Part shown: positions 1-64,000 of the stretch, in pieces | How the letters are laid out: every line of letters starts with the position of its first letter | How positions within the stretch are numbered: position 1 is the stretch's first letter | Origin: Hyphomicrobiales bacterium | GTDB lineage: Bacteria > Pseudomonadota > Alphaproteobacteria > Rhizobiales > Methyloligellaceae | NCBI GenBank assembly: GCA_021775525.1 | Contig: JAJFHQ010000013.1 | Coordinates: 1 to 64,000 of the forward strand | Reading direction: 5' to 3' | Length of the DNA stretch: 64,000 bases | Made by a program: the position numbers and the translations under genes | The notes under the pieces: generated by a model | Database searches by the model: none | What the model was told of the DNA's origin: nothing | What the model saw: only the letters and a program-made list of their open reading frames with translations

Positions 1-1
1 C

Positions 2-82
2 TCCGTAGAGGCAGAGTGCGGCACCCTGTTCGTTTCAAGCGACGAAATCGAGAATGTTCACTTCGAACGGTTCAGTTTCTGA
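2..82 (+). CDS. C-terminal end of an unknown protein (cut by window edge)
   Basis: An open frame runs from the left edge to a TGA at 80-82 and encodes 26 residues with no start inside the window. The peptide is mixed polar and hydrophobic and ends in FERFSF. It is too short to assign to a family. It lies on the opposite strand to, and ends shortly before the end of, the KTSC-like gene. It may be the real 3' end of a gene that begins upstream, but the frame is short enough to be chance. Confidence 0.4.
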   Translation, partial: SVEAECGTLFVSSDEIENVHFERFSF

Positions 83-114
83 TCTTGGTGTAACTGCGCC
101 TAAATACCGCGTCC

Positions 115-486
115 TCAATATTTCGGCATCTGATGGTCCCGGCAATCGAACGGGCCATGCACCTTGCCCTTGCTGCGGATGTTGGCGTTGTAATACCTGC
201 CCGCTGACTCCGCACTAAGAAGCCCATTCACCGTGGCTACGTCAATCTCACAGTATGGATACCATGTCTTTTTTAGTTTGATCGTCATGAAACGTTTGGG
301 GGCGTCGTAACAGACCTGGCGTATGAAACTGCTGCGAGGCGTGTCTGTGCATTCAAATGCTGACAGGTCCAACGGACACGGCCCGTATTTTACACAAACA
401 GATTCAGATCGAGCCATGCTCGCAAGAAAAAGCATGGAAGCAAACGGAATTAACCCACAAAGAAGTTTCTGCATTACGACTTTCAC
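115..486 (-). CDS. Secreted KTSC-domain-like protein
   Basis: A 123-residue protein of unknown function. Residues 1-28 form a signal peptide (basic start, hydrophobic LIPFASMLFLASMA, cleavage near ARS-ES), so export to the periplasm is expected. The mature part carries six or so cysteines in paired-looking positions (CVKYGPCPLD, FECTD, QVCYD, YCEID, FDCRD). The stretch near residues 90-115, AGRYYNANIRSKG with GPFDC after it, resembles the YxN-R core of KTSC domains, which are small proteins of unknown role sometimes linked to RNA-processing contexts. The disulfide-rich exported form is a variant of that family. The start is the first ATG before the signal peptide. The family assignment is from motif memory only. 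Confidence 0.6.
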   Translation of the reverse strand: MKVVMQKLLCGLIPFASMLFLASMARSESVCVKYGPCPLDLSAFECTDTPRSSFIRQVCYDAPKRFMTIKLKKTWYPYCEIDVATVNGLLSAESAGRYYNANIRSKGKVHGPFDCRDHQMPKY

Positions 487-536
487 CCCGATTAAATAGA
501 GTCTATTCTACAATTGTGAATTCTTGGGGGGAAGTC

Positions 537-965
537 GTGTATCGTTGTATTTTTGTTGCTGGCAGTTTGATTGCGGGCATGACTGTAATTGGCTGCTCAA
601 AAAAGGCTGACAGTATTGCCGCAACCTATGTCAGTCCCATCACCTATGAAAATTATACATGCCCACAACTAGCCGAAGAAATGCAGCGCATTTCTACTCG
701 AGCTGCCCAAGCTGCTGGTGTTCAGGACAGTAAGGCCACCAAGGACACCGTGGCAATGACAGTCGGCCTTGTTGTGTTCTGGCCGAGCCTTTTGCTCTTA
801 TCAGGCGGGAACGGTGAAAACGCTGCTGAATTGGCGCGATTGAAAGGCTCTCTGGAGGCTTTGGAACAGGTCGGAGTAAGAAAGAATTGCGGCATCCAAA
901 TCCAACGCCCCGAACCCCCGCGCAGGCCGCGAAGAGCTCACAGGATGGAAGGCGAAACCGGGTAA
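537..965 (+). CDS. Small lipoprotein of unknown function
   Basis: The reading frame is open from 357, but I place the start at the GTG at 537. It follows a G-rich, Shine-Dalgarno-like run (527-534) and gives a proper lipoprotein signal: MYRCIFVAGSLIAGMTVIGC with the lipobox cysteine at residue 20. The mature protein has a helical segment (CPQLAEEMQRISTRAAQAAG), then a hydrophobic stretch TVGLVVFWPSLLLLSGG that could be a membrane hairpin, then a charged helix ending in a Pro/Arg-rich tail. It is a member of a recurring alphaproteobacterial type of small lipoprotein with a conserved WPSLL segment; no function is known to me. The alternative start at 357 would overlap the minus-strand neighbour and spoil the signal. 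Confidence 0.6.
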   Translation: MYRCIFVAGSLIAGMTVIGCSKKADSIAATYVSPITYENYTCPQLAEEMQRISTRAAQAAGVQDSKATKDTVAMTVGLVVFWPSLLLLSGGNGENAAELARLKGSLEALEQVGVRKNCGIQIQRPEPPRRPRRAHRMEGETG

Positions 966-1043
966 GAATTACACGGCTGGCATCAAATCTTGGTGCGTTT
1001 GCTACCTAATGCCGCGGAATTTACGTGCAAACTCCCCGGTTCC

Positions 1044-1349
1044 CTATCTAGAATTGAAATTTGAAATGGCATCGTTCATCTCACTTTGCACTCGCCTAGC
1101 CTCGTCACGTGCATCTGAAGATTCGTTTCTCAGGCATTCGAGATATTCATTCATCTGGTTGATATAGTCTTGGACCTCATCTTGCGCACTCTCCATTTCC
1201 CAACGCTCCTCGTAAGACCCGTCCGGGATACTGGGCTCACCTGGCCTACTGCAGAAATAGCTTTGCGCGTGTGCTGAGGAGATTCCTATCAGCAGAAAAA
1301 CTAGCCCAGCGACAATCGAAGTGAGTGGGCCTTTGATGGCAACAGTCAT
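1044..1349 (-). CDS. Short secreted protein of unknown function
   Basis: The product has 101 residues. Residues 1-28 are a Sec signal peptide (VAGLVFLLIGISSAHA-QS, a clean AxA cleavage site). The mature 73 residues are acidic and helical, with three cysteines (YFCSRPGEP, YLECLRN) and a probable coiled-coil stretch rich in E, D, N and Q (EMESAQDEVQDYINQMNEYL). The start ATG shares one base with the stop of the lipoprotein gene before it (TAATG), so the two are translationally coupled. I do not recognise a family. The function may be tied to that of the lipoprotein partner in the envelope. Confidence 0.6.
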   Translation of the reverse strand: MTVAIKGPLTSIVAGLVFLLIGISSAHAQSYFCSRPGEPSIPDGSYEERWEMESAQDEVQDYINQMNEYLECLRNESSDARDEARRVQSEMNDAISNFNSR

Positions 1350-1753
1350 TAGAGGCAGGAGGTTTTAGTCTTCTTGCTGACCATTTCCTGCCAGTTTGGA
1401 CCTAGGAGTCCTCTTGCGGAAAGAGCGTTTGCTCCTTCAGGGTCTCCGTCCTTGAACATTTTAACAACAACAGCGCCTCTTCCTGCTCTGCTGACTTGTC
1501 CGTACTGGTTGACACCCGTAACGACACTGCCGGTGCCGTGATCTAAAAGGATGTACTTATCGTACCCTCGGCGTATCGTTTCGATGCCCGCTCTTTGCAT
1601 CATCATTTCATTGGTTTTTCCTGCGCAAGATGGCGAGGCCTTCACATCGATCTTGACTGTATTTAACGACATCGAAGTTGCAGAGGTGGTTGCGCAACCT
1701 GAAAGCGTTATAGCAACAGACATGATTACAGATGCTGCAAATAATCTATTCAT
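1349..1753 (-). CDS. Lipoprotein of unknown function
   Basis: The product has about 134 residues. The N-terminus MNRLFAASVIMSVAITLSGC is a lipoprotein signal with lipobox LSGC. I therefore prefer this ATG to an ATG four codons upstream. The mature region has two cysteines, one near the start and one two residues from the C-terminus (TSCL), and a middle section (IETIRRGYDKYILLDHGTG, then SVVTGVNQYGQ) that looks like a small mixed alpha/beta fold as seen in several short bacterial outer-membrane lipoproteins. It is first in a two-gene minus-strand unit with the secreted protein that follows. The gene upstream in the opposite direction also encodes a lipoprotein, so the region between 1754 and 1871 is a divergent promoter. 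Confidence 0.6.
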   Translation of the reverse strand: MNRLFAASVIMSVAITLSGCATTSATSMSLNTVKIDVKASPSCAGKTNEMMMQRAGIETIRRGYDKYILLDHGTGSVVTGVNQYGQVSRAGRGAVVVKMFKDGDPEGANALSARGLLGPNWQEMVSKKTKTSCL

Positions 1754-1871
1754 ACTCTCGCCCATACTGAAATCAATTAAATCAGGTTCAATATTTCAAC
1801 GTGATTGAATTTTGACTCTAGATTGCATGGTTGTCTACAATCATCAACTGATAACGCGAGGTCATGGACCA

Positions 1872-2480
1872 ATGTTCCGCTGGCTAACAGTTGGAATTAT
1901 ACTAACCGCAATTCTAGTAATTGGCGGATGTAGCAGTCAGCGAGCGTCCACTGGACCGACGCGGCTATCTGAAGCGCCGCCAGCTACACCGCAACAGATA
2001 GCAGCCATCAATCCTCAGTTAGCCAAACTCATAGAGGCGCACCAGGGCATTGGCTTGCCAGAGAGGAAGCCACCAGCACCTGATAGGCGAGTAGCGAAGA
2101 AGAGGAAACCCGCACAGCAACCGCAATCGGCGGCGATTGCGCCACTAAGGCTACCACCACCATCTCCCAAGAGAGTGGAAATGCCGAAGGTGAAGCAGAC
2201 ACGCGTGACAGCGGTGACCCCTGTCCAAAGACCTGCGCCTGCACCAGTTGCGCCGCCAACACAAAGAACGCCTAAAATTTCAGACGCTGCAATCCGCACA
2301 GCATTGATCAAGCAATCCAGATTGAGCTACAGCGGATCATGTCCCTGCCCGTACAACAGGGACCGTGGTGGACGCAGTTGCGGGAGAAGAAGTGCCTACA
2401 GCAGGCCAGGGGGCGCATCACCGCTTTGCTTTCCGCAGGATGTTACTGCAACGATGATTACGGAATTCCGTTCCCGCTGA
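1872..2480 (+). CDS. Proline-rich lipoprotein with Cys-rich C-terminal motif
   Basis: The product has about 202 residues from the ATG at 1872, giving MFRWLTVGIILTAILVIGGC, a lipoprotein signal with lipobox IGGC. Residues about 25-150 are low complexity, rich in Pro, Ala, Lys and Arg, and look like a flexible spacer across the periplasm or cell wall. The last 45 residues are a compact module: SGSCPCPYNRDRGGRSCG, then RRSAYSRPGGASPLC. I recall this Cys/Arg/Tyr-rich module as the C-terminal part of otherwise unrelated proteobacterial proteins of unknown role, sometimes nuclease-like; its four closely set cysteines suggest a metal site or disulfides. Upstream in-frame starts would spoil the signal peptide. 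Confidence 0.6.
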   Translation: MFRWLTVGIILTAILVIGGCSSQRASTGPTRLSEAPPATPQQIAAINPQLAKLIEAHQGIGLPERKPPAPDRRVAKKRKPAQQPQSAAIAPLRLPPPSPKRVEMPKVKQTRVTAVTPVQRPAPAPVAPPTQRTPKISDAAIRTALIKQSRLSYSGSCPCPYNRDRGGRSCGRRSAYSRPGGASPLCFPQDVTATMITEFRSR

Positions 2481-2595
2481 AAACATTTTTTTTACTAAGT
2501 CGCATGTCATCACTATACTATTGTGGCTTATGAATTTACCCATCAGTCGAGCTTCTCTGTCTGACTTGAACACACTAAGTGAGAGTGGGGCCATT

Positions 2596-2617
2596 AAACG
2601 TGCGTGACGCACGTTTT
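2596..2617. repeat. Perfect 10-bp inverted repeat, terminator-like
   Basis: The left arm AAACGTGCGT (2596-2605) and right arm ACGCACGTTT (2607-2616) are perfect reverse complements around a single base. Folded with a loop of three to five bases it makes a strong hairpin followed by TTTT. It could end transcription from the lipoprotein gene 116 bases upstream, or it could be a dyad protein-binding site. Confidence 0.5.
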
Positions 2618-2641
2618 ATGGTGGGTGAAATGGTGGGTGAG
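2618..2641. repeat. Two tandem copies of a 12-base unit
   Basis: The unit ATGGTGGGTGAA is followed directly by ATGGTGGGTGAG, so 11 of 12 bases repeat. It starts two bases after the inverted repeat. The repeat reads MVGEMVGE in one frame, but no gene is evident. Confidence 0.5.
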
Positions 2642-2824
2642 AAACAGGGTGAGTAGTAAACTGCATCTTATTCAATCACATAAGCTATAGTGAAGGCGGA
2701 CTTCCTCTCCGCCAGCAATCCTTAGAGCGCAAAGCGAAAGCGCATTCCATGCCTTGTGGTGGTTTTTTTACGGTTGCATACTTGGTCGCCGGTACGTTCC
2801 CCATGCAATGGTGATAGTGGAGTA

Positions 2825-3856
2825 ATGATGTTGAATTGCAGACCCTCATTTTGGCTATGGGGCTTGCTGCCATTGGTCTTTGTGATCGCAATGGCCCTGT
2901 TCGGGGTGCGAGAGCAGATTGAACGTGACCTGAGCGACAGGACGGCAGCCATTCTCCAGGAAAAAGGACTGTCCTGGGCTGTTGTCAATTATGACGGTCG
3001 CAATGCCGTGCTGGAAGGTTTGTCCTTTTCCCGGGAAAAACGCGATACGGCGCTCCGCACCATCGAGGATGTGTGGGGCGTGAGTAATGTGATCGACAGG
3101 TCAAATCTCATCGCGTCCCCTGAAACCTACACCTGGTGGGCGCGAAAGGACGAAGAGAAGATCAAAATCAGCGGACACATTCCAACCCTGGAAGACAGGC
3201 AGGCGATTCTTGGGTTTGTAAAAGCAGCGATGCCGGAGTTGAAACTCAGTGACAGAATGGTTCTGGCAGGAGGGTCGCCTCAACGTCAGGTGTGGCTGGG
3301 CTCGGTAAGCTTTGCCTTGCTGCAACTCGGCCAGCTCAAATCCGGAACTGTTCGCCTTGCTGGTACGGACCTGATTATTGCAGGTGAAGCCAAGACGACC
3401 GAAGCCTATCGAGATCTCAAAACGTCTCTTTCTACGCAGTTACCCACGGGCATAAAGCTTAAGACCGAAAGCATTTCACCGCCGGTCGTCAAGCCGTTTG
3501 CCTGGCGGGTCAAATATACTGGTGGGGTCATATCCCTGACAGGTTACGTGCCGAGCGAAGAGATTCATGACCAGATTCTTGAGCGCACCAGGAATCTATA
3601 CCAGGGAGTTAAGGTGGTGGATGGAATGGAGCTCGCTTCTGGAGCGCCGGAGGCATGGCTGTGGGCTGTCACGGCATCGCTAACTCAATTGCACCGGCTA
3701 CAATCCGGCCGCATTAACATGAAAGATATGGCGATCGAATTTGAGGGCATTGCGAGTGATGACACAACAGCCAAGGACGTAGTGGCATCGATCCGCAACG
3801 GGTTGCCGTCTTCCTACAGATCGACTGAAAATGTAGATGTCAGAAATCCCCAGTGA
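2825..3856 (+). CDS. Membrane-anchored protein with BON-type repeats
   Basis: The product has 343 residues. A hydrophobic segment at residues 8-26 (FWLWGLLPLVFVIAMALFG) is an uncleaved anchor or signal. The rest consists of repeated BON-like units: about 30-80 (ILQEKGLSWAVVNYDGRNAV), 90-200 and 205-330 (VISLTGYVPSEEIHDQIL). BON units are thought to bind phospholipid or outer-membrane surfaces. Related Hyphomicrobiales proteins often continue into an OmpA-type peptidoglycan-binding domain. That domain is absent here: the frame stops cleanly at 3856 and two micro-genes follow. The likely role is envelope integrity. A GGAG sits just before the paired ATGs, at a spacing that favours the second (2828). 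Confidence 0.75.
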   Translation: MMLNCRPSFWLWGLLPLVFVIAMALFGVREQIERDLSDRTAAILQEKGLSWAVVNYDGRNAVLEGLSFSREKRDTALRTIEDVWGVSNVIDRSNLIASPETYTWWARKDEEKIKISGHIPTLEDRQAILGFVKAAMPELKLSDRMVLAGGSPQRQVWLGSVSFALLQLGQLKSGTVRLAGTDLIIAGEAKTTEAYRDLKTSLSTQLPTGIKLKTESISPPVVKPFAWRVKYTGGVISLTGYVPSEEIHDQILERTRNLYQGVKVVDGMELASGAPEAWLWAVTASLTQLHRLQSGRINMKDMAIEFEGIASDDTTAKDVVASIRNGLPSSYRSTENVDVRNPQ

Positions 3857-3902
3857 GCGCTTTTTTTCACTCTCAGGTCTGTTCCAGGACTAGGATCACA
3901 CA

Positions 3903-3989
3903 ATGACCTATATGATCGCACATCTCTTGCCCTATCTGATGCTGACATTTGGTATTGGATTCATCGTTGGATGGGCGTCAGTAAAATAA
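3903..3989 (+). CDS. Very small membrane protein (28 residues)
   Basis: The ATG at 3903 opens a 28-residue peptide, MTYMIAHLLPYLMLTFGIGF and then IVGWASVK, ending at TAA 3987-3989. Nearly all of it is one transmembrane helix ending in a short basic tail. It lies 46 bases after the BON gene, in the same direction. Related bacteria often have small membrane proteins with a Gly-Trp helix end after BON/OmpA-type genes, so I judge it real rather than chance. Its function is unknown. It might assist assembly of the BON protein in the inner membrane. Confidence 0.5.
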   Translation: MTYMIAHLLPYLMLTFGIGFIVGWASVK

Positions 3990-4034
3990 CTCATAATCAA
4001 GGCGGGCAGGGCGCAATCTCTGCCAGACGGTCAA

Positions 4035-4169
4035 ATGACGGGTTTAGCAATTCAGACAACCGGACTTCTAATTACGGCATTTTTATTAGGCTGTGTGGCA
4101 GGATGCTGGTTCGGTCGACGCGGTTCGAAGAAGGCAACGCCTTCGTCCAACTCTCGCTCGGGTAAATAA
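4035..4169 (+). CDS. Small single-span membrane protein (44 residues)
   Basis: The ATG at 4035 gives a 44-residue protein: a helix LAIQTTGLLITAFLLGCVAGCWFG followed by a basic, Ser-rich cytoplasmic tail (RRGSKKATPSSNSRSGK). The Gly/Cys-containing helix and positive-inside tail fit an N-out or leaderless single-span inner-membrane protein. It is third in line after the BON gene and the 28-residue peptide, with 45 bases between the two small genes. It shares the GxxxGCWFGRR-style helix end with small proteins seen in Hyphomicrobiales. The role is unknown. The gene ends 21 bases before the convergent hydrolase gene. Confidence 0.55.
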   Translation: MTGLAIQTTGLLITAFLLGCVAGCWFGRRGSKKATPSSNSRSGK

Positions 4170-4190
4170 TCCCGTTTCTGCAATGTATCA

Positions 4191-5111
4191 TTATACATCA
4201 ATGACCGATGGGTCGGTCTCTGCAAGAAACGTATCAATGGCACGCAGTGAGCGGCGATCTCTCAACAAGGGTGCGTGGCCCTCTTCCTGGACAAGGTAGC
4301 TTTGGAGGTTGGGGTGCCGGACTGCCATTTCCTTGACGGTTTCAAGGCTGAGCAGATCTGAATTTTCGCCGCGCAAAACCATAATGGGCACATGTGATAG
4401 GGTTGAAAACTGAGCCCACATCTCGGGAACGGGTTTGGCCAAGTCAATTTCCGACAAGGTGTTGGCAAGTTCTATGTCATAGCCCAGAACCGGTTGCCCT
4501 TCGATCTCCATGAACCATTGGCGGGCAATATCCATCCACTCATCAGCCGCAATATCGGTAAAAAATCGGGACGACATATCACGCACCATGTTAGCTGCAT
4601 CGTCCCAGTCTGAAGGTGCGGGTGTCTTGCCTACATAGCCAATGATCCTGGCTAGACCGCGCGTTTCTATGACCGGCCCAATATCATTCAGGATCACAGT
4701 TCCGATTGCACCTGGACGGGTAACGCCGATAAGCATCGCTATGATGCCGCCGCGTGAGGTGCCGAGGATGGCAGCGTGGTGAAGCTCCGCCAGTGTCATA
4801 AAGTCCAGCGTGTCGAGCATTTCAATATATGGCGAATAGTTGCGCCAGTCTTTGTCATGATCGGAGCGACCGCGTCCGCGATAATCAAGGCAAAAGACGT
4901 CTCGTGGCGTATTGCTGTTCCGGGACAGGTGGACCGCCAGCTTATGGAAATCCTGGGAATTGCGGGTAAGGCCTGCCAAGCACAGGAGTGGCCGCTGAGG
5001 AGCCTGATTGTCTGAACATTGTGCCGAATAGTGCCGGGCGTAAAGCTTGAGATTATCCTGTGAGGTGTAGGTTATCTCGTTCCATTCAGATGTCTGCGTT
5101 TTGTCACTCAT
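4191..5111 (-). CDS. Alpha/beta-fold hydrolase
   Basis: The product has 306 residues and is cytoplasmic (no signal). The oxyanion region is LCLAGLTRNSQDF (about 44-56). The strand DVFCLDYRGRGRSD (71-84) and the nucleophile elbow GTSRGG with Ser119 are typical of the alpha/beta hydrolase superfamily. The likely acid is the Asp in LRGENSDLLS (about 256) and the base is His in EEGHAPLL (about 283). The lid region 150-215 is variable. The substrate cannot be read from sequence; relatives are esterases, haloalkane or epoxide hydrolase-like enzymes and lactonases. The stop of the upstream lytic transglycosylase gene lies 11 bases before its start, so the two are probably one operon. Confidence 0.85.
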   Translation of the reverse strand: MSDKTQTSEWNEITYTSQDNLKLYARHYSAQCSDNQAPQRPLLCLAGLTRNSQDFHKLAVHLSRNSNTPRDVFCLDYRGRGRSDHDKDWRNYSPYIEMLDTLDFMTLAELHHAAILGTSRGGIIAMLIGVTRPGAIGTVILNDIGPVIETRGLARIIGYVGKTPAPSDWDDAANMVRDMSSRFFTDIAADEWMDIARQWFMEIEGQPVLGYDIELANTLSEIDLAKPVPEMWAQFSTLSHVPIMVLRGENSDLLSLETVKEMAVRHPNLQSYLVQEEGHAPLLRDRRSLRAIDTFLAETDPSVIDV

Positions 5112-5122
5112 GTGAATCCGGT

Positions 5123-7315
5123 TCAGTTTCCGGTGGCCTGGGGAAGGGTTTCGACCGGCGGGTTGGGATGACCACGATTCAAATCTTCCACCAATCGTAA
5201 TGCTTCCTTGGGTCCATTGAGACGTGAGCGGAATATTTGCACACCGTTCAGTATTTTTTTCACGTAATTGCGCGTCTCGGTAAAGGGTATCCGTTCAACC
5301 CAGTCAATGGCATCCACATCCTTAGCTCGCGGGTCGCCAAATTCTTTTGTCCAGTTTCTCACCCGGCCACCCCCGGCATTGTAGGCAACCAATGTCAGGA
5401 TGTATGAACCGTTATAATCTGCCAGCAAGTCTCCCAGATGTGCCACACCAAGCATGACATTGTATGATGGATCCTTGGTCAGGGCAGAGCGTTTGTATTT
5501 GACCTTGTGCTGGCGTGCGATGGCCCGTGCGGTTCTCGGCATGATCTGCATCAGCCCGCGGGCGCCAACTCGACTCTTTGCCACAGGGTTGAACTCGCTT
5601 TCCTGTCGTGAAAGCGAATAGAGCAAGGCTGGCTCCACGGGCACATTGATTTCCTTGTATTCGGGCAGCATGTTTGTCGGGTAGGCAAACTCCGCCAGTG
5701 GCAGGCCACGATTAAATGCAATTTTACTCAACCGTACGCTGGCATGAGGTTGCTTCATGAGGTGCGCCAGTTGAGCAAGCAGGACGGCTTCTCCTGGTGC
5801 CTTTATGGTGCGCGCCAATTGATGGAAAAACAGTGGGGCAAGTTTTTCCAGCTCGACCGTCCCTATCAGGGCAATCGTCCGAACTGCATCGCGCGCCTTG
5901 AACTTTTCAAAGTCAGCCTTGGTTGGTGTTGGTGCGCGTGTCAGGAGGACAGCTGCGTGCCCGGGGTTGAGCATTGGCACGGCAAGTTGACCGTAATAGG
6001 TGAGGGGGTATTTGGCGGCAGCCTCGTAATGGGTTTTGGCTTCCTCCGCCAGCTTGAGCGCAGCTGCCGTGCGACCCAACCAATATTCAGCCTTGGCGAT
6101 TGTTTTTGGTCCTGAAGCGGCTGTACGCAAGGCGAGAAAATGTTGTTTAGCCAATTCAGGCTTGGCAAGGGAGCGCAATGCAATCCAGCCGGCAAGGAAT
6201 TCGGCTTCATCATATTGCCTGCCGGATAGGGGTTCATGATTGCTGGCAATCTGGTAGGCAATTTCCGGGTAGCCGGCATTGAGTGCCTTGCGGCAATTGA
6301 TCCGCCGCTCGATCCACCATTCATTGATTGCGATAAGGACCTCGGGTTCGCGCGGGGCAGCCAGCAGTAATTTCCAGGCTTCCTGTTCTTTTTTATGCCG
6401 ACGCAGCCACTGAATACGGGAGAAATAAAAACCCACATCGTCTTTCGCTGCCTCATCTGGAATTTCAGCAAGAAGCTTCTTGGCGGTTTTTAACCGGCGC
6501 ACCACCGCGACGCGGGCTTTTATTTTTTTCTTTTCCATCTCGTCCAACGGAGTGGCCGCACGCAGAGCGGTAGCAATTTTACTCTTCCTGTCGAGCAGCA
6601 AGAGGCGGTCGACACGGGCTTTATGGTCCTTGTTGGTGAGCAGTTTGCCGTAACGCTTCAGGATGAGTTTTTCGATGTCGGTACCAAATTCGTGCTTGCG
6701 CCAGGCTTCGCTGATCAGTCGTTGCGCCTTTTTCTTGTTGCCCGAAGCCAAGTGTGCGCCTGCCAATGCTGTCTTGCCAGCGCCGGTCAGGGGCCTGGAT
6801 TTGTCAAAAAATGCCTTGATGGTTTTCGGGCTGGACCCGCCGGTAAGCAGAGAGGCTTCGGCATTTCGCTGCAATCGCTTCTGGCTCGGCCAGTCGGGGT
6901 TTGCCTCCCTGAAGGCTTCGATTTTGACCGGGTCTGAATCGTTACCCCGCCGTCGGTAATAATACCATTGTGCGAGCTTGCGGGCGGTCTTGTCTTTGAT
7001 CCTGGCCATGGAGGCGCGCGCATTTGGAAATCGGCGCTTGTACACTGACCTGACGGTGACTTTGAGTGCTTCCTTGTCTGAGTCGCTCAGTTTGTATTTC
7101 AGCAGTTCCGGCAGCCTCGCAAGGGGTTCGGAGGGTGCCGGTACCTTCTCAGGCGAGACCCTGGCGACAGCTGGCGGGGCAGCGCTTTCACGCTTGGGGT
7201 TCCGTTCGGGCAGGGCGATGCCGCGCGGTTTGCTCCACGCATCTGTTGCCGTCAGGGAGCCAATACATAGAAGCATGGCCGCAAGGGCAGCATTCTTTAG
7301 CAGTGGCACGCTCAT
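5123..7315 (-). CDS. slt: Slt70-type soluble lytic murein transglycosylase
   Basis: The product has 730 residues. The signal peptide is MSVPLLKNAALAAMLLCIGSLTATDAWS, so the enzyme works in the periplasm. Residues about 60-540 form the alpha-helical superhelix (TPR-like, many K/A-rich helices) that wraps the glycan in Slt70. Residues 559-700 form the SLT catalytic domain, with the general acid Glu572 in LSRQESEFNP, then GARGLMQIMP and VAYNAGGGRV, all hallmark motifs. It cleaves the MurNAc-GlcNAc bond to yield 1,6-anhydro ends. The length is a little above E. coli Slt70. The gene is divergent from dapA, whose product supplies the meso-diaminopimelate branch. A hydrolase gene follows closely. 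Confidence 0.92.
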   Translation of the reverse strand: MSVPLLKNAALAAMLLCIGSLTATDAWSKPRGIALPERNPKRESAAPPAVARVSPEKVPAPSEPLARLPELLKYKLSDSDKEALKVTVRSVYKRRFPNARASMARIKDKTARKLAQWYYYRRRGNDSDPVKIEAFREANPDWPSQKRLQRNAEASLLTGGSSPKTIKAFFDKSRPLTGAGKTALAGAHLASGNKKKAQRLISEAWRKHEFGTDIEKLILKRYGKLLTNKDHKARVDRLLLLDRKSKIATALRAATPLDEMEKKKIKARVAVVRRLKTAKKLLAEIPDEAAKDDVGFYFSRIQWLRRHKKEQEAWKLLLAAPREPEVLIAINEWWIERRINCRKALNAGYPEIAYQIASNHEPLSGRQYDEAEFLAGWIALRSLAKPELAKQHFLALRTAASGPKTIAKAEYWLGRTAAALKLAEEAKTHYEAAAKYPLTYYGQLAVPMLNPGHAAVLLTRAPTPTKADFEKFKARDAVRTIALIGTVELEKLAPLFFHQLARTIKAPGEAVLLAQLAHLMKQPHASVRLSKIAFNRGLPLAEFAYPTNMLPEYKEINVPVEPALLYSLSRQESEFNPVAKSRVGARGLMQIMPRTARAIARQHKVKYKRSALTKDPSYNVMLGVAHLGDLLADYNGSYILTLVAYNAGGGRVRNWTKEFGDPRAKDVDAIDWVERIPFTETRNYVKKILNGVQIFRSRLNGPKEALRLVEDLNRGHPNPPVETLPQATGN

Positions 7316-7660
7316 TGCTCGATGACGTTGCCTTGTGTTTGCGCTCCGGATTCAGCGCCTTAAAGCAAAAGTTTGGGGAGTGCCGCTCCGATGATATCTC
7401 GACGCATTTTCGACGAGTTGCCTCACCACACCGTAGCGTGTTCGCAACCGCAATCAAACAACTCAGCCCGCTTAACCCCAGAAATAGCCTTGGACCAGTA
7501 CCAGTTTGGACCTAAATCCGGCGGAATAATGACCCGCTTACCAAGTGATAGTCGCCACCTTGCCCGTGTCAGGACAAGTGACTATTGTCGCGCGAGATTG
7601 CGATTGTTTCAGCGCGTTTGATATTATTGGTGGCCGAACGGGTTGCCGGGAGTAGAAAAG
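7316..7660. other. Divergent intergenic region between slt and dapA
   Basis: 345 bases with no supported gene. It must hold promoters for slt (leftward) and dapA (rightward). A small dyad GACAA-N7-TTGTC lies at 7573-7589, just upstream of the proposed dapA promoter, and could be an operator. I see no RNA gene. Confidence 0.5.
7598..7627 (+). promoter_or_regulatory. Possible sigma70-type promoter of dapA
   Basis: TTGCGA (7598-7603) is separated by 18 bases from TATTAT (7622-7627). The predicted start of transcription is about 25-30 bases before the dapA ATG. It is a sequence match only. Confidence 0.4.
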
Positions 7661-8542
7661 ATGAAGTTCACGGGATCCAATACGGCGCTCTTAACACCCT
7701 TCAAGAATGGGGGAATAGACGAGGAGGCCTTTCAGAAATTTGTCGATTGGCAAATTGACCAGGGAACTCATGGACTGGTGCCTGTTGGGACCACGGGCGA
7801 ATCGCCGACCCTTACTCATGATGAACACAAGCGTGTGGCCGAACTTTGCATAGAGGCAGCATCGGGCCGCGTACCGGTGATTGCAGGCGCGGGTTCCAAT
7901 AGCACCGCCGAGGCAATCGATTTTGCACAACACGCCGAGCAGGCAGGTGCAGATGGCCTGCTGGTGGTGACGCCATATTACAATAAGCCATCCCAGGAAG
8001 GGCTTTTCCAGCATTTCAAAGCGATCAATGACAAAGTCGGCATCCCGATCATTATCTATAATATTCCCGGTCGATGCGTGGTCGACATGTCTGTCGAAAC
8101 CATGACCCGGCTGTTTAAATTGTCAAATATTTCTGGTGTGAAGGACGCAACTTCCGACATGGCACGCGTTAGTCATCAGCGCAGTGCTATGGGTGAGGAA
8201 TTTAATCAGTTGTCTGCAGAAGATGGATCGGTGCTGGGTTTCAGAGCTCATGGGGGTGATGGAATTATATCGGTAACGTCGAATGTGGCACCGGCTCATT
8301 GCGCGGAATTTCAAAATGCCTGTACGGCAGGAGACTTTAGCAGGGCACTTGAACTTCAGGACAAGCTCATGCCCCTGCACGATGCGATGTTCGTGGAGCC
8401 GAGCCCGGCACCCGTAAAATACGCTGCCGAACGTCTGGGACTCTGCAGTTCACAGTCACGTTTGCCCATCATGCCACTGACCGAGTCTGGTCGTAAGACG
8501 GTTGATGATGCACTCATTTTCGCCGGCATTCTGAACGGTTAG
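7661..8542 (+). CDS. dapA: 4-hydroxy-tetrahydrodipicolinate synthase
   Basis: The product has 293 residues and is a TIM-barrel aldolase of the lysine/diaminopimelate pathway. It condenses pyruvate with aspartate semialdehyde. Key residues visible are the GTTGE motif (43-47), Tyr133 in IIYNIPGR, and the Schiff-base Lys161 in SGVKDATSD. The length is normal for the family. I choose the ATG at 7661, preceded by GGGAG; an in-frame GTG/ATG 18 bases upstream lacks homology. The gene leads smpB by 13 bases, an order common in alphaproteobacteria. Confidence 0.95.
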
Positions 8543-8555
8543 AGCAGGAATTCTG

Positions 8556-9026
8556 ATGGCAAAGGATGGCGGTAACCGCAAGGTGGTCGCTGAGAACAGG
8601 AAAGCCCGGCGCAACTACGAGATCGAGGATACTTTTGAAGCGGGCCTGATGCTGACAGGCACCGAGGTGAAATCCTTACGGTCAGGCAAAGCCAATATCG
8701 CCGAATCCTATGCTTCTGATGAGGATGGGGAACTGTTTCTGCTCAACGCCTATATCCCGGAATACGCCGAGGCCAGCCGCTTCAACCATTCTCCCCGGCA
8801 GCCGCGTAAATTGCTGCTTCATAAAAAAGAGATTCACAAGCTCATGGTTGGGATTCAACGTGAGGGCATGACAATCGTGCCGCTCAAGCTGTATTTCAAC
8901 GATCGTGGCATTGCCAAATTGAAAATCGGGCTCGCGAAGGGCCGAAAATTACATGACAAGCGCCAGGTGGATCGCAAGCGTGACTGGGAGCGCCAGAAAG
9001 CACGACTGATGCGCGAAAAGAGTTAG
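8556..9026 (+). CDS. smpB: SsrA (tmRNA)-binding protein SmpB
   Basis: The product has 156 residues. SmpB carries tmRNA into stalled ribosomes for trans-translation. Visible are the start of the conserved core ([19 protein letters not shown]), the [21 protein letters not shown] box, the LLHKKEI section and the basic C-terminal tail ([20 protein letters not shown]) that acts as codon-anticodon mimic in the A site. The length is typical. It is the second gene after dapA. The tmRNA gene (ssrA) was not found in this window. Confidence 0.96.
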
Positions 9027-9133
9027 GCCATTTGCGCTGCATTCTGTACGGGATTGGATCTTGCAGGAACGCTGTGAGTGCACGAAAAACTAGATATCAA
9101 CACGATGGACAAGACATGACCGAGGTTGTGACT

Positions 9134-9697
9134 ATGAGCAAAAACCTTTTGCAGCTTCCCGACGATTTGCCAGTGCCGGAAGATGACGGCGGGGCTTCAC
9201 ACCTGATTGGGATGGCAATACCGCAAGTCACTCTTCCTTCAACGTCCGGTGGCCCGGTTGAGCTAGGGAAGGTTTCAAAGCGCACTGTGATCTATGCCTA
9301 CCCGCGTACAGGGGTTCCAGATGAGCCAACATTTTTCGAGGGCTGGGAAGCCATTCCGGGCGCTCGCGGCTGCACGCCGGAGTCATGTGCGTTTCGTGAT
9401 CATCACGGCGAGCTACTTGCGGCAGGTGCAGATGTCTTCGGGCTTAGTACTCAGGACACTTCCTTCCAGCGCGATGCGGTCAATCGTATGCACCTTCCTT
9501 TTGCCATTCTCAGCGATGACCGGCTGGAGCTGACATACGCGCTGAATTTGCCGACTTTTGACGTGAATGGGCTGACGTTGCTCAAACGGATCACGCTGGT
9601 AATCAGGGATGAAAGAATCGAGCATGTGTTCTATCCCGTCTTTCCGCCGGACGGGCATGCGGAAGTTGTTTTGAACTGGCTCAAGTCCAATCCCTAG
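9134..9697 (+). CDS. Peroxiredoxin of the BCP/PrxQ-like group
   Basis: The product has about 187 residues and a thioredoxin-like redoxin fold. The strand VIYAYPRTGVPDEP is followed by the motif GARGCTPESCAFRDHH, in which two cysteines six residues apart would be the peroxidatic and resolving pair, as in PrxQ/BCP enzymes. The C-terminal strands (FDVNGLTLLKRITLVIRD) match the fold. It would reduce peroxides using thioredoxin. I prefer the ATG at 9134 (GAGG eight bases before) over 9116 or the open frame from 9032. It follows smpB by about 107 bases. The exact subgroup is uncertain because the first residues of the catalytic loop are longer than in E. coli BCP. Confidence 0.8.
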   Translation: MSKNLLQLPDDLPVPEDDGGASHLIGMAIPQVTLPSTSGGPVELGKVSKRTVIYAYPRTGVPDEPTFFEGWEAIPGARGCTPESCAFRDHHGELLAAGADVFGLSTQDTSFQRDAVNRMHLPFAILSDDRLELTYALNLPTFDVNGLTLLKRITLVIRDERIEHVFYPVFPPDGHAEVVLNWLKSNP

Positions 9698-9831
9698 ATT
9701 GTTTTTTTCTGCGTCCTCGACGGTGTATCCGGAGAAATTTCAAGCACTGCTAGCGCTCAGATGTTCTTTTGCCAGTCTCGAATATTTATTGGCCAGAATC
9801 AGAACGCGGTAATTGAGTCAGTAACAAGCGG
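9698..9831. other. Short intergenic region, no feature seen
   Basis: 134 bases between the ends of the convergent peroxiredoxin and uracil-DNA glycosylase genes. A T-rich run after the peroxiredoxin stop may aid termination, but I see no proper hairpin. Confidence 0.4.
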
Positions 9832-10497
9832 TCAAACCGTCGCGAGATGGGCTTCGATTGCGCTGAACACATCTTCGAACATCTCTGTCGTAAGACGGCG
9901 GGTGTTCGTGTTGTAGCGAGAGCAGTGGTAGCTATCGAAAAGCGTGAGCCTGTCGTCGAGCCGGTGAATCGCACAATGGGCAAATTTGTAGGCAGATTTG
10001 CGGAGGCCAAGCGTGGCCAAAGTGTTGTCATGGGCAATGCGTCCGAGCGCCAGAATAGCTGAGAGCCGGGGCATTGAGGCAATGCGCCCTTCCAGGAACG
10101 GGCGGCAGAGACGCGATTCTTCACCCGTTGGCTTGTTTTGCGGCGGCACACAGCGCACGGCGTTTGTAATCATGCAATTTTGCAGTTTCAGCCCATCATT
10201 GGCGTGACCCCCATAGCCACCCGAGGAAAGCTTGAATTTTTCAAGGGTGGCATAGAGAAGATCGCCGGCATAGTCGCCAGTGAATGGCCGGCCGGTTTTA
10301 TTCGCACCCTGCAGGCCAGGCGCGAGGCCCACGATCAACAGACGCGCATTGTTAGACCCGAACGAAGGTACTGGTCCATTGAACCAATCAGGATGCTCCT
10401 GCGCATTGTTATCGCGAAACGCGCTCAAACGGGCGCATAACCTGCAGTCCCTTGGCGGTTCTGCGTGCTGTGATGTATCAGAGGAAAGTGAGCTCAC
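9832..10497 (-). CDS. Family 5 (UDGb-type) uracil-DNA glycosylase
   Basis: The product has 221 residues and removes uracil (and often other deaminated bases) from DNA. Motif A is GLAPGLQGANKTGRPFTGD (57-75), in which the acidic water-activating residue of families 1 and 4 is absent, as expected for UDGb. The C-terminal motif SYHCSRYNTNTRRLT contains the base-flipping His. Cysteines CRLC (18, 21) and those in VRCVPP and SRLCRP are placed for the usual 4Fe-4S cluster. The start is GTG at 10495-10497, inside a GTGA four-base overlap with the stop of the NYN gene, so the two are translationally coupled. The open frame reads cleanly throughout. Confidence 0.88.
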   Translation of the reverse strand: MSSLSSDTSQHAEPPRDCRLCARLSAFRDNNAQEHPDWFNGPVPSFGSNNARLLIVGLAPGLQGANKTGRPFTGDYAGDLLYATLEKFKLSSGGYGGHANDGLKLQNCMITNAVRCVPPQNKPTGEESRLCRPFLEGRIASMPRLSAILALGRIAHDNTLATLGLRKSAYKFAHCAIHRLDDRLTLFDSYHCSRYNTNTRRLTTEMFEDVFSAIEAHLATV

Positions 10498-11099
10498 ACT
10501 TCCGCAACTTCCTCATCAATTTCGGGATCGTACGCTTCGTCGAACTCTGGTTCGTCACTGGGGCGGGGGGCGCCACTGCGTCCGATTTCTTGTTCCATGT
10601 CCGCCAATTCAATAAATTGATCAGCCTGACGGCGGAGTTCATCGGCAATCATTGGTGGCTGGGTTGCCAGGGTGGAAACAACGGTGACTCGCCGGCCCTT
10701 GTACTGGAGCGATTCAACCAGGGATCGAAAATCACCATCGCCTGAAAAAATAATCAGATGATCGAGATGTTCCGCCAGTTCCATGGCATCAACGGCGAGC
10801 TCAATATCCATGTTTCCCTTGATCTTGCGCCGGCCCGACGAATCCGTGAATTCCTTGGTCGGCTTGGTGACCATGGTGTAGCCGTTATAGTCGAGCCAAT
10901 CGACCAGAGGACGAATGGAGGAATATTCCTGATCCTCTGCCACGGCCGTGTAATAGAGCGCGCGGATCAGATGACCTTTGCTTTGAAAAACTTTGAGTAA
11001 CTTCTTGTAATCTATATCAAAACCCAACGCTCTTGCAGCTGCATATAAATTTGCACCATCAATGAAGAGCGCTATACGCTCATTTGGATACACATTCAT
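10494..11099 (-). CDS. NYN (LabA/DUF88-like) nuclease-domain protein
   Basis: The product has about 201 residues. The NYN domain is a PIN-like RNase fold. Motifs are the first acidic residue in IALFIDGANLY (Asp14), the KGNMDIELAVDAM stretch (the middle Asp) and the IIFSGDGDFRSLVESL motif (two Asp near 125). All three acidic sites are kept, so nuclease activity is plausible. The C-terminus is acidic (about 170-201), which may mediate protein contacts. I start at the ATG 33 bases into the open frame, which gives the standard N-terminus. The stop overlaps the GTG of the uracil-DNA glycosylase. It is divergent from folK; the precise role in alphaproteobacteria is unknown. Confidence 0.85.
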   Translation of the reverse strand: MNVYPNERIALFIDGANLYAAARALGFDIDYKKLLKVFQSKGHLIRALYYTAVAEDQEYSSIRPLVDWLDYNGYTMVTKPTKEFTDSSGRRKIKGNMDIELAVDAMELAEHLDHLIIFSGDGDFRSLVESLQYKGRRVTVVSTLATQPPMIADELRRQADQFIELADMEQEIGRSGAPRPSDEPEFDEAYDPEIDEEVAEV

Positions 11100-11240
11100 T
11101 TCTAAAGACCTCGTACATAAAATTACATTCATTCAAAATGGCTGGCGTACCGGACAATTAGATACCGGAGCCCGTAATGCCTTGAGATATAAGGGTGCAC
11201 CTCAATTAAGGCAATTCGAGACCCGTAAAAGGAGTTTCCC

Positions 11241-11774
11241 GTGATTTTAATTGCGTTGGGATCTAACTGTTCAGGGGCATGGGGCTCACCCCGGGCCACA
11301 CTCGAACGTGCCGTATCTGAAATTGCGAAGGGCTCGGGCACGCGGATTTTAAGGCGATCGCGCTATTATGAAACTGACGGCGTGGGATCTGGACAACCTG
11401 GTGTGTTCGTGAATTCAGTGGTCTCGATCGAGACCCACTGCGGACCCGAAACTCTGCTCCGCCGGCTCAAGCAAATTGAGCGCACCGCCGGGCCTCGTTC
11501 TGCGCGAAGATGGGGCCCCAGAACGTTGGATCTCGATATTCTGGACTACCGGGGACGGATTTTAGGTTGGCCGGAGAAGGGGCGGTTAAACGATGCAGCA
11601 ATCCGGAGCGCGCTGGTGCTGCCGCACCCTTTGTTGCATGAACGGCATTTTGTCCTCGTGCCGTTGATTGACGCCGCTCCTGGGTGGCGTCACCCCGTCC
11701 TGCACCGTACCGCAAGTGAGCTTTGGTCGCGAATGCGTCATGAGCGCAAGGGTCGCGTAATAAATGAGGTATAA
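11241..11774 (+). CDS. folK: 2-amino-4-hydroxy-6-hydroxymethyldihydropteridine pyrophosphokinase
   Basis: The product has 177 residues and transfers pyrophosphate from ATP to the pterin in folate synthesis. The N-terminal ALGSN motif, the loop RSRYYETDGVGSG.QPGFVN-type region (here GVGSGQPGVFVNSV), the signature GPRTLDLDILDY and the HPLLHERHFVLVPL segment are all present. GTG is the start, with AAAGGAG ten bases before. Length and motifs are normal. It is the first gene of the long plus-strand run and lies divergent to the NYN gene. It is separated from rpoZ by 97 bases and a likely promoter. Confidence 0.93.
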   Translation: MILIALGSNCSGAWGSPRATLERAVSEIAKGSGTRILRRSRYYETDGVGSGQPGVFVNSVVSIETHCGPETLLRRLKQIERTAGPRSARRWGPRTLDLDILDYRGRILGWPEKGRLNDAAIRSALVLPHPLLHERHFVLVPLIDAAPGWRHPVLHRTASELWSRMRHERKGRVINEV

Positions 11775-11805
11775 GATGCATGTTACCCAAGTGGTCAAGC
11801 ATGGC

Positions 11806-11834
11806 TTGCTTTGATTGAGTAGAGCGCCTAAATA
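11806..11834 (+). promoter_or_regulatory. Probable promoter of rpoZ
   Basis: TTGCTT (11806-11811), a 17-base spacer, then TAAATA (11829-11834). Transcription would begin near 11841, giving a leader of about 30 bases before the rpoZ ATG, with an ACGAGGA site (11858-11864) placed for its translation. Confidence 0.5.
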
Positions 11835-11871
11835 GACTGGCGAATCTCACTTTTTTACGAGGAATGAACCC

Positions 11872-12282
11872 ATGGCACGCGTCACTGTCGAAGATTGCAT
11901 CGACAAGGTTTCCAATCGTTTCGAACTGGTGTTGCTGGCCAGCCATCGCGCCCGAGCGATTTCTGCGGGATCGCCAATCACCCTCGAGCGTGACAACGAC
12001 AAGAATCCAGTGGTTGCCCTGCGCGAAATAGCCGAACAGAGCATTTCATCTGAAGATGTAAATGAAGCTGTGATTCATTCCATGCAAAAATATGTTGAGG
12101 TGGATGAGCCGGAACCGGAAGAAGCGCCATTGGTAACGCCGGAGTCCATGACCCCGGTTCTTGCGCGCGACGAACAGAGTGCCGATACGTCCATCGACCG
12201 GATGACGGAAGAGGAATTGCTCAAGGGCCTGGAAAGTATAGCGTCCAGTGAATCATCCAATGCGGGCCAGCGCTCCAGATAG
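11872..12282 (+). CDS. rpoZ: RNA polymerase omega subunit
   Basis: The product has 136 residues. Omega binds the beta-prime C-terminus and aids RNA polymerase assembly, and it is part of the ppGpp site. The conserved start [20 protein letters not shown] and the RARAISAG...[11 protein letters not shown] core are present in the first 65 residues. The remaining half is acidic (DEPEPEEAP) and of the kind common in alphaproteobacteria. It is followed 147 bases later by rsh, the ppGpp synthetase gene, an arrangement shared widely in proteobacteria. Confidence 0.96.
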
Positions 12283-12429
12283 GTTAAGCGCCATTCCTGA
12301 AGGGCTGAAGGCTTCGCGAGCCTGCTGTTCTGCCAAGAGTCCACAAAGAGATATCTTTTCAAGCGTTGATTTTGTTCACGGCCTTCCGAGTGTGTTCTTT
12401 CCGCCGGTCGAGGAGGGCAGGGACAGCCC

Positions 12430-14673
12430 ATGATGCGCCAATATGAACTTGTGGAGCGGGTAAAATCCTATGATCCGCAAGCTGACGAAGCACTTTTGAA
12501 CCGTGCATATGTCTATGCCATGCAAATGCATGGGCACCAGAAGCGCGCCTCAGGCGATCCATTTATATCTCACCCGTTGGAGGTGGCTGCGATCCTGGCG
12601 GATCTCAAGCTTGATGATGCCACCATTGCCAGCGCCCTGCTGCATGACACCATCGAGGATACGCAGGCAACCCGGGATGAAATAGACAAACTGTTTGGCA
12701 AGGAAATTGGATCGCTCGTCGAAGGCTTGACGAAAATTGCCAAGCTCGACCTGGTGACCCGCAAAGCCGAGCAGGCCGAAAATTTCCGCAAACTTCTAAT
12801 AGCCATCACCAGCGATGTCAGGGTGCTTCTGATCAAGCTGGCAGACCGTCTCCACAATATGCGCACACTCTCCCATGTGCGGCCAGACCAGCGCAAACGT
12901 ATCGCCGAGGAAACTATGGATATCTATGCGCCATTGGCTGGGCGTATGGGCATGCAGTGGCTGCGTGAAGAGCTGGAAGACCTGGCCTTCAAGGCGCTCA
13001 ATCCGCAAGCCTATGACATTGTGGTGAAACGGCTTGGCGAGTTACACGAGAACAACAAGGGGCTGATTGGAGAAATCGAAGCGGCCCTGAGCGATAAATT
13101 TTCTGAAAGCGGGATTGAAGCGCAGGTCCAGAGCCGTGAAAAAAAGCCTTACTCCATCTGGAGTAAGATGGAGCGCAAGCAGATTTCACTTGAGCAACTG
13201 TCGGATATATTCGGTTTCCGCGTTATCGTCGAGGAGGCGGTAGACTGCTACGGCGTGCTCGGCGTCGTACACACCACCTGGCGCATGGTTCCCGGTCGCT
13301 TCAAGGACTATGTCTCGACGCCAAAACAGAATGACTACCAATCTATCCATACGACTATCGTGGGCCCGCGCCATCAGCGCGTAGAGCTGCAAATCCGAAC
13401 AGATCATATGCACAATATTGCCGAGTATGGCATCGCCGCTCACGCGCTCTACAAGAGTCCGATCAATGGCAAGGGTGCGCTGGGATCACGAAAGAAAAAC
13501 CTCAGTCTTTCCCAGGAGAGCAACGCCTATCGCTGGCTCAGGCGCCTGGTTGAAATGTTACTCGAAGGCGACAATCCTGAAGAGTTTCTCGAACATACCA
13601 AGCTCGAATTGTTTCATGATCAGGTGTTCTGTTTCACACCCAAGGGGCTTCTCATAGCCCTGGCTCGCGGCGCAACGCCGGTTGATTTCGCTTACGCTGT
13701 TCATACTGACATCGGCAACTCCTGCGTGGGGTGCAAGATCAACGGTCGGACCATGCCGTTGATGACCGAATTGAAGACTGGCGACGAGGTAGACATTCTC
13801 ATCTCTAAATCCCAGACGCCTCCTGCCGCATGGGAGCGTATCGTTGTAACGGGCAAGGCGCGCTCGGCCATACGACGGGCCTCGCGTGAAGCATTGCGTG
13901 AACAATATGGCAAGCTCGGACGAGAAATCCTTGGACGCGCCTTTAAGCGGGTCGGCAAGTCTTACCGCAAGGCGACTCTTGAGAGGACGCTGCACAGGTT
14001 ATCGCAAAAAACAGTCGATGATGTGCTGACTGCGGTCGGGCGAGGTGAATTGCCGTCGGCAGATGTATTGCAGGCCGCATTTCCTGATATTCCCAGGCTC
14101 GACCCGCCCAAGCGTCAGACCGTGAAGCGTAATGATGAAGGCTGGTTCGGGCTCACCAAGGCTATCGGCTTGAAATTCCGTCTGCCCGGTTCTGGCGCTC
14201 GTGACGATGGGCAAAGCACGAACGGCATACCGATCAAGGGGCTCAAGGGCGATTTACCGGTGCGTTTTTCTGAGCGAGGCGGGGCCGTTCCAGGAGACCG
14301 GATTGTCGGCATCATGGAGCCGGGTGAGGGGATTACCATATATCCCATTCATTCAGATGACTTGAAGCAATTTGACGACCAGCCCGAGCGATGGATTGAT
14401 GTCAGGTGGGACATTGATGAGAAGAACACGGACCGATTCCCTGTACAGATTGTTGTCACGGCCATAAACGAGCCAGGAACGCTAGCGCAAATTGCTCAAA
14501 TCATCGGCGAGAATGGCGGCAATATCGACAATATCAAGATGCAGCGCGAAGCGGCGGACTTCACCAATATGCTGATTGACTTGGAAGTGTGGGATCTGAC
14601 TCACCTCAATGAAATCATCTCCGGCCTGAATTCCAAATCCGTGGTAAGCGCAGTTACACGATCTAAACAATGA
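12430..14673 (+). CDS. rsh: Bifunctional (p)ppGpp synthetase/hydrolase
   Basis: The product has 747 residues. The HD hydrolase domain has the metal motif HDTIED at 72-77, intact, so ppGpp hydrolysis is expected. The synthetase domain (about 230-350) has GFRVIVE and RFKDYVSTPKQNDYQSIHTTI, with the conserved RXKD and G-loop residues. A TGS domain (FTPKGLLIALARGATPVDFAYAVHTDIG) and a C-terminal ACT domain (about 668-740, VVTAINEPGTLAQIAQIIGENGGNI) follow. The sole Rsh of many Hyphomicrobiales has this layout. Two ATGs open the frame; a GAGGAGG lies about 12 bases before the first. pyrE starts 88 bases after its stop. Confidence 0.95.
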   Translation: MMRQYELVERVKSYDPQADEALLNRAYVYAMQMHGHQKRASGDPFISHPLEVAAILADLKLDDATIASALLHDTIEDTQATRDEIDKLFGKEIGSLVEGLTKIAKLDLVTRKAEQAENFRKLLIAITSDVRVLLIKLADRLHNMRTLSHVRPDQRKRIAEETMDIYAPLAGRMGMQWLREELEDLAFKALNPQAYDIVVKRLGELHENNKGLIGEIEAALSDKFSESGIEAQVQSREKKPYSIWSKMERKQISLEQLSDIFGFRVIVEEAVDCYGVLGVVHTTWRMVPGRFKDYVSTPKQNDYQSIHTTIVGPRHQRVELQIRTDHMHNIAEYGIAAHALYKSPINGKGALGSRKKNLSLSQESNAYRWLRRLVEMLLEGDNPEEFLEHTKLELFHDQVFCFTPKGLLIALARGATPVDFAYAVHTDIGNSCVGCKINGRTMPLMTELKTGDEVDILISKSQTPPAAWERIVVTGKARSAIRRASREALREQYGKLGREILGRAFKRVGKSYRKATLERTLHRLSQKTVDDVLTAVGRGELPSADVLQAAFPDIPRLDPPKRQTVKRNDEGWFGLTKAIGLKFRLPGSGARDDGQSTNGIPIKGLKGDLPVRFSERGGAVPGDRIVGIMEPGEGITIYPIHSDDLKQFDDQPERWIDVRWDIDEKNTDRFPVQIVVTAINEPGTLAQIAQIIGENGGNIDNIKMQREAADFTNMLIDLEVWDLTHLNEIISGLNSKSVVSAVTRSKQ

Positions 14674-14761
14674 ACATATCGCCAATAACAAGGGGGACGT
14701 ATTCGCGGGCTGGAGAGGCGACAACCATGCCTGATGTCCGGTGTGAATGCGGCAACAAGTG

Positions 14762-15346
14762 ATGACGGAAGACGAATTGCTGGATGAAATGCGCAATGCA
14801 GACGCCTTGCTGGAAGGACATTTCGTGTTGTCTTCCGGGCAACACAGCAACGCCTATCTGCAATGCGCACGATTTCTCATGAATGCACGCCGGGCCGAAC
14901 GGGCTTGTGCCGCCTTGGCAAGGAAAGTCAACGATGGGATCAAAGAGGATATCGATCTCGTCTTTTCTCCCGCCATGGGCGGCGTAGTTATCGGGCATGA
15001 AATGGGCCGGCAGTTGGGAAAGCCGGCAATTTTCTTTGAGCGCGTGGAAGGAGAATTCGTCCTTCGGCGCGGATTTGAGATCTCGCCAGGTGCACATTGC
15101 GTTTTGGTTGAAGATGTCGTGACAACCGGTCTGTCTTCGCGTGAGTGCATAGCCGCAGCGCAAGATCGTGGCGCAAATGTCGTGGCGGGATGCTGTCTCA
15201 TTGACCGCTCAAACGGAACAGCGGATATCGGCGTCCCGCTCATTTCCCTAGCCGCGATTGATATTCCGATATTTGCTCCTGACCAGATTCCGGAAGATTT
15301 ACAAGGCATTCCGGCTATTAAACCGGGTAGCCGCGGCCTCAAATGA
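14762..15346 (+). CDS. pyrE: Orotate phosphoribosyltransferase
   Basis: The product has 194 residues. It joins orotate and PRPP to give OMP in pyrimidine synthesis. The PRPP-binding signature VLVEDVVTTGLSSRE is intact. The earlier flexible-loop region (FERVEGEFVLRRGFEI) and the N-terminal HFVLSSGQHSNAYLQC, which corresponds to the PyrE SGKHSxxYxQ box, fit the family. I choose the ATG at 14762; the frame is open five codons upstream but with weaker translation signals. It lies between rsh and a DUF2062 gene in a conserved alphaproteobacterial order. Confidence 0.93.
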   Translation: MTEDELLDEMRNADALLEGHFVLSSGQHSNAYLQCARFLMNARRAERACAALARKVNDGIKEDIDLVFSPAMGGVVIGHEMGRQLGKPAIFFERVEGEFVLRRGFEISPGAHCVLVEDVVTTGLSSRECIAAAQDRGANVVAGCCLIDRSNGTADIGVPLISLAAIDIPIFAPDQIPEDLQGIPAIKPGSRGLK

Positions 15347-15424
15347 TGTAGAATTTTTCATGTCGCTAGCGCTCGCACAATGCGTTTACAGTCTCTACAT
15401 ATGTTGAAATCATAAAATCGCCTC

Positions 15425-15444
15425 CAGTCCCGAATATGGGACTG
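15425..15444 (+). promoter_or_regulatory. Perfect 7-bp hairpin in leader of DUF2062 gene
   Basis: CAGTCCC (15425-15431) and GGGACTG (15438-15444) are perfect complements with a six-base loop. It lies 26 bases before the next ATG. It may be an operator or an RNA hairpin that affects translation. There is no trailing T-run, so it is not a terminator. Confidence 0.4.
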
Positions 15445-15469
15445 AAATTACAGGTAATTGAGGTTTTGA

Positions 15470-16036
15470 ATGTTATTCGGGCGTCGAACTCCACCGCGTT
15501 GGAGCGAAAAGTTGCGGGTCTGGCTATGGCCTCGCCGCAACTGGAGCCGTTCGACCCGCTATGTCGCGGCCCGTCTATGGAGGCTTCGAGCCACTCCGCA
15601 TGCCATAGCGCTAGGTTGCGCCTTAGGCGTTTTTGCATCTTGCACTCCGTTTCTGGGTTTACATTTTATTCTAGCCGGCATCCTTGCCTGGGTGACGCGT
15701 TCCAGCTTACTTGCTTCCGCATTGGGAACATTTTTTGGCAATCCACTGACATTTCCATTTATCTGGATTGCCTCTTATCAGCTGGGCAACTGGGCACTCG
15801 GGCAGGATTCAAAAGTTAAGGACATCGACCTTTCTGGAGGGATTTTCGACAAGTCCATTGATCAGCTTCTGCCGCTCCTTAAGCCCATGACCGTGGGTGG
15901 CGTGCCGCTCGGAATTACGATTGGGACTCTCATTTACTTCATCGTCAAGAAAGCAACGGATGCCTATCAGAACAAACAGCGCCGGGATAACCACAGCCAG
16001 TCGGCGCAAGCGTGGCAGTGTAACCAGCAGGAGTGA
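15470..16036 (+). CDS. DUF2062 family membrane protein
   Basis: The product has 188 residues. The basic N-terminus (about 1-40) is followed by hydrophobic helices: IALGCALGVFASCTPFLGLHFIL (45-67), a segment ILAWVTRSSLLASALGTFFGNPLTFPFIW (68-98), and a third near 145-165. The motif GxFxxxTPxxGxH...NPLT is the signature of DUF2062, a family of small inner-membrane proteins often linked to lipid A or lipopolysaccharide loci but of no proven function. It sits four bases before pdxJ, so it is in the same transcript. Confidence 0.85.
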   Translation: MLFGRRTPPRWSEKLRVWLWPRRNWSRSTRYVAARLWRLRATPHAIALGCALGVFASCTPFLGLHFILAGILAWVTRSSLLASALGTFFGNPLTFPFIWIASYQLGNWALGQDSKVKDIDLSGGIFDKSIDQLLPLLKPMTVGGVPLGITIGTLIYFIVKKATDAYQNKQRRDNHSQSAQAWQCNQQE

Positions 16037-16039
16037 AAA

Positions 16040-16825
16040 ATGAGCGCGAACTACCCTAAAGCGCCTTACCTGAGGCTTGGCGTTAATATCGATCATGTGG
16101 CGACCATTCGTAATGCGCGTGGTGGAGGTCATCCAGACCCGGTAAGGGCAGCCCACCTGGCGGCAGAGGCGGGGGCCGATGGCATTACCGCGCATTTGCG
16201 TGAGGATCGCCGTCATATTTCTGATGAGGATATTGCACGCCTGATGTCCGAGATCGAGCAGCCACTCAACCTTGAAATGGCAATGACCGATGAAATGCTC
16301 CAGATCGCACTCAATCATCGCCCAAATGCGTGTTGCATTGTGCCGGAAAGCCGTCAGGAACTGACAACCGAAGGGGGGCTTGATGCTGTCTCCATGGGTG
16401 ATCGACTGTCGGCTTATAATGCACAATTGAAAAATGCGGGGATCAGAGTATCCCTGTTCATCGATCCAGATATAACCCAAATCGAAGCCTCAACATCAGT
16501 TGGGGCTGATATCGTTGAACTGCATACAGGCCCCTATTGTGAAGCTGCGCTTGAGGGAGACAAGGCGAAGTCCACGTCGGAAATAGAACGGCTTGCAGAG
16601 TGCGCGCGCGCAGCTTCGGCTGCTGGCCTTGAAGTGCATGCCGGGCATGGCCTGACCTTTGATACGGTCGATGCCGTCGCTGCCATGCCTGAAATCGTTG
16701 AGCTGAATATCGGCCATTTCCTGATCGGAGAGGCCATTTACGGCGGATTGCATTCGACCATCGGCCGGATGCGGGCGCTGATGAACAATGCGCGCGCCGA
16801 TGCCAATGGCCGTGCCAGCGCCTGA
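16040..16825 (+). CDS. pdxJ: Pyridoxine 5'-phosphate synthase
   Basis: The product has 261 residues. PdxJ condenses 3-amino-2-oxopropyl phosphate with deoxyxylulose phosphate to give pyridoxine 5'-phosphate. Present are RLGVNIDHVATIRNARGG at 12-29, the HLREDRRHI motif around 52, the EMAMTDEM box, and HAGHGLTFDTV near 200. Length and motifs are standard. The gene follows the DUF2062 gene by three bases and precedes acpS by 12, in the classic pdxJ-acpS-lepB-rnc-era order of proteobacteria. Confidence 0.96.
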   Translation: MSANYPKAPYLRLGVNIDHVATIRNARGGGHPDPVRAAHLAAEAGADGITAHLREDRRHISDEDIARLMSEIEQPLNLEMAMTDEMLQIALNHRPNACCIVPESRQELTTEGGLDAVSMGDRLSAYNAQLKNAGIRVSLFIDPDITQIEASTSVGADIVELHTGPYCEAALEGDKAKSTSEIERLAECARAASAAGLEVHAGHGLTFDTVDAVAAMPEIVELNIGHFLIGEAIYGGLHSTIGRMRALMNNARADANGRASA

Positions 16826-16837
16826 GGATATTTTTAT

Positions 16838-17248
16838 ATGATCATTGGTCTTGGCAACGACCTCATTGATATCAGGCGTATTGAAAAAACCATTGAGAAG
16901 TATGGCGAGCGGTTTCTTGACCGAATTTATACCGAAATCGAGCGCCAGCGTTCTGATTGCCGCAACCAGCGTGCCGCCTCTTACGCAAAACGCTTTGCGG
17001 CCAAGGAGGCCTGCTCCAAGGCTCTGGGTACGGGTATTCGCTCAGGGGTGTTTTGGCGTGATATGGGTGTTGTAAACTTGCCCTCGGGGCGTCCGACACT
17101 GGAACTCACGGGCGGTGCTGCCAAGCGCCTTGTGAGCCTGACACCGCAAGGGTGCAGCACCCGGATTGACCTGACCATCACGGATGATTTCCCGCTGGCA
17201 CAAGCAATTGTCATTATTTCTGCCATTCCTGATGGGATAAATATCTAA
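16838..17248 (+). CDS. acpS: Holo-[acyl-carrier-protein] synthase
   Basis: The product has 136 residues. It transfers phosphopantetheine from CoA to acyl carrier protein. The family motifs [14 protein letters not shown] (4-17, with the Mg-binding Asp8) and [15 protein letters not shown] (about 52-66, with Glu) are present. The length is typical of AcpS. It precedes lepB by 119 bases and continues the operon from pdxJ. Confidence 0.95.
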
Positions 17249-17367
17249 CACAAAGCCATTGGCGGAATTTGCCCCTTATGCCGTTTGCGTTGTTTCACGG
17301 TTGGAGCTATAGGGGCGTCTGCTGAAATCATACGAATTTCACGCAATTGGAAGGAAAGCTTAAAAGC

Positions 17368-18126
17368 ATGAGCATAGAGGCTGAAACAAAAAAATCTCAA
17401 CGTGGAGGAATGGCCGACACAGTACGTGTGGTCATTCATGCGTTGATTCTGGCCATGATCGTGCGGGTGTTCTTCTACCAGCCTTTTAATATTCCTTCCG
17501 GATCGATGATCCCGACGCTGTTGGTCGGCGATTATTTGTTCGTTTCAAAATTCAGCTACGGATATTCAAAATACTCATTCCCCTTTTCCCCTGACCTTTT
17601 CGGCGGGCGCGTCTGGGCATCTGAACCCAAACGCGGCGATGTCGCCGTGTTCAAGCTTCCCCGAGATAACAAGACCGATTACATCAAGCGAGTGATCGGA
17701 TTGCCCGGCGATGAAATTCAGATGATTGGCGGGGCACTGCAGATTAATGGCAAGGCGATTATCCGCAAACGTGTTGACGATTTTCTGATGAAAGACTCAT
17801 TCGGTAACATGCGGCGTATCGCGCAGTTTGAGGAAACACTGCCAAATGGCGTGAAGCATCCCGTTCTCGATCTGGTGCCGCAGGGCGTTGGCGACAACAC
17901 CGCCGTCTACAAGGTCCCGGAAGGGCACTATTTCATGATGGGTGACAACCGTGACAATTCGACTGACAGTCGGGTTATCAGTTCGGTTGGATATGTCCCG
18001 ATTGAAAATTTCGTTGGCCGAGCGGAAATCATATTCTTCTCAGCAGGCGGAGACACGCGCTTTTGGGAATTCTGGCGCTGGCCCGGAGCTATTAGATTTG
18101 CCCGGTTTTTCTCGCTGGTAGACTAG
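17368..18126 (+). CDS. lepB: Signal peptidase I
   Basis: The product has 252 residues. It cleaves Sec and Tat signal peptides at the periplasmic face. One membrane segment is at 20-38 (VVIHALILAMIVRVFFYQPF). The catalytic Ser46 is in NIPSGSMIPTL, and Lys108 in DYIKRVIGLPGDE is the general base. The signature GDNRDNSTDSR follows. I prefer the ATG at 17368, which has a GGAAGGAAAG site upstream, over the frame opening at 17347. rnc begins right after the stop with no gap. Confidence 0.95.
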   Translation: MSIEAETKKSQRGGMADTVRVVIHALILAMIVRVFFYQPFNIPSGSMIPTLLVGDYLFVSKFSYGYSKYSFPFSPDLFGGRVWASEPKRGDVAVFKLPRDNKTDYIKRVIGLPGDEIQMIGGALQINGKAIIRKRVDDFLMKDSFGNMRRIAQFEETLPNGVKHPVLDLVPQGVGDNTAVYKVPEGHYFMMGDNRDNSTDSRVISSVGYVPIENFVGRAEIIFFSAGGDTRFWEFWRWPGAIRFARFFSLVD

Positions 18127-18840
18127 GTGGCCAAACGAAGAGCAAATTCACCAGATGCTCTCCAGGAGACATTGGGGCACGTATTTACCCGGCCTGAATT
18201 ACTGCAACGCGCACTGACGCATTCAAGCGCGCGGAGGCGGGGTCTCAAGAATTATGATTATGAGCGTTTGGAATTCCTCGGCGACAGGGTTCTGGGATTG
18301 GTTATTGCCGAGTTTCTGACGGAACTATTCCCCGATGCTCTCGAAGGTGATCTGGCCAGGCGGTTTAACCGTCTGGTGCGGAAGGAAACATGCGCTGAAG
18401 TGGCTGAAAAAATTCAACTCGGTGATTTCGTCATCATGAGCGCCAGTGAGGCGGATAGCGGTGGGCGCGGTAAACAGACCATATTGGGAGATGCGTGCGA
18501 AGCAATACTCGGCGCTATTTTCCTCGATGGAGGGTTTGATACGGCGCGCTACATAATCCGCACTTTGTGGGCCGGCTTTATCGATGACGAAAGCATACCG
18601 TTGCGTGATGCGAAATCTGAACTACAGGAATGGGCACAAGGACGCGGCCTTGCATTGCCGGAATATATCGAGATGGACAGGGAAGGTCCCGACCATGCGC
18701 CGCGGTTTACCACGAGAGTGGAAGTGAAGGGTGTTGATCCGGCGCAGGGAGAGGGTGACAGCAAGCGTGCTGCCGAACAATCCGCCGCAACCGTTATGCT
18801 TCATCGTGAAGGCATCTGGAAGAGTGATCGCGATGCCTGA
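18127..18840 (+). CDS. rnc: Ribonuclease III
   Basis: The product has 237 residues. It cleaves double-stranded RNA in rRNA processing. The RNase III signature ERLEFLGDRVLG (residues 41-52) contains the catalytic acids, and the GDACEAILGAIFLDGG stretch has the second acidic pair. The dsRNA-binding domain is at about 160-230 (DAKSELQEWAQGRGL, with GEGDSKRAAEQSAA). It starts at GTG directly after the lepB stop. The stop overlaps the era ATG by eight bases. Confidence 0.95.
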   Translation: MAKRRANSPDALQETLGHVFTRPELLQRALTHSSARRRGLKNYDYERLEFLGDRVLGLVIAEFLTELFPDALEGDLARRFNRLVRKETCAEVAEKIQLGDFVIMSASEADSGGRGKQTILGDACEAILGAIFLDGGFDTARYIIRTLWAGFIDDESIPLRDAKSELQEWAQGRGLALPEYIEMDREGPDHAPRFTTRVEVKGVDPAQGEGDSKRAAEQSAATVMLHREGIWKSDRDA

Positions 18841-19762
18841 CAAGGAAATACCGGCCAATCCGGACTCTCCCTCCTCGTGTGCGGTCATTGCCTTGATTGG
18901 CGCCCCCAATGCAGGCAAGTCCACCCTGATCAATCAACTGACAGGCACAAAAGTTTCCATCGTTACGCACAAGGTGCAAACCACCAGGGCCCGTATGCGC
19001 GGTATAGCCATTGAGGGGTTGAGCCAGCTCATACTCGTGGACACACCGGGCATATTTTCCCCCAAGCGCAGGCTGGACCGCGCCATGGTTGATGCCGCAT
19101 GGAGCGGGGCGCATGATGCCGATATCACACTCCTGCTTATTGATGCGGTAAAAGGCATTGATGACGAAGTGCAGGCCATACTGGAGGGGTTGAAAGACCT
19201 TGCTGGGAAAAAAGTTTTGCTTCTGAACAAAGTTGATCTGGTTCAGAAGGATATCTTGCTGTCTCTCGTTGAAAAACTCAGGCCTTATGGTGATTTTAAC
19301 GAGACTTTCATGATCTCCGCCATGACTGGCGATGGCGTGAGCGATCTCAAATCATATCTGGCAACAAGCGCGCCTCAAGGGCCATGGCTTTACCCGGAAG
19401 ACCAGCTCACCGATGCACCGTTGCGCCACCTTGCAGCGGAAATCACACGTGAAAAACTGACCCTGCGCTTGCACCAGGAATTACCCTATGCTTCCACCGT
19501 AGAAACTACGGCATGGAAGGAGTTGCGGGGAGGAAAAGTGCGCATTGAGCAGACGGTTTATGTCATGCGCGATAGCCAGAAAATGATTGTTCTCGGCAAG
19601 CAGGGCCGGACCATCAAACAAATTTCCATGGAGTCGCGAAAGGAACTTGCAGACATCCTTGGCGTTGCGGTTGATCTTTTCCTGTTTGTGAAGGTGCGCC
19701 CCAAATGGGGTGATGATCCCGAACGGTACCGGGAAATGGGACTGGATTTTCCAAAGAACTAG
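18833..19762 (+). CDS. era: GTPase Era
   Basis: The product has about 309 residues. Era binds 16S rRNA 3' end and helps 30S subunit assembly. Motifs in order: G1 GAPNAGKST (23-31), G2 QTTRAR, G3 DTPG in LVDTPGIF, G4 NKVD in LLNKVDLV, then the C-terminal KH domain (VEQTVYVMRDSQKMIVLGKQGRTIKQIS). I use the ATG at 18833, inside the end of rnc, not the longer frame from 18731. The short overlap is the usual rnc-era coupling. Confidence 0.95.
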   Translation: MPDKEIPANPDSPSSCAVIALIGAPNAGKSTLINQLTGTKVSIVTHKVQTTRARMRGIAIEGLSQLILVDTPGIFSPKRRLDRAMVDAAWSGAHDADITLLLIDAVKGIDDEVQAILEGLKDLAGKKVLLLNKVDLVQKDILLSLVEKLRPYGDFNETFMISAMTGDGVSDLKSYLATSAPQGPWLYPEDQLTDAPLRHLAAEITREKLTLRLHQELPYASTVETTAWKELRGGKVRIEQTVYVMRDSQKMIVLGKQGRTIKQISMESRKELADILGVAVDLFLFVKVRPKWGDDPERYREMGLDFPKN

Positions 19763-19776
19763 AGGTTTGGGCGCGC

Positions 19777-20502
19777 ATGCAATGGTCAGATGAAGGCATT
19801 GTCCTGTCCGCACGAGCTCATGGCGAAACCAGCGCCATCGTTGAGTTATTGACACGGTCCAATGGCCGGCACCTTGGCCTGGTGCGCGGCGGGCGTTCCA
19901 AAAGACTGCGGCCGGTACTGCAGCCGGGAAACCTGGTCAAGGCTGACTGGCGCGCCAGACTATCGGAACATCTCGGCAGCTATCATGTCGAGTTATTGGA
20001 AGCAAACGCCGCACGCGTTCTTCATGAAAGGACTGCGCTCGCGGGGTTGAACACGCTGACAGCACTTGCCAGGCTCTTACCGGAACGTGAACCTCATGGT
20101 CCTCTCTTCGATGTCGCCCTCATGGTCCTAATGGCGCTCGGGGAAGGGGAACACTGGCCTGCACTCCTCGTGCGCTGGGAACTCGGACTGTTGAACGAAC
20201 TGGGCTTCGGGCTTGATCTGGGCAGCTGCGTATCGACAGGTGAGACCGCCAATCTGATTTATATCTCACCCAAAAGCGGGTGTGCGGTAAGCGGCGAAGC
20301 GGGTGCACCCTATAAGGACAAATTGCTCGCCTTGCCGGGTTTTTTACTCGCAGGGGAGGGCAATGACGACGACCCGGCACTGGACGATATCATCAACGGC
20401 TTCAAATTGACTGGGTATTTTCTGGAAAAGAATGTCTGGCGTCCACGGGATCTGAAACCGCCACCTGCACGTGCGCGAATGATTGCCGATATCTCCGAAT
20501 AA
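19777..20502 (+). CDS. recO: DNA repair protein RecO
   Basis: The product has 241 residues. RecO, with RecF and RecR, loads RecA onto gapped DNA. The N-terminal OB-fold (EGIVLSARAHGETSAIVELLT, then GLVRGGRSKRLRPVLQPGN) and the helical C-terminal part (WELGLLNELGFGLDL) fit the family. The two cysteines near 150 and 170 (GSCVSTG, SGCAVSG) sit where some RecO proteins carry a zinc site. It lies 14 bases after era. Confidence 0.92.
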   Translation: MQWSDEGIVLSARAHGETSAIVELLTRSNGRHLGLVRGGRSKRLRPVLQPGNLVKADWRARLSEHLGSYHVELLEANAARVLHERTALAGLNTLTALARLLPEREPHGPLFDVALMVLMALGEGEHWPALLVRWELGLLNELGFGLDLGSCVSTGETANLIYISPKSGCAVSGEAGAPYKDKLLALPGFLLAGEGNDDDPALDDIINGFKLTGYFLEKNVWRPRDLKPPPARARMIADISE

Positions 20503-20563
20503 GCGCACTCGAGGGGATTTCATACACATTGTGCGACTCACGCCATTACGCTAATCGTGAGTC

Positions 20564-22801
20564 ATGGGTGAAGAAGGCACAAGTGGAGATGGCGCGGAAT
20601 CCATAAATCTGCGAGATGCTCTTGAAGAGCGGTATCTCGCCTATGCGCTTTCCACCATCATGCACCGGGCACTGCCAGATGTCCGTGACGGTTTGAAACC
20701 GGTTCACCGGCGATTGCTTTACGCCATGCAACAATTGAAGCTCGACCCCGAGGGCGGTTTCAAGAAATGTGCACGAGTCGTTGGCGATGTTATTGGTAAA
20801 TACCATCCCCATGGCGACCAGGCGGTTTATGACGCGCTTGTGCGCCTGGCGCAGGATTTCGCTGTCCGCTTTCCGCTCATCGAAGGGCAGGGAAATTTTG
20901 GCAATGTGGATGGCGACAACGCGGCAGCCATGCGTTACACCGAGGCCAAGCTTACAGAGGTCGCCGCAGCCTTGCTTGAAGACATTGGCGACGACACAGT
21001 TGATTTTCACGAAACCTATGACGGTGAGGAAAGCGAGCCTACGGTTCTGCCCGCTAACTTCCCGAACTTGCTGGCAAACGGTGCCACTGGCATCGCCGTG
21101 GGCATGGCGACCAGCATTCCGCCTCATAATGTGGGCGAGTTATGCGACGCCGCACTCCATCTCATAAAATTTCCAAATGCTCGGGTGGACAAACTGACCG
21201 AATTTGTTCCCGGACCGGATTTTCCCACCGGCGGTATCATCGTTGAGCCACGAGACTCGATCCAGGAAGCCTATAAGACCGGGCGTGGTGGTTTCCGTGT
21301 GCGTGCACGCTGGGAGAAGGAAAGTCTGGGCCGTGGCGGGTATGTCATCGTCGTTACTGAAATTCCATACCAGGTGCAAAAGGCCCGGCTAATTGAAAAA
21401 ATAGCTGACCTGATGCAGGCCCGCAAATTGCCGTTGCTGGCAGATATACGCGATGAATCAGCTGAAGAAATCCGCGTGGTTTTCGAGCCCAAAAGCCGAT
21501 CGGTGGATGCGGATTTATTGATGGAATCACTGTTCAAGGTGACGGACCTGGAATCGCGTATTCCGCTCAATATGAATGTACTGAGCCGGGGCAAGGTCCC
21601 CAATGTGCTGGGTCTGCGCGAGGTGCTGAGGGAATGGCTGGAGCACCGCCAAGTGGTGCTGGTGCGTCGCTCACAAGACCGGTTGGGGAAAATTGAACGC
21701 CGTCTTGAAGTGCTTGATGGCTATCTCATTGCCTATCTCAATCTCGACGAGGTTATTCGGATAATTCGTTTCGAGGATGAGCCCAAACAGAAGCTCATGC
21801 TTACCTTCAAGCTGAGCGATGTTCAGGCTGAAGCCATTCTCAATATGCGGTTGCGCGCGTTGCGCAAGCTCGAAGAGATGGAAATCAGAGTCGAGAATGA
21901 CAAGCTTATATCCGAGCGAAACGAACTCAACAAATTGCTAAAGTCAGACAAGGCGCAATGGGCTCATATTGCGTCCGAGATCAAGGACATCAGGACAAAA
22001 TTTGGCAAAAAGTCGGAACTTGGCAAACGCCGTGCAGACTTTGCCGACACCCCGGAAGTCGAGTTCGATATCGCTTCGGCGATGATTGAAAAAGAACCGG
22101 TGACAGTCGTCTTGTCGCAGAAGGGCTGGATACGCGCGATGCGCGGTCACCTCGACGACACATCATCTCTTCAGTTCAAGGAAGACGATGCCTTGAAGCG
22201 CGCTCGGCCGGCATCGACAACCGACACTCTCGTGCTGTTTGCCACCAACGGAAAATTCTATTCACTGGCTGCTGACAAGCTTCCCGGCGGGCGCGGTCAT
22301 GGCGAACCGGTTCGTCTCATGATCGAGATGGAAGAAAATCACGACATCGTGGAAATGTTTGTGCATCGGCCGGGCCGTAAACTTCTGGTGGCGTCAAGTG
22401 CCGGCTATGGCTTCGTCGTCAAGGAGGACGAGGTGGTTGCCATGACACGCAAGGGCAAGCAGGTACTCAATGTGAGCGAGCCGGACGAAGCTCTCTTATG
22501 TGTGCCAGTAGATGGAGACATGGTGGCAGTCATAGGTGAAAACAGGAAGATGCTATGCTTCCCGATTCAAGATCTGAATGAAATGTCGCGGGGACGCGGC
22601 GTACGTTTGCAGCGCTACAAGGATGGCAGTATGGCCGACGCCAAGACGTATGCCAAGAGCGAAGGCCTCACATGGATTGACTCCTCAAACCGGACCTGGA
22701 CGGTGACAGAATTGCGGGACTGGACCGGCACGCGCGCACAGGCAGGTCGGCTCCCGCCTAAAGGCTTCCCAAAGGCCAACCGCTTTGGACCTAAGTTCTG
22801 A
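20564..22801 (+). CDS. parC: DNA topoisomerase IV subunit A
   Basis: The product has 745 residues. ParC with ParE decatenates daughter chromosomes. N-terminal [27 protein letters not shown] (24-50), the [21 protein letters not shown] winged helix (79-100), and the catalytic Tyr125 in [10 protein letters not shown] are present; the C-terminal beta-pinwheel spans about 490-745. At the position of E. coli ParC Ser80 there is Gln86, and Asp90 stands at the Glu84 site, so this protein differs from the wild-type enterobacterial quinolone contact residues. It is 61 bases downstream of recO. Confidence 0.94.
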
Positions 22802-22813
22802 TCAATCCGTTGA

Positions 22814-22954
22814 GCAAGGTCTGAAAATCTGGCTCGGGTTGATCTCTATACCAACGATGTGAGGGTGGAAAATATCAGCTTTTACGAGGCGCGTGGGTAC
22901 AGCCTCACAGAGAGGGCCATTCAGGACGGTTATGCGAGAATTTTTTCGAATTGA
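22814..22954 (+). pseudogene. Remnant of a GNAT acetyltransferase (C-terminal part only)
   Basis: After an in-frame TGA at 22811-22813, an open stretch of 46 codons reads VDLYTNDVRVENISFYEARG, then YSLTERAIQDGYARIFSN. This is the C-terminal beta5-alpha4 segment of the GNAT family (LYTN...N..FY...GY pattern). There is no start codon, no acetyl-CoA pyrophosphate loop and no N-terminal half, so it is a decayed fragment. It directly follows parC. Confidence 0.7.
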
Positions 22955-22993
22955 AACTGAGTTCAGAAGCGGGCGGGTAAACAGTAATCTGTA

Positions 22994-23752
22994 TCAGGCG
23001 CGCACCCAGCCATCAGACGTCAGGAGTTCTTGTGGTGTAAAACGCGTCTTGTAATCCATCTTGCTTGAACCCTTGATCCAGTAGCCGAGATAGACATATG
23101 GAAGTCCGAGTTTGCGGGCAAACTCCACATGTTCCAGGATCATGTATGTTCCCAGGGAACGCACTGAGAATTCCGGGTCAAAAAAACTGTAGACCATCGA
23201 GATGCCATCGCTCAGCCGGTCACACAAGGATACCGCCACAAGCGGGCGATCTTCGGGTTTGCAATCGCTGTCTGAACCTTCCTGAGAAAAGTCTGCCGGA
23301 ACGCGATACTCCGTGAGAAAGGTATTCACCACGCTGTCCTCGACCATCATGGCGTAATCAAGAACGGTCATGTCCGCCATGCCACCATCTCCGTGTCTCT
23401 GGTCGATATAGCCACGGAACAAGGAATATTGTTCTGATGTGGGGACCGGCCTGATGCGCCGGATGTTCAGGTCGCGGTTGAGGCGAGTGGCGCGTTTAAA
23501 AGCACTTCCGGGTTTGAACTCATCGACGATGATGCGAACAGGTACGCAGGCCGAACAACCGTCGCAATAGGGCATGTAGGCAATATTCTGGCTGCGGCGG
23601 AATCCACCCTTGAGCAAATTGTCGATCAACAAATCAGGGCGACCCTGGGTCAGGTGCGTGAACAGTTTGCGCTCCTGCCTCCCGGGCAAGTAGGGGCATG
23701 GCTGTGAGGTGGTGATATAAAACTGCGGAAAGTCGGTTTTGTGTTCGCTCAC
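22994..23752 (-). CDS. bpt: Aspartate/glutamate leucyltransferase
   Basis: The product has about 252 residues. It adds leucine (or arginine) from aminoacyl-tRNA to N-terminal acidic residues, marking proteins for ClpS/ClpAP. Family motifs are QPCPYLPGRQERKLFTHL (start), FRRSQNIAYMPYCDGCSACVPVR and YVYLGYWIKGSSKMDYKTRF near the C-terminus. I start at the GTG at 23750-23752 with GGGGAA upstream. The longer frame overlaps the stop of the transporter gene, so a longer start is not needed. Confidence 0.93.
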   Translation of the reverse strand: MSEHKTDFPQFYITTSQPCPYLPGRQERKLFTHLTQGRPDLLIDNLLKGGFRRSQNIAYMPYCDGCSACVPVRIIVDEFKPGSAFKRATRLNRDLNIRRIRPVPTSEQYSLFRGYIDQRHGDGGMADMTVLDYAMMVEDSVVNTFLTEYRVPADFSQEGSDSDCKPEDRPLVAVSLCDRLSDGISMVYSFFDPEFSVRSLGTYMILEHVEFARKLGLPYVYLGYWIKGSSKMDYKTRFTPQELLTSDGWVRA

Positions 23753-23804
23753 ATTATTCCCCGGTTGCTTGTCGGTTGTTATGTCTTCGATGCCGGCGTG
23801 TTCC

Positions 23805-25628
23805 TCACATACCGAAATAGATCGGTGCAAACACAGAATATGCAATCCATATGATCAGGATCAAGGGGACACCGGCAATCATGAAATCTCGGAACCGGTA
23901 ATGTCCAGGACCCATGACTATCAGGTTGGTTTGATACGCAATGGGTGTGGCAAAAGAGCAATTAAGTGCGAAGATCAGCCCATATATGAAAGGTTCCGGG
24001 TCCGCGCCTATTTCATTTGCTGCACTGACAACGATAGGGGCAAACAAAGCGCCCGTAGCATGATTGCTCAAAAAATTTGTGAGTATGGCAATCAGCAGGA
24101 AAAGTGCTGAAAGCAGGACAGCCGGACCCCATCCGGAGAATAGTGCGACAACACCATGGGCAAGAAATTGCGCGCCACCTGTGGCCTCAAGTGCACCGGC
24201 CATCGCAAAAGCAGTGCCGATCAGGAGATATATCTTGCTGTCAAAAGCACGTGCGGCCTGGGGTATAGTCAACGCCCCAACGAGGATCATGGCGATGGCT
24301 CCGGCCATGGCGGCTATCGCGATTGGTACGACGCCGCTTGCCGCGGCCAGGATCATGCCCATAAAGATGACCATGGCGGATTTGGCATGGTGGGGCACCG
24401 GCAACTCGGCGCGTGAGCGCGCCAGCAGCAGCAGGTCTCGATGATTGCGCAGCATCCGGACTGCACCGGGCTTGCCGAGCAACAGCAGCACATCACCTGC
24501 GACAAGGCCTATCTCATTCATTGGTGCGCGTAACATGCGGCTGTGGCGTTCGATACCCAGCAGCGTGCAGCCAGTATCAGCCTTGAAGGTTTCAGGGTTT
24601 AATGTGTTGCCAATACGACGGGAGCCTGGAGCAATGACCGCCTCGGTCATGATGAGATGCTCTCGCACCTGCTGGCCCAAAGGTTCGGCATCGCCGATCA
24701 GGTCGCGATCTTGCTTGATCGCGTCAAGCAAAACGCGCCGGGTCGCGGCAATCATCACCACGTCGCCTTCCCGTAATTCCATGTCATCAAAGGGTGGCAG
24801 CAGGGAACGGCCCTGCCTTTGAACAAGCCGTACGGTCATGTGCTGAAGATCGGTAAACATCCCTGCGGTTGAACGCTTGCCGACCCATGGATGGTTATTG
24901 CTCAACTCGATCTGCGCAATGAATTGCTTGCCGCGTTCGCCCGAGGGTTGGGAGAGGGCTGGGCTGGGTTTGATGAGGCGGGGGATGACGAAAAGGACAT
25001 AGACCGCACCAAGTGCTGCGAGGAACAGTCCAGGCACGGCAAAATCAAAAAACCCAATGCGTATCGATCCGGCCGTTTCAGCGACAGCTGCTGCGATCAG
25101 GTTTGCCGAAGAGCCGATCAAAGTTGTCATGCCACCGAGTATGGTGATGAAGCTGAGCGGCATCAGCACGTGAGCGGCGGTTTGCCCGAGGCGCACAGCA
25201 AGCGCGCTCAGGATAGGTATGAAAATGACGACCACCGGCGTGTTATTCAGAAAAGCACTCAAGGTTGCGGCGATAATGAGCGTCAGGGCAAGGGCGGCGG
25301 TGGGAGCAATCTTGATCAGGCCACCTATGATTTCAGTCGCTTTTTCGATGGCGCCCGTTTGGGACAGCGCCTGTCCGACAATCAGCAGTGACAGGATTGT
25401 AAAAACCACTGGATTGGCAAAACCAGCCAGTAGAGTTGTCACAGTCACAGAGTATCTTCCCGGTACTACGGGAAGGGGAAAGAAGTGAAACAGGATCAGG
25501 AAGGCGAGAACGGTCAGTCCGGCAGAGAGTTCTAGCGGGATACGATCAATGGCAAAAAGTATGACTGCACAGCAGATAACGGCGAACGTCACCCACATAT
25601 GCCCATGCTCTATCCCTAAACTCGTCAT
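23805..25628 (-). CDS. SLC13-type permease with two RCK_C domains
   Basis: The product has 607 residues. An N-terminal bundle of helices (about 10-215) and a C-terminal bundle (about 400-607) flank two soluble TrkA-C (RCK_C) regions at about 235-390. Both halves carry the SLC13/CitT re-entrant motif (AFLNNTPVVVIFIPIL and NFLSNHATGALFAP). This group is annotated as sodium/anion symporters with regulatory RCK_C domains; substrates may include sulfate, dicarboxylates or citrate, but the sequence does not decide. It lies immediately upstream of bpt in the same direction. Confidence 0.85.
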   Translation of the reverse strand: MTSLGIEHGHMWVTFAVICCAVILFAIDRIPLELSAGLTVLAFLILFHFFPLPVVPGRYSVTVTTLLAGFANPVVFTILSLLIVGQALSQTGAIEKATEIIGGLIKIAPTAALALTLIIAATLSAFLNNTPVVVIFIPILSALAVRLGQTAAHVLMPLSFITILGGMTTLIGSSANLIAAAVAETAGSIRIGFFDFAVPGLFLAALGAVYVLFVIPRLIKPSPALSQPSGERGKQFIAQIELSNNHPWVGKRSTAGMFTDLQHMTVRLVQRQGRSLLPPFDDMELREGDVVMIAATRRVLLDAIKQDRDLIGDAEPLGQQVREHLIMTEAVIAPGSRRIGNTLNPETFKADTGCTLLGIERHSRMLRAPMNEIGLVAGDVLLLLGKPGAVRMLRNHRDLLLLARSRAELPVPHHAKSAMVIFMGMILAAASGVVPIAIAAMAGAIAMILVGALTIPQAARAFDSKIYLLIGTAFAMAGALEATGGAQFLAHGVVALFSGWGPAVLLSALFLLIAILTNFLSNHATGALFAPIVVSAANEIGADPEPFIYGLIFALNCSFATPIAYQTNLIVMGPGHYRFRDFMIAGVPLILIIWIAYSVFAPIYFGM

Positions 25629-25694
25629 GACGGGGATTATGGGGCCAGAATCAGTTTTATGTCGCCCTTAAAGGATAAATGTTCACACGTGCGC

Positions 25695-26237
25695 TCAGGA
25701 GCGTTTGTTAGCCCTGGCGCGGGCATCTGTGTTAATGACCACTGTTCCGGCGAGGAAATCGTGTAGGCAACGCTTTCGACCGTTAAACGGAGCCATCAGC
25801 AGTATGAACGGTGTGAAAATGGTCACCGAAAAATAGTAAAGTAGAGCGTGGAACGCGGCGAGCAGCGAATACATGGGGGCGCCATACCAGGTGCGCATTT
25901 GTAATTCGGTTGAACGCATGCCGATCGTCGCCGATTGCGGCCGGCTCAGGGTGTAGGCGTTGTAGGCAAGGGCGACCGCTGGGAAGGCCACTCCGAACAG
26001 CAACCATGTCAGGCCGAGAGTGAAGATACCGGCAACGAACAGCAGCAGATAAACTGCGATAGTCAGTGTCAGGATGATCGCAATGTCGATTGCAAACGCG
26101 ATTACGCGCCGGCCTAAAACCCCTTCAAAATACTCGCGTTGCCGTAAAGCGTCATAGGCATGAGGCTTGTCGGACGCATCAAAGCCAAGCTGCCCGGAAC
26201 TGCCTTCTCCTGAATTTGATTGCGCCGAACCTGGCAT
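25695..26237 (-). CDS. RDD family membrane protein
   Basis: The product has about 180 residues. After a disordered N-terminus (about 1-40), the RDD region begins at VLGRRVIAFAIDIAIIL, with Arg and the two Asp of the family name, followed by helices near 55-100 and 130-155. RDD proteins are small polytopic membrane proteins of poorly known transport function. I take the ATG at 26237 over a TTG 21 bases upstream. It is next to the SLC13 gene with about 66 bases between. Confidence 0.82.
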   Translation of the reverse strand: MPGSAQSNSGEGSSGQLGFDASDKPHAYDALRQREYFEGVLGRRVIAFAIDIAIILTLTIAVYLLLFVAGIFTLGLTWLLFGVAFPAVALAYNAYTLSRPQSATIGMRSTELQMRTWYGAPMYSLLAAFHALLYYFSVTIFTPFILLMAPFNGRKRCLHDFLAGTVVINTDARARANKRS

Positions 26238-26323
26238 GGGGAAAGCCCTTTCTCTCAAGGTAATGATTTCGTTCTGTATATGGTGACAAATCCCCCTGCG
26301 GCAAGGGAGTGATGGGTCAGGAT

Positions 26324-27589
26324 CTAATAGGCACCAAATTCAGCTCCGGCGCCAATTGCCTGACGATCCACCTTGAAACCGGCAGCACTGATTTGCTCCA
26401 TCACCTTTTTGGCGTGAGTTGCATCCTTGGTCTCGATGACGAAATCCAGGGTTGCGCCCTTGGCAGGTGTATCGAGAAACATGCGTTGATGTGAGACTTC
26501 GAGGATGTTGGCACCTGCATCACCGAGCAAGCTTGCGATGCTGCCAAGCACGCCTGGCTGATCTGAGATCATAATCCTGATTGAGATGATCTTGTCTTCA
26601 TGCTCCAAGCCTCGCACGACGATAGAGGCCATCATGCGGGGATCAATATTTCCACCGGTAAGCACTATTGCGACCTTTTTGCCTTTAAACCTTTCGGGCT
26701 CTTGCAGGAGAGCAGCCAAGCCTGAGGCGCCAGCACCTTCTGCCATGGTTTTCTGGATGGATAAGAAAGTGCAAATGGCACGCTCGATTGCAGTTTCATC
26801 GACCAGGATAATATCCGAAACGAGGTCCTTGACCACTGGCAGGGTGAGGGCACCCGCTGCCTTGACCGCTATCCCTTCAGCAAGAGTCTGGCCACCGCAC
26901 ACTGGGTCCTCGCCCCGAATGCCGTGATACATGGATGGGAACAGTGCTGCTTCAACGCCGATGATCTCGATTTCCGGCTTTAGTGCTTTTGCAGCCAACG
27001 CACATCCGGCGATCAAACCTCCACCGCCAATGGGAATGATGAGCATGTCGAGATCAGGATTATCTTCCAGGATTTCCAGGGCAACGGTCCCCTGCCCAGC
27101 AATCACCAACGGGTCATCATAGGGGTGGACCAAGGTAAGATTTTGTTCAGCAGCAATTTCGTCAACTTTTACGCGCGCTTCGGAAAGGGTTTCGCCAGAG
27201 AGCACGACTTTCGCTCCAAGAGCTTCGGTGTTGCCTATTTTGACGAACGGTGTGCCCACCGGCATTACTATGACGGAGGGGATTCCAAGCCGCCCCGCGT
27301 GATACGCAACGGCTTGTGCATGATTTCCAGCCGACATGGCTATGACACCAAGTTCTCGTTCTTTTTTCCCGAGCGAGGACAGCTTCAGGAAAGCCCCGCG
27401 ATCCTTGAATGAATTGGTGAATTGCAGATTCTCGTATTTCACGAACACTTCTGCACCGGTCAGGTTCGAAAGCTTTGGTGCGGCGATCAGCGGTGTACGC
27501 ACCACTTGCCCCACAAGCGCGGTTGCTGCCGCCTCGATATCAGCCATGGTGGTGGCAAAACCGGTGTTGTCTGTCACTAATGTTGCCAC
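26324..27589 (-). CDS. ilvA: Threonine ammonia-lyase (biosynthetic-type, short form)
   Basis: The product has about 421 residues. It deaminates threonine to 2-oxobutanoate for isoleucine synthesis. The PLP lysine is Lys62 in NSFKDRGAFLKL, the glycine loop is GGGGLIAG, and a single C-terminal ACT domain (about 340-415, ISIRIMISDQPGVLGSIASLLG) matches the 400-420 residue forms. The start GTG at 27587-27589 is one base after the hemB stop. An ATG 42 bases further has no ribosome site. It probably forms an operon with hemB. Confidence 0.9.
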   Translation of the reverse strand: MATLVTDNTGFATTMADIEAAATALVGQVVRTPLIAAPKLSNLTGAEVFVKYENLQFTNSFKDRGAFLKLSSLGKKERELGVIAMSAGNHAQAVAYHAGRLGIPSVIVMPVGTPFVKIGNTEALGAKVVLSGETLSEARVKVDEIAAEQNLTLVHPYDDPLVIAGQGTVALEILEDNPDLDMLIIPIGGGGLIAGCALAAKALKPEIEIIGVEAALFPSMYHGIRGEDPVCGGQTLAEGIAVKAAGALTLPVVKDLVSDIILVDETAIERAICTFLSIQKTMAEGAGASGLAALLQEPERFKGKKVAIVLTGGNIDPRMMASIVVRGLEHEDKIISIRIMISDQPGVLGSIASLLGDAGANILEVSHQRMFLDTPAKGATLDFVIETKDATHAKKVMEQISAAGFKVDRQAIGAGAEFGAY

Positions 27590-27590
27590 G

Positions 27591-28688
<1,098 letters not shown>

Positions 28689-28777
28689 TTACGATCAGGT
28701 ACACCAAGCTAACATTGCTGAACGGCACTCGCCAGTGTGTTCACAGGCAATAGCTAACATCCCAACTGCAGCCGTGA

Positions 28778-29683
28778 TTATTCGCAATAGTTTGCGTGTT
28801 CGCGTTTGGCCAGATCAAAATGGAAATGATCTTTATGGGCATCGTTGGCTTCCGGGCCCAGTACAGTTCCGAAAAGTGAACAGGCCCCTTTATGGATGCC
28901 AAATAGAAAAGCGGACTCAGGCTGGAATTCCGGCGGCACCGATGGCGAAAGTGACTGGTCTTGGGTAGCAGGCCCGCTTGATTTGCCCGAGGGGGCTTTT
29001 GGTTGTGTGGCAGTTACACCGCTGACTTGCGTGCGAGGTGTTTCAGCGCGCAGCTCTGGCGGCAATGTCCAATGCTCCAGAATGGCTATCCAGTTTCCAG
29101 AGTCGGTTTTGAATGCGGCCATGTCGAGCGCATTGGCGCGCGCATGCTCGGAAATACGCTTGTTAGGCGCGTTGTAGCGATTGCGGCAGACATAGGATGC
29201 CACATTGCGGATGCCGGTTATCGTTTCCCCAATATGCGTGCGTGCAATGGGTTGCAAGATGGTGTCCGACCACGCACTCAGCGAAGCCGCCAGACCACAC
29301 GTCACCCGGGCTGGGGGCGTAATCGCTACCGATGGATTTGATCCTATGGCCGACAATTCAATCGGGGCTGGGGTTCCGCATCTCCCGTCATGCAGGGGAT
29401 CCATATGCCGGTACACTGCTCCCGTGCCGGCCAGTATCATACCGCACCTTTCCATAGCCGCCTGGATGTCCTGCGCGGTCCAGTCAGCAACCTTGACTTG
29501 ACTTGGATGAGGCGGCGGAGACAGCCGCGCGGGGTTACGTTCGGGTATCGGTACTGGCCCGGAGGGATCACTGGTTGAAACCGGGGAGGGTGCTAACTGG
29601 GCGCGCAATGCTGATGAACATGACAGGATCGCCAAGCTAACGCAGATTAGCTTTGTTATTCGAAATATGGCTTCCCGACTCAT
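28778..29683 (-). CDS. Secreted extensin-like protein
   Basis: The product has about 301 residues. Signal peptide residues 1-28 (FRITKLICVSLAILSCSSALRA). Then a Pro-rich linker to about residue 50, and an Extensin-like_C domain with a cysteine pattern (ERCGM, GRCGTP, VTCGL, YVCRN, GACSLF, NYC) and the conserved RNRYNAPNKRISEHARANALDMAAF motif, which carries His/Asp residues resembling those of D-Ala-D-Ala peptidases. A low-complexity insert (KAPSGKSSGPATQDQSLSPS) interrupts the domain at about 235. The family role in the envelope is unproven. I prefer the ATG at 29683 with AGGA before it. Confidence 0.85.
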   Translation of the reverse strand: MSREAIFRITKLICVSLAILSCSSALRAQLAPSPVSTSDPSGPVPIPERNPARLSPPPHPSQVKVADWTAQDIQAAMERCGMILAGTGAVYRHMDPLHDGRCGTPAPIELSAIGSNPSVAITPPARVTCGLAASLSAWSDTILQPIARTHIGETITGIRNVASYVCRNRYNAPNKRISEHARANALDMAAFKTDSGNWIAILEHWTLPPELRAETPRTQVSGVTATQPKAPSGKSSGPATQDQSLSPSVPPEFQPESAFLFGIHKGACSLFGTVLGPEANDAHKDHFHFDLAKREHANYCE

Positions 29684-29804
29684 CAATATAAGTCCTGTAA
29701 GTAATTGATTTCGCGGTCGCGGCAAAACAGCGCCTTGAGCTTTTTCAGGCTCGATGTATAGCTCCATCCAATCATTTTTAAAGCATTCGCTATATTGGGG
29801 ACAT

Positions 29805-30869
29805 ATGAGCAAGACCCAAGACATCATTCTGAAACAGAAAAATCGCTGCGGTCTGGTTACCTTGAACCGGCCGAAGGCGCTAAATGCGTTGAATTACGGC
29901 ATGATCGCGCAGATGGAAGCGCGCTATATAGATTGGGCAGGGGAAGCCGACATCTATGGTGTGGTGTTGCAGTCCGCGGGCGGGCGGGCTTTCTGCAGTG
30001 GTGGCGATCTGAAAGCCCTCTATGAGTGGCGCAAGGCGCGCAAGACCGCCACGATCCTGGAAAAATATACCAGCGAGTACCAGTTCAACTGGACGCTCGA
30101 CCGCTTCATAAAACCACATGTCTCGCTGATGGACGGTTACGTTTTTGGCGGTGGCGTTGGAATTTCGCTTTACGGCACGCACAAGGTGGCCGGAGAACAG
30201 TATAGATTTGCCATGCCTGAAACGGCCATCGGGTTTTTCCCAGACGTCGGGGCAACATACTTTCTGCCTCGTATGCCTGGTCAAATTGGTCTTTACCTGG
30301 CCCTGACTGGAACTCAGATCAATCGCGCGGATGCCTATGCACTCGGTCTTCTCACGCATTGCATCGACGCGTCGCAGTTTGACGCCATCATTGCTGCCAT
30401 GTGTGAGGCCGAACCGATTGATCCGGTTTTAGATGGCCGGCATGTGGATCCAGGTCCTTCCGCATTGCTGGGGCTGCAGGGACAGATCGATGAGCATTTT
30501 TCCGGTAACAGCGTTGAGGAGATCGTGACCTCCTTGGAAAGTGCCAGTGGAGCGGAATCTGAATGGGCAAAGGAAACGGCTCGAACTATCGCAAGGAATT
30601 CTCCCCTAAGCATGAAAGTAGCCTTCCGTCAGGTTCGAAATTCAGGACAGCTCTCCCTGGAAGAGGCATTGGAGTTGGAAGCGCGTATCGCGCGTGTCTT
30701 TTTAACCGGCGATGAGCTTTATGAGGGTGTCCGCGCACTCCTTGTCGACAAGGACGGAAAACCGGACTGGGCTCCAGCGTCACTCGAAGATGTGAGCAAT
30801 GAGATGGTTGAGGCTTGTTTCCCGGCACCAGAGAGTGATGGTTTCAAACCGGTAAATCCGTTTCTTTGA
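29805..30869 (+). CDS. 3-hydroxyisobutyryl-CoA hydrolase (enoyl-CoA hydratase/isomerase family)
   Basis: The product has about 354 residues. Motifs match the 3-hydroxyisobutyryl-CoA hydrolase group: GGRAFCSGGDLKAL (oxyanion loop), DGYVFGGGVGIS and PETAIGFFPDVGATYFL, which is the typical (PE)xxIGxFPDVG. It would release 3-hydroxyisobutyrate in valine breakdown. The C-terminal extension (about 265-354) is the ECH_2 type. The start ATG at 29805 has GGGGA upstream. It is divergent from the extensin-like gene. Confidence 0.85.
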   Translation: MSKTQDIILKQKNRCGLVTLNRPKALNALNYGMIAQMEARYIDWAGEADIYGVVLQSAGGRAFCSGGDLKALYEWRKARKTATILEKYTSEYQFNWTLDRFIKPHVSLMDGYVFGGGVGISLYGTHKVAGEQYRFAMPETAIGFFPDVGATYFLPRMPGQIGLYLALTGTQINRADAYALGLLTHCIDASQFDAIIAAMCEAEPIDPVLDGRHVDPGPSALLGLQGQIDEHFSGNSVEEIVTSLESASGAESEWAKETARTIARNSPLSMKVAFRQVRNSGQLSLEEALELEARIARVFLTGDELYEGVRALLVDKDGKPDWAPASLEDVSNEMVEACFPAPESDGFKPVNPFL

Positions 30870-30884
30870 AATTTTCGGAATGCG

Positions 30885-30912
30885 TTAATAGGAATTTAAG
30901 CTTTCCTATTAA
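30885..30912. promoter_or_regulatory. Perfect palindrome upstream of ldtR (candidate operator)
   Basis: TTAATAGGAA (30885-30894) and TTCCTATTAA (30903-30912) are exact reverse complements with eight bases between. It lies about 70 bases before the ldtR ATG. MarR proteins usually bind such dyads and often control their own gene. No second copy was seen in the short region before ldtP by eye. Confidence 0.6.
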
Positions 30913-30981
30913 GCCCATTTTAGTGCGCCTCCTGTAGTGTTCTCGCCATATGGGGAGACTATCAAACAAAAGAGGCAGGTC

Positions 30982-31488
30982 ATGAGCGTCGCCTTGGACA
31001 TGAGTCACGAGACGGTACCCGAAAAAGAAGAACTTAAAGGGCACTATCTTAAATCACTGCGGATGATCGAGCGGCTGCATAGGCTGTTGCTCGATGTCAT
31101 CAAGGATGAATTTGAACGGATTGGTCGTTCGGAAGTAAACAGCGTTCAGGCGCTTTTGCTGTTCAACATCGGCGATGCCGAGTTGACTGCGGGCGAGTTG
31201 AGAAGCCGGGGGTATTACTTGGGCTCCAACGTTTCCTACAACCTGAAGAAACTGGTCGAAGCCGGCTACATTCACCACGAACGCTCCACCAGTGACCGTA
31301 GGTCGGTGCGCGTGCGGTTGACGGATAAAGGCAAGGAAGTCTGTGACGTCATCCATGAATTGTACAATCGGCAGATGGATTCGCTTGAGCAGGTTGGCGG
31401 AGTTGACGATAACGATCTGGATAAAATGAACTCGGCTTTGTTCAGCCTTGAGAAATTCTGGGCCAACCAAATTCGCTATCGGCTGTAA
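30982..31488 (+). CDS. ldtR: MarR-family regulator, LdtR type
   Basis: The product has 168 residues. Helix-turn-helix and wing: LTAGELRSRGYYLGSNVSYNLKKLVEAGYIHHERSTSDRRSVRVRLT (about 66-112), typical MarR with DxRS wing. In Liberibacter, LdtR is known to activate an L,D-transpeptidase gene (ldtP) beside it; here the neighbour at 31772 is also an L,D-transpeptidase. ATG at 30982 follows GGCAGG; an earlier in-frame ATG lacks a site. A strong terminator follows the stop. The palindrome at 30885 may be its binding site. Confidence 0.85.
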   Translation: MSVALDMSHETVPEKEELKGHYLKSLRMIERLHRLLLDVIKDEFERIGRSEVNSVQALLLFNIGDAELTAGELRSRGYYLGSNVSYNLKKLVEAGYIHHERSTSDRRSVRVRLTDKGKEVCDVIHELYNRQMDSLEQVGGVDDNDLDKMNSALFSLEKFWANQIRYRL

Positions 31489-31516
31489 TTACCACTGCAT
31501 CTGTAGGCAAACTTTT

Positions 31517-31547
31517 CCCCCGGAGTTTCGGCTCCGGGGGTTTTTTA
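31517..31547 (+). terminator. Rho-independent terminator after ldtR
   Basis: A perfect 9-bp stem, CCCCCGGAG (31517-31525) with CTCCGGGGG (31532-31540), loop of six, then TTTTTT. Strong. It separates ldtR from the L,D-transpeptidase transcript. Confidence 0.9.
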
Positions 31548-31771
31548 TTTGAATGAAAATACCCCACTTATCCCCAGAAAATCAGAGACCCCCAAAGTTT
31601 CGACAAAATCCATTCCTAGCGTGCCGTGCAAAGGGCATATTGGCGTTCGCAACTTGGATGCTCAGCTGTTTGTAAATCACAAATGGGACATCAAGTCGTG
31701 TTTTGTTAACCCGTAAAAACTAATGATAAGAACTGCAGCGTGTGATTCTGCTGCCCGGAAGGGGTCCGGAT

Positions 31772-33076
31772 GTGAGGAATGTAACAGTGCCAATTAAGTA
31801 TTTGCGTAGGTACATAGACCACAGTTCAAAACTGACATTGGCACTCGCACTTGCCGTTGCGGTGCTGTGGACCGGCTCCTCTAGAGCTGATGTCGGTTCT
31901 GAGGACTGGGGTAAAACCTGGAATGCACGCGGCTTTTCATATGATCAGTCATATGGCCGCACCTTGGGACGGAAGTGGGAATCACAGCCTGCCAAGGGCT
32001 ATCCGACACTCTCAAAATCGAACATTGCACCGCTCCAGGCTGCCATAAAGCATTATCGCGCAATCGTAGGCAGGGGCGGATGGAAGCCATTGCCGATGAT
32101 GAAGTTGCGCGCAGGTGTACGCCATCATGCGGTGGTGCTGTTGAGAAAGCGTCTGGAATTATCGCGCGATCTGCGGCCGAGCAACGGATATTCGAAAGCG
32201 TTTGGTTACTATCTCACTGAAGCTGTGAAGCGCTTTCAGTCTCGCAATGGCCTGACACCCACTGGCGTCGTAAACAAGCCGACTATCATGGCGCTCAACG
32301 TGCCTGCGAAAGTTCGATTAAACCAGCTCAAGACAAACCTTGCGCGCCTGCGCACGCTGTCCAGGTCAGCTGCAAAAAAATATGTTGTAGTGAACATTCC
32401 CGCTGCACAAATAGAAGCTGTTCAGAGCGATCAGGTGGTCTCGAGGCATGCTGCTGTTGTTGGCAAGGTTGATCGTCGAACACCCATTCTGCGCTCTAAA
32501 ATCCACCAGATAAATTTCAATCCCTATTGGCATATTCCACAAAGCATCGTGCGCAAGGATCTTGTGCCCAAGGCGAAAATGTATGCGCGCCGCGGCAAGG
32601 ATATTCTCAGCGAGTATCGCATTGATGCCTATAGCGGCAACCGGAAGCTTGACCCGAAAAAAATCAACTGGAATTCATCCGCTGTGTATAGTTACGCCTA
32701 TCGCCAGCAGCCGTGGAAAGACAATTCCATGGGATTTGTGAAAATCAATTTTCACAATGCGCATGCGGTTTACATGCACGACACACCGTCCAAGAGCCTT
32801 TTTTCCAGGAATTTCCGGGCGCATAGTTCTGGCTGTGTGCGCGTGCAGAATGTAAAGCAGTTGGTTTCTTGGCTGCTCGAGAGCAACAGTGGCTGGGATG
32901 TTGGTAAAGTCGCGCAGATGGAACAGACCGGCGCCCGCAAGGACATCAATCTGAAGCGGCGTGTTCCAGTTTATTTCGTTTACATTACTGCATGGGCGAC
33001 AAAGGATGGAATCGTCAACTTCCGGCGCGATCTGTATGGACGCGACCGGGTGGGAGCGACCGCATCAGCCTATTAG
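31772..33076 (+). CDS. ldtP: YkuD L,D-transpeptidase with peptidoglycan-binding domain
   Basis: The product has about 434 residues. A signal-type hydrophobic stretch LTLALALAVAVLWTGSSRA ends near residue 40. A PG_binding_1 type region lies near 135-180 (YLTEAVKRFQSRNGLTPTGVVN). The YkuD domain holds the catalytic motif HDTPSKSLFSRNFRAHSSGCVRVQN (Cys about residue 360). It makes 3-3 crosslinks or anchors proteins to peptidoglycan. A GTG at 31772 with AAGGGG nine bases before is my choice; GTG at 31742 or 31787 is possible. It is the likely LdtR target. Confidence 0.88.
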   Translation: MRNVTVPIKYLRRYIDHSSKLTLALALAVAVLWTGSSRADVGSEDWGKTWNARGFSYDQSYGRTLGRKWESQPAKGYPTLSKSNIAPLQAAIKHYRAIVGRGGWKPLPMMKLRAGVRHHAVVLLRKRLELSRDLRPSNGYSKAFGYYLTEAVKRFQSRNGLTPTGVVNKPTIMALNVPAKVRLNQLKTNLARLRTLSRSAAKKYVVVNIPAAQIEAVQSDQVVSRHAAVVGKVDRRTPILRSKIHQINFNPYWHIPQSIVRKDLVPKAKMYARRGKDILSEYRIDAYSGNRKLDPKKINWNSSAVYSYAYRQQPWKDNSMGFVKINFHNAHAVYMHDTPSKSLFSRNFRAHSSGCVRVQNVKQLVSWLLESNSGWDVGKVAQMEQTGARKDINLKRRVPVYFVYITAWATKDGIVNFRRDLYGRDRVGATASAY

Positions 33077-33115
33077 ACATAGATCAAAGTCCCCAATAAT
33101 TGTTTGTGTGAAAGT

Positions 33116-33146
33116 GCCACCGTGAATTGTTCGCGGTGGCCTTTTT
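33116..33146 (+). terminator. Terminator after the L,D-transpeptidase gene
   Basis: A 7-bp stem GCCACCG (33116-33122) with CGGTGGC (33134-33140), an 11-base loop and CTTTTT after it. Confidence 0.8.
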
Positions 33147-33293
33147 GATTCCGGCCTAGCTCATTTTCACCCGTACCGAGAAAGTGAACTTTCATCGGTA
33201 TTGGAATGGTTATAAGCTTTGTACTATAGAGACGTGTATCAGGATTGATGCCACGCTCTTCATGAGAATGACGTGTAAGATTAGGGAATGGCG

Positions 33294-34505
33294 ATGAATT
33301 ACGAGAAAAAATTCGCAGACGCCCTGAAGGAAATTAAGCGCGAAGGCCGCTATCGGGAATTTGCCGATATACGCCGTAAGTGCGGCAATTTCCCTAATGC
33401 ACATCGTTTTAACGCTGATGAGAAGCACGATATCAAAGTGTGGTGTTCCAACGACTATCTCGGCATGGGTCAGAATCCCAAAGTCATTTCGGCAATGCAC
33501 AATGCCATCGATACCGCGGGTGCGGGCTCGGGCGGGACCCGCAATATTTCCGGTACGACTCATTATCACGTGGAACTTGAGGCGGAACTCGCAGACCTTC
33601 ATGGAAAGGAAGCCGCACTACTTTTCACATCGGGTTATATTGCCAATGATGCTTCAATCAGCATGCTAGTGAAACTGCTGCCTGGATGCGTAATTTTCTC
33701 TGATGAAAAAAATCACGCATCCATGATTGAAGGTATTCGCCATGGTGGCGGTCCAAAACATATCTGGCGTCATAACGATCTGGCGCATCTGGAAGAACTG
33801 TTACAGCAATACGACCAGGACACGCCGAAGCTAATTGCGTTCGAGTCGGTTTATTCCATGGATGGAACTATCTCGGCCATTGGTGACATTTGCAAACTGG
33901 CCAAAAAATATGGCGCACTGACATACTTGGACGAAGTTCATGCTGTTGGCCTCTACGGCCCGCGCGGCGGAGGAATTGCCGACCGGGACGGTGTGCTGGA
34001 CATGGTCGATGTGATTGAGGGTACGCTGGCCAAGGGGTTTGGCATTATGGGCGGATATATCGCCGCAAACGCAGACATTGTCGATTCCATTCGCTCTTTT
34101 GCCCTGGGCTTCATTTTCACTACTTCACTGGCACCCACCATCGTGGCCGGCGCACTTGCCAGCGTGCGGCATTTGAAAGTGAGCCAGATTGAGCGCGAGC
34201 GTCATCAGGAGCGCGCCCAGACTCTGAAACGGCGTATGAAGGAAGCCGGATTACCTGTGATGGACAACCCAAGCCATATTGTCCCCGTTATGGTTGGTGA
34301 CCCTGTGCTTTGCAAATCTCTCACCGACGCATTGATGGAACGCTTCAATATCTATGTGCAGCCCATCAATTATCCCACTGTACCCCGTGGCACCGAGCGC
34401 ATTCGCTTGACCCCAAGCCCCATACACACCGACGAAGACATGGACCATCTCATTGATGCGTTGAACCAGTTATGGGGTGAGATGGATCTCAGGCGTGCCG
34501 CATAA
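33294..34505 (+). CDS. hemA: 5-aminolevulinate synthase
   Basis: The product has 403 residues. It condenses glycine with succinyl-CoA to aminolevulinate, the first step of heme synthesis in alphaproteobacteria. Active-site residues visible include the PLP lysine in [13 protein letters not shown] (about residue 244), the HAVGLYG motif and [11 protein letters not shown] near the start. I use the second ATG at 33294, which puts AGGG nine bases upstream, against the ATG at 33288. The gene follows a terminator, so it has its own promoter between 33147 and 33290. Confidence 0.95.
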
Positions 34506-34527
34506 GCCTGACGATAGGGGCAAAGAC

Positions 34528-34785
34528 GTGGACCGTGTATCTGGACCGCGTGGTGAGATTTATATTGAGTACAAACAGGTCGGGCAGACCATGAAAGTGA
34601 CCGCGATTGACGCGGTAACGGGCAAGGAAGCCGTTATCATGGGACCCGCTTCTACTGCACAATCTCAACTCCAAAAAATAGCGGTACAGAAACTCCAGAT
34701 GCAGTTGAAAAAGGCTGATGAGGGGAAAAGGGCTGAGGCTGCAGAAAATGCGGCCAAGCCTGGTTCGAAAGGTTGGACAGCCTAA
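34528..34785 (+). CDS. Small conserved protein of the DUF6898 type
   Basis: The product has about 85 residues. It is cytoplasmic, with no signal. The N-terminal core GEIYIEYKQVGQTMKVTAID and AVTGKEAVIMGPAS is a conserved alphaproteobacterial pattern, I believe named DUF6898, followed by a Lys/Ala-rich helical tail. It occurs after hemA in relatives, but no role is known to me. GTG at 34528 with GGGG eight bases before gives the expected N-terminus. Its stop overlaps the stop of the convergent CoA-transferase gene by three bases. Confidence 0.65.
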   Translation: MDRVSGPRGEIYIEYKQVGQTMKVTAIDAVTGKEAVIMGPASTAQSQLQKIAVQKLQMQLKKADEGKRAEAAENAAKPGSKGWTA

Positions 34786-35531
34786 CTTGATCCAAACATT
34801 CTCGTTGCGAATTCCGGATATACCTCGCGGATTTCTTCGCCCACGGGACCGCGGATCAATTTCAACCAATCAGGTTCGGGAGGTTCGGTATTCGGTACGC
34901 CAGAGCCTTCCGGCATATCAAAATCAAAACCCGTTTCTCGCTTGATATCTTCCACGGTCTGGCCCGGGTGGAGGCTTTTAAGCAGAAAACGCTCTTTATC
35001 TTTGATGAATTCAAACAGGCATCGCCCCGTCACCAGAGCATGAGGCCCACCAGGCCGGTACAAGTTTTCCTCCGACACACCAGGCGCACTCACATAATCA
35101 ACTTTGGAAACCAATGTACGAGCTGTGTGCTCCTGCCGGAACAGGATCACGCGTGGGACTATGTAGTAGAGATAAGCTGAGCCGAAAGAGCCGGGAAAGC
35201 GGGCTTTGGGTTTGTCCGGGTCGCCAATCGAGACCAAATTGATATTGGCTTGGCCATCAATTTGAACACCGCTCAGAAAAAACGCATCGATACGCCCCTG
35301 GGCGGCACAATCGAATAACTCTCTCGCACCATCGGTGAAGGTAGGGTTCGAAGTGCGCCCTAGAAGAGTCACTCTCAAAGTGCCACCAGAAAGTTCTCGC
35401 GCCAGCAAGGCTGCCGAGCCCGGAATCGGGGATGCTGCGCCCACCGCCACATGGGACAGCCCGGATAACATGCGGGCAATCACTGCGATCATGAGTTCCT
35501 CGGTCCGCACCTCGCTCATTACATCGCTCAT
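34782..35531 (-). CDS. CoA-transferase-like protein, beta subunit
   Basis: The product has 249 residues. It has the Rossmann-like core of class I CoA transferases/GctB-type hydrolases, GLSHVAVGAASPIPGSAALLARELSGG at the start and later FFLSGVQIDGQANINLVSIGD and FPGSFGSAYLYY. The usual catalytic Glu motif (SENG) of the beta subunit is not visible; the equivalent region reads RTSNPTFTDG. It starts with an ATGA overlap with the alpha subunit gene. It may act as a hydrolase or transferase on an unusual CoA ester, as does the ring-opening IpdAB pair of actinobacteria; that link is inference. Confidence 0.78.
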   Translation of the reverse strand: MSDVMSEVRTEELMIAVIARMLSGLSHVAVGAASPIPGSAALLARELSGGTLRVTLLGRTSNPTFTDGARELFDCAAQGRIDAFFLSGVQIDGQANINLVSIGDPDKPKARFPGSFGSAYLYYIVPRVILFRQEHTARTLVSKVDYVSAPGVSEENLYRPGGPHALVTGRCLFEFIKDKERFLLKSLHPGQTVEDIKRETGFDFDMPEGSGVPNTEPPEPDWLKLIRGPVGEEIREVYPEFATRMFGSS

Positions 35532-36349
35532 TCGGCGGCTGTCCTGCTGGTCACCCATTCGTCGAGATAGGCATCAAATCCTTCTTGCGTGCGGGCCAGT
35601 TCCGCGTAGTGAGACAGATGCTCGTTATCGCGTTCATAATAATGGGGAACACCAAGGGGCCATGCGCCCTTATGCGCTTTGGCGATGGCTGAAATGTAGA
35701 GACCGGGTATCGTTCCGGCCGCTGTTTGCGGGTCGGACAGAAGGTCACCATCAACGATCTTTTCAACGGTGACATAGGCCGCTTTAGAGGCGTGGGCCAT
35801 GACCATCAATTCCCGCCGTAACCCAATCCAGACATTGCCGTGAACATCGCCCTTTGCACCATGAAACAGGGTAGCGTCAGGCTTGATCGCGGGCAGGTAG
35901 ACAATTGGATCATTCTCACCAAACGGATTGTCAGCCACATGCCAATCATCCCGCCGGGCGAGGATATCACTGCCGATCAATCCTCTCAGAGGCATGAAGG
36001 GCACGCCTTTTTCGCTGGCCTGCAAAGCGGCGTGAATGGCGGGGCAGGTGGTGTCCCTCATGGTGATTTTCTGGTGTTTAATGGCATCGGTAAAACGTGG
36101 CGCCAGGCCGTGTTCACCCAGTGTTACGGCTGCTGTTTCAATTTCCGACACGCATCCTGCGCCAATCAACAATTCTGCCTGAATGCCAAATTGAGGAACG
36201 CCCAAAAGCCGCAAGTTCCTTGCACCGCGCCGGACAAGAGCCCGAATGCCTTCCATGGAGCAGGGCGCATATTCTGGAGGTAACGCAAGCAGCGCTCCAT
36301 CTGGTATTTTTGCAGCGATTTCGGCAGCGGATGTCAGAACAGCGGTCAT
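35528..36349 (-). CDS. CoA-transferase-like protein, alpha subunit
   Basis: The product has 273 residues. It resembles the alpha subunit of class I CoA transferases (GctA/IpdA-type): [37 protein letters not shown] at the start, then [19 protein letters not shown] and the adjacent [20 protein letters not shown]. It has no signal. ATGA coupling with the beta gene shows a two-subunit enzyme. I start at the ATG at 36349. It is divergent from glyA, with about 150 bases between the two. Confidence 0.8.
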
Positions 36350-36503
36350 GGAAGCCACATTTCAGTTGGACACATACACGGCAACATATCCCATTAAAGC
36401 TTGCCAAATACAAAATTTGCCAATCCTTGGAGTCTTCCATCAACATGTGGTAAGTGGGCGTGAATATATCCGGCTGAACCAGAAAATCACGAGGAGCGAT
36501 CAC

Positions 36504-37820
36504 ATGTCGGTTGCGGATGCCCCTGACACTGAGATTCGGGTGCCCGGTTTCTTCGAGAAATCAATTGCCGAACGAGACCCAGAAATCTGGGCCTCAATCC
36601 AGGCAGAACTCGGGCGTCAGCAGAATGAAATTGAACTGATCGCTTCGGAAAACATCGTCTCACGCGCGGTCCTCGAAGCTGCCGGTTCAGTTCTCACAAA
36701 CAAATATGCTGAAGGTTATCCTGGCAGACGTTATTATGGCGGCTGCAAACATGTGGATGTTGCAGAAAGCCTTGCAATCGAACGGGTCACGCGTCTTTTC
36801 GACTGTAAGTTTGCCAATGTTCAGCCAAGCTCTGGGTCACAGGCAAACCAGGGCGCGTTCATGGCTCTGATAAAACCGGGTGACACCATCATGGGTCTCT
36901 CGCTTGCGGCGGGCGGTCACCTCACCCATGGCGCACCTCCCAATCAGTCGGGAAAGTGGTTTCATGCGGTTCGGTACGGCGTGAAGCCGGACGATTGCCT
37001 GATCGATTTTGATGAAGTCGAACAGCTGGCAAACGAGCACAAACCAAAACTCATTATCGCCGGCGGGTCCGCCTATCCGCGGATCATTGATTTTGCCCGC
37101 TTCCGCGAAATAGCCGATTCTGTTGGTGCTTATTTCATGGTTGATATGGCGCATTTCGCCGGTCTCGTGGCGGCTGGAGTTCACCCAAGTCCGTTTCCCC
37201 ATGCGCATATTGCAACCTCAACCACCCACAAAACATTGAGGGGTCCGCGTGGCGGATTGATCCTGACCAACGATGAGGACATCGCCAAGAAGGTCAACTC
37301 AGCAATTTTTCCAGGCATCCAGGGCGGCCCCCTCATGCATGTCGTTGCCGCCAAAGCCGTGGCTTTCCAGGAAGCTTTGCAGCCCTCTTTCAAGGTTTAC
37401 TCCCAAGCGGTGGTGGAAAATGCGCGCGCGTTGGCCACAAAATTGAGCAAGGGTGGTCTGGATATCGTTTCCGGCGGCACCGATACGCATCTTCTGCTTG
37501 TTGACCTGAGGCCCAAGGGGCTGACTGGCCGGGACGCGGAAGCCGCAATGGGCCGGGCCAATATTACCTGCAACAAAAATGGTGTGCCGTTTGATCCGGA
37601 AAAGCCCATGGTCACCTCCGGCGTTCGACTCGGAACGCCGGCCGGCACAACGCGGGGTTTTGGGGTTTCCGAATTCCAGGCCATCGGAGAAATGATCATT
37701 GATGTGCTGGACGGTCTTGCCGCCAATGGGCCGGACTCAAATGCTGAAATCGAGTCAGCGGTGAAAGTGAAGGTGGTCGCCTTGTGTGGCCGCTTTCCTA
37801 TCTACGCGTCGGGCGTATAA
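36504..37820 (+). CDS. glyA: Serine hydroxymethyltransferase
   Basis: The product has 438 residues. It converts serine and tetrahydrofolate to glycine and methylene-THF. Visible are the [20 protein letters not shown] motif, [15 protein letters not shown], and the PLP-Lys in [13 protein letters not shown]. The length is typical, since the extra 5' frame upstream is not used; a GAGGAG site precedes the ATG at 36504. It overlaps in the neighbourhood with nrdR, whose ATG lies 49 bases after its stop. It supplies glycine for hemA and one-carbon units. Confidence 0.96.
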
Positions 37821-37869
37821 AAAATATGACCATCGGCCAGCGCAGGCCGCGGGTGAGGGAGGCAGTATT

Positions 37870-38361
37870 ATGCGGTGCCCATATTGCGGGAGCACCAACA
37901 CGCAGGTGAAGGATTCACGCCCCTCCGAGGATCATACTGCGATCCGCAGGCGGCGTGTTTGCTCTGACTGTTCCGGCAGATTCACCACCTTTGAGCGCGT
38001 GCAGTTGCGCGAATTGACGGTGGTGAAAAAGACTGGTCGACGCGTGCCGTTTGATCGCGACAAGCTCATGAGGTCCTTGCAGATAGCATTGCGCAAGAGA
38101 TCGGTTGAGCCAGAACGTGTGGAGCGCATGGTGAGCGGTATCGTCCGCAGACTAGAGAATATGGGCGAGGGCGATATTAAGTCTGAAACCATAGGACGTC
38201 TGGTTATGGAAGGCCTGAAAGGGCTCGATGACGTGGCATATGTCCGCTTTGCCTCCGTCTACAAAAATTTCCGCGAAGCTCGCGATTTTGAGGAATTGCT
38301 TGGCGAACTGGCGGGTGATGAAGACGAAGATGATGCACTTCCCAAACGCGATGCAGACTGA
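37870..38361 (+). CDS. nrdR: Transcriptional repressor NrdR
   Basis: The product has 163 residues. NrdR senses dNTPs and represses ribonucleotide reductase genes. The zinc ribbon is [20 protein letters not shown]...[17 protein letters not shown] (four Cys). The ATP-cone follows ([19 protein letters not shown]). The acidic C-terminus is a common extra. ATG at 37870 starts at the first zinc ribbon residues. It stands between glyA and ribD, the common alphaproteobacterial order. Confidence 0.96.
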
Positions 38362-38396
38362 TCCTTCATGCACTCGGCAAGCCGAGGCGCACCGCT

Positions 38397-39512
38397 ATGT
38401 CCACTTTAGATAACCATTTTATGAGAGGTGCCCTGGCGATGGCGCGCCGGGGACTTGGCCGGACAAGACCAAATCCGTCAGTTGGTGCGGTTGTCGTGCG
38501 TCCGGGAGAGCCTCCTGAACTTGTAGCCAGAGGGTCGACTAAGCCCGGGGGCAGGCCCCATGCAGAGCGCGTGACACTTGAGAAAGCGGGTGATCAGGCC
38601 AAAGGCTGCACGCTCTATGTAACGCTTGAACCCTGTGCACATCATGGAAAAACACCGCCATGCACTGAGGCTATTATTGACGCAGGTATTTCGCGCGTTG
38701 TGTGCTCCGTACACGATCCAGACCCGCGCGTGGCAGGTGCCGGTATCGCAAAATTGCGCGCGGCAGGTCTCGTAGTGGATGAAGGTGTTCTCGAAGAAGA
38801 AGGGGCGCGTATCTCGCTCGGCCATGCCCTGCGGGTTAAGAAGAACAGGCCGTTGGTGCAACTTAAACTGGCCGTCGGCTCTGATGGCCTCATACCCAAA
38901 GGTGAGGGTAAGCCGGTGTGGGTAACAGGGGAAGAGGCACGAGCGCACGGGCATCTGTTGCGTGCACGTTGCGACGCAATTCTGACCGGTCGCGGAACGA
39001 TTGAAGCCGATGACCCGGCACTGACCTGCCGTTTGCCAGGCCTGGTAGAGCGTTCACCCGTCAGGGTTGTCCTCGATAGCCAATTAAAGATCAATCAGGG
39101 TGCAAACATCTTTGCCGGCTTGCACGAGGTGCCACTCTGGATATTTTGTTCCGCTGAGGCTGACAGAAAAGCCACCGCCACGTTAGAAGAGACTGGTGCA
39201 GACATTTTTCACGTCGAACAAACCGTAGAAGGAGTGCTCAATCCCGCAACTGTACTTACCGAGTTAGCCAGGCGGGGTATTACGCGCCTGCTGATCGAAG
39301 GCGGACCAAGCGTTGCAGGGAGCTTCTGGACTGCAGACCTGATTGACGAGATATATCTCTACCAGGGAACAAAACCTGCCGGGCCATCTGGTCTCAGGGC
39401 CCTGTCGGACGCAGGCCTCGAAGCCATCACGAGCTCGCCATTATTCACCCTTGAGGAGACGCGGGTGTTTGGTCCAGATAATCTCACCATTTATCGCCGT
39501 CTCGACGTATAA
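38397..39512 (+). CDS. ribD: Bifunctional riboflavin biosynthesis deaminase/reductase
   Basis: The product has 371 residues. The N-terminal deaminase domain has the zinc motif PHAER and the PCAHHGKTPPC motif (about 48-88). The C-terminal reductase domain (about 150-371) has LIEGGPSVAGSFW. It carries out the second and third steps of riboflavin synthesis on the GTP cyclohydrolase product. It lies 36 bases after nrdR and six bases before ribE. Confidence 0.95.
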   Translation: MSTLDNHFMRGALAMARRGLGRTRPNPSVGAVVVRPGEPPELVARGSTKPGGRPHAERVTLEKAGDQAKGCTLYVTLEPCAHHGKTPPCTEAIIDAGISRVVCSVHDPDPRVAGAGIAKLRAAGLVVDEGVLEEEGARISLGHALRVKKNRPLVQLKLAVGSDGLIPKGEGKPVWVTGEEARAHGHLLRARCDAILTGRGTIEADDPALTCRLPGLVERSPVRVVLDSQLKINQGANIFAGLHEVPLWIFCSAEADRKATATLEETGADIFHVEQTVEGVLNPATVLTELARRGITRLLIEGGPSVAGSFWTADLIDEIYLYQGTKPAGPSGLRALSDAGLEAITSSPLFTLEETRVFGPDNLTIYRRLDV

Positions 39513-39518
39513 GCACAC

Positions 39519-40112
39519 ATGTTTACGGGTCTCATCACAGATATCGGGCAAGTCCACGCCAGCAATAGCGGCAAAATTGATATCGCTTGCGGATTTGAGC
39601 TGGGCGAGAGCGATATTGGTGCGTCCATTGCCTGCGACGGGTGCTGTCTGACCGTGACAAAAGCTGTGGCTTGCACGGATGGCTTCAAATCGATTTTCAG
39701 TGTTGACGTGTCCAACGAAACTTTGGCGCATACGACGCTTGGATCCTGGGTGAGGGGTAAAAAGATCAACCTGGAACGCTCACTCACACCCTCCAGTGAA
39801 CTAGGCGGACATATTGTCACCGGTCATATAGATGCTGTGGCGCGCATTGTTGAGAGTGGTCAAGATGGCGATTCTGTTCGTTTCACAATCGAAGTGAATG
39901 AGAGGCTGAAGCGCTTTATTGCACCCAAGGGTTCTGTTGCTCTGAATGGCGTATCTCTTACCGTAAACGAGGTTGAAAATACTCACTTCGGCATTTCACT
40001 CATTCCGCATACCCTTTCAGCCACGACTTGGGGGCAACTTGATGCGGGTGATGAGATCAATCTGGAAGTAGACCTGCTTGCCCGGTATGTGGCAAGGATC
40101 ACTGAAGCGTAA
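39519..40112 (+). CDS. ribE: Riboflavin synthase alpha chain
   Basis: The product has 197 residues. It dismutates two molecules of dimethyl-ribityllumazine to riboflavin. The MFTGLITDIGQV start and the duplicated lumazine-binding domain (first about 1-95, second about 96-190, with the VALNGVSLTVNEV motif) are present. Close spacing on both sides indicates one operon with ribD and ribBA. Confidence 0.95.
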   Translation: MFTGLITDIGQVHASNSGKIDIACGFELGESDIGASIACDGCCLTVTKAVACTDGFKSIFSVDVSNETLAHTTLGSWVRGKKINLERSLTPSSELGGHIVTGHIDAVARIVESGQDGDSVRFTIEVNERLKRFIAPKGSVALNGVSLTVNEVENTHFGISLIPHTLSATTWGQLDAGDEINLEVDLLARYVARITEA

Positions 40113-40133
40113 GATCAGAAGGAACGCCAGCTG

Positions 40134-41276
40134 GTGAGCATTGCCGAACAGGATCAGGATACGAGCTTCCTCTCTCCCATCGAAGAGGTGCTTGAAGATG
40201 CCAGAAATGGGCGGATGTTCGTGCTCGTGGATGCCGAAGATCGGGAAAATGAAGGCGATCTCGTTATCCCGGCACAAATGGCGACACCCGACGCCATCAA
40301 TTTCATGGCGAAATATGGCCGCGGACTTATCTGCCTGACACTCACCGCTGAAAGGGCCGCACAGCTCAATCTCGATTTGATGACGCGGCATAATGAAGCT
40401 CGCCATCAAACGGCCTTCACGGTCTCCATTGAGGCTCGTGAGGGAGTTTCAACCGGGATTTCCGCCCATGACCGCGCGCGCACCATATCTGTCGCCATAG
40501 ACCCCACACGTGGCCCTGATGATATTGCGACTCCGGGTCATGTGTTCCCGTTAATTGCACGTGAAGGCGGTGTGCTGATGCGGGCAGGACACACGGAAGC
40601 AGCTGTTGATATTGCCCGGCTGTCCGGATTGTCCCCTTCTGGTGTTATTTGTGAGATCATGAATGACGACGGGACCATGGCCCGGATGCCGGATCTCATC
40701 GCATTCGCACAGCATCACGCGCTCAAGGTGGCAGCGATTGCTGATCTGATCGCTTATCGCCGCAAGCATGATAGCATCGTGCGTTGTGTTGCTGAACGCG
40801 ATGTGACCAGCGCCCATGGGGGCAGCTTCGGTATGAGGGTTTACCGCACAACGGTCGAGCCCACAGAAGAACATATTGCGTTGGTCAAGGGCGACATATC
40901 CAAAGGCGGACCTGTGCTCGTTCGGGTTCATGCCTGCAATACACTTTCTGATATTGCCGGAATTGATAATGAGGAACATCAAAGTTCCCTGGTCCACAAG
41001 GCGATGAAATTAATCGAGGAAGAGGGCCGCGGAGTTCTCGTGCTGATCCGTGATGTGTGGCCACGCGCAGTCTCTGATGCGCTCGATCAGGATAAGCGGG
41101 AACACCCAAGTCCAGATGACGGGCAGGACCGGATTCTTGAAATTGGGGTTGGCTCACAAATCCTACACGATCTGGGAGTGCGCGATATGGTTTTGCTCAG
41201 CAATTCTCCGCAGCGCAAGGTGGTCGGGCTTGAAGGCTACGGTTTGGAAATTACCGATTACCGCAGGTTTGAGTAG
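40134..41276 (+). CDS. ribBA: RibBA-type protein: 3,4-dihydroxy-2-butanone-4-phosphate synthase with degenerate GTP cyclohydrolase II domain
   Basis: The product has 380 residues, starting at GTG. Residues 13-213 form a full DHBP synthase, with DAEDRENEGDLVIPA, the acidic loop and RAGHTEAAVDI. Residues about 225-380 have a GTP cyclohydrolase II fold, but the three zinc cysteines are missing: the site reads RVHACNTLSDIAG (264-276), and the RQEGRGIGL motif is replaced by IRDVWPRAVS. So only RibB activity is expected here. In rhizobia such proteins have been called RibBX. Function of the second half is unknown. Confidence 0.9.
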   Translation: MSIAEQDQDTSFLSPIEEVLEDARNGRMFVLVDAEDRENEGDLVIPAQMATPDAINFMAKYGRGLICLTLTAERAAQLNLDLMTRHNEARHQTAFTVSIEAREGVSTGISAHDRARTISVAIDPTRGPDDIATPGHVFPLIAREGGVLMRAGHTEAAVDIARLSGLSPSGVICEIMNDDGTMARMPDLIAFAQHHALKVAAIADLIAYRRKHDSIVRCVAERDVTSAHGGSFGMRVYRTTVEPTEEHIALVKGDISKGGPVLVRVHACNTLSDIAGIDNEEHQSSLVHKAMKLIEEEGRGVLVLIRDVWPRAVSDALDQDKREHPSPDDGQDRILEIGVGSQILHDLGVRDMVLLSNSPQRKVVGLEGYGLEITDYRRFE

Positions 41277-41284
41277 GGGGCTAG

Positions 41285-41752
41285 ATGGTCAAACACGCCC
41301 CATCTGTGCTGATTGTCGAAGCACGTTTTTATGATGATATCGCCAACGAGCTGGTGCGCGGTGCAACCGAGGAGTTGCGGGAACGCGGCATTGCATTTGA
41401 GCGCGTTGCAGTATCCGGAGCATTGGAAATTCCGGTTGCTCTAAGTGCGGCGATAGCGGCAAAGATTGTTGCCAAGGAGGGTCGGCATCATGGTTGCGTG
41501 GCGCTTGGCTGCGTCATCCGTGGTGAAACCTCCCACTATGATATTGTCGCAAATGAATCCGCTCGAGCATTGCTTGATATCGGCGTGAGCCACGCCACAC
41601 CCATCGGCAACGGGATTCTTACCGTGGACACTCGCGACCAAGCCTGGGCGCGCGCCAGTGTAGATGGCAAGAACAAGGGGGCTGTTGCAGCCGCCGCATG
41701 CGCAGACCTGATGACTTTGGCTGCTGAGTTCGAGCGAAAGTCAGTCCTTTGA
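41285..41752 (+). CDS. ribH: 6,7-dimethyl-8-ribityllumazine synthase
   Basis: The product has 155 residues. It joins the RibD-derived pyrimidine with dihydroxybutanone phosphate. The conserved active-site segment GCVIRGETSHYDIV (with the catalytic His in SHYD) and the C-terminal ATPIGNGILTVD are present. Its stop overlaps the TTG start of nusB in TTGA. It is a lumazine synthase of the pentameric/decameric or icosahedral type; sequence alone does not decide. Confidence 0.95.
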   Translation: MVKHAPSVLIVEARFYDDIANELVRGATEELRERGIAFERVAVSGALEIPVALSAAIAAKIVAKEGRHHGCVALGCVIRGETSHYDIVANESARALLDIGVSHATPIGNGILTVDTRDQAWARASVDGKNKGAVAAAACADLMTLAAEFERKSVL

Positions 41753-42261
41753 GCAATCACGGCACCGATAATGCCAGACCTACCAAAAAACCTCGCTCCG
41801 CATCCAGAACAGCGGCGCGCCTTGCCGCCGTACAGGCGCTTTACCAAATGGACATGGCAGGAACTGACGCCAACCAGGTCGTTCGAGAATTTTTGGAACA
41901 TCGACTGGCCGACGTAGCCGAAAATGTCGGCGCAGATGAAACTGATGAGGGCTACTTTCGTGACATCGTTCTTGGCGTGGTCAAGGAGCAAAGCGCCGTG
42001 GACCCGGTTCTCGATGCGCATTTGGCTGAAGGCTGGCGCCTGTCTCGCATAGATAGCATTCTGCGCGCTATCCTGCGCTCGGCGGCTTACGAGCTTGCTT
42101 TGTGCGAAGACGTGCCGGCCAAGGTCATCATCAATGAATATGTCGACATCGCGCATGCCTTTTTTGAAACTGAGGAACCGAAAGTCGTGAACGGCATTCT
42201 TGACCGGTTGGCCAAGGAGAGAAGGGCTATCGAATTCGAACAGGAAGGTGATGACGCATAA
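41749..42261 (+). CDS. nusB: Transcription antitermination factor NusB
   Basis: The product has 170 residues with a TTG start overlapping ribH by four bases. NusB binds boxA of rRNA leaders with NusE. The helices ARLAAVQALYQMDM, YFRDIVLGVVKEQSAVDP and ILRAILRSAAYELALCEDVPAKVIINEYVDIAHAF match the family. It overlaps thiL by eleven bases. The ribH-nusB-thiL order is common in proteobacteria. Confidence 0.93.
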   Translation: MSNHGTDNARPTKKPRSASRTAARLAAVQALYQMDMAGTDANQVVREFLEHRLADVAENVGADETDEGYFRDIVLGVVKEQSAVDPVLDAHLAEGWRLSRIDSILRAILRSAAYELALCEDVPAKVIINEYVDIAHAFFETEEPKVVNGILDRLAKERRAIEFEQEGDDA

Positions 42262-43246
42262 ATCATCACAAGGTGAAACTGGCATCATACAGCGCTATTT
42301 CGCTCCCCTGGCAGAACACACGCCGGGTGCTTTTGGCCTGAGTGATGATGCGGGCCTCATAGCGACCAAGGATGGTATGGAACTTGTCCTGACCGTGGAT
42401 ATGATCGTTGAAGATGTTCATTTTCTGCCAAACTCGGATCCCGGCGACATTGCTTACAAGGCACTCTCAGTCAACGTGTCCGATTTGTGCGCCAAGGGCG
42501 CTGAAGCCTCGGTTTACTTGCTGTCCATCGCATTATCTGGCACGCCCGATCCAAATTGGTTGAAGAAGTTGAGTGAGGGTTTCGCCGACGCTCAGACAGA
42601 TTTTGACTGCACGCTTCTAGGCGGCGATACGGTGCACACAACTGGTCCTGTAACATTATCTGTCACGGCGGCAGGTTTCGTGCCCAAAGGACGCATGGTG
42701 CATCGCACAGGCGCCCGGGAGGGAGATCGTGTTTATGTAACCGGGACGATTGGAGATGCGGCATTGGGTCTTGCATTTCTTCAGGGGGCGGGCGCAGAAT
42801 TTTTGTCAGCTGAACAGGGTGAGCATCTCTCGGGGCGTCATAAGCGGCCCCAACCCTGTCTGAGGGCTATTCCAGTGGTCCGCGCTTACGCCAATGCAGC
42901 GATGGACATTTCAGATGGTCTGTTGGGTGATTTTGCCAAGCTTTGTGCCGCCTCCAAACTTGGTGGATTTATCAATTCGGCTGACGTGCCACTCTCAGAT
43001 GCCGCAGCCCACTGGTTGGCGAAAGACCCCGACCGTCTGGGTGATATCGTCACGGGCGGGGATGATTATGAAGTGTTGATGTGTATCCCGGAGAAAAAAA
43101 TACCTGCTTTTGAGCGTGATTGCGTTTCAGCGGGGCTGCAAATTTCATCTATTGGATGTATAGCGTCCCGTAGCGAGGGCGTAAGAGCCCTGGATAACGA
43201 GGGTGATACCTTGGAATTCAAGCATCCAAGTTATGACCATTTCTAA
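42251..43246 (+). CDS. thiL: Thiamine-monophosphate kinase
   Basis: The product has 331 residues. It phosphorylates thiamine monophosphate to the diphosphate. The N-terminal AFGLSDDAGLIAT (acidic metal site), the VDMIVEDVHFL and VNVSDLCAKGA segments, and MDISDGLLGDFAKLC are hallmarks of the AIR synthase-like fold. I start at the ATG at 42251 inside nusB. The larger frame from 42200 extends into nusB and is not needed. Confidence 0.94.
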   Translation: MTHKSSQGETGIIQRYFAPLAEHTPGAFGLSDDAGLIATKDGMELVLTVDMIVEDVHFLPNSDPGDIAYKALSVNVSDLCAKGAEASVYLLSIALSGTPDPNWLKKLSEGFADAQTDFDCTLLGGDTVHTTGPVTLSVTAAGFVPKGRMVHRTGAREGDRVYVTGTIGDAALGLAFLQGAGAEFLSAEQGEHLSGRHKRPQPCLRAIPVVRAYANAAMDISDGLLGDFAKLCAASKLGGFINSADVPLSDAAAHWLAKDPDRLGDIVTGGDDYEVLMCIPEKKIPAFERDCVSAGLQISSIGCIASRSEGVRALDNEGDTLEFKHPSYDHF

Positions 43247-43293
43247 CAATTGATTGGCACTCCGGCATACCTGGCAGGCATTACCTCCGACCC

Positions 43294-44532
43294 ATGACGC
43301 GCGCGAATAGCATACACGCACAATTGACAAGCGATAACAGGCGCGCTCGGCGCAACACCCTGATCCTATCATTGGCGCAGGCGCTCTACATGATTGGCGG
43401 GGCCATACAGATCACACTGTCAGGTCTTGTCGGGCATCTCCTGGCAGACGACAAGTCCTTCGCTACTTTTCCTATAACGGCATATGTTCTGGGCACGTTG
43501 ATATCGACGATTCCCGCTTCAATGCTTATGCGTCGAGTAGGCCGCCGAGCAGGTTTCCAGATTGGAGCTATATGCGGATTGGCAAGTTCCAGCCTCGCAG
43601 CATATGCGATTTTCGAGCTTTCTTTCCCACTGTTCTGCTTGGCAATGCTTTTTTCCGGTGGGTATCAAGCTTTTGCTCAATATTACCGCTTTGCAGCGGC
43701 CGATACGGCCAGCGATGCATTTCGTCCTAAAGCCATTTCCTGGGTTCTGGCAGGGGGACTCATCGCGGCAGTCGCAGGCCCGCAAATTGTTATCTACACC
43801 AGGGATGCCTTTGCCCCTGTCCTATACGCCGGCAGTTTTATTGCCTCAGCCTGTGCCTCTCTCATTGCGCTTGGGATACTCTCGTTTGTGGACATTCCCA
43901 AGGCTCCCGTGGCGAGTGTGGATGGAACACCACCTCGGCCCCTGCGGGAAATCCTCAAGCAAGTAAAACTGCGGATCGCCATTTTTACAGGCATGGTGAG
44001 TTATGCCTCGATGTCCTTCATGATGACCGCAACACCACTTGCTATGGTCGCCTGCAACCATTCAGTTGACTCGGCGGCATTGGCTATTCAGTGGCATGTA
44101 CTGGCCATGTTCGCCCCGAGTTTCATAACCGGGCATCTCATTGCCCGTTTTGGGCGTGAGCGCATCGTGTTTGCAGGCCTCATTTTATTGGCCTGCGCCG
44201 GGTTGGTCGCAGCCACAGGGCTGAACCTCTGGCAATTCAATCTGGCCATGATCCTTTTGGGGTTGGGGTGGAATTTTGGCTATATCGGCTCCACAACTAT
44301 GGTGACGGACTGCCACCGCCCCGAGGAGCGAAACAAGGTTCAGGCAGTCAATGAATTCATGGTGTTTGGTCTCGTTGCCCTGGCTACTTTCTCTTCAGGA
44401 AAGTTGCTCCATGACATGGGCTGGTTCGTTGTCGTCACGTCCTACCTTCCGCTGGTAGCTCTTGCTGCTGGTCTTGTTATTATGCTTTCGGTGCGCAGCG
44501 CCAATTGGGGTGCAGGAACAACTCGGCCATAA
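43294..44532 (+). CDS. Major facilitator superfamily transporter
   Basis: The product has 412 residues. About 12 helices are visible, starting NTLILSLAQALYMIGGAIQI and ending near VTSYLPLVALAAGLVIMLSV. The loop after helix 2 (ASMLMRRVGRRAGFQIG) is the MFS motif A with the R..GRR basic pattern. Between helices 6 and 7 there is a long cytoplasmic loop (DIPKAPVASVDGTPPRPLREIL). The substrate is not readable; relatives are sugar or drug-type exporters. It follows thiL by 47 bases and precedes the hppA leader. Confidence 0.85.
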   Translation: MTRANSIHAQLTSDNRRARRNTLILSLAQALYMIGGAIQITLSGLVGHLLADDKSFATFPITAYVLGTLISTIPASMLMRRVGRRAGFQIGAICGLASSSLAAYAIFELSFPLFCLAMLFSGGYQAFAQYYRFAAADTASDAFRPKAISWVLAGGLIAAVAGPQIVIYTRDAFAPVLYAGSFIASACASLIALGILSFVDIPKAPVASVDGTPPRPLREILKQVKLRIAIFTGMVSYASMSFMMTATPLAMVACNHSVDSAALAIQWHVLAMFAPSFITGHLIARFGRERIVFAGLILLACAGLVAATGLNLWQFNLAMILLGLGWNFGYIGSTTMVTDCHRPEERNKVQAVNEFMVFGLVALATFSSGKLLHDMGWFVVVTSYLPLVALAAGLVIMLSVRSANWGAGTTRP

Positions 44533-44650
44533 GGCATAATCCGAGTTATCCCGCTCAGACCAAAGTCGGGGCCTCAGATGTTGCGTTGCACAGTCATATT
44601 TGGCATGTTCCGCGCGGCTTCGGTCCTGACCGGGGACGGGGGAGCTAAAT

Positions 44651-44672
44651 TCGGTTTGCCAGTGCAAACCGA
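44651..44672 (+). promoter_or_regulatory. Perfect 9-bp hairpin in the hppA leader
   Basis: TCGGTTTGC (44651-44659) and GCAAACCGA (44664-44672) pair fully around a CAGT loop. It lies about 62 bases before the hppA ATG in a 200-base gap with no gene. There is no T-run, so it is not a standard terminator. It could regulate pyrophosphatase expression at the RNA or DNA level. Confidence 0.5.
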
Positions 44673-44734
44673 CATGTCACTCCCGAACTCGTTCCACGGC
44701 TGATAAACCTATCCAGAAAACAGGGACGGTTATT

Positions 44735-46852
44735 ATGAACTCGGTTCTTTACCTGATTATCGCCTGCGGCGTGCTGTCGATTGTCTATGCCGCCTGGGCA
44801 ATTCAATCCGTTATGGCCGCTGATGCGGGCAACAAACGCATGCAGGAAATTGCAGGCCATATACGAGAAGGCGCGCAGGCTTATCTCACACGTCAATATA
44901 TGACCATTGCTATCGTGGGCGCCGTGGTCTTTGTGATTGCCTGGCTCCTCCTGTCAGCGCAGGCCGCAGTTGGCTTTGCCATCGGGGCAATCCTCTCAGG
45001 CGCCGCCGGCTTTATCGGCATGCTGGTATCTGTTCGCGCCAATGTGCGTACAGCCCAGGCTGCAAGCAAATCACTCGGGGCCGGACTTGAAATTGCTTTC
45101 AAGTCAGGCGCAATCACCGGCTTGCTTGTAGCCGGTCTCGCATTGCTGGGTGTCGCGGTCTATTTCTGGGTGCTCACCGGTCCAATGGGTCAAAACCCTG
45201 AAGACAGGGCGGTTATTGATTCGCTTGTAGCACTTGGCTTCGGCGCATCCCTGATTTCAATTTTTGCCCGTCTCGGCGGCGGCATTTTCACAAAGGGCGC
45301 TGATGTTGGCGGTGATCTGGTCGGCAAGATCGAAGCAGGCATTCCTGAAGATGATCCGCGCAACCCCGCCACGATCGCTGACAATGTTGGCGATAATGTC
45401 GGTGACTGTGCCGGCATGGCCGCTGATTTGTTTGAGACCTATGCGGTGACCATCGTCGCCACAATGGTTCTGGCATCAATATTCTTTGATGGTGCAACTG
45501 CACAAACCCTGATGTTGCTACCTATGTTAATCGGCGCGAGTTGTGTCGTGACCTCGATCATCGGCACTTTCTTCGTCAAGCTTGGTGCCAGCAACTCGAT
45601 CATGGGTGCGTTGTACAAGGGCTTTATCGCCACCGCTGTGCTTTCTGCGGTTGCCCTGGCGGTCATTGTCTGGGGATGGCTTGGCGCTGATACGGCCTTT
45701 CAGGTTGGTGACAAGACATTCACCGGAACGAACCTGTTTTATTGTGGCATCGTCGGGCTGCTGGTCACCGGGCTTATTATCTGGATAACGGAATATTACA
45801 CCGGGACCGAATACCGCCCGGTAAAATCCATTGCCCTGGCATCCGAAACCGGACACGGCACCAACGTCATTCAGGGACTTGCGATTTCGCTTGAATCGAC
45901 GGCTATTCCGGCATTGATCATCATTGGCGGGATTATCGTCACCAATTCCCTGGCTGGTTTGTTCGGGATTGCGATTGCCGTCACCACAATGTTGGCTTTG
46001 GCCGGGGTGGTTGTGGCGCTTGATGCGTTTGGTCCTGTTACGGATAATGCTGGCGGCATTGCCGAAATGGCAAAATTGCCTGAGGAAGTCCGCAACACTA
46101 CGGATGCGCTGGACGCGGTGGGCAACACGACCAAGGCCGTAACCAAGGGTTATGCCATTGGGTCAGCCGGTCTTGGCGCCCTGGTGCTGTTCGCCGCTTA
46201 CACGGAGGATCTCAAATTCTTTGCCGCGCAGGCAGAGCCGGGGTCATTCTTCCATGGCGTCAGTGTCGATTTCTCGCTTACCAATCCTTACGTCGTTGTT
46301 GGCTTGCTGTTCGGCGGTTTGTTGCCATTCCTTTTTGGCGGCATTGCCATGACGGCTGTAGGCAGGGCCGCGAGCGCGGTGGTGGAGGAAGTCCGGCGCC
46401 AGTTCAAGGAAAAGCCCGGCATCATGAAGGGCACGGACAAACCTGATTATGGCCGGGCAGTGGATATGCTGACCAAGGCTGCCATCAGGGAGATGATCGT
46501 TCCATCGATGCTGCCTGTGTTGTCGCCTGTTGTCTGCTTCTACGCTATTTACTGGATCACCTCGTCAAAGGCGGACGCCTTTGCTGCTCTCGGCGCCATG
46601 CTTCTGGGTGTTATCGTGACAGGATTGTTCGTCGCGGTGTCAATGACAGCGGGTGGCGGCGCTTGGGACAATGCCAAGAAGCTCATTGAAGATGGTCATC
46701 ATGGTGGCAAGGGCTCTGAAGCCCACAAGGCTGCTATTACCGGTGACACGGTAGGAGATCCTTACAAGGATACCGCCGGTCCGGCCGTCAACCCGATGAT
46801 CAAGATTACCAACATCGTGGCATTGCTGCTGTTGGCGATACTGGCGCACTAG
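44735..46852 (+). CDS. hppA: Membrane-bound proton-translocating pyrophosphatase
   Basis: The product has 705 residues and about 16 membrane helices. It pumps H+ using PPi hydrolysis. The catalytic acidic clusters are visible: [17 protein letters not shown] and [23 protein letters not shown], and [20 protein letters not shown] at the C-terminus. The lysine in [10 protein letters not shown] marks the K+-independent group (K+-dependent enzymes have Ala here). The N-terminus at ATG 44735 is [19 protein letters not shown] terminator follows 26 bases after the stop. Confidence 0.96.
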
Positions 46853-46878
46853 TTGGATGTAATTATGCGATACTTGGA

Positions 46879-46907
46879 GGGCTCCGCTGATTGTGGGGCC
46901 CTTTTTT
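46879..46907 (+). terminator. Terminator after hppA
   Basis: A 7-bp stem GGGCTCC (46879-46885) with GGGGCCC (46895-46901), including one G-T pair, then TTTTTT. It lies before the end of the convergent bamE gene. Confidence 0.75.
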
Positions 46908-46971
46908 CTTGTCGGCATATGATCTGATAGAATCAGGCGCCAGGGCAAGAAACGGCCACATGCCAGAGCGG

Positions 46972-47460
46972 CTATTGCTGTAGCAGTGACCGGCGGTTTG
47001 TGATGTTGCCAAACAGCTGTTCGAGTGCGGTCAATTTCTTGCCGTATGTGGGGGTTTCTCCATCGATAAAGTCGATGACCTTACCGTCCTTGAGGCCATA
47101 ATGGCCAACCTGGTTCACTGTTTGCTGCTGGTTAAAATAAACTGCCACAACTTTTCGGTCGACCACCTTGGGCCGCCCCATGGGCAAGGTCTTGCGTATG
47201 CTGGAAATATAATAGAACACATCTCCGTCAAGGGTACCCTTTGTGTCCGGCGTGCCAAGCGTCAGGCGCACCTGGTCCTGCGACATGCCGGGTTGTATCT
47301 GCTGCAAATTAACGTCCGTGAACAAATGCCCATGCCGGTCGACCTGGCCTGCACATCCGATGAGCAATAATCCTGCAACACATAAAATCATGGACACAGG
47401 AGCCAGCGGGCTCTTTTTCCCGACTATCTGCTTTTCGCTGGTATGGTCAGTGCCGTTCAT
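46972..47460 (-). CDS. bamE: Outer membrane assembly lipoprotein BamE
   Basis: The product has about 162 residues. BamE is a subunit of the beta-barrel assembly complex. The signal is VSMILCVAGLLLIGC with lipobox LIGC at about residue 35, preceded by a longer than usual polar N-terminus. The SmpA/OmlA domain follows (LQQIQPGMSQDQVRLTLGTPD and DVFYYISSIRK). It is divergent from the bc1 chaperone gene, with a 137-base shared promoter region. The start was taken at the second of two ATGs. Confidence 0.9.
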   Translation of the reverse strand: MNGTDHTSEKQIVGKKSPLAPVSMILCVAGLLLIGCAGQVDRHGHLFTDVNLQQIQPGMSQDQVRLTLGTPDTKGTLDGDVFYYISSIRKTLPMGRPKVVDRKVVAVYFNQQQTVNQVGHYGLKDGKVIDFIDGETPTYGKKLTALEQLFGNITNRRSLLQQ

Positions 47461-47599
47461 CAATCAGTCCGGTTTCCTGCTGGGTCCTGTTCAGATTATA
47501 TTCGCTGGTTCTTTTCTGCGATAATCCAACCTATAACGCGCTTTCAGGGCTTGGCACACCGTTTGTCAGAGCTTGAGTTAAGGAAACTTATTTTCACCA

Positions 47600-48136
47600 A
47601 TGCTGACATGGTTTACCAGCCGCGCTGAACGCAACGTGAATGCGCACAATCTTTATGGCTCCATTGTGACGTTGTCACGCTCGCCTGCCATCTATGACGT
47701 ATTAAAAGTGCCCGATACGGTGGAAGGCCGGTTTGAAATCATGATTCTTCACATATTTGCCTGCCTTGAGCGAATGAACGGTGAGGAGCCGGCACTGGCA
47801 CAGAATATCGTAAATATATTTTTTGCTGATATGGATACGACTTCACGGGAGCTTGGCGTGGGAGATATGGTGGTACCCAAAAAAATGCGCGCACTAGCTT
47901 CAATATTCGAGGCAAGAATGTCGGAGTATCATGCGGCAGTTGCAGCTTCAAATAAGAACACCCTTTCAGACATGCTGTTGAGCGATATATACGGTGGCGA
48001 GGAAGGGGCACCAAAAAACGCTAAAGAGCTGGGCCGGTATATGAGGAAACTTCGTCAAAACCTGGCTAAAAAGCCGATCAGCGATCTTGTTGCCGGGAAA
48101 ATTCCAGCGCCAGAGATTGTTGGAAAAAATAAATGA
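47600..48136 (+). CDS. Cytochrome bc1 assembly chaperone (Cbp3/ubiquinol-cytochrome c chaperone family)
   Basis: The product has 178 residues and is soluble. The family motifs NLYGSIVTLSRSPAIYDVLKVPDTVEGRFEIMILHIF and FFADMDTTSRELGVGDMVVPKKMRALASIFEARM match the ubiquinol-cyt c chaperone (CBP3-like) family. It helps insert cytochrome b into complex III. ATG at 47600. Its stop overlaps the yceD gene by four bases in ATGA, so the two are coupled. It starts the plsX-fabH operon. Confidence 0.9.
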   Translation: MLTWFTSRAERNVNAHNLYGSIVTLSRSPAIYDVLKVPDTVEGRFEIMILHIFACLERMNGEEPALAQNIVNIFFADMDTTSRELGVGDMVVPKKMRALASIFEARMSEYHAAVAASNKNTLSDMLLSDIYGGEEGAPKNAKELGRYMRKLRQNLAKKPISDLVAGKIPAPEIVGKNK

Positions 48137-48711
48137 GCATGACATCCGGCGAGGCGAACAAAATTGGTATCTGTTCGCGCATTTTCAAAACCGATGAGAT
48201 TCCCGCCAAAGCCATTTCCGAGCGCCTTGAGGCGAACGCCGAAGAGCGGGCTGCAATTGCAAAGGCCCTCGATCTTCTCAGCCTCGATTCACTGTGCATG
48301 GACTTCAAACTTCACCGCAGTGGGAGGGCCCGTTTTAAATTCGAGGGCCAATTGTTTGCTGTCGCAACGCAGAGCTGCGTCGTCACGCTTGAACCCATCG
48401 AGTGTGAAATTGACGAACGCATCAGTATGGAATTCTGGCCTCCTGAAGATGTTAAGCGCCTTGAAAATGAAGCGGATGAAGAGGGTATGGAAGTGCCCCT
48501 GGATGGCCCTGAACCGATTCAGGAGGGGCAAATAGATGTCGGGCATCTTGCATACGAACACTTTGCCGCCGCTCTGGAGCCTTATCCACGTCGGCCGGGT
48601 GCCAGTTTTGATTGGGAGGACCCGAGAATTGGCAAATCTTCACAGGACAACGATAAACCCTTTGCTGAACTGGCACGCCTGAAGAATCTGAAAGGTGCGA
48701 ACTCAAACTAG
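48133..48711 (+). CDS. yceD: YceD family (DUF177) protein
   Basis: The product has 192 residues. DUF177 proteins are linked to 23S rRNA accumulation or ribosome assembly and in most proteobacteria sit before rpmF-plsX-fabH. Here rpmF is missing: plsX follows directly after 140 bases. The core FKFEGQLFAVATQSCVVTLEPIECEIDERISMEFWP has a Cys (SCVVTLEP) typical of the family, and YEHFAAALEPYPRRPGASF is near the C-terminus. Confidence 0.88.
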   Translation: MSMTSGEANKIGICSRIFKTDEIPAKAISERLEANAEERAAIAKALDLLSLDSLCMDFKLHRSGRARFKFEGQLFAVATQSCVVTLEPIECEIDERISMEFWPPEDVKRLENEADEEGMEVPLDGPEPIQEGQIDVGHLAYEHFAAALEPYPRRPGASFDWEDPRIGKSSQDNDKPFAELARLKNLKGANSN

Positions 48712-48851
48712 ATTGCATTGGTGATTTCAGCGATTTGCAGTTGTTTCACTAGAACAATCCGGTATTTTCATAAAGTCTTCAATGCGCAAGGGGGGTGTGG
48801 CAGCGCGAGGTCCACGCGTTTAACCGCTTGCCCAAAAACCTGATTGTGCAG

Positions 48852-49895
48852 ATGGCAGCTTCACTAACGATAGCACTTGATGTCATGGGCGGAGATCACG
48901 GACCGCAGGTCGTGATCCCCGGGGCTGAGCTATCGCTCGTGCGCCACCCGGATACCCGCTTTATCCTCTTTGGGGACCAGGCGGTCATTAAAGATGAACT
49001 TGCCAGCCACAAGGTTCTCAGGGACAAATCAGAAATCGTTCATACCGATGTTTCAATCTCCATGGATGCAAAGCCTAGTCAAGCGCTCAGGCAGGGCAGG
49101 TGGAAGAGCAGCATGTGGAAGGCCATTGAAGCAGTGCGGGACGGTGACGCAGAAGCGGTGATATCGGCAGGCAATACCGGGGCGCTCATGGCGATGTCCA
49201 GGTTTTGTCTGAAAACGTTGCCTGAAATTGAACGTCCTGCAATTGCCGCTATTTGGCCGACCGTGGATGCCGAATGCATCGTTCTGGATGTTGGTGCCAA
49301 TGTCGGAGCCGACGCCCGGCAGCTTATCGACTTTTCGATGATGGGTGCGGCCATGGCACGTGCACTGTATTCCCACGCCAGTCCCACGGTTGGATTGCTT
49401 AATATTGGTGTCGAGGAAGTCAAGGGGTTGGAAGAAGTGCGCAAGGCCGCCGCTGCATTGCGAGAATCAAATCCGCCGTTCGAGTATCGTGGCTTCGTCG
49501 AAGGTAATGATGTCGGGCAGGGGGTGGTCGACGTTGTTGTGACGGAAGGATTCTCAGGTAATATTGCCCTGAAAACGGCCGAGGGTACAGCCAAGCAAAT
49601 TGCTGAATATCTCCGCGCGGCAATGAGCCGTTCCATAATGGCTCGAATAGGTGCGATCCTGGCCCAAGGCGCTTTTAGGGCCTTAAAGGAAAAGATGGAT
49701 CCGCGGCAATCAAATGGGGGTGTATTTCTGGGATTAAACGGGATTGTCATCAAGAGTCACGGCGGCACAGATGCGACGGGGTTTGCGAGTGCTATTGACC
49801 TCGGTTACGACATGGCACGTAGTGGCCTCGTTGAACGCCTTGCGAGTGATATCGAGAAGTTCCATGCATCACTGAATATGGAGAACATCGCGTAA
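48852..49895 (+). CDS. plsX: Phosphate acyltransferase
   Basis: The product has 347 residues. It makes acyl-phosphate from acyl-ACP for phospholipid synthesis. Conserved segments are [47 protein letters not shown]-like region, NIGVEEVKG, and [14 protein letters not shown]. Length is typical. I use the ATG at 48852, which begins [15 protein letters not shown]; the frame opens 19 codons upstream. It is followed 18 bases later by fabH. Confidence 0.95.
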
Positions 49896-49913
49896 TATGT
49901 GGAGTAACCTAAA

Positions 49914-50891
49914 GTGAACCGGATCCGGTCCGTCATACAGGGGTGCGGCAGCTATCTGCCCGAAACCATACTGACGAATGACGATCTGGCGAAGATTGTC
50001 GATACCAGCGATGAGTGGATTCATGAGCGCACAGGTATTCGCGAACGTCATATCGCTGCCGAAGGTGAATTAACGTCAGACCTGGGCACGGCTGCAGCGC
50101 TGCGCGCGCTTGAGCACGCCGAAATTGATGCCAAGGATATAGACCTTATCATTCTTGCCACTTCCACGCCGGACAACACTTTCCCCGCCACCGCTGTTAC
50201 CATTCAGGCCAATCTCGGGATTCATCACGGTGCCGCCTTCGATGTTCAGGCGGTGTGCTCAGGATTTGTTTATGCGCTCGCCACGGCCGACAATTTTATC
50301 AAGGCCGGTCAGTCAAAGAAAGCTTTGGTCATCGGATCGGAAACATTCTCACGCATTCTCGATTGGGAAGATCGGGGCACCTGTGTTCTTTTTGGCGATG
50401 GTGCCGGGGCCGTGGTTCTGGATGCGCAGAAATTGAACGGAGCCAGCGATGCACGCGGCATCATCGCGACCGAGCTGCGCTCGGATGGGCGTTATCGAGA
50501 CAAGCTCTACGTGGATGGCGGCCCCTCATCAACGGGTACAGTTGGTCATTTGCGCATGGAGGGCCGGGAGGTCTTCCGCCATGCTGTTACCAATATCGCG
50601 AACATCATCCAGGAAACCTTGGCGGGTACCAATTACACGACCAAGGATGTGGATTGGTTTGTGCCTCACCAGGCCAACAAGCGCATACTTGACGGGACTG
50701 CCCGGAAAATTGGGTTGGCACCTGAGAAAGTCGTTATGACCGTTGAAAAGCACGCCAACACTTCAGCCGCATCGATTCCGCTTGCCTTGAACACTGCGCT
50801 CGAGGATGGGCGGATCCAGGAAGGTCACCTGGTGCTCATGGAAGCCATGGGTGGCGGATTTACCTGGGGTGCCGTACTCGTACGCTGGTAG
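49914..50891 (+). CDS. fabH: Beta-ketoacyl-ACP synthase III
   Basis: The product has 325 residues, starting at GTG with GGAG upstream. It starts fatty-acid synthesis by condensing acetyl-CoA and malonyl-ACP. The triad is visible: Cys115 in [13 protein letters not shown], His in [11 protein letters not shown] (about 252), Asn in [10 protein letters not shown] (about 282). Motifs and length are typical. It precedes ihfA with about 214 bases between, which holds a likely ihfA promoter. Confidence 0.96.
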
Positions 50892-51039
50892 AGCCAATTC
50901 TCTGCCCGGTGGGCCTTGAGGGGTGCTCTGTGTTTCCATAATACCGATGCATTTTACCGGAATTGGTGCCAGATCGTTTTAATTGCGACATCAATGGCAC
51001 AATCTGCTTGAAAACAGACAGTTTTTTTAAATTGGCCCG

Positions 51040-51068
51040 TTGACCCTCATTCACCTTGTCCTTTAGCA
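51040..51068 (+). promoter_or_regulatory. Possible promoter of ihfA
   Basis: TTGACC (51040-51045), 17 bases, then TTAGCA (51063-51068). It is a plausible sigma70-type match that would give a leader of about 30 bases. Confidence 0.45.
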
Positions 51069-51105
51069 TCTTGCACTTGGGTAAGGTTGGTGATGGGGCG
51101 CAACT

Positions 51106-51423
51106 ATGACGGGAAAGACATTGACGCGGGCTGACTTGGCGGAGGCCGTCTTTCAAAAAGTCGGATTGCCTCGCAACGAGTCTGCTGATCTGGTTGAGCT
51201 GGTGCTGAAGGAAATAACCAACTCCTTGGAGCGTGGTTCGCCGGTAAAACTATCCTCATTCGGTTCATTTGGTATTCGCGAAAAAGGCGAAAGAATTGGC
51301 CGAAATCCGAAAACCGGGGAGGAGGTCCCAATTACGCCACGGCGTGTGCTCGTATTCAGGGCAAGCAACATCATGAAGGAGCGCGTCAACGAGACGCTCG
51401 CGAAGAAAAATGCGGCAGGCTAG
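51106..51423 (+). CDS. ihfA: Integration host factor alpha subunit
   Basis: The product has 105 residues. It is the alpha half of the IHF heterodimer that bends DNA. The [33 protein letters not shown] start, the [15 protein letters not shown] core and the [20 protein letters not shown] beta-arm with the intercalating Pro are standard. The beta subunit is encoded elsewhere. The merR gene follows 40 bases later. Confidence 0.95.
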
Positions 51424-51463
51424 ACGAAAATAAGTTTAGCACGATTTTGAGGGGGAATTGTAG

Positions 51464-51928
51464 TTGGACAAATCACCGGAGGCCTTTCGGACAATAAGTG
51501 AAGTTGCAAACGAACTAGATGTGCCAAAACACGTTCTGAGGTTTTGGGAAGGAAAGTTTTCGCAGCTGAGACCTCTCAAGCGCGGCGGCGGTCGGCGCTA
51601 TTACCGGCCAGAAGACGTGAATTTGCTGCGGGGCATCCGCCAGCTTCTCTATGGTGACGGTTATACTATCAAAGGTGTGCAACGCCTTCTGCGTGAAAAT
51701 GGCGTGCGTTATGTCATGTCGTGCTGGGAAGATACCGCTGACGGTTCTGCCCGTGCAGCAGTCAAGGATATTCCCGATGTCGCGGCCGATGCTGCTCGAA
51801 GCGTATCGGAAGCTTCTGGGGAAAGTTCCATGGATGAAGGCCTGACAAAGGGGCAAACAGAACAGCTGCGTTCACTTCTGGGCGAACTTGTTGAATGCAA
51901 AAAATTGCTGGAAGCATCACGAGGCTAA
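51464..51928 (+). CDS. MerR-family transcriptional regulator
   Basis: The product has 154 residues, with a TTG start. The winged HTH is at 9-80 ([45 protein letters not shown]), and it is followed by a short dimerisation helix and a C-terminal acidic linker. No metal-binding cysteines typical of MerR sensors are present. Genes of this type sit after ihfA in many alphaproteobacteria, without a known ligand. There is no regular ATG near, so TTG is preferred. Confidence 0.85.
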
Positions 51929-52006
51929 TTCACCTTCTGCAGAATTACAGCACAAGTTGAGATTGACCCGCTCACACGAAGCGGGCAAAACCTGTGTCTG
52001 ACATGG

Positions 52007-52084
52007 CGGAGCGTGGCGCAGCCCGGTTAGCGCACCGGTCTGGGGGACCGGGGGTCGCAGGTTCAAATCCTGCCGCTCCGACCA
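52007..52084 (+). tRNA. tRNA-Pro (anticodon GGG)
   Basis: The cloverleaf folds fully: acceptor CGGAGCG with CGCTCCG, D-stem GCGC with GCGC, anticodon stem CCGGT with ACCGG around loop CTGGGGG (anticodon GGG), T-arm GCAGG-TTCAAAT-CCTGC, and an encoded CCA at 52082-52084. It reads proline codons CCC and CCU. It lies between merR and a convergent polysaccharide gene. Confidence 0.97.
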
Positions 52085-52126
52085 TCATCCAATTCTAAGC
52101 GAAAGTCTAAGTGAAAGCATGTTGGG

Positions 52127-53377
52127 TCAGGAAGCCGGAGGGCCATATTTTTCTCTGGCCATGATCAGCCCCCAGAGCACACCCATTATCACGTAAAAAT
52201 GCCGCCAGTGATCGGTGTCCACGATCATGCCTTCCGCAGCCAGTCCGGCAAACGCGGCAAGCATAACAATGGTGATGCCCTGGGTTGGCGCCGGGCGCAG
52301 TGCGTGCCGGAACGCAGCCGCTAGGGTTGTGAGTATCATCCCTAGATAGAGAAAACCCCCAATCCAGCCGGAATTGAGGAACATGCTCAAATAGACGTTA
52401 TGTACGTCCTCTCCATGATAGGAGCGGCCAAATTCAAGCGCGCCAATACCGATCGGATTAGAAAGCATCATGTCGAGGGCTTTGAGCTGGCCGCCAAATC
52501 GCCCTTCCGGACCCGTATCGTATGCCATCGTCAGGCTGAATCGCTCAGTGAAAAGATTGCCTATAGACTCAATTTGCATGACGCTGGCCAGTCCAAGCAG
52601 CGCAAAGCATAATCCGAACAGAGCCATGAGGATGAGTTTTAGCCGCAAACGGTTTGTGTGTGCGGCTATAAACACAACATAGCTGTAGACCAGAAGTGCT
52701 ACAGCCGCATTGAACCACGCTCCACGTGAGAAACTGATCAACAATCCAAGGCAAAACAAACCAGCGAGCAGAGACCTGTAAAGCGCACGTGCCGTGGGTG
52801 CTGTGGCCATGCCATGCACATAGTAGACAAGTGCCGGTATGATGAACGGGCCAAAAACGTTCGGATCCTTGAAGGTGCCCCGTGCCCGCTCAAATTTTGT
52901 GAATAATGCATTTGCTCCCGGCACAGCATCAAAATAGCCCGCCGCACCGGTCACAACGGCAACCATCGATGCGAACATCAGCCCAGAGATAACGACCCGG
53001 GTGTGCCTTTCCGGTGCCTTGCGAACAAATGCAGCGATCAATACCGAGGAGAGTGACAGGTAGATTGTAATGAATGTGTGTTTGACCGAAACATCCATCA
53101 CTTCGGAGCGTACAGAAGCCACCAGTCCAGCAGCGCCAATAACAAGCCAGGTAATGAGCAGCAGGAATATTCCAGTGGATGGAGATGTCAGACCGACCAG
53201 CGGTACAGCGACAATCAAGGAAATCATCAAGGCGTCATAAGGTGCTGGTTCAGCGAAAACGACAGAGGAGGAGGCGAGCGTAAGCCACATCAGTGCCAGC
53301 ACGAGGCTTTGTACTGTTAGACCTGAGCCGGCCTGAGTATGACGGGTATAGGGTTGAGAGGGAGCACCTGCAATCAT
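52127..53377 (-). CDS. O-antigen ligase/polymerase-type (Wzy/WaaL) membrane protein
   Basis: The product has about 416 residues and 10-12 hydrophobic helices. The larger periplasmic loop holds RFGGQLKALDMMLSNPIGIGALEFGRSYHGEDVHNVYLSMFLNSGWIGG, typical of the Wzy_C/O-antigen ligase family. I prefer ATG at 53377, with AGGG eight bases before, to the TTG at 53392. It would polymerise repeat units or ligate the polymer. The upstream gene wcaJ-like ends 19 bases earlier, so they are cotranscribed. Confidence 0.82.
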   Translation of the reverse strand: MIAGAPSQPYTRHTQAGSGLTVQSLVLALMWLTLASSSVVFAEPAPYDALMISLIVAVPLVGLTSPSTGIFLLLITWLVIGAAGLVASVRSEVMDVSVKHTFITIYLSLSSVLIAAFVRKAPERHTRVVISGLMFASMVAVVTGAAGYFDAVPGANALFTKFERARGTFKDPNVFGPFIIPALVYYVHGMATAPTARALYRSLLAGLFCLGLLISFSRGAWFNAAVALLVYSYVVFIAAHTNRLRLKLILMALFGLCFALLGLASVMQIESIGNLFTERFSLTMAYDTGPEGRFGGQLKALDMMLSNPIGIGALEFGRSYHGEDVHNVYLSMFLNSGWIGGFLYLGMILTTLAAAFRHALRPAPTQGITIVMLAAFAGLAAEGMIVDTDHWRHFYVIMGVLWGLIMAREKYGPPAS

Positions 53378-53393
53378 GGATGCGGCCCTCAAA

Positions 53394-54938
53394 TCAGTAA
53401 GCGTTTTCTGACTTCAACAACGCGATTGGCGTCATGGCCAGAATGTAAATATCGAACAGCACCGACCAGTTCTCGATATAATAAAGATCGTGTTCGACAC
53501 GATGTTGCAATTTTTCATGGGTGTCCGTTTCGCCGCGCCATCCATTGATCTGCGCCCAGCCCGTTATGCCGGGTTTCACACGGTGGCGTGCAAAATACCC
53601 GTCAGCCACATCCGCATAGAGAGAGTTGGCGGCTTTTGCCTGCAATGCATGGGGCCGCGGGCCAACGAGTGACAATTCACCCTTGAGGACATTGAACAGC
53701 TGCGGGAGTTCATCCAGGCTTGTTTTGCGGATGAATCGGCCGACTTTTGTCACCCGGTCATCGTCCTTGGTCACAAGTTTGGCGGCATTGCTGTCAGACT
53801 TGTCGGTATACATGGAGCGAAACTTGTAAACGTTGATTAGCTCATTGTTGAAACCATGTCGTTTCTGTTTGAAAAAGACAGGACCTTTGCTGTCGAGTTT
53901 CACTGCAAGCGCTACCAACGCCATGATTGGTGTAAGTGCCAGCAGGGCCAGGCTCGCAACCGTTTTGTCGAACGCCCATTTCAACACATAGTCCCAATCG
54001 GCTATCGGTTTATCCTGGAGGTCCAGGAACGGAACATTGCCAATGTAGGAATAGGCGCGTGGACGGAATCTGAGCTCATTGGTATGCGCCGACAATCGGA
54101 TATCAACCGGTAACACCCAGAGTTTCTGGTAGAGCTCAAGCAGCCTGCTTTCAGCCGCCATGGGCAGAGTGACGATAAGCAAATCGAGACGTTTCTCACG
54201 TCCGAATTCAATCAGCTGGTCGATGTTGCCCAGTTTTGGATATCCGGCGATCCGTTTAGATACGCGATCCTTGTCGCGATCATCGAACACGCCATAAATC
54301 TGTATGTCAGTATCGCGTGACGCTTCCAGTGCATTGATCAGTTTATGCGCCGGACTACCACCTCCAACGATCACGGCCCGCCGGTTAAGGCGCCCGAGTT
54401 TGCCCCAGTTTCGAACCGCAATGCACAAAAGGACCCTGAAGGCGACAAGCATTCCAAGTCCGCTCAGGTACCAGGTGGCGGCCCAGACGCGTGAAAACTC
54501 CTGTCCAAGCTTGGTGAAAAAGGCGAGCGCCATCATGATACTGAAAATGAGTGTCCAGGCCATGCAAATGCGTGCAATTTGCCGACTTGAGCTGGTGAGA
54601 ATGGTGATGTCGTAAAGTTGAAATGCCTGGAAGCTCAGTACCGATCCTGCAGCTGTGCCCAGTATGGCAACCATGTATAGGGCGTGCCCGATATGAGCCT
54701 GCAAGTCTGGCGTTTGGTCGATGTAGCTGTAGAAGATACCATACCCCAGGGCAGAGATGAGGAGGAACTCTATTAGGCGGGCACTGCCTGTCACCACGCG
54801 GGGTGAAATCAGCTTGGCAGCATCGGAAAATTGGAAACTCCCGAGGCGCGGACGTGATGCCTCGCGTCGATCCGACGTTCCGCGATCACGATTACGTCGA
54901 TCTGTCTCTGAATGGTCTGAAGCAGGTATATCAGACAT
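53394..54938 (-). CDS. Polyisoprenyl-phosphate hexose-1-phosphate transferase (WcaJ type)
   Basis: The product has 514 residues. Four or five N-terminal helices (about 45-170), a Rossmann-like soluble central domain ([17 protein letters not shown]), one more helix ([31 protein letters not shown]) and the catalytic sugar-phosphate transferase region [22 protein letters not shown]...[25 protein letters not shown] follow. It initiates polysaccharide by putting Glc- or Gal-1-P onto undecaprenyl phosphate. The sugar is not decided by sequence. It leads the minus-strand ligase gene. Confidence 0.9.
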
Positions 54939-55145
54939 TTGATACTGTGACCCGAACAGGCACGCGCCAAACTGGCAAGACCGTGCACTTCCCCAAAATG
55001 CAATGTCTGCGCGGTCATAGGACCGGCAAATCCCGAAACAAGATTTATCAAAACGGTATATGGGAAGGTTTAATCCGGGTGCGGGTAGAGGTTGTTGAAT
55101 GATCGTATGGTTAAGGACCGGTTACCCGGGTTGCAATGGCAGAGG
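54939..55145. other. Intergenic region upstream of the initiating transferase
   Basis: About 200 bases between two minus-strand genes, so the promoter of the transferase-ligase unit is probably here. No separate gene is supported; the plus-strand reading is only a shadow. Confidence 0.4.
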
Positions 55146-56309
55146 TTATGCTTGGGGGTGTTCATTCAAGCGGCTGGAGTAGAATTTTGTTATAGCCTGG
55201 GCCATACCATCTACACTGAAGCGTTTTGCAACGCTCTCCCGCAATGTATTTGCCCGCTCAACGAAGGCTTCAGGCTTGTCCATGTACGCCTGCATTTCTT
55301 GAACAAGCGCGTGCGTATCAGCTCCCGGTATAAGTGGCACATTGCAGCCCTCGACGATTTCAGGAATGCCGCCAACATGCGTTGCAATCAGTGGCATGCG
55401 GGCAGCGCCCGCTTCGAGGACGATATAGGGGAAAGACTCAGCTCTTGAGGGAACGATAAGACAGCGCCCCCGGGTAAAGGCGGTTTCTGCTGGAATTGGG
55501 CCAGGAAAAGTCACCGCATCCATGAGACTCAGCTTTTCGGCAAGAGTCTTGAATTCTTCTGCATCGGGACCGCCGCCAGCGATGTATGCTGTAACGGACT
55601 GCTTTTTGCGCAATTCCGCCAATGCATGGAGCAGAATATCAACACCCTTCAGGTGCCTGAGTTCACCGACAAAAACGAAGTCAGCCGCACTTTCGTCAAG
55701 CGCACGCTCATAGAAATCCGTTGGCTTCACACCGTTCGGGATAATACGGGCCTCGCAGGGGAACGCCCCAATCTTTGCCTGGTAGATATCCGCGCTATAA
55801 GCGCTTTCGAAGATCAACCCGTCCGTTTTACGGCCCAGATAGCGTTCCAGCTCCATGAAAATGCGTCCCTGCAATGTGGCAGGGCTATAGTGAAGTGATC
55901 CGCCATGCGGCGTGTAGAAGGCGCGTATATTCTGCCTGCTACGTTTCAGTTTATGCGCCGCAAGTCGAGCATAGGCTCCTCCTTTGGCGCCATGACCGTG
56001 CAGAATGTGTGCCTGCGTTTCACAAGCAAGACGACGCACTGCCCTATAGGCTGTCAGGTCGCTAAGCCCAACCTGTCGACTCATGGGCACCCGGACAACA
56101 CCCCGCTCACAGATATTCTCATCCAGATTGCGCAACGCAGCTTCTGCAGCATTGCCGGCAGGACCAGCGTCACAGATGACGCCAACGCGATGTCCCAATT
56201 CGGTTTGTGCAGCTGCCAGGTCACACACATGCCTGAACAGCCCGCCAATAGGTGCGCGCAGACAATGCAAAATTGTAAGTGGAGGCGAAATGGTAGGGGG
56301 AGCGCTCAC
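55146..56309 (-). CDS. GT4-family glycosyltransferase
   Basis: The product has 387 residues. It has the two-Rossmann GT-B layout: an N-terminal PIGGLFRHVCDLA loop and ILHGHGAKGGAYARLA, then a C-terminal donor domain with FVGELRHLKGVDILLHAL and the E-x7-E motif in PSRAESFPYIVLEAG. It would transfer a sugar from a nucleotide or lipid donor in polymer assembly. Starts at GTG. The OPX gene lies 35 bases upstream in the same direction. Confidence 0.87.
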   Translation of the reverse strand: MSAPPTISPPLTILHCLRAPIGGLFRHVCDLAAAQTELGHRVGVICDAGPAGNAAEAALRNLDENICERGVVRVPMSRQVGLSDLTAYRAVRRLACETQAHILHGHGAKGGAYARLAAHKLKRSRQNIRAFYTPHGGSLHYSPATLQGRIFMELERYLGRKTDGLIFESAYSADIYQAKIGAFPCEARIIPNGVKPTDFYERALDESAADFVFVGELRHLKGVDILLHALAELRKKQSVTAYIAGGGPDAEEFKTLAEKLSLMDAVTFPGPIPAETAFTRGRCLIVPSRAESFPYIVLEAGAARMPLIATHVGGIPEIVEGCNVPLIPGADTHALVQEMQAYMDKPEAFVERANTLRESVAKRFSVDGMAQAITKFYSSRLNEHPQA

Positions 56310-56344
56310 GGTTTGTTTTTAAGGGTTCGGGTCACAATCGGGAT

Positions 56345-56998
56345 TTAGAAAAACCGTTCCTTCACTGTGATGGTATCTCCAGGCTGGACCTTCCAACTAG
56401 CGGGTACCTTACGGGTAACGGTGGAGCCGTTGACCTGCCTCGTCAATTGTACTGTGCGCTTTTTTGCCCGTGGCGTAAATCCGCCGGCAATAGCAACAGC
56501 CGTCTGAACTGTCATATCCGCAACGTAAGGAAACTGACCCCCATTTCGTACTTCACCAAGAATGAAGAAGGGGCGGTTGGTCTCAACTTCAACAGTGACC
56601 TTGGGATCTTTCACATATTTTCGCTTCAGGGATCGCCTGATGCGTTCCTCAAGCTGGAACGTGGATATGCCGCGCGCCTCAACTGCACCGATAAGGGGCA
56701 TGGAAATGAATCCGCCCGCATCAACAGGATATATGCGTGACAGGTTTCTCTGGCCAAACACAGTGACCCTCAAACGGTCGCCACTGTCCAGCGTGTAGGG
56801 AGATCCACCCCCACTGGTTTTATGCACATATGCACCAGCGCCAGTCCGCAATGCAGGTGGCTGGATGGGCGTCGCTGATACGTACCCGCTTTGCTGGTGC
56901 TTGACCATGCGCTTTGCATGGTGGCCAGATGAGTTCGTCTTGCAGCCCGTAAGTGCAAGGCAAATGGCAGCGATAACAAGAACGGGCCGTATGGCCAT
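56345..56998 (-). CDS. Polysaccharide export lipoprotein (OPX/Wza family)
   Basis: The product has about 217 residues. The signal is MAIRPVLVIAAICLALTGC with lipobox LTGC. The poly_export region is SGDRLRVTVFGQRNLSRIYPVDAGGFISMPLIGAVEARG, then SLBB-like RPFFILGEVRNGGQFPYVADM. It is short compared with Wza (about 380), so it has the periplasmic rings only and lacks a clear outer-membrane helix. It would conduct or guide the polymer. It forms a minus-strand unit with the GT4 gene. Confidence 0.88.
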   Translation of the reverse strand: MAIRPVLVIAAICLALTGCKTNSSGHHAKRMVKHQQSGYVSATPIQPPALRTGAGAYVHKTSGGGSPYTLDSGDRLRVTVFGQRNLSRIYPVDAGGFISMPLIGAVEARGISTFQLEERIRRSLKRKYVKDPKVTVEVETNRPFFILGEVRNGGQFPYVADMTVQTAVAIAGGFTPRAKKRTVQLTRQVNGSTVTRKVPASWKVQPGDTITVKERFF

Positions 56999-57175
56999 GT
57001 GCGTTTCCATTTTGGTCGGCTAGACGAATCTCTACTGGACCTTTTTGTAGGCCAGTGATGGTTAACAAAGGTTAAGCGCACGTGCCGTCATGGCGCACTC
57101 TTTAAGCCTTTGGTTACCGGGAATCGGTAGAAAGGACGGGTGAGTAGAGTTGCTATCAAACGCACGAGTATTGCC

Positions 57176-59290
57176 ATGCACCCCAGTACCCAGCTTGCCG
57201 TCTCTGACGATATTGATGTTGCAGCCTTGCTGCGCGCAGTTAATCGGCGCAAATACCTGATTGCCGTACTTGCAGTAGCCGCGGGCATCGCAACGTATTT
57301 TGCCCTGAGCTTCGTGACCCCACAATATTCGTCAGAGGCACGCATTCTTATTGAGCGCGAGGAAAACAGTTACAAACGCCCTGCGGGCTCGCAGATACTC
57401 AATTCGCGGCGGACGATGACGGATCAAGAGGCTGTATCCAGCCAGGTTCAAGTTCTGCTGTCGCGCGACCTTGCCATGGGCGTTGCGAAAGAGCTTAGGC
57501 TGGATGAGGATCCGGAATTCAATACTGAGGCTGGCAGCGGAAAACTATGGCGAAAATTTCTGCGTATCATTCGTCTCAAGCAGCAGCCCACTCAGGTGGC
57601 GCTTCAGGAGAGGGTGCTTGATGCATTTCTTGATAGACTCAGCGTTTATCAATTGAAGAAATCACACGTAATTGCTGTGTCCTTCCAGTCCAGCAATCCG
57701 GAAACATCTGCAAAAGCTGCAAACAAGCTCGCCGAATTTTACCTGACTTGGCAGCAAGGCGAAAAACTCAAGCAGACAAAGGAAGCCAGTGCGTGGCTCA
57801 GCGGCCAGATCAAGGAACTCACAAAAAAGGTTGAAAAAGCCGATATTGCTGCTGAGCGTTTCCGCTCTTCCTCTGGGTTATTCGAAGGAAGCAACAACAC
57901 CACACTTGATGCTCAGCAACTCTCCGAACTGAATAGTCAGCTGATTCTGGCCAAGGCTCAGCGTACCGAAGCTGAAGCGCGTGCAGAACTCATTGAAAAA
58001 ATGCTCAAAGACACGGGTGGGGTAGCTGACTCCGCAGATGTTCTGAAATCAAGGTTGATCCAGCGGTTGCTCGAACAACGTGTAACAGTCCAGCGTGAGC
58101 TGGCCGAAGTTTCCGCAACGCTGCTTCCCTCGCACCCTCGCATAAAACAGCTCAACTCGGAGCTTAGCGATGTGCGCCGGCAGATACGCAAAGAGGCGCG
58201 CAAGGTCGTGTCCGGTTTGCGGAATGAAGCTCAGATTGCGGGAGCCCGCGAAATGTCGCTTCGTGAAAGTCTCGGCGAAATGAAGTTATCAGCCTCCAGG
58301 GGCAATGAAAGTCATATCAAACTGCGCGCCCTGGAAAGGGAAGCCAAAGCCAACCGCGACGTTCTGGAATCATATTTATCACGATACCGCGATGCCAGCA
58401 CGCGTTCAGACCAGGCTTCCGTACCGGCCCATGCCAGCATCGTCTCCAGGGCCCATGTCACCAGCACTCCATCTTTTCCGCAAAAGGGGCCGATTTCACT
58501 TCTGTCCATGGCTGCTATTGTGCTTCTGGGTTTCGCGCATACGGTAGCGCGGGAGATCATCACGCCTCAGCATGACCAGCGACTGCGCAGACGCCATGAC
58601 GATAATGCCCACACACAGGAAAGAAGATCCCGGTCCGCATCAATTAACCAGGGGTCAGGTATTTCAACGTTGAATTCACCTCGTGATATTGCACGCCAGT
58701 TTGCATCCATGCATGCCCGTTTATTCATCACCGCACCCCAGTCAGGCTGGGCTGATGCTGCAGGGCATGCAATCGATGTGGCCCGGGAATTGGCAGACGC
58801 TGGAAACAGCACGGTACTGGTCGATGCCATGGCTGAAGGAGATCATGTAGCCATAGCACTCGATCTGCCTGATGGGTCCGGTCTTCACCAAATGCTCAGC
58901 GGTCAGGCCAGCTTTGAAGAGGCAGTGCGCCGTGATCCCGATAGCAGCTTGCATGTCCTTTCTGGTACAAGTGACCCGGGCAGGGTGTATGGGCTTGATA
59001 CTAATCGTCTTGGCCCATTGCTTAATGCCCTGGAGGCGGCATACGACAATGTTGTCATTTATTCCGCACCGGAAGAGGCGGGCACAATGATCAGCATCCG
59101 CTCCCGGACTGAACCCGCTCTGGTACTGATCGCCGAGCCATCCGGTTCAAAAGACGAGTCTGCATGGCTGGCAGATCAAATCACGGCAAAGACGGTAGGC
59201 TCGCCAAGCGTGGCCATTCTTGCAAGCGGAGCTAATCGCTCATGGACCATGCCGCAAATGCCGTTCCTGAAGCGGGCAGAAGCAGTCTAG
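57176..59290 (+). CDS. Wzz/GumC-type chain-length protein with degenerate kinase-like domain
   Basis: The product has about 704 residues. The first membrane helix is at 27-47 (YLIAVLAVAAGIATYFALSF) and the second at about 438-458 (SLLSMAAIVLLGFAHTVA); between are the Wzz core and long coiled coils. Residues 512-704 have the shape of a BY-kinase/ParA domain, but Walker A is lost (FITAPQSGWADAAG lacks GKST), and the Walker B Asp is replaced (NVVIYSAPEE). No tyrosine-rich tail exists. So it is a PCP with a likely inactive kinase-like tail. Start at ATG 57176. It is divergent from the OPX gene. Confidence 0.85.
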   Translation: MHPSTQLAVSDDIDVAALLRAVNRRKYLIAVLAVAAGIATYFALSFVTPQYSSEARILIEREENSYKRPAGSQILNSRRTMTDQEAVSSQVQVLLSRDLAMGVAKELRLDEDPEFNTEAGSGKLWRKFLRIIRLKQQPTQVALQERVLDAFLDRLSVYQLKKSHVIAVSFQSSNPETSAKAANKLAEFYLTWQQGEKLKQTKEASAWLSGQIKELTKKVEKADIAAERFRSSSGLFEGSNNTTLDAQQLSELNSQLILAKAQRTEAEARAELIEKMLKDTGGVADSADVLKSRLIQRLLEQRVTVQRELAEVSATLLPSHPRIKQLNSELSDVRRQIRKEARKVVSGLRNEAQIAGAREMSLRESLGEMKLSASRGNESHIKLRALEREAKANRDVLESYLSRYRDASTRSDQASVPAHASIVSRAHVTSTPSFPQKGPISLLSMAAIVLLGFAHTVAREIITPQHDQRLRRRHDDNAHTQERRSRSASINQGSGISTLNSPRDIARQFASMHARLFITAPQSGWADAAGHAIDVARELADAGNSTVLVDAMAEGDHVAIALDLPDGSGLHQMLSGQASFEEAVRRDPDSSLHVLSGTSDPGRVYGLDTNRLGPLLNALEAAYDNVVIYSAPEEAGTMISIRSRTEPALVLIAEPSGSKDESAWLADQITAKTVGSPSVAILASGANRSWTMPQMPFLKRAEAV

Positions 59291-60561
59291 TGAACGCGAT
59301 CGGCAGCTTGTGTTTGTGGCAAGATGGATTTGCGGCGCTGTCCAAAGAGTTTGCGCCGGACACTTTGGGCCAGATGCCATAATCTAGGGCGCGTCTTGAC
59401 GAACCTCTTTACAGCTTCCTGAGCTGCAAGCGGCACTGTTAACAGATAACCTCGCTCGTCAAATGCGATAATATTCTCAAACAGGTGTGTATCGACATCA
59501 CACCATTCTTCCTTGTGGCGGGCATCGCCAGCACCCATGTCGAAAAAGTTCAATCCCCTCCGGCAGGCATCCTCGATTTGATATTGAAACAGCAAGGAGC
59601 CGGGAGAAAACTTTCTGATCGGCCCCTGGTCTATCGAGGTCAGCATAGTCGTGAACTTGTCCTTGAAAAAGGTACCGCTCGATATCGCTGCAACTTGATC
59701 CCCTGATCTGAGATATCCAAATTCCAAGGTTCCCTGTTCTCCTGAGGGCAGGGCAGCGAGTTCGTGATAAAATTCGCGGTGACGTGAATTCGCAAATGCA
59801 TCGCTGATACCTTGCTCGGAGAATTGTTGCGATTTTTGTTTGAAAAACTCGTCGAGCAATTTACGCCGCTCATCCGTTGTCGATGCCCAGCCCATTTCAA
59901 TCGGCGCCTGCTCTTTCAGTCGCCTCTCTTTTCGACCCAGCGTATTGCGTGATTTACCGCTGAACCTGTTGCGGTACAGCGTATCGAAGTCAGTTTCCAG
60001 AAGCACGGCATGCCCCTGATTGGCACTCGGCCGCAGCGGCAAATGGGCCATGGGGTTTGCCACACCATCCCACTCATAAGGCTGCTTGTCGAAATAGGCC
60101 GCATTCACACCACCGATCAGGCACGCCACTTCGCTAAGCAATGCCCTTACGTCTTGAGGTGATGTTTCGCGTGCAAAATTGAGCGTATGGAGGCCCATAT
60201 TGTAGTTGGCGTGCTCCCAGCCTATCCAGTGCAGGCAGCGTACCCCGCGTCGTTTTGAGACCTCGAAAGGCCAGATGAACTCAATTTTCCCCGATTGGGA
60301 ACGCCCGCAAACGATGGCAAGTTCTGCGCCTGACGGTTTTGAAACGAGGCGATACCAGGCTTCTGCATGTTCATAGGACTGCGCTTGAACGCCCACGGCG
60401 CTTGTTTGAAATGCCTGCCAATCCTTTTGGATCGGTTCAAAATCACGAAAAATTGACAGACGCACCAGGCCCGCTGACGTTTCCAGCGATCCGGCACATG
60501 GCGCTACATCCCGTGTTCGGTCCGGTTTGTGACCCACACGCGGCAAACTGATGACTGTCAT
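59287..60561 (-). CDS. CelD/BcsL-like GNAT acetyltransferase
   Basis: The product has about 424 residues. It belongs to the group with two GNAT-like (FemAB-like) halves: the pattern EHAEAWYRLVSKPSGAELAIVCGRSQ at the start and SGTFFKDKFTTMLTSIDQGPIRKFSPGSLLFQYQIEDACRRGLNFFDMGAGDARHKEEW at the C-terminal half, which resembles CelD/BcsL proteins. It probably acylates a sugar of the polymer. ATG at 60561 has AGGAG before it. Its stop overlaps the stop of the convergent chain-length gene. Confidence 0.75.
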   Translation of the reverse strand: MTVISLPRVGHKPDRTRDVAPCAGSLETSAGLVRLSIFRDFEPIQKDWQAFQTSAVGVQAQSYEHAEAWYRLVSKPSGAELAIVCGRSQSGKIEFIWPFEVSKRRGVRCLHWIGWEHANYNMGLHTLNFARETSPQDVRALLSEVACLIGGVNAAYFDKQPYEWDGVANPMAHLPLRPSANQGHAVLLETDFDTLYRNRFSGKSRNTLGRKERRLKEQAPIEMGWASTTDERRKLLDEFFKQKSQQFSEQGISDAFANSRHREFYHELAALPSGEQGTLEFGYLRSGDQVAAISSGTFFKDKFTTMLTSIDQGPIRKFSPGSLLFQYQIEDACRRGLNFFDMGAGDARHKEEWCDVDTHLFENIIAFDERGYLLTVPLAAQEAVKRFVKTRPRLWHLAQSVRRKLFGQRRKSILPQTQAADRVH

Positions 60562-60721
60562 GCCCACTCCTACGCAATACGAACGACAGGCTTCCTGCCA
60601 AAAAAAAGGAACTGATCAAGGCTTTCTCAAGGAAAGCCTGAAATAGTTGGCAGGAACGCAATAAAGCTAGTGGCAACTCGTTAACTTGCGGTTGCTCTTT
60701 GCGAAGAGGCGAGTGGATTTT

Positions 60722-61777
60722 ATGACAGGGTTACCGGTCGATATTCTGAAACCGGGCATGAAGGTGCTCTACTATTCTGGCCTCCACCGGCTGCTTGCTC
60801 CATTCGCCGAGGGCATTGGCCTGATCTTCATGCTGCACCAGGTTTCGCCCCGCAAACATGGCGGCTTTTCCCCCAATCGCGGTCTGATGGTGACACCTGA
60901 TTATCTCGATGCGGTTCTGCATGACGTAAAAGCAGCCGGTTTGGATATTATTTCCCTTGATGAGGCCCATGCACGCATCACCAGTGGAGATACGTCAAAA
61001 CGCTTTGCCTGCTTCACGCTTGATGATGGCTATCGTGATAACCTTGAATATTCATACCCAGTATTCCTGAAACACGACGCCCCCTTCACAATTTACGTGC
61101 CTTCGGAATTTCCGGGCGGGAAGGGAGAGCTGTGGTGGTTTGTGCTGGAGGAAGCGATTGCCTCAAGTTCCGAAATTACCCTGCCCACAGAGACCGGGCC
61201 AGTCCGGCTGCCTGCCGAAACGGATGAAGAGAAAACATCAGCGTTCGAGCGCGTCTATCATCACTTGCGTGACCAGAATGTAGATGACCAGCGCGAAGCC
61301 ATATCCCGGTTCTCAGATGTACATGGTTTGGACATGGAGGCGCAGTGTCGGGATCTGATTATGACCTGGGATGAAATCCGAAAGCTGGCTTCTGATCCGC
61401 TCGTGACAATTGGCGCTCATACGGTCACACACCCGGCACTTGCGAAACTGCCAGAAGCGCGTGCTGTCGAGGAAATGAAGTGCGGCGCGGACAGGATCAA
61501 AAAAGAACTTGGATTCTGGCCAGGACATTTCAGTTACCCCTACGGGAACCCTGACAGTGCTGGCCCGCGCGAATTCCGCATTGCCTCTGAACTTGGTTTT
61601 AAAACTGCGGTGACAACGCGCAAGGGCGTTGTATTTCCTGAACATGCAGATCACCTGACAGCCCTGCCACGGGTCTCGCTCAACGGCGAATATCAGTCCT
61701 CCGTCTTTACCCGGCTCTATATGACCGGCGCTCCCTTTGCGCTTTGGAACCGGTTCCGCCGCGTCGATGCTGCCTGA
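60722..61777 (+). CDS. Polysaccharide deacetylase (NodB type)
   Basis: The product has about 351 residues. The catalytic domain carries the first motif RFACFTLDDGYRDN (DD pair) and the zinc His in IGAHTVTHPALAKL, then HFSYPYGNPDS. It would remove N- or O-acetyl groups from the polymer. No clear signal, so it may act in the cytoplasm or need another route. I use the ATG at 60722; a TTG at 60686 opens the frame earlier. It is transcribed apart from the acetyltransferase gene, divergently. Confidence 0.85.
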   Translation: MTGLPVDILKPGMKVLYYSGLHRLLAPFAEGIGLIFMLHQVSPRKHGGFSPNRGLMVTPDYLDAVLHDVKAAGLDIISLDEAHARITSGDTSKRFACFTLDDGYRDNLEYSYPVFLKHDAPFTIYVPSEFPGGKGELWWFVLEEAIASSSEITLPTETGPVRLPAETDEEKTSAFERVYHHLRDQNVDDQREAISRFSDVHGLDMEAQCRDLIMTWDEIRKLASDPLVTIGAHTVTHPALAKLPEARAVEEMKCGADRIKKELGFWPGHFSYPYGNPDSAGPREFRIASELGFKTAVTTRKGVVFPEHADHLTALPRVSLNGEYQSSVFTRLYMTGAPFALWNRFRRVDAA

Positions 61778-61792
61778 AGGTCTTCCCCGGGA

Positions 61793-62002
61793 TCAGGTTT
61801 GATCTGGTCGCTGCATCCAGCGGATCAACAAGCCTGCGGGAACAACCCAGGCCAATCCGGCAGCAAAAAAATAGAGCACCTGCAAAAAATTGGATCCACC
61901 GACAACCTGTGACGCACCAAACGCCATCGCCAGGATAGAATAGACCACCAAGTAAACCAGTAGCGTGATAGCACCTATAAATTTTCGTGTCCGCATGGTC
62001 AT
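61793..62002 (-). CDS. DUF2842 family small membrane protein
   Basis: The product has 69 residues. It has two helices: ITLLVYLVVYSILAMAFGASQVV and FLQVLYFFAAGLAWVVPAGLLIRWM. The pattern of two helices with a WxxP near the C-terminus and a RTRKFIG start fits DUF2842, a small alphaproteobacterial family without known role. ATG at 62002 with AGG nine bases before. It is divergent from heme A synthase. Confidence 0.75.
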   Translation of the reverse strand: MTMRTRKFIGAITLLVYLVVYSILAMAFGASQVVGGSNFLQVLYFFAAGLAWVVPAGLLIRWMQRPDQT

Positions 62003-62109
62003 GCTGTAATACCTATCAGGACTGCGATATGCGGCAACATGCATAATTGTCCCGGGACCGGAGACAAGGCAATTGCTCACAACCCGTTTCACCACATGAA
62101 GGAATGGCG

Positions 62110-63171
62110 ATGATGACCGGCTCAAAAAACAACGCAGGTAAAGATGACGCCGCAGTGCGTTCCTGGTTGTTTTTTCTGTGCGCGCTCATCTTCGCCATGA
62201 TCATCGTCGGAGGCGCCACGCGGCTTACGGATTCAGGCCTCTCGATCACCGAGTGGAAGCCGATACTGGGCATCATACCTCCGCTGGGTGAGGGGATGTG
62301 GCAGGAGGCATTCACGAAATACCGCCAAATTCCTGAATATGAACTCGTCAACAAGGGCATGAGCCTGGCTGATTTCAAAACCATCTACTGGTGGGAGTGG
62401 GGGCACCGGTTCCTGGGCCGGATGATCGGTTTTGCCTTTTTACTTCCCTTCCTGTTTTTCTGGTTCACGGGGAAAATCAGCAAGCAACTCTGGCCCAAAC
62501 TGATCGTGATGTTCGTGCTTGGCGGCCTGCAAGGCGCGCTTGGCTGGTACATGGTCATGAGCGGCCTAGTTGAACGAGTAGATGTTAGCCAGTACCGGCT
62601 TGCGGCGCATTTGTGCGCTGCCGTTCTCATCTTTGCTTATATCTTCTGGGTCGCGCTCCGGCTGAGACGGGGAGTTGCCCCGGCAACAGAAAAATCAACG
62701 GGTTTAAAAGCTTCAGCAATGTATCTGGTTATCGTTTTGTTTCTCCAGATAGCTCTTGGAGCCTTCGTCGCGGGACTGGATGCGGGGCAGGGCTACAACA
62801 CATGGCCGCTTATGGATGGCGCACTAATCCCGCAAGGTCTTGGCGCCATGTCGCCCTGGTATCTCAACCTGTTTGAAAATGCACTCACGGTTCAGTTTGA
62901 TCACCGGATATTGGCCTATGTCATTCTGGTCTGGGCCATTGTCCACGCTGTACTTTCCTCAAAAACTGCAGGTAGGGGTCCGATCACGCTGGGAGCCTAT
63001 TTTCTCTTGGCAAGCATAGTGGCTCAGCTTGTGATAGGTATCGCCACGTTGCTGGCAAAAGTGCCGATTGCACTAGGTTTGGCTCATCAGGGGATGGCCA
63101 TTCTGGTGTTCTCAATCGGTTTATGGCACCTCAACCAACTTGTGCCAGGGCCTGCTCCAGGTCAGCGATAA
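62110..63171 (+). CDS. ctaA: Heme A synthase (COX15/CtaA)
   Basis: The product has about 353 residues and eight membrane helices. It oxidises heme O to heme A for cytochrome c oxidase. The conserved histidines appear in WEWGHRFLGRMIGF, RLAAHLCAAVLIF, FDHRILAYVI and GLAHQGMAILVF, and ATRLTDSGLSITEWKPI is the family N-terminus. AAGGA sits at 62099-62103, so ATG 62110 is my start (62104 or 62113 possible). Its 3' end overlaps the convergent metY-type gene by 41 bases. Confidence 0.93.
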   Translation: MMTGSKNNAGKDDAAVRSWLFFLCALIFAMIIVGGATRLTDSGLSITEWKPILGIIPPLGEGMWQEAFTKYRQIPEYELVNKGMSLADFKTIYWWEWGHRFLGRMIGFAFLLPFLFFWFTGKISKQLWPKLIVMFVLGGLQGALGWYMVMSGLVERVDVSQYRLAAHLCAAVLIFAYIFWVALRLRRGVAPATEKSTGLKASAMYLVIVLFLQIALGAFVAGLDAGQGYNTWPLMDGALIPQGLGAMSPWYLNLFENALTVQFDHRILAYVILVWAIVHAVLSSKTAGRGPITLGAYFLLASIVAQLVIGIATLLAKVPIALGLAHQGMAILVFSIGLWHLNQLVPGPAPGQR

Positions 63172-64000
63172 TATCGCTAGAATCTTCTATGCCAACGGAA
63201 AGCCTTACCACGTCATCTCCTGCACCCGCAGCTGCTCGTTCATTGGTCGTCAGTTGGCTGTGCGTGGTTGATGCCGGGTGGATAATCAGGCTTTTGGTAT
63301 CGCCAATATTGGCCAAATGGCTGAACAATTTCACATTGCTCACCAGCCCGACACCTGCGTCGTAGCCACCCCTGAGACCGAAAGTGAGAACGGCTCCAGC
63401 TCCTTTTGGCACATATTTTCCGGCCAGTTTGTGATAGGGACTGCTTTTCAGCCCGGCATAGCTGACCCACGCCACCTGATCGTGCTTCTCCAGCCATTCT
63501 GCAACCTTGAGAGCGTTGTCACAATGGCGTTGCATGCGCAGGGGCAGTGTCTCAATACCGTTCAGGATCAGGAACGAATTAAAGGGTGAGATGCACGGGC
63601 CCAGGTCGCGCAGGCTCAACACCCGGCAGGCGATTGCGAAAGAAAAATTACCAAACGTCTCGGCAAGCTTGATCCCGTTGTAGCTGGCGCAGCTTTCTGA
63701 AAGGGTGGGATATTTACCACTCGCCATCCAGTCGAAGGTGCCGCAATCAACAATCATTCCGCCGATAGAGTTGCCCTGACCGCCAAGAAACTTGGTCAAT
63801 GAATAGACGATAATATCCGCACCATGTTCGATCGGCTGCCACAGATATGGCGTCGCAAGGGTGTTGTCGACGATCAGGGGGATGCCGGCCTTTTTGGCGA
63901 TTTTTGAAATTGCCTCGATGTCGATAACAACGCCCCCGGGATTGGCCAGGGATTCCACAAAGATCGCCTTTACCTTGTCGTCTATCGCTGCTTCAAATTC
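63131..64000 (-). CDS. metY: O-acetylhomoserine (thiol)-lyase type enzyme, N-terminus cut by window edge
   Basis: At least 290 residues are visible and the frame runs off the right edge. This is a Cys/Met metabolism PLP enzyme: the PLP lysine is in VYSLTKFLGGQGNSIGG, and VESLANPGGVVIDIEAI, IVDNTLATPYLWQP and IIHPASTTHSQLT are family hallmarks. It adds sulfide to O-acetylhomoserine (or similar) for methionine synthesis. The C-terminus is normal. The start lies outside the window. Confidence 0.88.
   Translation of the reverse strand, partial: EFEAAIDDKVKAIFVESLANPGGVVIDIEAISKIAKKAGIPLIVDNTLATPYLWQPIEHGADIIVYSLTKFLGGQGNSIGGMIVDCGTFDWMASGKYPTLSESCASYNGIKLAETFGNFSFAIACRVLSLRDLGPCISPFNSFLILNGIETLPLRMQRHCDNALKVAEWLEKHDQVAWVSYAGLKSSPYHKLAGKYVPKGAGAVLTFGLRGGYDAGVGLVSNVKLFSHLANIGDTKSLIIHPASTTHSQLTTNERAAAGAGDDVVRLSVGIEDSSDIIADLEQALAQVG

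Follow-up and report, generated by a model that had tools for sequence, protein, structure and literature searches.

The window, a 64,000-nucleotide stretch of a Hyphomicrobiales genome, contains a gene that we confirmed to encode a Wzc-type polysaccharide co-polymerase (PCP-2) with a C-terminal BY-kinase fold that lacks catalytic residues. We consider it probable that this is a non-catalytic PCP whose polymer is controlled by something other than a kinase, and the best reading of the dead domain is that it serves as a non-catalytic, optional scaffold or persists as a remnant. That level of confidence covers the non-catalytic PCP and the non-kinase control; the first three alternatives weighed below differ on the role of the dead domain and mostly share this core. 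On a wider scale, the Hyphomicrobiales exporter may have shed kinase control stepwise, with catalysis lost at the root of the PCP clade, the dead domain kept by most lineages compared, and the domain then deleted in one genus or more (two lineages in our tree) where the export genes were kept, a scenario to which we give about even chances.

The window gene and its locus

The window protein has a PCP-2a architecture, with a Wzz domain, two TM helices, a long periplasmic part and a fused C-terminal BY-kinase fold (Table 1). Its match to TIGR01005 is 269 bits, under the cut-off of 412. The ATG at 57176 appears a likelier start than 57140, because it encodes Met13 of the open reading frame spanning 57140-59290, a residue that is nearly invariant across 53 aligned sequences.

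Table 1. Coordinates of the PCP gene, its domains and motifs, and the neighbouring genes in the window
Feature	Coordinates	Strand	Details
IHF-alpha-like gene (ihfA), flank marker common to S. meliloti	51106..51423	+	named by reading translation
MerR-family gene, flank marker	51464..51928	+	
Wzy/O-antigen ligase-like protein	52127..53392	-	Pfam PF04932; synteny
Undecaprenyl-phosphate sugar phosphotransferase (WcaJ/HfsE-like, putative UppE)	53394..54938	-	TIGR03023 485 bits, above cut-off
GT4 glycosyltransferase	55146..56309	-	
Polysaccharide export (OPX/Wza-type) protein, putative UppC	56345..57010	-	Pfam PF02563 1.3e-23
PCP-2 with fused, predicted BY-pseudokinase	57140..59290	+	ORF 716 aa; likely start ATG 57176
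Wzz domain	57206..57496	+	residues 23-119; Pfam PF02706 1.2e-12
GNVR-like stretch to second TM helix	58328..58555	+	residues 397-472; Pfam PF13807 21.4 bits, sub-threshold (cut-off 27.7)
Predicted BY-pseudokinase domain	58673..59242	+	residues 512-701; AlphaFold2 model, VpsO kinase Z 21.3
Degenerate Walker A, no GK[ST]	58736..58765	+	residues 533-542
Walker A' remnant, first Asp D562 kept	58811..58840	+	residues 558-567
Walker B position, Asp to Tyr641	59042..59077	+	residues 635-646
GNAT (Acetyltransf_6) protein	59287..60567	-	
Polysaccharide deacetylase	60686..61777	+	
COX15/CtaA-like gene, flank marker	62047..63171	+	

The gene order in the window is fabH, ihfA, merR, wzy/pgt/gt4/wza (all on the minus strand), PCP (plus), gnat (minus), deacetylase and ctaA. 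The product of 53394-54938 reaches 358 bits against the HfsE model NF050817, below that model's cut-off of 750. In S. meliloti Ak57 (CP090106.1), ihfA, merR, wzy, pgt, gt4, wza, PCP, gnat and ctaA lie in the same order and on the same strands as in the window, with extra intervening genes that include another GT4; the stretch also codes for an O-acetyltransferase and lacks a deacetylase. The window PCP falls in one clade with the PCP of this syntenic locus, the core gene order matching, and by gene order and numbering the S. meliloti protein would be SMc01795. The record CP090106.1 (L079) is titled plasmid pSymB of S. meliloti Ak57; it is 3.7 Mb long and carries ribosomal protein and ihfA genes, so that it looks chromosomal.

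This arrangement recurs widely. We fetched 81 loci, that of S. meliloti and those of the best 80 of 518 relatives, in which tblastn found wza in 77, gt4 in 75, pgt in 73, gnat in 71, wzy in 67, ctaA in 66 and the deacetylase in 59, some of the contigs ending early. A unipolar-polysaccharide (UPP) adhesin locus that includes UppC, of the Wza type, and UppE, which is HfsE-like, is described as conserved in Rhizobiales (PMC12727192; PMC4018554). Gene content and the literature together suggest that the window locus is probably this UPP locus, conserved in Hyphomicrobiales.

The C-terminal domain is modelled as a BY-kinase fold

By sequence, the kinase-like C-terminus is weak: its TIGR01007 score is 31 bits against a cut-off of 108, and the BceF kinase (6z0p) matches the window protein at residues 505-673 with an E value of 2.7e-8. 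The sequence-only reading had held that the C-terminal 190 residues keep the ParA/BY-kinase shape, and had named a structure-based alignment with CapB/Wzc as the check. An AlphaFold2 model was built on 53 sequences (mean pLDDT 83.4, pTM 0.49). In VIA-align the model superposed on the VpsO kinase with a Z of 21.3 and an rmsd of 2.5 Å over 180 residues, and its domain (~502-701) aligned with CapAB at a Z of about 20 and with the Etk and Wzc kinase domains at about 19-20 (19.1 for the Wzc kinase domain 3la6), while MinD and ParA ranked below the BY-kinases at Z 17 and less. Foldseek placed Wzc chains at the top (E 3.2e-20); since its whole-chain TM-scores were low (about 0.2-0.3) and the rmsd large, we drew the fold from the domain superposition only. 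The model thus bears out the earlier reading of the shape, and the predicted domain is clearly a BY-kinase fold.

Catalytic residues are absent across the ortholog clade

The losses that had been read from the window sequence also hold. There is no GK[ST] at residues 533-542, Tyr641 occupies the position of the Walker B Asp, and Tyr641 is also the last Tyr of the protein, leaving no Tyr cluster or tail beyond it. Walker A' retains D562 and has lost its second Asp.

For motif counts among relatives, 150 sequences were reduced to an alignment of 128 proteins, comprising 108 domain-bearing orthologs and 20 paralogs, by setting aside 11 that were truncated, frame-broken or contig-cut and removing 11 duplicates. 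Several of the set-aside rows are partial copies of proteins retained under another locus, and one (L049, from genome G037) is a complete domain-less PCP, hence the 108 are only the domain-bearing orthologs. In quick tree searches with SH-aLRT support only and a paralog root set by choice, the periplasmic part divided 77 orthologs from 20 paralogs by a branch with a support of 95, and a second tree divided 67 orthologs from 13 paralogs with a support of 100. The Walker A Lys was found in one ortholog of 108 versus 19 of the 20 paralogs, the Walker B Asp in 13 versus all 20, the second Asp of Walker A' in nine versus 13, and three or more Tyr within the last 40 residues in one versus seven. The sole ortholog with a Walker A Lys (L046) has K-S at that column and lies near the base of the clade. 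Because orthologs and paralogs differ in Walker A Lys, Walker B Asp and Tyr counts, the alignment indicates that loss of the catalytic residues is clade-wide and not chance. That the domain is a BY-pseudokinase, and as such would not cycle by tyrosine phosphorylation, is well supported by these motif counts.

E-x-x-R-x-x-R is an oligomerisation motif. It occurs no more than 60 residues ahead of Walker A in 2/108 orthologs and 4/20 paralogs, one of these four lying off the expected helix by eye.

Some relatives lack the domain altogether

We searched 397 genomes of the order and obtained a match at 1e-55 in 281. Among the matches listed, family f33 (genus g38) had seven PCP frames of only 474-508 aa. 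In all seven loci (L195-L198, L201, L202 and L204) the PCP ends shortly past TM2; five of them hold wzy, pgt, gt4, wza, PCP and deacetylase, and in the other two the contig begins inside pgt. Only 94-307 bases separate the PCP stop from the deacetylase match in five loci (L196, L197, L198, L201 and L202), which is too short for a kinase-like domain. The loci read come from seven of the eight f33 genomes that matched, G061 being the other. When eight f33 genomes were searched with a profile of the domain, no stand-alone substitute was found: seven gave nothing better than 4.7e-6, with the best matches on ParA-like frames, and the eighth gave nothing at 0.01. As a control, the same profile matched the PCP in 10/10 genomes (1.6e-23 to 4.9e-54), of which G000, G008, G042 and G048 have rows in the profile and the other six span 1.6e-23 to 6.8e-49.

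Two further genomes have a domain-less PCP, of 517 aa with deacetylase and ctaA on a short contig in G037, and of 505 aa in a rearranged locus with no wza match in the stretch read in G123. These are weaker cases of domain loss than f33, because elsewhere in both genomes there is a further PCP that does have a kinase-like domain (3.9e-16 and 1.3e-12). On an 80-row tree, absence of the domain requires two changes. We claim two losses and not three, since G037 (L187) sits on a long branch; the second loss, in G123, depends on a single genome. Short frames from G075 (cut by a contig end), G076 (a possible split or frameshift), G298, G045 and G023 were left out. We found no published report of domain-less PCPs at this locus in one open-access library, using queries not phrased for exactly that.

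Two observations concern the same loci. The gnat gene, as a rule a neighbour of the PCP, was not found at L195-L198, L201, L204 or L187, all of which also lack the pseudokinase domain; it is present in G123. At L203 (G076:C249), the PCP frame has 556 aa, and a second frame of 323 aa comes after it at the place of the TIGR01007 match, which reads as either an assembly frameshift or a split HfsA/HfsB-like pair.

The domain-less loci bear directly on the idea that the dead domain is essential, required in the same way as EcpK and HfsB to build or stabilise the PCP through protein contacts. A model of this kind has been put forward for stand-alone BY pseudokinases (PMC12004946), and it agrees with purifying selection on the domain and with the constancy of certain residues, G581 and Y635 being present in all 77 members of a thinned ortholog set (77 of 108) and F592 in 96%. 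The PCPs without the domain at 7/7 f33/g38 loci read, together with those of G037 and G123, stand against it, however, as does the finding of only weak ParA-like matches or none in the eight f33 genomes. We regard an essential scaffold as a serious contender, though one we lean against.

The domain is under relaxed purifying selection

We compared dN/dS between the pseudokinase domain and the periplasmic part of the same proteins. Five ortholog pairs were taken, and two fell out of the ratio because one region was saturated in each (the pseudokinase domain in L080/L082, the periplasmic part in window/L080). In the remaining three, the pseudokinase domain gave 0.14, 0.22 and 0.19 versus 0.06, 0.09 and 0.07 for the periplasmic part, a 2.3 to 2.8 fold ratio; because dS in these pairs is about 0.7 to 1.5, all values are rough. 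The more distant pair window/L080 gave 0.32 for the pseudokinase domain. Two control pairs of paralogs with a Walker A gave 0.10 and 0.16 for the kinase domain versus 0.11 and 0.18 for the periplasm. Purifying selection thus acts on the pseudokinase domain in relaxed form, a relaxation that the paralog kinases do not show.

The faster evolution of the domain favours a functionless vestige in neutral decay, as do its absence from some lineages and the low-complexity linkers that precede it, by which the proteins of some Hyphomicrobiaceae relatives gain as many as about 490 residues. The pseudokinase values nevertheless remain at 0.14-0.22 (0.32 in the distant pair), and core residues are kept across the order, so we judge a pure vestige unlikely.

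Nine proteins from the same family as the window, including Methyloceanibacter (L023, L026, L074, L075, L076, L085, L086, L088 and L115), are 787-1207 aa, or ~70 to 490 residues longer, and where read the extra residues lie between TM2 and the pseudokinase domain, as a low-complexity linker rich in Pro, Ala and Lys. A linker of this kind is hard to reconcile with a rigid phosphorylating ring.

A retained pocket residue and the search for other kinases

The first Asp of Walker A', at the position of D562, is kept in 103/108 orthologs versus 20/20 paralogs, from which the domain may bind a nucleotide or another ligand. One could accordingly imagine a sensor whose pocket binds a nucleotide or second messenger (e.g. 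c-di-GMP) and gates the exporter without catalysis. The strongly conserved replacement loop at the P-loop, common to many Rhizobiaceae/Phyllobacteriaceae, would favour such a role, but beyond these families the loop is unconserved, and we hold a sensor to be distinctly improbable. The loop itself, at the Walker A position in most Rhizobiaceae/Phyllobacteriaceae among L079-L159, is strongly conserved and acidic, unlike the variable loop of Hyphomicrobiaceae, and is a candidate ligand or contact site.

The sequence-only reading had also called for a search for a separate active kinase in the genome. No Tyr-tailed BY-kinase was found elsewhere in the window genome, an assembly 85.9% complete (86% rounded) in which a missed kinase is possible, and TIGR01007 gave seven matches with none above its cut-off. 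Judged by eye, two of these are the window gene and the C22 paralog, and the others are proteins of the ParA, Mrp, Ffh, CpaE and short-chain dehydrogenase types. The C22 paralog is the only other PCP-2 found in this genome; its Walker A is intact and it has no Tyr tail. Three genes of the LMW phosphatase family are present, so that absence of a phosphatase cannot be used as an argument. We extended the search to 19 relatives, six congeners and 13 picked for having a single PCP match. In 11, of which eight have a completeness of 96% or more, the search at E 1e-8 found no further PCP with a Walker A and no BY-kinase; the remaining eight have such a match, Tyr-tailed in G034. It is very hard to credit that the window protein is a cryptic kinase working without its Walker A Lys, or that the C22 paralog, with its intact Walker A, phosphorylates it in trans, given that the paralog has no Tyr tail, that the window protein has no Tyr past residue 641 and that 11 of the 19 relatives gave no other match at E 1e-8.

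As a separate observation, the second PCP-2 of the genus/family (L002, which is G000:C22, and L065, L066, L070, L071 and L060) keeps Walker A and Walker B and has no Tyr tail, an intermediate state.

Proposed mechanism

How might such an exporter work? The periplasmic coiled-coil part and the two TM helices would form oligomers, act with the Wzy protein in setting chain length and connect to the OPX export protein. The dead domain would resemble a permanently unphosphorylated Wzc, such as K540M, and so favour the assembled PCP-OPX channel, acting as an optional aid to assembly or stability that some lineages dropped. Length would be set by periplasmic contact between PCP and Wzy, and timing by control of synthesis or supply (c-di-GMP, surface contact), with no kinase/phosphatase cycle. 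We infer the octamer state, the Wzy contact, the signal control and the adhesin product for this locus.

In E. coli, the Walker A mutant Wzc K540M is reported to form stable octamers, and a stable Wza-Wzc complex was purified (PMC12881504; PMC11986026); a natural pseudokinase should likewise stay unphosphorylated and assembled. The periplasmic domain of E. coli Wzc alone is described as unable to bind Wza, and oligomerisation of the kinase domain is held to drive assembly (PMC12881504). These assembly data fit a scaffold but sit badly with the domain-less lineages. The earlier proposal that the domain is only a scaffold under a different mode of control survives in part. Absence of kinase cycling, and with it another form of control, is well supported by the clade-wide residue loss, the failure to find a Tyr-tailed kinase elsewhere in the 86%-complete genome and the 11 of 19 searched relatives with no other match at E 1e-8. 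A scaffold role is plausible, but it is not needed everywhere, because one genus-level lineage and two further genomes do without the domain.

Current models are described as placing a cycle in which phosphorylation drives the PCP-2 octamer to assemble and disassemble at the centre of chain-length control (PMC11986026). If the stepwise scenario is true, a Wzy/PCP-2/OPX machine can run with neither kinase nor pseudokinase, and cycling of the cytoplasmic domain would be a removable add-on and not part of the core. The widespread, catalytically dead PCP clade and its natural domain-less variants offer ready comparisons for the role of the cytoplasmic domain, and rhizobia, in which polar adhesion to roots and surfaces is measurable, suit such comparisons.

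Comparison with known systems

The class to which the window protein belongs has already been described, and the pseudokinase idea is sound but not new, since SMc01795 and PssP2 are published. The EcpK paper names S. meliloti SMc01795 as a PCP-2 with a fused BY-pseudokinase, citing Cuthbertson et al. 2009 (PMC12004946). SMc01795-type variants are single polypeptides with a BY-kinase-like domain lacking catalytic motifs; the window protein likewise has a fused BY-kinase fold, no catalytic motifs and no Tyr tail, and we see no difference of kind. R. leguminosarum PssP2 is reported as a fused PCP whose BY-kinase fold lacks Walker A, A', B and the Tyr cluster, is said to be apparently unphosphorylated, and when mutated alters EPS chain length (PMC4182512). 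Both are fused dead-kinase PCPs; PssP2 differs in its length (586 aa), its short periplasmic domain and its place at another locus, the Pss-II region. Our additions are a pattern that extends across the order, a link to a single conserved locus that is probably UPP, the contrast in selection and the relatives without the domain.

M. xanthus EcpK/EpsV and C. crescentus HfsB/HfsA likewise pair a PCP-2 with a BY-pseudokinase and are phosphorylation-independent in their authors' model, HfsAB serving a polar adhesin (holdfast). A scaffold role is proposed there for stand-alone pseudokinases, EcpK and HfsB being held to support their PCPs without catalysis (PMC12004946). In these pairs the pseudokinase is a separate protein, whereas in the window it is fused within a single 716-aa open reading frame. 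E. coli Wzc, itself a PCP-2a, is like the window PCP in domain order and in the fold of the kinase domain, but Wzc, equipped with Walker A/B and a Tyr tail, undergoes phosphorylation cycling, while the window PCP has no Walker A GK[ST], no Walker B Asp and no Tyr tail.
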